NCBI GenBank assembly: GCA_029883965.1
Contig: JAOUIN010000003.1
Span: 1-32,447 of the forward strand
Origin: Betaproteobacteria bacterium
Lineage (GTDB): Bacteria; Pseudomonadota; Gammaproteobacteria; Burkholderiales; SG8-41
Length of the DNA: 32,447 bases
Direction: 5' to 3'
Made by a program: the position numbers and the translations under genes. The notes under the pieces are model-generated. The model saw only the letters and a program-made list of their open reading frames with translations, made no database searches and was not told where the DNA came from. How positions within the stretch are numbered: position 1 is the first letter of the stretch; every line of letters begins with the position of its first letter. Positions 1 to 32,447 of the stretch are shown here, piece by piece.

Positions 1-1
1 G

Positions 2-1423
2 GCCAGCGGGGCCTGCTCCAGTGTCGAATTGACCCAAGATTTTTTAAATAAAATCAGCAGGTTAAATGGTGATCTCGGCTGTTTTGTCACGGTAAACGCA
101 GAGCGCAGCCTGGCGCAGGCAGGTGCAGCGGACGCGCAGCGTGCGGCGGGCCGCGCCGGACCGTTGACCGGAATTCCGCTGGCCCACAAGGACATTTTCT
201 GCGCGCGGGACTGGGTGACCACCTGCGGTTCGCGCATGCTCGAAAACTTTGTCGCGCCGTACGACGCGCACGTGGTCGAGCGCTGCAACGACGCGGGCAT
301 GGTGACGCTGGGCAAGACCAACATGGACGAGTTCGCCATGGGGTCATCGAACGAGACTTCCTACTTCGGTCCGGTACGCAATCCGTGGAAACGCAATGCC
401 GTCCCCGGCGGCAGTTCCGGCGGTTCGGCGGCGGCGGTCGCGGCGCGCCTTGCCCCGGCGGCGACCGGCACGGACACAGGCGGTTCGATCCGGCAGCCCG
501 CGGCATTGACCGGAATCTGCGGGCTGAAGCCGACGTACGGCCTGGTGTCGCGTTACGGCATGATCGCGTTTGCGTCGAGTCTGGACCAGGCGGGGCCGAT
601 GGCGCGCAGCGCGGAAGACCTGGGGTTGATGCTGAATGTCATGGCAGGTCACGATGCGCGCGACTCCACCAGTCTGGAACTTCCGGCGCAAGATTATCTG
701 CGTGATCTGGCGCGTCCTGTTACCGGTCTGCGCATCGGTCTGCCGAAAGAGTTTTTTGCTTCGGGCCTTGCACCCGAGGTGCAGCGTGCGGTCGAGTCTG
801 CGATTGCCGAGTACGAGAAACTCGGCGCCAAAGTCGTCGACATCAGCCTGCCCAACATGGCGCTGTCGGTGCCCGTTTACTATGTGCTTGCTCCGGCCGA
901 GGCGTCGAGCAACCTGTCGCGGTTTGACGGCGTTCGCTACGGCCATCGTGCGGCAGGGTATTCCGACCTGTCCGACATGTACAAGCGTACCCGCGCCGAA
1001 GGTTTCGGGGCCGAGGTGAAACGCCGCATCCTGATCGGGACTTACGTATTGTCGCACGGCTATTACGACGCCTATTACATCCGTGCGCAAAAACTGCGGC
1101 GGCTGATTGCAGGTGATTTTGCCGCAGCCTTCAGGCAATGCGATGTCATCATGGGGCCGACCAGCCCGACGACGGCGTTCGGGCTGGGTGAAAAAAGCGC
1201 CGACCCGGTGCAGATGTATTTGTCCGACATTTATACGATCGCGGTGAATCTGGCCGGTTTGCCCGGCATGTCCATCCCGTGCGGATTTGACAGCGGTGGA
1301 TTGCCGGTCGGGCTGCAGATCATCGGCAACTATTTTGCCGAAGCGCAGATGCTTAATGTCGCCCACCAGTACCAGCTGGCCACCGACTGGCATCAGTGCG
1401 CACCGCAGGGGATAGGCGCATGA
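2..1423 (+). CDS. gatA: Aspartyl/glutamyl-tRNA(Asn/Gln) amidotransferase subunit A, 5'-truncated by window edge
   Basis: Amidase signature [32 protein letters not shown]; frame stays open upstream of the TTG at 29 ([18 protein letters not shown]), matching a GatA N-terminal region; followed by gatB. Confidence 0.96.
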
Positions 1424-1440
1424 ACAGGGATGTAAAGCTG

Positions 1441-1575
1441 TTTACCGCCAGGATGCCAGGAGCGCAAGGCAAAAAAGCGGAGGGCCGGAATTCAATGCCA
1501 ACACAGGGCATGATTTCCGGGTTCGTGCAGTGGCGTTTCTTGAGTAATGTTCTTCTTGGCGTCTTGGCGGTGAAA
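1441..1575. repeat. Inverted-repeat (MITE/palindrome-like) intergenic element between gatA and gatB
   Basis: Left end TTTACCGCCAGGATGCCAGGAGCG; reverse complement of right end TTTCACCGCCAAGACGCCAAGAAG; internal imperfect hairpin CCGGAATTCAATGCC (1485-1499) / GGCATGATTTCCGG (1507-1520). Confidence 0.75.
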
Positions 1576-1586
1576 AGGGTTTTCCC

Positions 1587-3023
1587 ATGAAATGGGAGAT
1601 CGTCATCGGGCTGGAAACCCACGCGCAGCTGTCGACGGTGTCGAAGATTTTTTCGGGTGCTGCGACCGCTTTCGGCGCCGCGCCGAACACGCAGGCCTGT
1701 GGCGTCGATATTGCGCTTCCCGGGGTATTGCCGGTGCTCAACACCGGTGCGGTCGAGCGCGCGATCCGTTTCGGCCTCGCCGTCGGTGCAAAAATCAATC
1801 CGCGGTCGGTATTCGCGCGCAAGAATTACTTCTATCCCGACCTGCCCAAGGGATACCAGATCAGCCAGTATGAACTGCCCATTGTCGCCGGCGGCACGAT
1901 CACGATCATGGCGGGCGAGACCGAAAAAACCATACGTCTGACCAGGGCGCACCTGGAAGAAGATGCCGGCAAGTCGCTGCATGAGGATTTTCACGGCCGC
2001 ACCGGCATAGACCTGAATCGGGCCGGCACACCACTGCTCGAAATCGTATCGGAACCCGATATGCGTTCGGCTGAGGAGGCCGTCGCCTATGCGCGGGCGC
2101 TGCATACGCTGGTACGCTGGATCGACATCTGCGATGGCAACATGCAGGAGGGATCATTCCGTTGCGACGCCAATGTATCGGTACGTCCGGCGGGGACGAC
2201 CGAGCTGGGGACGCGCCGAGAGATCAAGAACCTGAACAGTTTCCGTTTCCTGCAGCAGGCGATCGAGTACGAAGTGCGTTGGCAGATCGCTGAAATTGAG
2301 GACGGGCGCACAATCCGGCAGGCAACCGTACTGTTCGATCCGGATACCGGTGAAACGCGGATGATGCGCACGAAGGAAGATGCGCATGATTACCGGTATT
2401 TCCCTGATCCCGACCTGCTGCCATTGGAAGTTACGGCAGAGCGCCTGGAGGCAGTCCGCGCCGCATTGCCGCCGTTGCCGCAGATTCGGCGCGCACAATT
2501 TTCGGCGGAGTATGGTCTGACCGCGTACGATGCGGGCCTGCTGACGGGCAGCCGCGAACTTGCAGATTACTTTGCCGCAGCTGCTGCCGGGGCCGATGGC
2601 AAGACGGGCAAATTGTGCGCGAACTGGATTACAGGCGCTTTAAGTGCGCGGTTGAACGAGGACGGGCTCGATATTGCGCAAAGCCGGGTCGGCGCATTGG
2701 CACTGCGCCGTCTGGTCGATCGGATTGCCGATGGCACGATCTCCGGAAAGACCGCCAAAGATGTTTTTGACGCCATGTGGGCTGGCGAGGGTGATGCGGA
2801 CACCATCATCGCAGCCAAGGGCCTTAAACAGATTTCGGACAGTGGAGAGATCGAAAAGATTGTCGATCAGGTGATCGCAGCCAATGCGCAGCAGGTCGCC
2901 GACTTCAGGGCCGGCAAGGAGAAAGCGTTCAATTCGCTGGTGGGGCAGGCGATGAAGGCGACCCGCGGCAAGGCCAATCCGCAGCAGGTGAACGAAATAC
3001 TGCGGCGCAAGCTCGCCGGCTGA
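1587..3023 (+). CDS. gatB: Aspartyl/glutamyl-tRNA(Asn/Gln) amidotransferase subunit B
   Basis: [17 protein letters not shown]..., [30 protein letters not shown]-terminal GatB/YqeY-like region ending [12 protein letters not shown]. Confidence 0.97.
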
Positions 3024-3040
3024 CGCAGAGCCGGGCAGCG

Positions 3041-3727
3041 CTATTTTTTGGGTGCAGGCTTGGGATCCGGAGACGCGGCCGGGGACCGGAGGCCCTTCAA
3101 TTCGATGAAACGCGCTTTTTGCTGTGCATAACTGTCGCTGATGCGCCCCTTGTCTTTTTCCTTGTCTGCGATGCGTGCCTGCAAAGCTTCTTTTTCCTCG
3201 GCGGCACGTTTCAGATCTTCCTTGATGTTTGCGGGCACCGGTTTGCCGGTTTTCTCAAAGTTGGCGTAGCGTTTTTGCTGGGCTGCATATGCGTCATCGG
3301 CACCCTTCTGCGCCGATTTCAATTGCTGAATCTGCAGATCGACAACCTGGACTTCACGGTCGCGGCGGATGTCGATTTCCTTGGGCGTGACATAGGTGTT
3401 CAGCAGGGCCGTGTCCTGACGCCGCTGTTCCGCACGGCGGTGTTCTTCCTCGGCTCTCTGGGCGGCCTGTCTTTTCTCTTCGTCGCGCATGCGCGCGGCC
3501 TCTTCCGCCGAAACACTGGTTTCGCGCGTGATGCCGCGGCTGTCCAGCCGCTTTGACTCGTTGTCCTGGTACTCGGGCGGCACCCGGTCGCCACAGCCGA
3601 TGACCTTGCCTGCCTTGTCTTTCCAGCAAATGATTTTCTGCCCCTGAACTGCGGGCGCCATCATCATCATGGCCACGATTGCCGCGGTACCGGCGAGCAA
3701 GGATACGGATGTTGGATAGTTACGCAT
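3041..3727 (-). CDS. DUF4124-like domain protein with coiled-coil C-terminal region
   Basis: N-terminal hydrophobic signal, then [24 protein letters not shown] (DUF4124-like) and a charged helical region. Confidence 0.75.
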
Positions 3728-4370
3728 TTTTTACCCCATATTGTTCGCGGTAGGCAGCGACTGCAGCGAGCTGCGGTGCCATGCCCCTGCTGTTTTCAAG
3801 AAACCCGATCAGGTCATCCAGCGTGGCGATGCTTATGACCGGCATGCCATACAGGCGTACGACTTCCTGCGTGGCCGACAGTTCCGCCGATCCGCGCTCC
3901 ATGCGGTCCAGTGCGATCAATACTCCGGCAGGCGTTGCGCGCGACGCGCGTATCAACTCGACGGACTCACGCACGGACGTTCCCGCCGAAATGACATCAT
4001 CAACAATCAACGCGCGCCCTACCAGCGGAGCACCGACGACATTGCCGCCTTCGCCATGGTCCTTGGCCTCCTTGCGGTTGTAGCTGAATGGCACGTTGTG
4101 ATTCGCATCAGCAAGAGCGATTGCCACGGCAGCCACCAGGGGTATGCCTTTGTAAGCGGGACCAAACAGCATGTCGAACGGAACGTCGGCCGCTGCTATG
4201 GCTTTCGCGTAAAATTGCGCAAGCTGTCGCAGTGATTTGCCGTCGCAGAACAGACCGGCATTGAAAAAATACGGTGAAAGGCGTCCGGCTTTGGTTTTGA
4301 ACTCACCGAAAAGCAGCACTTTGGTGTCGATCGCGAAGCGGATGAATTCCTGTCGGAAGTTGGTTGCCAT
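3720..4370 (-). CDS. pyrE: Orotate phosphoribosyltransferase
   Basis: [39 protein letters not shown]...; PRPP motif [13 protein letters not shown]. Start chosen at 4370 within the longer ORF; overlaps the DUF4124-like start by 8 bp. Confidence 0.95.
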
Positions 4371-4449
4371 AACTGTGTGTAGACCGGGTATCTGCGGCAG
4401 GACCAAACAGCGTGCTGAACAATAACGCTGATCTGCCGGATTGAAAATG

Positions 4450-5226
4450 ATGAAAATTATAACCTTGAATCTCAACGGCATCCGTTCGGCGGCACGCAAA
4501 GGTTTTCTGGAGTGGCTGCCGCGCCAGCGCGCGGATGTGATCTGCGTCCAGGAAATCAAGGCGCAGGCTGACGATATGACTGCGGACCTGCTGGCACCGG
4601 CCGGATACCGGGGACATTTTCACTACGCGGAAAAAAGGGGCTACAGCGGCGTCGGCATTTACGCCCGGCGTGCGCCTGACCGGGTGACGGCAGGCCTCGG
4701 GGTGGCTGAAATCGACAGGGAAGGCCGATTCCTGCGGGCGGATTTCGGCAACCTGTCGGTCATCTCGCTGTACCTGCCTTCGGGGTCGAGCGGCGAGGAC
4801 CGGCAGCAGGCGAAATTCCATTTCATGAAAAAATTCTTTCCTCATCTGAAGCGGCTGCGGAACAGCGGCCGCGAAATCGTGTTGTGCGGCGACTGGAACA
4901 TCGCCCACAAGGAGATTGATCTGAAGAACTGGCGCGGCAACCGCAAGAATTCCGGATTTCTTCCCGAAGAGCGGGCGTGGCTTTCACAGATATTCGACGA
5001 GCTCGGCTGGGTCGATGTCTTTCGCGGTATTGATGCCCGTCCGGACCAGTACACCTGGTGGTCGAATCGCGGTCAGGCCTGGGCCAAGAACGTGGGCTGG
5101 CGGATCGACTATCAGATCGCTACACCGGGCGTCGCAGCAACCGCCAGGCGTGCGGCGATCTACAAGGATGAGCGGTTTTCAGATCACGCGCCGCTGATTA
5201 TCAGCTACGACGGGAAACTGACTTGA
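4450..5226 (+). CDS. xth: Exodeoxyribonuclease III
   Basis: [56 protein letters not shown] motifs. Start could be 4447 or 4450. Confidence 0.93.
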
Positions 5227-6482
5227 CCCAGCCGGCGCGTCTGTCCTGGCGCGAGACGCTGGCCGCGGCATTCAGCGGGCGCATGCTGGTGGCGTTGCTG
5301 ATGGGTTTTGCGTCGGGGTTGCCCTTGCTGCTCACAGGGTCGGTGCTGCAGGCCTGGCTGAAAGACGGCGGTGTCGATCTGACACGCATCGGCCTGTTTG
5401 CGTTGATCGGGTTGCCGTACACGCTGAAGTTTCTCTGGTCCCCGTTGTTTGATCGTTACGCCCCGCCGTTGCTGGGCCGTCGCCGCGGCTGGCTGACCAT
5501 GATGCAGTTTGCCCTTGCCGCCGCGATATTCATGCTGAGTGCTGCCGAGCCGTCCCCGGAGCATTTGGGGCTGATCATGCTGGCCGGCCTGCTGGTGTCT
5601 TTTTTTTCCGCCTCTCAGGACATCGTCATCGATGCCTATCGCCGCGAGAGCATGGGGGAGGCCGAGCTTGGGCTCGGCTCTGCGCTTTACGTGAACGGAT
5701 ACCGGCTGGGCATGCTGCTTGCGGGCGGCGGCGGGTTGATCCTCGCGGACTGGCTTTCGTTCGAGACCATGTACCGGATCATGGCCGTGTGCATGGTCGC
5801 CTGCGTGGCGGTAACTCTGCTTGCGCCCGAGCCGCAGTTACCTGAAGGCAGGCCGCGAACACTGCATGAAGCCGTCGTGTTGCCGTTCCGGGACTATTTT
5901 TCTCGTCAGGGCGCCTGGCTGATCCTGGCATTTATTCTGCTCTACAAACTGGGCGATACCATGGCGTCGGCGATGACCACGCCGTTTTATCTGGATCTCG
6001 GTTACAGCAAGACCGAGATCGGCGCCGTCGTCAAACTGTTCGGTTTCTGGGCGACGATTGCCGGCGGTACGCTGGGCGGGCTGTGGATCCTGCGGGCCGG
6101 CATGCACCGTGCGCTGTGGGTTTTCGGATTCGGGCAGATGCTGTCTACGCTGGGTTTTGTCGTGCTGGCGTACTACCCGCTTAATGTGGGCGCACTGGCC
6201 GCTGTTGTTGCCATCGAGAATCTGACCGCCGGGATGGGCACCGCCGCATTCGTCGGATTCATGGCGGCACTGACGGACCGCCGCTTTACCGCGACGCAGT
6301 ACGCGCTGCTGTCGAGCCTGATGGGCGTGCCGCGGGTGCTGCTGGCCGCACCAACCGGCTGGTTTGCGCAATTACTGGGCTGGCCGGGATTCTTTCTGAT
6401 GTGCGTGCTGATCGCGATTCCCGGCCTCATGCTGCTGCGCAGGGTAACGCAGCTCGACGGGCAGCCTCAGCCACCGAAGTGA
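5223..6482 (+). CDS. ampG: AmpG-family MFS muropeptide permease
   Basis: MFS topology; MGFASGLPLLLTGSVLQAWLKDGGVDLTRIGLFALIGLPYTLKFLWSPLFDRY and SQDIVIDAYRRE are AmpG-like. Confidence 0.88.
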   Translation: MTQPARLSWRETLAAAFSGRMLVALLMGFASGLPLLLTGSVLQAWLKDGGVDLTRIGLFALIGLPYTLKFLWSPLFDRYAPPLLGRRRGWLTMMQFALAAAIFMLSAAEPSPEHLGLIMLAGLLVSFFSASQDIVIDAYRRESMGEAELGLGSALYVNGYRLGMLLAGGGGLILADWLSFETMYRIMAVCMVACVAVTLLAPEPQLPEGRPRTLHEAVVLPFRDYFSRQGAWLILAFILLYKLGDTMASAMTTPFYLDLGYSKTEIGAVVKLFGFWATIAGGTLGGLWILRAGMHRALWVFGFGQMLSTLGFVVLAYYPLNVGALAAVVAIENLTAGMGTAAFVGFMAALTDRRFTATQYALLSSLMGVPRVLLAAPTGWFAQLLGWPGFFLMCVLIAIPGLMLLRRVTQLDGQPQPPK

Positions 6483-7063
6483 TACACCGCCAGTTCGCCC
6501 AGAAGATTGGGCAGTGACGTAACCGGTTTTCCGTCCGTCAGCACGGTGCGTGCGACGATATTGATCCCGCGCTCGTCACAGAATTTTTCGAAATCGGAAA
6601 CCGTGCACAAATGGATGTTGGGCGTGTTGAACCATTCGAACGGCAGTTTTTTGGAAACCGGCATGTGTCCCAGCAACACCTGCACACGATTTTTCCAGTA
6701 GCCGAAATTCGGGAATGTGACGATGCCGGCCCTCCCGACCCGCAGCATTTCCTTCATGATGCGTTCGGTATTGCGCATCGCCTGCAGCGTTTGTGACAAC
6801 ACCACAAAATCGAACGAGTTGTCTTCAAATTCGGAAAGGCCGCGCTCCAGGTCGCTCTGAATGACGTTGACTCCGTTCTTCACGCAGGCCAGTATGTTGC
6901 CGTCGTCGATCTCGACGCCATAGCCGGTGATGTCGCGGGTCTGCTGCAGGTATTTCAGCAAAGTGCCGTCGCCGCACCCCAGATCGAGCACGTGTGCGTT
7001 GCGATGCACCGTCCGGGCAATCGCCGCAAAGTCCGGCCGTTGCGTGCCGTTAATTACGGTCAT
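6467..7063 (-). CDS. metW: Methionine biosynthesis protein MetW
   Basis: [58 protein letters not shown]; adjacent to metX with ATGA overlap. Confidence 0.95.
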
Positions 7064-8214
7064 GATTCAATTTCCCGGTGCACGCGTTCAAAATAGGCTG
7101 CCACCAGCCGGTGGTAGCGCGGGTCGTCGAGCAAAAACGCATCGTGGCCGTGTGGTGCATCGATTTCCGCATAGGTCACGCGCACGCGATTGTCGAGCAG
7201 CGCGTGCACGATCTCCCGTGAGCGTTCCGGTGAAAAGCGCCAGTCGGTGGCGAACGATATTACGAGTACGCTACTGGCTACCTTTTTCAGCGCCTTGGTC
7301 AGGTCGCCGCCATGCTCCAGGGCCGGATCGAAGTAGTCCAGAACCTTGGTGATACGCAGATACGTATTGGCATCAAAGTGATCCGCGAACTTGTTGCCCT
7401 GATGGCGCAGGTAGGACTCGATCTGAAATTCGGTGTCGAAGTTGTAATTGAGCTTGTCGTGCTTCAGCTGCCGGCCGAACTTGTTCGCCATCTCGTCGTC
7501 CGACAGATACGTGATGTGGCCGACCATGCGTGCGACGCGCAGACCGCGCTTGGGTGCCGTACCTTTGGCCAGGTAATGGCCATCGTTGAAATCAGGATCG
7601 GTGATGATCGCCTGACGGGCGACCTCGTTGAACGCAATGTTCTGTGCCGACAGGTTGGGTGCGCAGGCGATGACAATGCTGTGACGCAGGCGCTGCGGAT
7701 AGCGGATGGACCAGGCCAGTGCCTGCATGGCGCCGAGGCTGCCGCCCATGACTGCGGCAAACTGTGATATGCCCAGTTGATCTGCGAGCCGCGCCTGCGC
7801 ATCGACCCAGTCCTCCACGGTGATGACCGGGAAATCGCCGCCCCAGGTCCTGCCGGTGTCGGAGTTGACGCTCAGCGGCCCGGTCGAGCCGTGACAGCCG
7901 CCGATATTGTTGACGCCGATGACAAAGAACCTGCGGGTATCGAGCGGCTTGCCGGGCCCGATCATGTTGTCCCACCACCCCACGTTGTCAGGGGCGTCCG
8001 CGTAGTAGCCGGCTACATGATGTGATGCGTTGAGCGCATGGCAGACCAGTACGGCATTGGAACGGTCTGCGTTGAGTTCGCCATAGGTCTCGTAAACGAG
8101 TTCATAGTCGCGCAGTACCGTGCCGCCGCGCAGCACAAGCGGTTCCGCGAACCGCGCGGTCTGCGGCGTCACGACGCCAACCGAATTTTCCGGTTCTTTG
8201 ATCGATTCACGCAT
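7060..8214 (-). CDS. metX: Homoserine O-acyltransferase (acetyl- or succinyltransferase)
   Basis: [48 protein letters not shown] motifs of the alpha/beta-fold MetX family. Confidence 0.96.
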
Positions 8215-8219
8215 TTTCG

Positions 8220-8270
8220 TCAGCCATAAAAAAACCCCGCAGCCTGCGCTCCGGGGTCATGAGAATTCAT
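8220..8270 (-). CDS. Putative 16-codon leader [19 protein letters not shown] spanning the terminator and ending 5 nt before metX
   Basis: ATG at 8270, four nt after AAAGAG at the aptamer 3' end; TGA at 8222-8220; metX ATG at 8214. Confidence 0.35.
8228..8258 (-). terminator. Intrinsic terminator between the SAM-II-like aptamer and metX
   Basis: Minus strand ACCCCG-G-AGC-GCAG-GCT-G-CGGGGT followed by a run of seven T. Confidence 0.85.
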
Positions 8271-8274
8271 TCAT

Positions 8275-8325
8275 CTCTTTAGCCGGATTTATTACGCGCC
8301 CGCAAGCTGATTCAAATCGGCGCGA
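8275..8325 (-). ncRNA. SAM-II-like riboswitch aptamer upstream of metX
   Basis: Minus strand TCGCGCCGATTTGAATCAGCTTGCGGGCGCGTAATAAATCCGGCTAAAGAG. It shares GATTT, CTTGC, the P1 arms CGCGCC/GGCGCG, ATAAAT and GCTAAA with the SAM-II motif as recalled; upstream of a methionine gene. Confidence 0.85.
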
Positions 8326-8338
8326 AAACTGTGCAATT

Positions 8339-8367
8339 ACGTTACCTGCGCGGCGTTACCTTGTCAA
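8339..8367 (-). promoter_or_regulatory. Putative sigma-70 promoter of metX
   Basis: Minus strand TTGACA (8367-8362), 17-nt spacer, TAACGT (8344-8339); predicted start lies just upstream of the aptamer. -10 box is weak (3/6). Confidence 0.5.
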
Positions 8368-8384
8368 ATCCGGGGGCCTTTTTT

Positions 8385-10112
8385 TCAGGCGTTGAGCTTG
8401 TCCAGCATGCTCCGAAGTTTGACCGGATCCGTGGCCTTGAGCATTTTCTTGGCGATGGGCCGGATATCGGGCAGACTCGTTTTGAGCACGCGCTGCTTGA
8501 CGTCGGGCAAGTGTGCGGAGTGCATGGACAGCCGCCGCAGGCCCAGCGCCAGCAGCAGCCTGGTCAGCGTCACATCGCCGGCCATTTCGCCGCAGACTGC
8601 GACGGGGATCTGCGCCTTGCCGGCGGTCGTGAATATGTGTGAGAGCAACGTCAATACGGCCGGGTGCAACGGATCATAGAGATGGGCCACGGTGTCGTCG
8701 GTGCGGTCGACTGCCAGCATGTACTGGATCAGGTCGTTCGTGCCTACAGAGAGAAAATCAAGGCGCTTCGTCAGCAGACCCAGGGCCAGCGCGGCGGCTG
8801 GTATTTCCACCATGCCGCCTATCTGGACATCGCGATCGTACGTAACGCCCTCGTCGTCCAGACTGCGCTTCGCCTGTTCGACCAGTTGCAGCGCCTGATC
8901 AATTTCGCTGGCATTCATCAGCATCGGGATCAGGATTTTCATGCTGCCGTAACTGGATGCCCGCAGCATGGCGCGCAACTGCGTGACGAAGCGTTTTGGT
9001 TCGGTCAGGCACAGACGGATCGCGCGCAGCCCCAGTGCCGGATTGGGCGCCAGGCGGGCGGTATCGTCAATCTGCTTGTCCGCACCTAGATCATAGGTCC
9101 GGATGGTGACCGGGTATCCCTGCATTTCCTCGAGAACCATGCGGTAGGCTTCGAATTGTTCGTCTTCGGTAGGCAGGTCGGGGCGGTTGAGGAACAGAAA
9201 TTCAGTCCGGAAGAGACCGATGCCGGTGGCGCCACTGTCAATTGCCAGCGCAACATCACCGGGCAGTTCGATATTCGCGTGCAGCTCGATGTCGGTGCCA
9301 TCCAGGGTGCGTGCCGGCGTATCGCGCAGTCGTTTGAGCTTCTGTCGCTCCAGGCCGAACTCACGCTGGCGCAACTGGTATTCGGCGAGCACCTGCGGAT
9401 CGGGATCGACGATGATCACGCCCTGTGTGCCATCGACGATGATGATTTCATTCTCGCGCACCAGCTGGCGTGCGTGGTGCAGCGCGACGATACAGGGGAT
9501 GTTGAGGCTGCGCGCCACAATGGCGGTATGAGATGTTGCCCCGCCCAGATCGGTTACGAAGCTGGCGAACTGGTGCTGCTTGAACAGGACGACGTCAGCC
9601 GGCGACAAGTCGTGTGCCACGAGCACAAGATTCCGGCCGGAGTCGCTTGCCGGCGGTGGTACGTAACCGGGCTGGCCCGAGAGCGCTTTCATGACGCGCT
9701 GCGCGACCTGAATGACATCGGTCCGGCGCTCCCGCAGATAAGTGTCTTCGATTGCGTCGAATTGCTGCAGCAACTCGTCGGTTTGCACCTGCAGCGCCCA
9801 TTCGGCATTGCAGTTCTCGGTTTCGATGATTTTTCGCGGCGTGATGGACAGCGTCGCATCGTTGAGGATCATCAGATGTAAGTCGATGAATGCGGCGAAC
9901 TCAGCCGGTGCGCCGGCGGGTACGACGCTGCGCACCTGATCGAGTTCGTTACGTACGGTATGCACGGCGCGCTCGAAACGCGCAATCTCTTCCGTCACTT
10001 GTTCCGCCGGGATGTCGTAATGCGCCGCTTCAAGTTTTGTGTGCGACACGAGGTGCGCGTGGCCGATTGCAATGCCACCCGAAACGCCGATGCCGTGTAT
10101 GGTGAAACTCAT
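8385..10112 (-). CDS. ptsI: Phosphoenolpyruvate-protein phosphotransferase (PTS enzyme I)
   Basis: GGATSHTAIVARSLNIPCIV active site; GIGLFRTEFLF; FLSVGTNDLIQYMLAVDR. Confidence 0.96.
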   Translation of the reverse strand: MSFTIHGIGVSGGIAIGHAHLVSHTKLEAAHYDIPAEQVTEEIARFERAVHTVRNELDQVRSVVPAGAPAEFAAFIDLHLMILNDATLSITPRKIIETENCNAEWALQVQTDELLQQFDAIEDTYLRERRTDVIQVAQRVMKALSGQPGYVPPPASDSGRNLVLVAHDLSPADVVLFKQHQFASFVTDLGGATSHTAIVARSLNIPCIVALHHARQLVRENEIIIVDGTQGVIIVDPDPQVLAEYQLRQREFGLERQKLKRLRDTPARTLDGTDIELHANIELPGDVALAIDSGATGIGLFRTEFLFLNRPDLPTEDEQFEAYRMVLEEMQGYPVTIRTYDLGADKQIDDTARLAPNPALGLRAIRLCLTEPKRFVTQLRAMLRASSYGSMKILIPMLMNASEIDQALQLVEQAKRSLDDEGVTYDRDVQIGGMVEIPAAALALGLLTKRLDFLSVGTNDLIQYMLAVDRTDDTVAHLYDPLHPAVLTLLSHIFTTAGKAQIPVAVCGEMAGDVTLTRLLLALGLRRLSMHSAHLPDVKQRVLKTSLPDIRPIAKKMLKATDPVKLRSMLDKLNA

Positions 10113-10238
10113 GGTGGACCTTGGACGGACGCGCTGACTGCGCAGATTATTGTGACAGGACCCTCAGGACGTATTCTGCCCGTTGCGGACAGGTCCCTCA
10201 ATCCTCAGAGCGCATTGTGTCCCGGACGCTCCGGAAAA

Positions 10239-10508
10239 CTATTCGCCCTCGCCGAAGCGATCCGCAATCAGTTTGCACAGCGCCTGAATGGCTTCGGATT
10301 CGTCCGGTCCATCGGTCTCGACGACGACCTTCGAACCCCTGGCCGCAGCCAGCATCATGACACCCATGATGCTTTTGGCATTGACCCGGCGACCATTGCG
10401 GCTTAACCAGATATTGCTGGCGTAGCCACTGGCGGCCTGCGTCAGCTTTGCCGATGCCCGGGCATGCAGCCCGAGCTTGTTGATGATCTCAGCTTCCTGT
10501 TGCAGCAT
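10239..10508 (-). CDS. ptsH: Phosphocarrier protein HPr
   Basis: MLQQEAEIINKLGLHARASAKLTQ; regulatory-serine region NAKSIMGVMMLAA. Start set to internal ATG at 10508. Confidence 0.94.
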   Translation of the reverse strand: MLQQEAEIINKLGLHARASAKLTQAASGYASNIWLSRNGRRVNAKSIMGVMMLAAARGSKVVVETDGPDESEAIQALCKLIADRFGEGE

Positions 10509-10911
10509 TCTGGACCGTGGCAAAGGCGGGGGGGACACGTAATACGCCTTCGCAGCCGCCGCTGATGGCCTTGGTCGTCATTACCGAAAGCGACTTGTCG
10601 CGATAGGTCAGTGCCCGGATCAGCATCGGCAGACTGACGCCGGCAATGGCTTCGACTTTTCCGGGAATCACCAGCTTTGCCGCGATGTTGGAAGGCGAAC
10701 CGCCGTACATGTCCGTCAGAATCAATACGCCGTCGCCTTCATCCAGCTCCTTGACCACCTTGCGCGCCTGTGGCGCCAGCAGTACCGGGTCGTCCTGTGC
10801 GGCGACGCCGATCTGGCGCAGGCGCGGCGGACGTTTGTTGAGCATATGGCTGGCGCAGTGAATCAGGCTCTCGCCCAGTGTACCGTGGCTGATAATCAGT
10901 ATGCCGATCAT
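10489..10911 (-). CDS. PTS EIIA component, mannose/fructose (EIIA-Man) type
   Basis: MIGILIISHGTLGESLIHCA with active-site His; LILTDMYGGSPSNIA. Confidence 0.9.
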   Translation of the reverse strand: MIGILIISHGTLGESLIHCASHMLNKRPPRLRQIGVAAQDDPVLLAPQARKVVKELDEGDGVLILTDMYGGSPSNIAAKLVIPGKVEAIAGVSLPMLIRALTYRDKSLSVMTTKAISGGCEGVLRVPPAFATVQNAATGS

Positions 10912-11006
10912 GAACTTAGGGTGATGCTGTCACGAAAACGCAATACTCTACGCCCGCTTTTCTTGCGCTGCAACATAATTTGTCACGCATGTGGCAGATT
11001 TGCCGA

Positions 11007-11945
11007 TCAAACGGATTTTTCCAATGTATCCAGGAACATAGCGGCCACGTTGAATCCGGATTGCTGGAAAATTTCCTGAAAACAGGTCGGACTGGTCACG
11101 TTGACTTCCGTCAGATAATCGCCGATCACGTCCAGGCCGACCAGCAGCAGGCCGGCTGCGGCTAACTGCGGGCCGAGCGTTTCGGCAATCGTAAGGTCGC
11201 GTGCCGTCAGCTCCCGTGCGACTCCGGTGCCGCCGGCCGCGAGGTTGCCGCGCGTCTCGCCGGCTTTAGGTATGCGCGCCAGACAGTAAGGTACCGGCTT
11301 GCCGCCGATCACCAGCACGCGCTTGTCTCCGTCGCGGATCTCGGGAATATAGCGTTGCGCCATGACCGTGCGTTCACCGGTGCCGGTCAGCGTTTCGATG
11401 ATGACATTGATATTGGGATCGGCGAGCCGTACGCGGAACACCGATGCGCCGCCCATGCCGTCCAGCGGTTTGAGAATGATGTCCGAGTGCTCGTGCAGAA
11501 ACTCATGCAGCAATTCCACGCGGCGGGTGACCAGCGTCGGGGCGATGAATTCGGAGAAGCGCGAAATGGCCATTTTTTCGTTGTAGTCGCGGATGGCCTG
11601 CGGGCGGTTGAAGACACGCGCGCCACGGCGCTCGGCCATTTCGAGCAGATAGGTACTGTAGACATACTCCATGTCGAACGGCGGATCCTTGCGCATCAGC
11701 ACCGCGTCGAACTGCTCCAGCGGCGTTGAAATTGGCGCATCAAGCCGGTACCAGTCCGGCTTGCCGCCGGTCAGATGCAGGCGGCGGGCGTAGCCGTTGA
11801 CACTCTGTTTGTACCAAGCGAGGTCCTGCTGCTGCAGGGCATGCAGGTCATGACCGCGCGCCGCAGCCTCCTGCATGATGGCGTAGGTTGTGTCTTTTTC
11901 CAGTTTGAAATCGTCGAGCGGGTCAACGATGAAGGCAAGTTTCAT
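11007..11945 (-). CDS. gshB: Glutathione synthetase
   Basis: MKLAFIVDPLDDFKLEKDTTYAIMQEAAARGH; MRKDPPFDMEYVYSTYLLE; KPLDGMGGASVFR; EVNVTSPTCFQEI. Confidence 0.96.
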   Translation of the reverse strand: MKLAFIVDPLDDFKLEKDTTYAIMQEAAARGHDLHALQQQDLAWYKQSVNGYARRLHLTGGKPDWYRLDAPISTPLEQFDAVLMRKDPPFDMEYVYSTYLLEMAERRGARVFNRPQAIRDYNEKMAISRFSEFIAPTLVTRRVELLHEFLHEHSDIILKPLDGMGGASVFRVRLADPNINVIIETLTGTGERTVMAQRYIPEIRDGDKRVLVIGGKPVPYCLARIPKAGETRGNLAAGGTGVARELTARDLTIAETLGPQLAAAGLLLVGLDVIGDYLTEVNVTSPTCFQEIFQQSGFNVAAMFLDTLEKSV

Positions 11946-13246
11946 TGTACTGCGTGGAGCAATGCCGGTTCGGCTGCGATATCCATGCGCTCGATTTCAA
12001 CAGCAGCAGCGACCAGCGCCAGCCTGGCAATCACGCCATAGGCGTAGAAGCGGTTGGGCGGGCAGCCCGGGTCTTCAGGATTCGGCGATGAACACGGCTC
12101 GGCAAATGCCAGCGGCGAGAACTGCATGCCCGGCGCATTGAGGTTCTGATCCTTGCCGCGTGCGGTATGTATCCGGTAGAAGCCGCCGACTACAAAATGG
12201 TCGATCATGTAAACCACAGGTTCTGCGACAGCGTCACCCACGGTTTCAAACGAGTAGACGCCCTCCTGCACGATGACATCCTGGACTTCGAGACCTTCCT
12301 TGACGACGGCCATCTTGTTGCGCTGCTTGCGGTTGAGACCCTTGACCTCGGACGGGTCCTTGACGGTCATGATGCCCATGCCGTAGGTGCCGGCATCCGC
12401 CTTGACGATGACGAACGGTTCGTCCTTGACCCCGTACTCGGCGTACTTCCGGCGAATGTCTTCAAGTATTTCGGAAACGTATCCTTCAAGGCATTCTTCG
12501 CCCTGGCGCTCGCGGAAATTGATCTTGCCGCACTTCTCGAAATAAGGGTTGATCAGCCACGGATCAATGCCGACCAGCGTGGAGAAGTCGCGGACAACAT
12601 CGTCGTACGCGGCGAAATGATTGGACTTGCGGCGTGTCGCCCATCCGGCGTGGACGGGCGGAAGCACGGCCTGCTCCAGGCCCTGCATGATTGCCGGGAC
12701 ACCGCCCGACAGGTCATTGTTCAGCAATACAACGCAGGGATCAAAGTCGCCGACCTTGAGGCGATTGCCATCCCGTCGCAGCGGCTCCAGCCGCAACGTC
12801 GCGCCGCTAGGCAGTTCCAGATCCGTTGCCGCAGTGATCTCCGGCAGCAGACTGCCGATGCGCACTTCGACGCCGGCGTGTCGCAGAATCGTGGCCAGCT
12901 TCTCGACATTCTGCAGGTAAAACTGGTTGCGCGTGTGGTTTTCCGGGATCAGCACTAGGCCATGCGCATCCGGGCAGGCCTTTTCGATGGCGGACATTGC
13001 CGCCTGCACGCACAATGTATGAAAATCCGGATTGAGATTGTTGAAGCCCCCCGGAAACAGGTTCGTGTCTACGGGTGCGAGCTTGAACCCGGCGTTGCGC
13101 AGATCGACGGATGCATAAAAAGGCGCGTTATGCTCCTGCCATTGAGCGCGCAGCCAGTGCTCAATATCCGCAGTGGCCTTGAGCACATGATGCTCAAGTT
13201 CCTGCAAAGGCCCGGTAAGTGCAGTGGTGAGATGCGGAACGGTCAT
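11942..13246 (-). CDS. gshA: Glutamate-cysteine ligase (proteobacterial type)
   Basis: VDLRNAGFKLAPVDTNLFPGGFNNL; VKADAGTYGMGIMTVKDPSEV; 4-bp overlap with gshB. Confidence 0.92.
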   Translation of the reverse strand: MTVPHLTTALTGPLQELEHHVLKATADIEHWLRAQWQEHNAPFYASVDLRNAGFKLAPVDTNLFPGGFNNLNPDFHTLCVQAAMSAIEKACPDAHGLVLIPENHTRNQFYLQNVEKLATILRHAGVEVRIGSLLPEITAATDLELPSGATLRLEPLRRDGNRLKVGDFDPCVVLLNNDLSGGVPAIMQGLEQAVLPPVHAGWATRRKSNHFAAYDDVVRDFSTLVGIDPWLINPYFEKCGKINFRERQGEECLEGYVSEILEDIRRKYAEYGVKDEPFVIVKADAGTYGMGIMTVKDPSEVKGLNRKQRNKMAVVKEGLEVQDVIVQEGVYSFETVGDAVAEPVVYMIDHFVVGGFYRIHTARGKDQNLNAPGMQFSPLAFAEPCSSPNPEDPGCPPNRFYAYGVIARLALVAAAVEIERMDIAAEPALLHAVQ

Positions 13247-13288
13247 GGTTCCGGATTGTAGCCGATGATACGAGCGGTTGCCCCGTAC

Positions 13289-13316
13289 AAAAAAAGCGGG
13301 CGCCGAAGCGCCCGCA
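13289..13316 (-). terminator. Intrinsic terminator downstream of amtB
   Basis: Minus strand GCGGGCGC-TTCG-GCGCCCGC followed by TTTTTTT; perfect 8-bp stem with a TTCG tetraloop. Confidence 0.93.
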
Positions 13317-13338
13317 AACTCAGAGAATCAAATGCTCA

Positions 13339-14829
13339 TCACGATCTGTGGTAAGCCGCCTCGCCATGTTCGTTGATGTCCAGACCTTCGCGCTCGACTT
13401 CTTCGGTCACACGCAGTCCGACGATCATGTCGACGATCTTGTAGGCAATGAAGGCGACCACGCCAGACCAGACAATGGCCGTACCCACGCCCCACAACTG
13501 GCTGATGAGCTGCGCACCCATGTCGAAGTCCGCGACCTTGTTGGCAACGTAGTCATACACGCCCGTGCCGCCCAGAGCCGGCGACACGAAGACGCCGGTC
13601 AGGATTGAGCCGACGATGCCGCCGACCGCATGCACACCGAACACATCCAACGAGTCGTCCGCACCCAGCATGCGCTTCAGGCCGTTCACACCCCACAGAC
13701 AGACCACGCCGGCGATCAGGCCGATGATGATGCCGCCCATCGGACCGACGAACCCGCAGGCCGGGGTGATGGCCACCAGGCCGGCCACAGCGCCCGAAGC
13801 AGCACCCAGCATCGAGGGTTTGCCTTTCAGCATCCATTCGAAGATCATCCACGACATGGTGGCTGCAGCGGTCGCGAGCAACGTGTTGACCAACGCAAGA
13901 GTCGCGGTGCCGGTTGCTTCCAGATTGGAGCCGGCGTTGAAACCGAACCAGCCCACCCACAGCAATGCCGCGCCGACCATGGTGTAGGTCAGGTTGTGCG
14001 GGGACATCGCTTCCTTGCCCCAGCCGATACGCTTACCAACGAGGTAGGCACCCACCAGACCGGCGATGCCGGCGTTGATATGCACCACCGTGCCGCCGGC
14101 GAAGTCGAGTGCGCCCTTGGCCCACAGGAAACCGGCCGCGGCAGTGACCTTTTCAAGCGAAGCCGCATCGGTGATCGCATCCGGGCCGTCCCAGTACCAG
14201 ACCATGTGCGCCATCGGCAGATAGGCGAACGTGAACCAGATGATCGTGAACAGGAGCACCGCGGAGAATTTCATGCGCTCCGCAAATGCGCCGACGATCA
14301 GAGCAGGCGTGATACCGGCAAACGTGGCCTGGAAGGCGATAAACACCAGTTCGGGCAGGACTACACCTTTGCTGAATGTCGCACCTACGGAGTCTGCGGT
14401 TACGCCCGACAGGAACAGCTTGTCGAAGTTGCCGATGAACGTGCCACTGCCCCCGAATGCAAGGCTGTAGCCGTAGATGGCCCACAGCACCACGCACATC
14501 GAGAACACGACGTAGACCTGCATTAAAACGGACAACGCGTTTTTGGCGCGCACCATGCCGCCATAGAACAGCGCAAGGCCGGGCACGGTCATCAGGATGA
14601 CCAGGATGGTTGCCATCATCATCCACGCCGTATCGCCTTTGTTCGGTGTGGGTGCGGGTGCGGCCTCTGCCGGTGCGGCGGGCGCCGCGGCGGCTGGTGT
14701 TGCCGCCGGAGCCGTCATCGCGGAGGCGGCTGCAGCGGGTGCTTCAGCGGGTTTGTCCTGCGCAACGGCCGGCGCGCCCGCGAATCCGAGGGCGCCGAGC
14801 AGTGCCAGAACCGTGAATAGTTTTTTCAT
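13339..14829 (-). CDS. amtB: Ammonium transporter, Amt family, with signal peptide and Ala/Pro-rich N-terminal segment
   Basis: PGLALFYGGMVRAKN, MVWYWDGPDA, DFAGGTVVHINAGIAGLVGAYL; adjacent to glnK. Start taken at ATG 14829 after GGAG. Confidence 0.96.
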   Translation of the reverse strand: MKKLFTVLALLGALGFAGAPAVAQDKPAEAPAAAASAMTAPAATPAAAAPAAPAEAAPAPTPNKGDTAWMMMATILVILMTVPGLALFYGGMVRAKNALSVLMQVYVVFSMCVVLWAIYGYSLAFGGSGTFIGNFDKLFLSGVTADSVGATFSKGVVLPELVFIAFQATFAGITPALIVGAFAERMKFSAVLLFTIIWFTFAYLPMAHMVWYWDGPDAITDAASLEKVTAAAGFLWAKGALDFAGGTVVHINAGIAGLVGAYLVGKRIGWGKEAMSPHNLTYTMVGAALLWVGWFGFNAGSNLEATGTATLALVNTLLATAAATMSWMIFEWMLKGKPSMLGAASGAVAGLVAITPACGFVGPMGGIIIGLIAGVVCLWGVNGLKRMLGADDSLDVFGVHAVGGIVGSILTGVFVSPALGGTGVYDYVANKVADFDMGAQLISQLWGVGTAIVWSGVVAFIAYKIVDMIVGLRVTEEVEREGLDINEHGEAAYHRS

Positions 14830-14841
14830 TTTGTTCTCCAA

Positions 14842-15243
<402 letters not shown>

Positions 15244-16029
15244 TCAGAAGGTTTTCGACACAAAAGCCGTGAACGCGCTCTTGCCGAGCTTGCGCGCGCC
15301 CGCGGCGGCCGGAGTCGTGTAAAACGCCTCCTGGGTCGCCGACATGCTGGTGTCCGTGTAAAACGCACCGATGGTGAAGTCCTTCGGCAGGGCGTAGTTC
15401 AGGCCCAGCTTCCAGTCTTCGTATGACGCGTTCGAGTCATTGGATACACCGGCGGTGTTCCCTTTGAACTTCTGCTTGCCGTAATGCGCGACCAGCGTCA
15501 GTTTTTCCGTCAACGGATAATTGGCGGTCAAATCGAGGTAATAGGTGCCGCTGCTGTCACCGACGCCGAAGGTCTTGTCAGTCGCGCTGTGGGAGTACTT
15601 TGCGCTCAGCCATTTCCAGGACAGCGCGCCGTAGAGTTCCAGCGTATCGGCCTTGTTGCCACCGGCAACCACGTCACCCGGATAGTAGTACTGCAGCAGG
15701 CCGACGTCGAAACCGAAGTCATTGGCGAAGCTGCCCTTGTAGCCGCCGTAAAAATCCATTTCCAGGCTGCCACCGGAGGAATAGGCGTTGAAATCGCGCA
15801 GCCAGCTCACGTTGGAGGCCCAGACGCCGGCATAGATGCCGCTGGAATGGCTGTAATCGAAGCCGCCCTGCAGAGCCGGGTCGCCGTTGGTCTGCGCCAG
15901 ACCGCGGAAAATGTACTGGCTGTACAGGCCCATGTTGCCGGCCAGTGAGTGCGGCGAATCTGCAGCAGTGGCGAATGCGGGGCTGAACGCGGAAGCGATC
16001 AGTCCGGCGATGAGGGTCTTCTTGAACAT
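15244..16029 (-). CDS. TorF-family putative porin (TIGR02001-like outer-membrane protein)
   Basis: Signal peptide MFKKTLIAGLIASAFSPAFATA; SLAGNMGLYSQYIFRGLAQTNGDPALQGGFDYSHSSGIYAGVWASNV; C-terminal aromatic residue. Confidence 0.85.
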   Translation of the reverse strand: MFKKTLIAGLIASAFSPAFATAADSPHSLAGNMGLYSQYIFRGLAQTNGDPALQGGFDYSHSSGIYAGVWASNVSWLRDFNAYSSGGSLEMDFYGGYKGSFANDFGFDVGLLQYYYPGDVVAGGNKADTLELYGALSWKWLSAKYSHSATDKTFGVGDSSGTYYLDLTANYPLTEKLTLVAHYGKQKFKGNTAGVSNDSNASYEDWKLGLNYALPKDFTIGAFYTDTSMSATQEAFYTTPAAAGARKLGKSAFTAFVSKTF

Positions 16030-16080
16030 GTTTGTCCTTTCGGTGTGGGTTTGTGCGCAAAATATCTGCACATCCCCTTG

Positions 16081-16096
16081 AGCAGGTACCGTGCCA
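16081..16096 (-). promoter_or_regulatory. Sigma-54 (RpoN) promoter of the torF-glnK-amtB cluster
   Basis: Minus strand TGGCACGGTACCTGCT versus consensus TGGCACG-N4-TTGCW; one mismatch, correct GG/GC spacing. Confidence 0.8.
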
Positions 16097-16158
16097 GATT
16101 TAAATACCTTTAAAAACAAATATTTATCTCTATTCGGTGGTTCTCAACAAATCTTGTG

Positions 16159-16175
16159 CGCACCAACATAGTGCA
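16159..16175. promoter_or_regulatory. NtrC-like binding site
   Basis: CGCACCAACATAGTGCA versus NtrC consensus TGCACC-N4-TGGTGCA; about 90-106 bp upstream of the predicted sigma-54 start. Confidence 0.65.
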
Positions 16176-16291
16176 TACATCGGCGCGTGTCGCACCGTAT
16201 TTGGGCGTCCCTGCCCGATTACGGACCGCGCACCGTGTTGCCACAAGGTTTGTGGTACATGTTGTTAAACTGGCACCTTGCCGGGGGCTAT

Positions 16292-16540
16292 ATGGATCAG
16301 AAACTGCTGGATGAAATCAATGAGCGGATCAGGGCCGTGCTGGTGCAAGGCCCCGCGGCCGATGTAGAAAAGAATTTGCGTGCAATGCTGGCCGGATTGT
16401 TCAGCCGCCTCGACCTGGTGCGCCGCGATGAATTTGACGTGCAGCGTGAGGTGCTGGCGCGCACCCGGGCAAAGCTCGCCGAACTGGAAAAACAAGTCGC
16501 CGTACTGGAGGCGGCCGCGACAAAGTCGCCGGAGCGTTGA
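16292..16540 (+). CDS. ubiK: UbiK/YqiC-family accessory factor (BMFP)
   Basis: MDQKLLDEINERIRAVLVQGPAADVEKNLRAMLAGLFSRLDLVRRDEFDVQREVLARTRAKLAELEKQVA. Confidence 0.88.
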   Translation: MDQKLLDEINERIRAVLVQGPAADVEKNLRAMLAGLFSRLDLVRRDEFDVQREVLARTRAKLAELEKQVAVLEAAATKSPER

Positions 16541-16642
16541 TCGGTTACGTCGCGTGACCGCTGCAGTTGCGGCGGGCGGTCAGCCGCCGGCTACTCACAA
16601 CCGTTGTATCGTTTCCCCCTATTTCGGGTGCACGGAATCCAC

Positions 16643-18139
16643 GTGTCGCTGGCAGTACTCTATAGTCGCGCCCTTGCGGGCATGAATGCTCCTCTGGTGA
16701 CCGTGGAAACCCACCTCGCCAACGGGTTGCCGAGCTTTACCATCGTCGGGCTGCCGGAAGCCGAAGTGAAAGAGGCCAAGGACCGGGTGCGAGCGGCTTT
16801 GCAGAACGCCCAGTTTGAATTCCCGCAACGGCGCATCACCGTCAATCTGGCGCCCGCCGATCTGCCCAAGGAGTCGGGGCGCTTCGACTTGCCGATCGCG
16901 CTGGGCATACTCGCCGCTTCCGGACAAATTCCCGATAAACAGCTCGGCGATTACGAATTTGCCGGCGAACTGGCCTTGACCGGCGAATTGCGTCCCGTGC
17001 GCGGCGCGCTGGCAATGGCGCTTGCCGTCGCGCACGATGGGCGGGCTTTTGTTCTGCCGCAGGCGAGCGCGGTGGAAGCCGCGTTGGCGGAACAGACCGT
17101 GGTCCATGAAGCCGCTACGCTGAATGATGTGTGCGCACATCTGACCGGACGGCACGGGCTTGCACGCGCGCAGCCGGTCGATTTCTCCGGTGAATATCGG
17201 TATCCGGACCTGCTCGATGTCAAGGGGCAAAGCCATGCGCGGCGCGCTCTGGAAATTGCCGCGACCGGTGGTCACAGCCTGCTGATGGCGGGGCCGCCGG
17301 GTACCGGAAAAACCATGCTGGCGCAACGCCTGCCGGGTTTGCTGCCGCCGATGACGCAACAGGAGGCCGTGGAATCGGCGGCGATTCAGTCGATCGGCTC
17401 CGGCGGATTTGATGTCACGGCGTGGAAACGCCGCCCGTACCGCGCGCCGCACCATACTGCTTCGGCGGTGGCATTGGTCGGTGGCGGCAGCAATCCGCGG
17501 CCCGGTGAAATTTCCCTGGCCATGCACGGGGTGTTGTTTCTCGATGAGTTGCCGGAATTCGACCGCAGGGTGCTTGAAGTACTGCGTGAACCGCTGGAGT
17601 CGGGGCGCATTACCGTCTCGCGTGCCGCGCGCCAGGCGGATTTCCCGGCACGGTTCCAGCTGATTGTGGCGATGAATCCCTGTCCCTGCGGATTTCTCGG
17701 GCATTACAACGGGCGGTGCCGCTGCACTCCGGACCAGGTCGCGCGTTACCGATCGCGTATATCAGGCCCGCTGCTTGATCGCATCGATTTGCAGATCGAA
17801 GTGCCCGCACTGGCCCATGAAGACCTCACGCGCCACGCCGGCGGCGAGTCCACTGCAGTAGTCCGTGCCCGCGTGATTGCGGCGCGCGAGCGCGCACTGG
17901 TGCGGCAGGGCAAGGCCAATGCGCTGCTAACGACACGCGGGATGGACCGGTACTGCGCACCCGACGCGCCGGGTGAGTCCCTGCTCAAGCAGGCAATTGC
18001 CCGATTGGGCCTTTCGGCGCGGGCGTACCACCGTATTCTGAGGGTTGCACGGACGATTGCCGATCTGGCCGGTGCGGACAGGGTCGCCGCTGCGCATGTC
18101 GCGGAGGCCATCCAATACCGCCGGATGGATCGGGCGTGA
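16643..18139 (+). CDS. comM: YifB/ComM-family Mg-chelatase-like AAA ATPase
   Basis: VSLAVLYSRALAGMNAPLVTVETHLANGLPSFTIVGLPEAEVKEAKDRVRAAL; Walker A GPPGTGKTML; VAMNPCPCGFLG. Likely GTG start at 16643 (ORF track start 16604). Confidence 0.93.
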   Translation: MSLAVLYSRALAGMNAPLVTVETHLANGLPSFTIVGLPEAEVKEAKDRVRAALQNAQFEFPQRRITVNLAPADLPKESGRFDLPIALGILAASGQIPDKQLGDYEFAGELALTGELRPVRGALAMALAVAHDGRAFVLPQASAVEAALAEQTVVHEAATLNDVCAHLTGRHGLARAQPVDFSGEYRYPDLLDVKGQSHARRALEIAATGGHSLLMAGPPGTGKTMLAQRLPGLLPPMTQQEAVESAAIQSIGSGGFDVTAWKRRPYRAPHHTASAVALVGGGSNPRPGEISLAMHGVLFLDELPEFDRRVLEVLREPLESGRITVSRAARQADFPARFQLIVAMNPCPCGFLGHYNGRCRCTPDQVARYRSRISGPLLDRIDLQIEVPALAHEDLTRHAGGESTAVVRARVIAARERALVRQGKANALLTTRGMDRYCAPDAPGESLLKQAIARLGLSARAYHRILRVARTIADLAGADRVAAAHVAEAIQYRRMDRA

Positions 18140-19347
18140 GCGCTCCGCCCCGACACGCGGCGCCGATCACGGCGCCGGTACTGGCGGGCATACTCGCCGC
18201 GCTGGCAATGATCGGTCCCTTCACGATCGATACCTACCTGCCGTCGTTTCCGTTTATCAGTGCCGATCTGCACGCGACGCCGGCACAGATCCAGCAGACG
18301 CTGAGTTTTTATCTGTTCACGATGGCGCTGATGACGCTGTTTCACGGAACGTTATCCGACTCTTTCGGGCGCAGGCCGGTAATACTGACCGCTCTCTCGC
18401 TCTATGTCGTGACCGCCGTCGGTTGTGCAATGGCCGACACCCTGCCGCAGCTGTTGTTCTGGCGCGCAGTGCAGGGACTGACTGCGGGAGCGGGCATGAT
18501 CGTCGGCCGCGCGATCATCCGCGACAGCTTTGCCGGCCACGACGCGCAGCGCCTGATGTCAGTGGTCACGATGATTTTCGGTATTGCGCCGGCGATTGCG
18601 CCGGTGATCGGCGGCTGGTTGCAGGGTGCATTCGGCTGGCGCGCAATTTTCTGGTTTCTGGCAACGTACGGGGCCGTGCTGTTTCTCGCTTCAGCACGCT
18701 GGCTGCCGGAAACGCACCCGGTATCTGCTGCGCGGCAGCCGTTTCATGCGGGACCGCTGCTGCGCAATTATCTGCAGCTGGGCAGCGATCGCCGGCTGGT
18801 GTTGTTGTGCCTGGTCGTGGCCTTCAACTTTTCCGGGTTTTTCCTCTATATCGTATCGGCGCCTGCCGTGATTTATGATCTGCTGCACCTGACTGCGACG
18901 GACTTCGCGTGGCTGTTCGTGCCCGGTATCGGTGGTGTCATGTTCGGCGCTTTTCTGTCCGGCCGGCTGGCGGGACGCGTGTCACCGCGCCGCACGGTGC
19001 TCATCGGGTATATGACGATGACTTGTGCCGCGGCCGGAAACATACTTTATTGCATGCTGCTTCCGCCGGCGTTGCCGTGGACGGTGCTGCCGGTGATGAT
19101 GTACACGATCGGCATGGCGCTGACGATGCCCAGTGTGTCCTTGATGACGCTGGATCTGTTCCCGCAATTGCGCGGCATGACGTCATCGCTGCAGGGGTTT
19201 GCGCACAGCCTGACGGCGGGCATCGCGGCCGGTGTCATATCACCGCTGTTGTCACACAGTGCGTTGACCCTGGCCCTCGGGATGGGCGGACTGTTGCTGC
19301 TCGGAGGGGCTTCATGGGTGCTGTACCTGCGAATTGCAGAAGAATGA
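18136..19347 (+). CDS. Bcr/CflA-family multidrug efflux MFS transporter
   Basis: IGPFTIDTYLPSFPFISADLHATPAQIQQTLSFYLFTMALMTLFHGTLSDSFGRRPVIL; RAVQGLTAGAGMIVGRAIIRD. Confidence 0.9.
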   Translation: MSAPPRHAAPITAPVLAGILAALAMIGPFTIDTYLPSFPFISADLHATPAQIQQTLSFYLFTMALMTLFHGTLSDSFGRRPVILTALSLYVVTAVGCAMADTLPQLLFWRAVQGLTAGAGMIVGRAIIRDSFAGHDAQRLMSVVTMIFGIAPAIAPVIGGWLQGAFGWRAIFWFLATYGAVLFLASARWLPETHPVSAARQPFHAGPLLRNYLQLGSDRRLVLLCLVVAFNFSGFFLYIVSAPAVIYDLLHLTATDFAWLFVPGIGGVMFGAFLSGRLAGRVSPRRTVLIGYMTMTCAAAGNILYCMLLPPALPWTVLPVMMYTIGMALTMPSVSLMTLDLFPQLRGMTSSLQGFAHSLTAGIAAGVISPLLSHSALTLALGMGGLLLLGGASWVLYLRIAEE

Positions 19348-19470
19348 CCCGAAAACGGAAATGCATCCGGCCCTGTAACGACGTCGTGGCGCCCCTTATG
19401 GTCCGTGGCGTTGGACAGGCACGGATGGACCTGCTTGGCCGGCATTAATCCCGCTGGCCGGGCGCGGCGA

Positions 19471-19857
19471 TCAGCACTGCTCCCACGGCAGGCCATCATG
19501 CCGCCAGCCGGTTTTTTCGTTGCGATGGTGACTCTCGTCGAGTTCCCCCTCGAAACCGTGCAACACGTTGTACACCTGGGTAAAGCCGGCTTCTTCCAGC
19601 GCGCGGCCGGCATCGAGTGAGCGGTTGCCGCTGCGGCAGATTACGATGATCGGGCGGTCGACGCTGGCGGCTTTCTTGACGTGTGCGACGAACTGCGGGT
19701 TGATTTCCCAGTTCGGGCCGTCGTTCCAGGCGACGTGGATCGCGCCCACCGGATGTCCGACAAAAAGGTACTCCATTTCGCTGCGGCAATCGATGAATAC
19801 CGAGTTCGGATTTTTCTTCAGAAAGTCGTATGCGTCCTTGGGTTCGAGATGTTTCAT
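19471..19857 (-). CDS. Rhodanese-like domain protein
   Basis: MKHLEPKDAYDFLKKNPNSVFIDCRSEMEYLFVGHPVGAIHVAW; catalytic loop ICRSGNRS. Confidence 0.9.
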   Translation of the reverse strand: MKHLEPKDAYDFLKKNPNSVFIDCRSEMEYLFVGHPVGAIHVAWNDGPNWEINPQFVAHVKKAASVDRPIIVICRSGNRSLDAGRALEEAGFTQVYNVLHGFEGELDESHHRNEKTGWRHDGLPWEQC

Positions 19858-19998
19858 GGCGGGCATATCGCGCAATTGGGAAGGCGCATTATAGGCGCTG
19901 GCGCAGGCCCGGCCAAATGCACCGGGATGGCGCTAAGGCCATGATAAACTTCGCGCTTTTCCACGCCGCAACGGCGCGAACCGGCGCACCCTTACCTC

Positions 19999-22900
19999 AT
20001 GACTTCCCGTATCCAGCAACTGCCCGCGCTGCTGTCGCGCCGCATCCTGATTCTCGACGGTGCGATGGGCACGATGATCCAGAATTACAAGCTGGACGAG
20101 GCCGCGTATCGTGGCACGCGTTTCAGGGATTTCGCACATGACGTCAAGGGCAACAATGATCTGCTGACGCTGACGCAACCGCAGATCATCCGCGAGATCC
20201 ATGAGCAGTATCTCGATGCCGGCGCGGACATCATCGAGACCAACACCTTCAACTCGACTTCAGTCGCCATGGCGGATTACCACATGGAAGACCTGGTGTA
20301 CGAGCTGAATGTCGAGGCGGCGAAGCTGGCACGCGCTGCCGCCGATGCCTATGAAGTCAAGGATCCGGCGCGGCCGCGGTTTGTCGCCGGCACGCTGGGG
20401 CCGACCAATCGTACCGCGTCCATTTCGCCGGACGTCAACGATCCGGGTTTCCGCAACACCAGTTTTGATGCGCTGGTTGCCGCATATACCGAGGCCGTGC
20501 GCGGCCTGGTCGATGGCGGTGCCGACTTGCTGATGGTCGAGACCATATTCGACACGCTCAACGCCAAGGCCGCATTGTTCGCAATCGACAGTTATTTTGA
20601 AACGCAAGGGGTGAACCTGCCGGTCATGATTTCCGGCACGATTACCGACGCATCCGGTCGCACCCTTTCAGGGCAGACGCCGGAGGCGTTCTGGAATTCA
20701 GTGCGTCACTCGCGACCCCTGAGCATCGGCCTCAATTGCGCGCTGGGGGCACAGCTGATGCGGCCCTACATCGAGGAAATTTCCACGGTCGCAGACACCT
20801 ATGTATGCGCATATCCGAATGCGGGTCTGCCGAATCCGCTGGCGCCGACCGGTTACGATGAACTGCCGGACGACACCGCGGCTTTCATCCTCGATTTTGC
20901 CAGGAGTGGATTCGTCAACATCGTCGGCGGCTGTTGCGGCACAACGCCGGCGCACATACGCGCCATGGCGCAGATTGTCAGCGGTGTGCCGCCGCGCAAA
21001 GTGCCGCAGATCGAGAAGAAAACCCGCTTGTCCGGGCTGGAGCCGCTGAACATCGGCGACGATTCGCTGTTCGTCAATGTCGGTGAACGCACCAATGTCA
21101 CCGGCTCCCGGGCGTTTGCCAAACTGATCCTCGCCGGTAACTACGCCGAAGCCGTGGCCGTCGCGCGCCAGCAGGTCGAGAGCGGCGCGCAGATCATCGA
21201 CGTCAACATGGATGAGGCCATGCTCGACTCGAAGGCGGCGATGACCACCTTCCTCAACCTGATCGCGTCCGAACCCGACATCTCGCGCGTTCCGGTAATG
21301 ATTGACTCGTCTAAATGGGAGGTCATCGAGGCCGGGCTGAAGTGCGTGCAGGGCAAGGCCGTCGTCAACTCGATCAGCATGAAGGAAGGTGTAGAGCCCT
21401 TCAAACAGCAGGCGAGGCTGGCGCGGCGTTACGGCGCCGCGGTCGTCGTGATGGCCTTTGACGAGCAGGGCCAGGCCGATACCTATGACCGCCGGATCCG
21501 CATTGCGAAGCAGGCCTACGACATCCTCGTCGACGAGGTCGGTTTCGCGCCGGAAGACATCATCATCGATCCGAACATATTCGCGATCGCCACCGGCATC
21601 GAGGAACACAACCGCTATGCCATCGATTTCATCGAGGCGACGCGCTGGATCCGCGAGAACCTGCGCTATGCGCGGGTCAGCGGCGGACTGTCCAATGTGT
21701 CGTTCTCGTTTCGCGGCAATGATCTGGTGCGCGAGGCCATCCATACCGCGTTTCTGTACCACGCGATCAAGGCCGGACTGACCATGGCCATCGTCAACGC
21801 CGGACAGCTCGGCGTTTATGACGAGATTCCGAAGGAACTGCTCGAGCACGTCGAAGACATCATTTTCAGCCGCCGGCCCGATGCAGCCGAGCGCATGGTG
21901 ACGTTTGCCGAGACCGTAAAAGGCAAGGGCAAGGTTGTCGTCGAAGATCTGGCCTGGCGCGATGCGCCGGTCGGCGAGCGGCTGACCCATGCACTGGTGC
22001 GCGGCATCACCAACTGGATTGTTGAAGACACCGAGGAGATGCGCCAGAAGATCGAGGCCGAAGGCGGGCGTCCGATCCAGGTCATCGAGGGGCCGCTGAT
22101 GGACGGCATGAATGTTGTCGGCGACCTGTTCGGCGCCGGCAAGATGTTCCTGCCCCAGGTGGTCAAATCGGCGCGAGTGATGAAGCAGGCGGTGGCGCAT
22201 CTGGTGCCGTACATCGAGGCCGAAAAGGCGCGTTCCGGCGACATCCGCGCCAAGGGCAAGATCGTGCTCGCCACGGTCAAGGGTGACGTACATGACATCG
22301 GCAAGAATATCGTCGCGGTGGTGCTCCAGTGCAACAACTATGAAGTGGTCAACCTGGGTGTCATGGTGCCGTGGAAACAGATTGCCGAGGTTGCCGTAAA
22401 GGAAAAGGCTGACATTATCGGCCTGTCCGGACTGATCACACCGTCATTGGAAGAGATGGCGCATAACGCCCGCGAAATGCAGCGCGCGGGCATGACGTTG
22501 CCGCTGCTGATCGGTGGTGCCACGACGTCGCGCGTGCATACCGCAGTGAAAATTGCGCCGCATTACCAGGGGCCGGTGGTGTGGGTGCCGGACGCGTCGC
22601 GCAGTGTCAGCGTGTGCTCCAGTCTGCTGTCGGATGACCAGAGCAAGGGTTACCTGAATGACGTCAAGGCCGAGTACGAGCGTATCCGCGAACAGCATGC
22701 GGGCAAGAAGGGGCCGGAACTGATTCCGCTGGCGGCCGCACGCGCCAACGCACTGCAGACGGACTGGAAAAACTATACGCCGCCGAAACCCGGGATGACC
22801 GGGCTGAAGCCGCTGAAGAACTATGATCTTGCTGAAATCGCCCGCCATATCGACTGGGCGCCTTTTTTCCAGACCTGGGATCTGGCGGGGCCGTATCCGG

Positions 22901-23703
22901 CGATACTCAAGGACCCGGTTGTCGGCGAGGAGGCGCGCAAAGTGCTTGCCGACGGACAGGCGATGCTGAAACAGATCATTGAGGGCCGCTGGCTGACCGC
23001 CAACGGCGTGTTCGGACTTTTTCCGGCGGCGCGTGTTGATCACGAAGACATTGCGATTTACGCCGATGAATCACGCAAGACGCCGCTGATGACCTGGCAT
23101 AACCTGCGCCAGCAGAACAAAAAGCCGAGCGGACGCGAGAACCAGTGCATCGCGGATTTTGTTGCGCCGCTGGAGTCGGGTGTTGCGGATTATGTCGGCG
23201 CTTTTGCTGTCACCGCCGGTCTCGGTATCGACAAGCGCATTGCGATGTTCGAGAAGCAGCACGACGACTATTCGGTGATCCTGCTGAAGGCGCTCGCGGA
23301 CCGGCTGGCCGAAGCGTTTGCGGAACTGCTGCATTTGCGCGTGCGTCGTGAGTTCTGGGGTTATGCCGGCGATGAATCATTGGGCAATGACGCGCTGATC
23401 GCCGAGAAATACCGCGGCATCCGGCCGGCGCCCGGTTATCCGGCGTGTCCGGACCATACCGAGAAGGGCGCACTGTTCGAGCTGCTGCAGGCGGGCCGTA
23501 TCGACATGCGGCTGACCGAATCCTTTGCCATGCTGCCGGCGTCGTCGGTCAGCGGATTCTATTTGTCGCACCCGCAGTCGCAATACTTTGCGGTGGGCAA
23601 GATCGACCGTGACCAGGTCGCCGATTACGCCCGGCGCAAAGGCATGCCTGTTGCGGACGTCGAGCGCTGGCTGGCGCCGGTGCTCGGTTATGAGCCCGCT
23701 TGA
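19999..23703 (+). CDS. metH: Cobalamin-dependent methionine synthase
   Basis: [71 protein letters not shown]; AdoMet-activation domain ending [16 protein letters not shown]. Confidence 0.98.
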
Positions 23704-24566
23704 CACAGTTGTCCACTTTGTCCGCTGCGCAATACCTTGCGCTCGCTGATGCCGGGCGCAACGGCTGGTGGCGTTACAGTCTGGGCCTGTTGCTCATCGC
23801 GGTTGGCTGGCTGATCGGCGGCGGATACGCCTATACGGTGACGATGGATGCCGCGTTGTTCGGCAGCGTCAACGAGTTCGTGGCGATCAATGCCAGCGTG
23901 CTGACGCTGCTGGTCGGCGTTGTCGCCGTGACCGTCGTTCTGCATGGCCGCAGCTGGCGCACGCTGGTGACGCCGCGGTCGCGCCTCGACTGGCGGCGCA
24001 TGTTCGAAGGCGCAGCGGTGTGGACAGCTCTCGCCGCGGTCTGTGCCGTGGCGGAGCATCTGCTGTATCCGGGGCGATATGCCTGGAGCCTGAATCTGCA
24101 GGCCTGGCTGCCGTTTGTGGTCGCCGCGCTGTTGCTGACGCCGCTGCAGTGCGCCGCCGAAGAGCTGGTGTTTCGCGGCTACCTGCTGCAGGCACTGGGA
24201 CGACTGCTGCGCCATCCGGCGGGGCTCGCCGTCGTGAGCGCGGCGGCTTTTACACTGCCGCATCTGTTCAACCCGGAAATCGCCGCGTACGGCGCAGTCA
24301 TCATGGCGGCGAATTATTTTGTCATGGGGCTGTTCCTGGCGAGCGTGGCCTTGCGTGATGGCCGTCTCGAGCTCGCGATCGGCGCGCACGCCGGCAATAA
24401 TCTGCTGCTGGCGCTGGTCATCAATTACGAGGACTCGGTGTACCGTACCGAGTCGGTGTTTGCTGCGGGCGAACTGGATCCCGTATATTCTCTGGTGACG
24501 CTGGTGCTCAGTGCGCTGGCGTTTCATTTGTGGGTGTTCAGCAAACGCCGTGACCGCCATGAATAG
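23700..24566 (+). CDS. CPBP-family intramembrane metalloprotease
   Basis: Multi-TM protein with [19 protein letters not shown] and HAGNN motifs (PF02517 type); TTG start overlaps the metH stop. Confidence 0.85.
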
Positions 24567-25320
24567 CGGGTTTTCCGCAGCCGAAATTGCGCACTTCGCG
24601 CGCGACGGCTACCAGATCGTGCGTGGTCTCGTGCCCGCGCCCGCGCGTGCCCGCATGCTCGAGGTTGCCGCGCGCGATCTGGACAACGCCGCCGGGCCTG
24701 TCGAGTACGAGGCCGACACGCAGTATCCGGGCTCACCCGAATCGCGCGACGCGCCGGGTGGGCGGACAGTGCGCCGCCTGCTGCAGGCTTATGCCCGCGA
24801 TGCGGTTTTTCGTGACTGGGCCACCGCGGCGCCGATCGTATCGCGGCTGCGCCAGCTGCTGGGTCCGCAGATTGCGTTATCGCAGGCACACCATAACTGC
24901 GTGATGACCAAGGATCCGCGCTACAGCAGTCTGACGAGCTGGCATCGCGATATCCGCTACTGGTCGTACCAACGGCCCGAACTGGTATCCGTGTGGCTGG
25001 CGCTGGGCGAGGAGCGGCCGGAAAACGGCTGCCTGCTGGTGCTGCCGGGCACGCACGTGATGACGTTTGATGCAGACCGGCTGGATGCTGCGCAATTCCT
25101 GCGTACCGATGTAACTGCGAATGCGGCATTGCTGCAGGCGCAGGTGAGCGTGGAACTCGATCCGGGTGATGTACTGTTTTTTCACTGCCGGCTGTTTCAT
25201 GCGGCGAGCAGCAATCGCAGCACGCGCACCAAGTTTTCAGCGGTGTTCACCTATCACGCCACCGATAATCAGCCGCTGCCCGGCACGCGCTCCGCAGGCA
25301 TGGCCGACGTTATATTATAA
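24559..25320 (+). CDS. Phytanoyl-CoA dioxygenase (PhyH)-family Fe(II)/2OG oxygenase
   Basis: FARDGYQIVRGLVPAPARARMLEVA; SWHRDIRYWSYQRPELVSVWLALGEERPENGCLLVLPGTH; H..D and distal His with R. Start set at ATG 24559, overlapping the CPBP stop. Confidence 0.82.
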   Translation: MNSGFSAAEIAHFARDGYQIVRGLVPAPARARMLEVAARDLDNAAGPVEYEADTQYPGSPESRDAPGGRTVRRLLQAYARDAVFRDWATAAPIVSRLRQLLGPQIALSQAHHNCVMTKDPRYSSLTSWHRDIRYWSYQRPELVSVWLALGEERPENGCLLVLPGTHVMTFDADRLDAAQFLRTDVTANAALLQAQVSVELDPGDVLFFHCRLFHAASSNRSTRTKFSAVFTYHATDNQPLPGTRSAGMADVIL

Positions 25321-25341
25321 CTTGTTGATTTTATTGATATT

Positions 25342-26667
25342 TTAGTGCAGCTTCACCCGCGGCTCGGTGCGTCGCGTGATCAGCCGTGCCAGCGTGTCAA
25401 AGAACACTTTGGCAAACCCGTGCAGCGCGTAGAGATGCATGCGGTAGAGCGACACATACATCATGCGGGCAAACAGACCCTCGATGAACAGGCTGCCGCC
25501 GATCAGCGCGCCCATCAGGCTGCCGACGGTCGAATATTCCCCCAGCGACACCAGCGAACCGAAATCGCGATAGACAAACGCACGCGCCGGCTTGCCGGCA
25601 AGCCGGCGGCGCAGCGTCGACGCCAGCAGAGTCGCCTGCTGGTGTGCGGCCTGCGCGCGCGGCGGCACATTGTGTTCGCGACCGGGCCAGGCGCAGGCGG
25701 CGCAATCGCCCATCGCAAAAATGTCGGAGTCGCGGGTCACGCGGAGTTCGGGCGTGACCACCAGCTGGTTCAGCCGGTTGGTTTCCAGTCCCGCGATGTC
25801 CTTGAGGAAATCGGGTGCCTTGATGCCTGCGGCCCATACCGTCAGTTCGGCGGGCACTTTGCGTCCGTCGGCAATCCGAACGCCGTCGTGTTCGACGGCG
25901 GTGACGCGCGCACCCGTCAGCACCTGCACCTGCAGTTTCGCCAGCAGTTCTTCGGTCGACTTTGACAGACGTTCGGGCAGCGCCGGCAGCACGCGCGGGC
26001 CCGCCTCGATCAGCGTAATGCGGATATCGCGCTCCGCGTCGATGTGCTCCAGGCCGAAGGCCACGAGCTCGCGCGTGGTGTGATGCAGTTCCGCGGCGAG
26101 TTCGACGCCGGTGGCGCCGGCGCCGATGATGGCCACCTGCAGCTGTTCCGGTCGCAGCGGTTCGTGCTGCGCATTGGCGCGGATGCAGGCATTGATCAGC
26201 CGGTTGTGGAAGCGTTCGGCCTGCGGCGGCGTGTCGAGGCTGATCGCGTGCTCCTGCGCGCCGGGTGTGCCGAAATCATTGGTGCCGCTGCCGACGGCAA
26301 TGACCAGCGTGTCGTAGCGGATCTCGCGCTCGCCGATCAGTAACCGGCCATCCTCATCGTATGTCGGTGCGACACGTACCACGCGGCGTTCTCGGTCCAG
26401 ACCGGACATGCTGCCCAGGCGGAAACGGAAATGATGCCACCGCGCCTGCGCCAGATAATCGAGCATGTGCTGATCCACATCCATGCTGCCGGCGGCGACC
26501 TCGTGCAGCAGCGGTTTCCACAGATGCGTACGCGAACGGTCGATCAGCGTCACCTGAGCCTGCCCGCGGCGGCCGACGCTGTCACCCAGACGCGTTGCGA
26601 GTTCAAGCCCGCCGGCGCCGCCGCCGACGACAACGATGTGGTGCAGGCTGGCAGAGTTATCGGACAT
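25342..26667 (-). CDS. ndh: Type II NADH dehydrogenase / NAD(P)/FAD-dependent oxidoreductase
   Basis: HIVVVGGGAGGLELATRLGD; HLWKPLLHEVAAGSMD; VAIIGAGATGVELAAEL; IFAMGDCAAC; C-terminal amphipathic region. Confidence 0.88.
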   Translation of the reverse strand: MSDNSASLHHIVVVGGGAGGLELATRLGDSVGRRGQAQVTLIDRSRTHLWKPLLHEVAAGSMDVDQHMLDYLAQARWHHFRFRLGSMSGLDRERRVVRVAPTYDEDGRLLIGEREIRYDTLVIAVGSGTNDFGTPGAQEHAISLDTPPQAERFHNRLINACIRANAQHEPLRPEQLQVAIIGAGATGVELAAELHHTTRELVAFGLEHIDAERDIRITLIEAGPRVLPALPERLSKSTEELLAKLQVQVLTGARVTAVEHDGVRIADGRKVPAELTVWAAGIKAPDFLKDIAGLETNRLNQLVVTPELRVTRDSDIFAMGDCAACAWPGREHNVPPRAQAAHQQATLLASTLRRRLAGKPARAFVYRDFGSLVSLGEYSTVGSLMGALIGGSLFIEGLFARMMYVSLYRMHLYALHGFAKVFFDTLARLITRRTEPRVKLH

Positions 26668-26726
26668 GCTGACAGTTCCGGCGTTGATCCGGCGACGGGT
26701 ATTGCATGCGGTTATTATTCCAGACT

Positions 26727-27356
26727 ATGACGCAGGAACGCGCCAATGTTTTTTATCGCCGGAACGCATCCGGTTATGATGCCAGCGCTGCGCGCACGAT
26801 GGCTCTGCGCCGCCGCACCATCGATCATCTCGTGCTGCAGCCCGGCGATGCGGTACTCGACGCCGGCTGTGGTACCGGACTGAGTTTTCCGCTGCTGCTC
26901 GACCGCACGGGCCCTGCGGGCAGCGTGATCGGGGTCGAAGCGAGTCCGGACATGCTGGCGCTGGCCCGTGCGCGCTGTACCGCAGCTGGCTGGCGGAACG
27001 TGACGCTGATCGAAGCCGATCTGGAAACCGTGGTGTTGCCGCACGTCGCCGATGCCGTGCTGTTCAATTACACGCATGACGTGCTGCGCTCACCGGCGGC
27101 GCTGGCCAATATTTTCCGCCAGCTGCGACCCGGCGCCCGTATCGCTGCCGCCGGCATCAAGCATCCGCCGCGATGGCTGGATCCGTTCCGGCTGTATCGC
27201 CGGTTCAAGTCGCGTGGATGTTACGACCGGTTCGAAGGACTGGACGCTCCCTGGGATCTGCTGGCGCGCGCGGTAGCAGATCTCCGGGTCGACAGTACGC
27301 TGTTCGGCACCGGTTACATTGCCTGGGGACATCTGACCGGTGGTCATGCGGAATAG
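26727..27356 (+). CDS. Class I SAM-dependent methyltransferase
   Basis: VLDAGCGTGLSFPLLL, GVEASPDMLALARAR, ADAVLFNYTHDVL motifs. Upstream alternative start at 26706. Confidence 0.87.
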   Translation: MTQERANVFYRRNASGYDASAARTMALRRRTIDHLVLQPGDAVLDAGCGTGLSFPLLLDRTGPAGSVIGVEASPDMLALARARCTAAGWRNVTLIEADLETVVLPHVADAVLFNYTHDVLRSPAALANIFRQLRPGARIAAAGIKHPPRWLDPFRLYRRFKSRGCYDRFEGLDAPWDLLARAVADLRVDSTLFGTGYIAWGHLTGGHAE

Positions 27357-27390
27357 AATCGTACGCAATGGTGTTGTAAGGATATCGGCA

Positions 27391-27441
27391 ATGCAGCCGA
27401 CAAGGATCAGATGCACGACGCAGAAAGGCTGCAGTGACTGA
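27391..27441 (+). CDS. Putative 16-aa micro-ORF MQPTRIRCTTQKGCSD overlapping the ATP-grasp start
   Basis: ATG at 27391 with AAGGA 8 nt upstream; TGA 27439-27441 overlaps the downstream GTG start region. Confidence 0.25.
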   Translation: MQPTRIRCTTQKGCSD

Positions 27442-28738
27442 GAAAAACATACTGGTGCTGTTCCCCAAGGACTGGGACCGGATCGAGCTCGATCACCCGC
27501 GTTACCGGTCCGGCTACCGGTTTTATTACGAAGGCTTTGATCTTTTCCGGTTTCCCGGCAACGCCCGGCTGCTGACGTTTGATGCGCGCCGGTACGTAGA
27601 CCGGCTAGCGCGCAAATACCGCGGGCGCATCGACGGCGTCGTCAGCAACAATGAACATTTCGGCACGCTGATCGCTGCGGCACTGGCGCATCGCCTGGGG
27701 TTGCCCGGCCCGGACCCTGCGACCATCATCGCCGCCCAGCACAAGTATTACTCGCGCTGCGTGCAGCAGCGTATCGTGCCCGAAGCGGTGCCGCGGTTTG
27801 AGGCCTTGCCTTACGGCGGCGGCACTTTCCGGCCGCCGCAGCTCGGATTTCCGTGCTTCGTCAAGCCCGTCAAGGCAACTTATTCAGTACTTGCGCGGCG
27901 TGTGGAGAATCTCGCGCAATTGCGTGCGCTGATGGATTTCTCGCCGCTGGAACAGCTGATTCTGCGCAAACTGGTGCAGCCTTTTGATGATCTGATGCGC
28001 GTGTATACGCCGTTCACGATCGGTGCGCAGACCATGATCGCCGAGGAATTGCTCGACGGTAAGCAGTTCAACATTGACGGGTATGTACACAATGGCCGGG
28101 TGACGGTGCTGGGTATTGTCGATGAGGTGATGTATCCCGGCACCCAGGCATTCATGCGCTTCGAATACCCGTCACGGCTGGAACCCGAGGTGCAGCAGCG
28201 CATGATTGCGCTGACCGAGAAGCTGCTGGCCGGCATGGACTATGGCTACGGGTTTTTCAATCTGGAACTGATTCTCAATGCCGAAACCGGCGCGATCCAC
28301 ATTGTTGAGATCAATCCGAGAATGGCATCGCAGATCGCCAATCTCTACCGGCGCGTTGACGGCTGCGATCCCTATGGCATGTTGCTGGACCTCGCGGTCG
28401 GAAATGCGCCGCGGCCGGATCGGGGAGCGGGCGAGTTCCGCGCTGCGGCGAGTTTTGTTTTCCGCCGCTTCGACGGTCGCGGTCCGGAGCACGTCCCCAG
28501 TGACGAGCAGATTGCGGCAATCCATCAGCGTTATCCGGATGCCAGGCTGATGCTGTACCTGAAGCGCGGCGCCGGCCTTGCGCGCGAGATGAAGTGGCTG
28601 GGCAGTCACCGTTATGCCGTGCTGAATCTGGGCGGCCGTGATTCCGCGGACCTGCATACGCGCTACGAGGATATCCGCCGCGAACTGGCGCTGGAGTCAG
28701 GCGCGGGGCCGGCGAGGGCCAGCCGTACAGCAACGTAA
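27434..28738 (+). CDS. ATP-grasp domain-containing ligase of unknown substrate
   Basis: GFPCFVKPVKATYSVLA, MIAEELLDGKQFNIDGYVHNG, GFFNLELILNAETGAIHIVEINPRMASQIANLYRRVDG are ATP-grasp features. Confidence 0.85.
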   Translation: MTEKNILVLFPKDWDRIELDHPRYRSGYRFYYEGFDLFRFPGNARLLTFDARRYVDRLARKYRGRIDGVVSNNEHFGTLIAAALAHRLGLPGPDPATIIAAQHKYYSRCVQQRIVPEAVPRFEALPYGGGTFRPPQLGFPCFVKPVKATYSVLARRVENLAQLRALMDFSPLEQLILRKLVQPFDDLMRVYTPFTIGAQTMIAEELLDGKQFNIDGYVHNGRVTVLGIVDEVMYPGTQAFMRFEYPSRLEPEVQQRMIALTEKLLAGMDYGYGFFNLELILNAETGAIHIVEINPRMASQIANLYRRVDGCDPYGMLLDLAVGNAPRPDRGAGEFRAAASFVFRRFDGRGPEHVPSDEQIAAIHQRYPDARLMLYLKRGAGLAREMKWLGSHRYAVLNLGGRDSADLHTRYEDIRRELALESGAGPARASRTAT

Positions 28739-28955
28739 ACCCGAACGATAATCCGGCGGCAATCTGTGCCATTGCGCGCCCAACGGCAGTCGCGGCGGCA
28801 TCGGGCGATTATAATAACGGCACATTCCTGCGTCAGGCGGTGCTCGGTCTGACCCCCGTCGCGGATGTGGGCTCAAGTCCCGACATTGCCGTTGCAGTAC
28901 CGAAGGACGGCGATGGGAATCGCGTATCATCCGCCCCGTCAATCAGGGTTTAAAA

Positions 28956-30305
28956 ATGCACATACACATCCTTGGTGTTTGCGGTACTTTCATGGGCGGA
29001 CTTGCCGTACTTGCGCGAGCGGCCGGTCACAAGGTCACGGGTTGTGATGCCAATGTCTATCCGCCGATGAGTACCCAGCTTGCGGCGCAGGGCATCGAAC
29101 TGGTCAACGGCTACGATCCGGATCAGGTCGATTTGAACCCCGACATGTACGTCGTCGGCAACGTGATCACTCGCGGCAATCCGCTGATGGAAGCCATACT
29201 CAATCGCGGCCTGCCGCATGTTTCGGGTCCGCAGTGGCTGCGCGAGCATGTGCTGCAGGGCAGATGGGTGCTGGCCGTGGCCGGAACCCACGGCAAGACC
29301 ACGACCAGTGCGATGCTGGCGTGGATACTCGAACATGCCGGACTCAATCCCGGATTTCTGATCGGCGGTGTGCCGCAGAATTTTGATGTTTCCGCACGGC
29401 TGACCGACACGCCTTTTTTCGTCATCGAGGCCGATGAATACGACACGGCATTTTTCGACAAGCGTTCGAAATTCGTGCATTACGCGCCGAGAACGCTGGT
29501 ATTGAACAATCTCGAATACGATCATGCCGACATATTTCCGGATCTCGCCGCGATAGAAACGCAGTTTCATCATCTCGTGCGTATCGTCCCGGGCAACGGC
29601 CTGATTGTCGCGCACGGCGGCGATGCCGCACTTGAACGTGTGCTCGCGCGCGGCGCGTGGACACCGGTGGAACGTTTTGGCGGCAACGGCGCGTGGCAGG
29701 CAGGATTGCCTGATGACAAAGGCGCCTTCGACGTATCGCACGAGGGTGCAGGACGCGGCCGTGTCATGTGGGATCTGCTCGGGGAGCATAATCGCATGAA
29801 TGCGCTTGCTGCAATCGCGGCTGCGCGCCATGCAGGCGTTCCCGCCGCAGGGGCTGTGGATGCGCTGAGTCAGTTTCGCGGCGTCAAACGCCGCATGGAA
29901 ACGCGCGGCGTCGTCAATGGCATCACCGTTTACGATGATTTCGCACATCATCCGACGGCGATTGCCACGACGCTGGCCGGATTGCGCCGCAAGGCCGGGC
30001 GCGCACGCATACTCGCGGTCGTGGAACCGCGGTCGAACACCATGAAACTCGGTGTCATGAAAGCGGCGCTGCCGGACAGCCTGAAGGATGCCGACCAGGT
30101 TTACTGCTACAGCGGCGGACTGAACTGGGACGCGGCGGCGGCTCTGGCGCCGCTGAACGACAAGGCATCGGTGCATGCGGATCTGAACCATCTCGTCGCG
30201 ACGGTCGCCGCGGACGCGCGCAGCGGTGACCATGTGCTGATCATGAGCAACGGCGGCTTCGGCGGCGTCCACGAAAAGCTGCTCGATCGTCTCGGCAGTG
30301 CCTGA
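28956..30305 (+). CDS. mpl: UDP-N-acetylmuramate:L-alanyl-gamma-D-glutamyl-meso-diaminopimelate ligase
   Basis: MHIHILGVCGTFMGGLAVLARAAGHKVTGCDANVYPPMSTQL; VAGTHGKTTTSAMLAWILEHAG; FGGVHEKLL. Confidence 0.96.
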   Translation: MHIHILGVCGTFMGGLAVLARAAGHKVTGCDANVYPPMSTQLAAQGIELVNGYDPDQVDLNPDMYVVGNVITRGNPLMEAILNRGLPHVSGPQWLREHVLQGRWVLAVAGTHGKTTTSAMLAWILEHAGLNPGFLIGGVPQNFDVSARLTDTPFFVIEADEYDTAFFDKRSKFVHYAPRTLVLNNLEYDHADIFPDLAAIETQFHHLVRIVPGNGLIVAHGGDAALERVLARGAWTPVERFGGNGAWQAGLPDDKGAFDVSHEGAGRGRVMWDLLGEHNRMNALAAIAAARHAGVPAAGAVDALSQFRGVKRRMETRGVVNGITVYDDFAHHPTAIATTLAGLRRKAGRARILAVVEPRSNTMKLGVMKAALPDSLKDADQVYCYSGGLNWDAAAALAPLNDKASVHADLNHLVATVAADARSGDHVLIMSNGGFGGVHEKLLDRLGSA

Positions 30306-31483
30306 TGGCGGCAATTCCGGACGACGCACTGGGGGCCTTCTGCCGGCACACACATGTGGCCGTGACCGGCTCGGGTAAGGGCCCGCTTGCGGGCCTGACC
30401 TTCGGCGTCAAGGACATTTACGACATCGCCGGCCACAAGACCGGATTCGGCAATCCCGACTGGCTGGCCACGCATCCGGCGGCGGCGCGCACCGCACCCG
30501 CTGTCGACAGCCTGCTCGCTGCCGGCGCGGACATGATCGGCAAAACGCATACGGACGAGCTGACTTACAGCCTGACCGGAGAGAACGTGCACTACGGAAC
30601 GCCGGAGAACGTCGCCGCGCCGGGACGCATACCCGGGGGTTCGTCCAGCGGCTCCGCTGCTGCGGTAGCCGGAAACCTGGTCGATTTTGCGCTGGGCAGT
30701 GACACCGGCGGATCAGTGCGTGCCCCCGCGAGTTTCTGCGGTCTATACGGCATACGCCCTACGCATGGCCGGGTTTCGCTCGATGGTGCCTGTGCTCTGG
30801 CGCCGAGCTTCGATACCGCGGGCTGGTTCGCGCGTGACGCAGCTTTGCTCGAACGCGTGGGGCAGGTCCTGCTCGGCGCCGCATCAGCCGGCGCGCATGG
30901 CCGGGTGCTGTTGGCGGACGACGCGCTGGCGCTGACCGCACCCGGGGCCATGGCGGCATTGCAGCCGGCGCTGGCACGCGTGGGCAAGGCGCTGGGCGCA
31001 CCGCAAGCGGTGAGGGTCAGTGCGGAAGGCTTGCCGCAATGGTTTGAGACCTTCCGTATCCTGCAGGGCGCAGAAGTCAGATCGCAGTTGGGCGCGTGGG
31101 TCGATCGCGTGCAGCCGAAGATGGGTCCCGGCGTGCGCGACCGCATGCAATGGACAAAAACGATCGGCGAGCGGGAGATTGCCCAGGCTCAGGAAGCACG
31201 CGCCGTGGTGCGAGATCGCATGGATGCGCTGCTTGCCGACCGCGCGGTGCTGGTGTTGCCCACGGTGCCGGACATCGCGCCGTTGCGCGATGCATCGGCG
31301 GCAGCACCGGATGATTTTCGCGCGAGGATGATGAGCCTGTTGTGCATCGCCAGCCTCGCCGGGCTGCCGCAGGTCAGCCTGCCGCTGGCGACGGTGCAGG
31401 GCTGTCCGCTGGGGATCTCGTTGATTGCAGCTCGCGGTGAAGACCTGCTGTTGCTGGCGCTGGCGCGCCGCATCGCCGGCTGA
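30305..31483 (+). CDS. Amidase signature-family amidase
   Basis: GLTFGVKDIYDIAGHKTGFGNPDW; PGGSSSGSAAAVAGNLVDFALGSDTGGSVRAPASFCGLYGIRPTHGRVS. Confidence 0.92.
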   Translation: MAAIPDDALGAFCRHTHVAVTGSGKGPLAGLTFGVKDIYDIAGHKTGFGNPDWLATHPAAARTAPAVDSLLAAGADMIGKTHTDELTYSLTGENVHYGTPENVAAPGRIPGGSSSGSAAAVAGNLVDFALGSDTGGSVRAPASFCGLYGIRPTHGRVSLDGACALAPSFDTAGWFARDAALLERVGQVLLGAASAGAHGRVLLADDALALTAPGAMAALQPALARVGKALGAPQAVRVSAEGLPQWFETFRILQGAEVRSQLGAWVDRVQPKMGPGVRDRMQWTKTIGEREIAQAQEARAVVRDRMDALLADRAVLVLPTVPDIAPLRDASAAAPDDFRARMMSLLCIASLAGLPQVSLPLATVQGCPLGISLIAARGEDLLLLALARRIAG

Positions 31484-31519
31484 TCCGCAGCCCTGGAACC
31501 GCGGAAGCGAACGCATCCG

Positions 31520-32092
31520 GTGCTGATTTACGTGCACGGTTTCAACAGTTCGGCGCTGTCGTACAAAGCGGCACTGTTGCGCCAACGCATGACCAGTCTG
31601 GGCCTGGCGCAGCACTACGCCTGTCCGGCGTTGCCACACCGTCCGGCGCAGGCAATGGCGCTGTTGCGCGAGCTGGTTGCGGCATATCCTGCGCCATCCG
31701 TGACCCTGGTCGGCTCGTCACTGGGCGGCTACTACGCCACCTGGCTGGTCGAGAACCTGGGCGTGCGTGCAGTCCTAGTAAATCCCGCGGTGCGTCCGTA
31801 TGAACTGCTGGTACCGGCGCTCGGGCCGCAGCAAAATCTGTACACGGGCGAGGAGTATGAGTTCACTGTCGGGCACCTGGACGAATTGCGTGAACTGGAA
31901 GTCGATCACGTCACGCCCGGGCGTTATCTGCTGATCACCGCCACCGGTGACGAGGTCCTCGATTATCGTGCCGGCGTGCGTCGCTATACCGGTTGTGAGC
32001 AGATCATCGTCGAAGGCAGTGATCACGGTTTCGGCGACTTTGACCGTCATCTCGACGCGGTAATCACGTTCTGGCAGCGCGGGCGCGTATAA
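31520..32092 (+). CDS. YqiA/YcfP-family alpha/beta-fold esterase
   Basis: LIYVHGFNSSALSYKA; TLVGSSLGGYYATWLVENLGVRAVLVNPAVRPYELL; GSDHGFGDFDRHLD. Confidence 0.87.
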   Translation: MLIYVHGFNSSALSYKAALLRQRMTSLGLAQHYACPALPHRPAQAMALLRELVAAYPAPSVTLVGSSLGGYYATWLVENLGVRAVLVNPAVRPYELLVPALGPQQNLYTGEEYEFTVGHLDELRELEVDHVTPGRYLLITATGDEVLDYRAGVRRYTGCEQIIVEGSDHGFGDFDRHLDAVITFWQRGRV

Positions 32093-32152
32093 TCCACCGC
32101 CTCTGCTGATGTGCGCGACGAACTCGCGCGAGGCCTCCGGTTTATCCCCCTG

Positions 32153-32447
32153 ATGAATGTTTTTTACGAAGAAAACGGCGAGTTCAAGGTCGGCGCCGTA
32201 CTTGCCGACAACGACACATCGCTGCAGGTTGAGGCGCCCCACGGCAAACGTTCCAAGGTGAAGGCCGCGGCCGTGCTGTTGCGGTTCGAGGCGCCTGCAC
32301 ACACGGTGTTCATGAACGAGGCGCAGGCGCAGGCTGATGCCATTGACGTTGATTTCCTGTGGCAGTGTTGCGGCGCTGATGAATTCTCGTATGAAGGGCT
32401 CGCGCGCGAATATTACGGGCATGCTCCCGATGCGCTGGAGTCAGCCG
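32153..32447 (+). CDS. RNB-domain (RNase II/R-type) exoribonuclease, N-terminal part, truncated by window end
   Basis: Open frame to the window edge: MNVFYEENGEFKVGAVLADNDTSLQVEAPHGKRSKVKAAAVLLRFEAPAHTVFMNEAQAQADAIDVDFLWQCCGADEFSYEGLAREYYGHAPDALESA. Confidence 0.75.
   Translation, partial: MNVFYEENGEFKVGAVLADNDTSLQVEAPHGKRSKVKAAAVLLRFEAPAHTVFMNEAQAQADAIDVDFLWQCCGADEFSYEGLAREYYGHAPDALESA

Follow-up and report, generated by a model that had tools for sequence, protein, structure and literature searches.

The window analysed here, a whole stretch of 32,447 nucleotides from a Burkholderiales MAG, carries on its minus strand the operon of metX (7060..8214), which encodes homoserine O-acyltransferase, and metW (6467..7063), which overlaps metX by 4 nt and matches Pfam PF07021 (MetW) with an E-value of 3.5e-70. 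The assignment of metX rests on the alpha/beta-hydrolase fold of its product, its position before metW and relatives that are 66-84% identical. Upstream of the operon, on the same strand, lies a SAM-II riboswitch at 8324-8273. The initial annotation had noted a SAM-II pattern upstream of metX in a neighbourhood that looked betaproteobacterial; the sequence that it quoted is indeed present at this place, and the pattern, the identity of the gene and the affiliation of the host were all borne out.

The SAM-II aptamer upstream of metX

Scanning of the entire 32-kb window against all Rfam 15 families with cmscan yielded RF00521 (SAM_alpha) as the sole family passing its cut-off. The match covers the full length of the model at 8333-8258 on the minus strand (36.8 bits against a cut-off of 36, E 5.6e-5), so that the covariance-model check proposed in the annotation came out positive, by a marginal score. 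Such a score is marginal yet typical of the group because only 54 of the 149 related genomes have a match over the cut-off; at E <= 0.001, RF00521 matches are found in 100 of them. The scores of the relatives (~25-45 bits) straddle the cut-off of 36, their lower values being attributable to the beta-proteobacterial flavour of the sequences. With R1, a covariance model of our own built from the L3-hairpin SAM-II loci described below, the window element scores 56.2 bits; the Rfam scan gave no match to RF01726.

Read along the minus strand, the element consists of the 5' arm of P1, GAUUUG, the AUC strand of the pseudoknot, UUGC, L3, GCUAAA and GAU. P1 is CGCGCC/GGCGCG (8324-8319/8300-8295), L3 is the A-rich UAAUAAAUCCG (8294-8284), P2a joins GC (8303-8302) to GC (8283-8282), and the P2b pseudoknot joins AUC (8311-8309) to GAU (8275-8273). 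The fully conserved SAM pocket has been described as U10-U12, U20, U21, G22, C23 and G42-A47, with G8 in the first triple (PMC3764141). Every one of these residues, including G8, is present in the window element, within GAUUU, UUGC and GCUAAA (G8318, UUU 8316-8314, UUGC 8305-8302, GCUAAA 8283-8278).

Of the 132 matches retrieved from relatives, 129 preserve the motif GATTTG..TTGC..GCTAAA unchanged, and the helices vary in a compensated manner. The outer pair of P1 is C-G, U-A, A-U or G-C; P1 as a whole reads CGUGCC/GGCACG in one related locus (L135) and CGUC/GACG in the metZ copies of Burkholderiaceae. For P2b, variants in the metX set include AUC/GAU, UUC/GAA and GUC/GAU. In 59 distinct metX leaders, P2b pair 2 is standard in 57 (53.2 in shuffles) and pair 3 in 46 (29.5 in shuffles), both exceeding all 2000 shuffles, which ignore relatedness. 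In the metZ set, pair 2 alone exceeds the shuffles, and P2b is weak in these copies. Comparison of relatives thus backs both P1 and the P2b pseudoknot by covariation, and the pairing that the annotation expected to be conserved in orthologous metX leaders is conserved. Its weak guess at the pseudoknot strands, AGCU/GGCU, had to be dropped, as covariation supports the register of P2a GC/GC and P2b AUC/GAU.

Judged by the RF00521 match over cut-off, the P2b covariation, the P1 variants, the published pocket list and R1, the window element is a genuine, ordinary SAM-II of already known type and a predicted SAM binder. It shares architecture (P1 and an H-type pseudoknot), pocket, targets and terminator platform with RF00521 and differs from that family in nothing essential beyond the sequence flavour that lowers the Rfam score. 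The annotation had presented the setting as a surprise for a class best known from Alphaproteobacteria; SAM-II in beta-proteobacteria, however, was already reported in 2005-2009 (PMC1273637, PMC2258182, PMC2704228), and Meyer 2009 described SAM-II as commonest in Alpha-, Beta- and Gammaproteobacteria, with one before metX in Pelagibacter (PMC2704228).

Expression platform and alternative readings

The aptamer is flanked by a likely sigma-70 promoter and an intrinsic terminator; neither these two features nor the second copy before metZ (see below) figured in the annotation. The promoter (8339..8367, minus strand) comprises a -35 box TTGACA (8367-8362), a 17-nt spacer and a -10 box TAACGT (8344-8339), matches the consensus at 9 of 12 positions and lies 14 nt before P1, and transcription would start a few nucleotides before P1. 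Promoter scores of 9-10 occur in 113 of 128 related leaders compared with 5 of 494 random stretches. The terminator (8228..8257, minus strand; fold -17.7 kcal/mol) consists of a hairpin at 8257-8234 and seven U's at 8234-8228; an intrinsic terminator likewise separates aptamer and gene in 119 of the 128 related leaders.

The proposed antiterminator (8240..8309, minus strand) would pair CAGCUUGCG (8309-8301) with CGCAGGCUG (8248-8240), with UCCGG (8287-8283) and CCGGA (8254-8250) as an added pairing. A complement of the aptamer segment GCUUGC is found in 75 of 106 leader terminators compared with 20 of 51 length-matched terminators taken from elsewhere in the retrieved loci (Fisher p 2e-4). GCUUGCG forms the centre of this complementarity, which extends to as many as 13 bp in one leader (L028); there, an aptamer change is compensated in the terminator (TCTGCTTGCG/CGCAAGCAGA). 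Energies of whole duplexes were uninformative, leader terminators being no better partners than other terminators; swapping terminators between leaders (51 of 106) did not show the own terminator to be the best partner of each leader. On the complete window leader, the terminator fold (-33.5 kcal/mol) is energetically better than the antiterminator fold (-27.3 kcal/mol), so that antitermination would have to be kinetic.

These features fit a simple scheme. With SAM bound, the UUGC strand would be held in P2, the terminator hairpin would form and the polymerase would stop before metX. With SAM scarce, CAGCUUGCG would base-pair with the terminator's loop and 3' arm while the leader is still being transcribed, resulting in read-through. 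We consider it very likely that the element is a riboswitch of the SAM-II class (RF00521) and switches metX-metW off at high SAM levels; transcription termination is the most likely mode, because an intrinsic terminator separates the aptamer from metX-metW.

Three other readings were weighed against this one. Control could be translational, with GGGG (8238-8235) serving as the Shine-Dalgarno sequence for a start at 8227 and being hidden by SAM-dependent folding. In sister species, the metX ATG directly follows the U-tract with GGGG just upstream, and translational control by SAM-II has been proposed for a Sargasso metagenome leader and studied for Sinorhizobium metA (PMC9373788). However, a tract of seven U's right after a strong hairpin is typical of termination, and the metZ copies of the same genus start past the terminator with an SD-like GGAG of their own, which makes this reading unlikely. 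A translational share alongside termination is conceivable.

More improbable still is a SAM-II-shaped RNA that binds SAH or another compound instead of SAM. The SAM/SAH riboswitch class does bind both compounds (PMC2864571), but the window element retains every pocket residue that has been reported, U11, U21, U44 and A47 among them, and metX and metZ are the targets expected for SAM feedback. The SAM-II of Agrobacterium binds SAM and rejects SAH (PMC1273637). As for a chance resemblance, with the terminator of the upstream gene for a PEP-utilising enzyme as the sole functional element, the marginal Rfam score and the end of that gene at 8385 could be cited in its favour. Conservation in relatives, P2b covariation and the specificity of R1 already refute it: R1 gives a single match just upstream of metX in the window and in 70 of 80 metX loci (32 of the 70 having been in its training set), and its scores fall from 24.3 bits to 13.6 bits for the next-best match, with none other above that value. 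Repression of metX-metW through SAM binding and termination thus stands as the preferred reading.

In the window, the U-tract is directly followed by an ATG that opens a frame of six codons only (MADENA, 8227-8207), which runs across the metX start at 8214; sister species begin metX at the ATG matching window position 8227. This short frame could be a genuine leader ORF, or it could reflect a frame change at the N-terminus or a mistake in the assembly.

SAM-II elements across Burkholderiales

The genome of the window contains a second SAM-II copy, before metZ on another contig. Among the 132 elements retrieved from relatives, the next gene is metX after 66 and metZ after 50, and 35 of 88 genomes carry both a metX and a metZ copy. 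Furthermore, SAM-II leaders followed by metH were found at six loci (L118, L156, L179, L194, L212, L240), the encoded MetH being 69-76% identical to that of the window; by this gene order, the predicted SAM-II regulon extends past metX and metZ. Rfam and own-model scans detected no SAM-II ahead of metH in the window itself (19999-23703).

Many metX leaders contain a SAM-II core with a hairpin inserted between the 3' strand of P1 and L3. This form occurs in Cupriavidus, Ralstonia, Burkholderia, Caballeronia, Paraburkholderia, Pandoraea, Undibacterium, Collimonas and Herbaspirillum (L048-L055 except L050, L057, L059-L061, L063-L066, L068-L071, L073-L076, L078-L081, L084-L091, L096, L100, L101, L104, L106, L110-L112). 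An apparent absence of SAM-II from the metX leaders of Cupriavidus, Burkholderia and most Undibacterium was overturned by a search that allowed for a long L3. The inserts of 43 loci fold with a mean z of -3.9, and each of the five pairs tested in the insert stem shows covariation. For P1 and the insert stem together, 87% of cells are paired compared with 72% after shuffling, and covariation is 0.340 compared with 0.107 in shuffled and <= 0.142 in slid controls. A further hairpin in L1 is seen in Herbaspirillum, Collimonas and two other loci (L059/L060). Rfam detects none of 20 such loci at its cut-off and none of 13 even at E <= 1. The form resembles RF01726, the SAM-II with long loops described from Bacteroidetes and marine samples, in its enlarged loops; RF01726 gave no match in 13 of the loci at E <= 1.

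In leaders of the Burkholderia group, the SD-like GGCGGA of metX is immediately preceded by a conserved 9-nt segment, UUUAGCCGC, which is exactly complementary to the pocket strand GCGGCUAAA (L063, L066, L068-L070, L073, L076, L081, L084, L086, L089-L091, L100, L110). This complementarity suggests an anti-aptamer translational switch in that group.

Applied to 400 Burkholderiales genomes, R1 detects SAM-II in 259, representing 121 of 164 genera; on the same genomes, RF00521 finds 65 over its cut-off and 170 at E <= 0.001. By these model matches, SAM-II is far commoner and more varied in beta-proteobacteria than databases list.

The survey bears on an RNA element already in the literature. Leyn 2014 describes 'metXZ' as a novel element of unknown effector that precedes metXW and metZ, has a pseudoknot and terminators and occurs in 35 genomes of beta-proteobacteria, and places SAM_alpha only in Rhizobiales and Rhodobacterales (PMC4239095). 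On the description in the text, metXZ agrees with the window SAM-II in genes (metXW/metZ), taxa and terminators, and its pseudoknot, which the text assigns to regions 1/4 and 2/6, fits P1 and P2b of SAM-II. That study covered Ralstonia and Burkholderia, whose metX leaders do contain SAM-II cores. From genes, taxa and topology as described there, metXZ is almost certainly SAM-II. We found no further open-access paper that links 'metXZ' with a riboswitch.

A similar case is RF02424 (Bp2_287), a Burkholderia sRNA family that matches the strand opposite the SAM-II core and terminator, with metZ downstream. It exceeds its cut-off in three genomes (203.9, 157.2 and 107.5 bits), where P1 of the SAM-II reads GCGUC/GACGC; in another genome (G149), RF02424 matches more weakly, at a place where RF00521 scores above its threshold on the opposite strand. 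At L243-L248, the RF02424 model lies opposite SAM-II leaders with their terminators, the gene being metZ in most cases. In the text of Khoo 2012, Bp2_287 is suggested as a cis-acting element of methionine metabolism, and SAM-II is not named (PMC3521395). Bp2_287 occupies the same DNA as the metZ SAM-II leader and terminator, with the Rfam model on the opposite strand; on this evidence we infer that RF02424 is modelled on the wrong strand, antisense to metZ SAM-II leaders.

A metK-type relative of SAM-II

In seven loci, a second SAM-II-like element lies downstream of a SAM-II and its terminator, and six of the seven have the core GA[G/U]UUAAnnGACAACUUGC or a close variant. This core also occurs singly, upstream of metK, in the pattern GA[G/U]UUAAnnGACAACUUGC...GCUAAAGCG. 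An alignment of 25 sequences shows P1, P2a and P2b in the SAM-II register and covarying: pairing is 92.5% compared with 87.7% in shuffled alignments, and covariation is 0.167 compared with 0.075 in shuffled and <= 0.053 in slid ones. At the position of U10, 14 of the 25 sequences have G, 10 have U and one has A, whereas the other listed pocket residues are kept, save G8 in one sequence.

No Rfam family, RF00521 included, matched the metK leader at E <= 5, while an SAH riboswitch elsewhere in the same loci was found. The second tandem element had been considered as a SAM_V; it matched neither this nor another Rfam family above chance. However, R1 cross-matches many metK-type elements (E 8e-10 to 0.05), and R2, a covariance model built from metK-type elements, matches the window SAM-II with 27.6 bits (E 3e-5). 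Because the two models cross-match, the metK-type element is, by sequence and predicted fold, a relative of SAM-II that is not filed as a member of RF00521.

Directly downstream of the R2 match lies metK in 34 of 50 inspected loci; in most of the remainder, the element is followed by a small ORF that begins M(Y/F)DC, together with a MATE transporter. In the genomes of 11 named organisms (Ralstonia, Cupriavidus, Paraburkholderia, Caballeronia, Pandoraea, Undibacterium, Collimonas, Piscinibacter, Herbaspirillum, Massilia, Rubrivivax), the element was detected before metK by R2 in every case, and it precedes metK in many Burkholderiales families (L251-L255, L260-L267, L269-L273, L275-L278, L280-L291, L293, L294, L297, L298, L300, L305, L306, L309, L313, L315-L320, L322-L325, L327-L335, L337-L340, L344). 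No metK-type element was found before metK in the window's own genome.

Tandem leaders, with SAM-II and terminator followed by the metK-type element, were recorded at L132, L164, L172, L177, L182, L203, L210, L292, L295, L296, L299, L301-L303, L307 and L310. In most of them, the small ORF (M(Y/F)DC..., about 95-114 aa) comes next, along with the MATE transporter. The tandem leader at L310 belongs to the window's own genus and has a different gene downstream. These loci resemble the Pelagibacter bhmt leader, in which two SAM-type pseudoknot RNAs (SAM-II/SAM-V) share one intergenic region (PMC2704228), in that two SAM-type elements occupy one leader; the second Burkholderiales element is not detected by the SAM_V model and keeps the SAM-II register.

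According to Leyn 2014, beta-proteobacterial metK is under no known methionine regulator, and their search for one failed (PMC4239095). In the open-access literature and Rfam 15, we found no prior description of the metK-type element, which is apparently an undescribed candidate metK riboswitch. Taken together, the comparisons probably point to a Burkholderiales family of SAM-II type that includes an uncatalogued metK-type subclass controlling metK and the small-ORF/MATE operon, sometimes in tandem with a SAM-II that has its own terminator; the substitution at U10 may shift which ligand is preferred, such as SAM or SAH.

Taken alone, the window element is one more ordinary SAM-II, and the wider survey carries the greater weight. 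It indicates that the public model misses most SAM-II of a large, well-studied bacterial order, and the orphan metXZ element probably gains its ligand. For metK, whose beta-proteobacterial regulation was reported as unknown in 2014, there is now a directly testable candidate riboswitch. If the metK-type element is such a switch, it and the L3-hairpin SAM-II would together place metX, metZ, metH and metK under SAM feedback, and the reported gap in the regulation of beta-proteobacterial metK would be closed.
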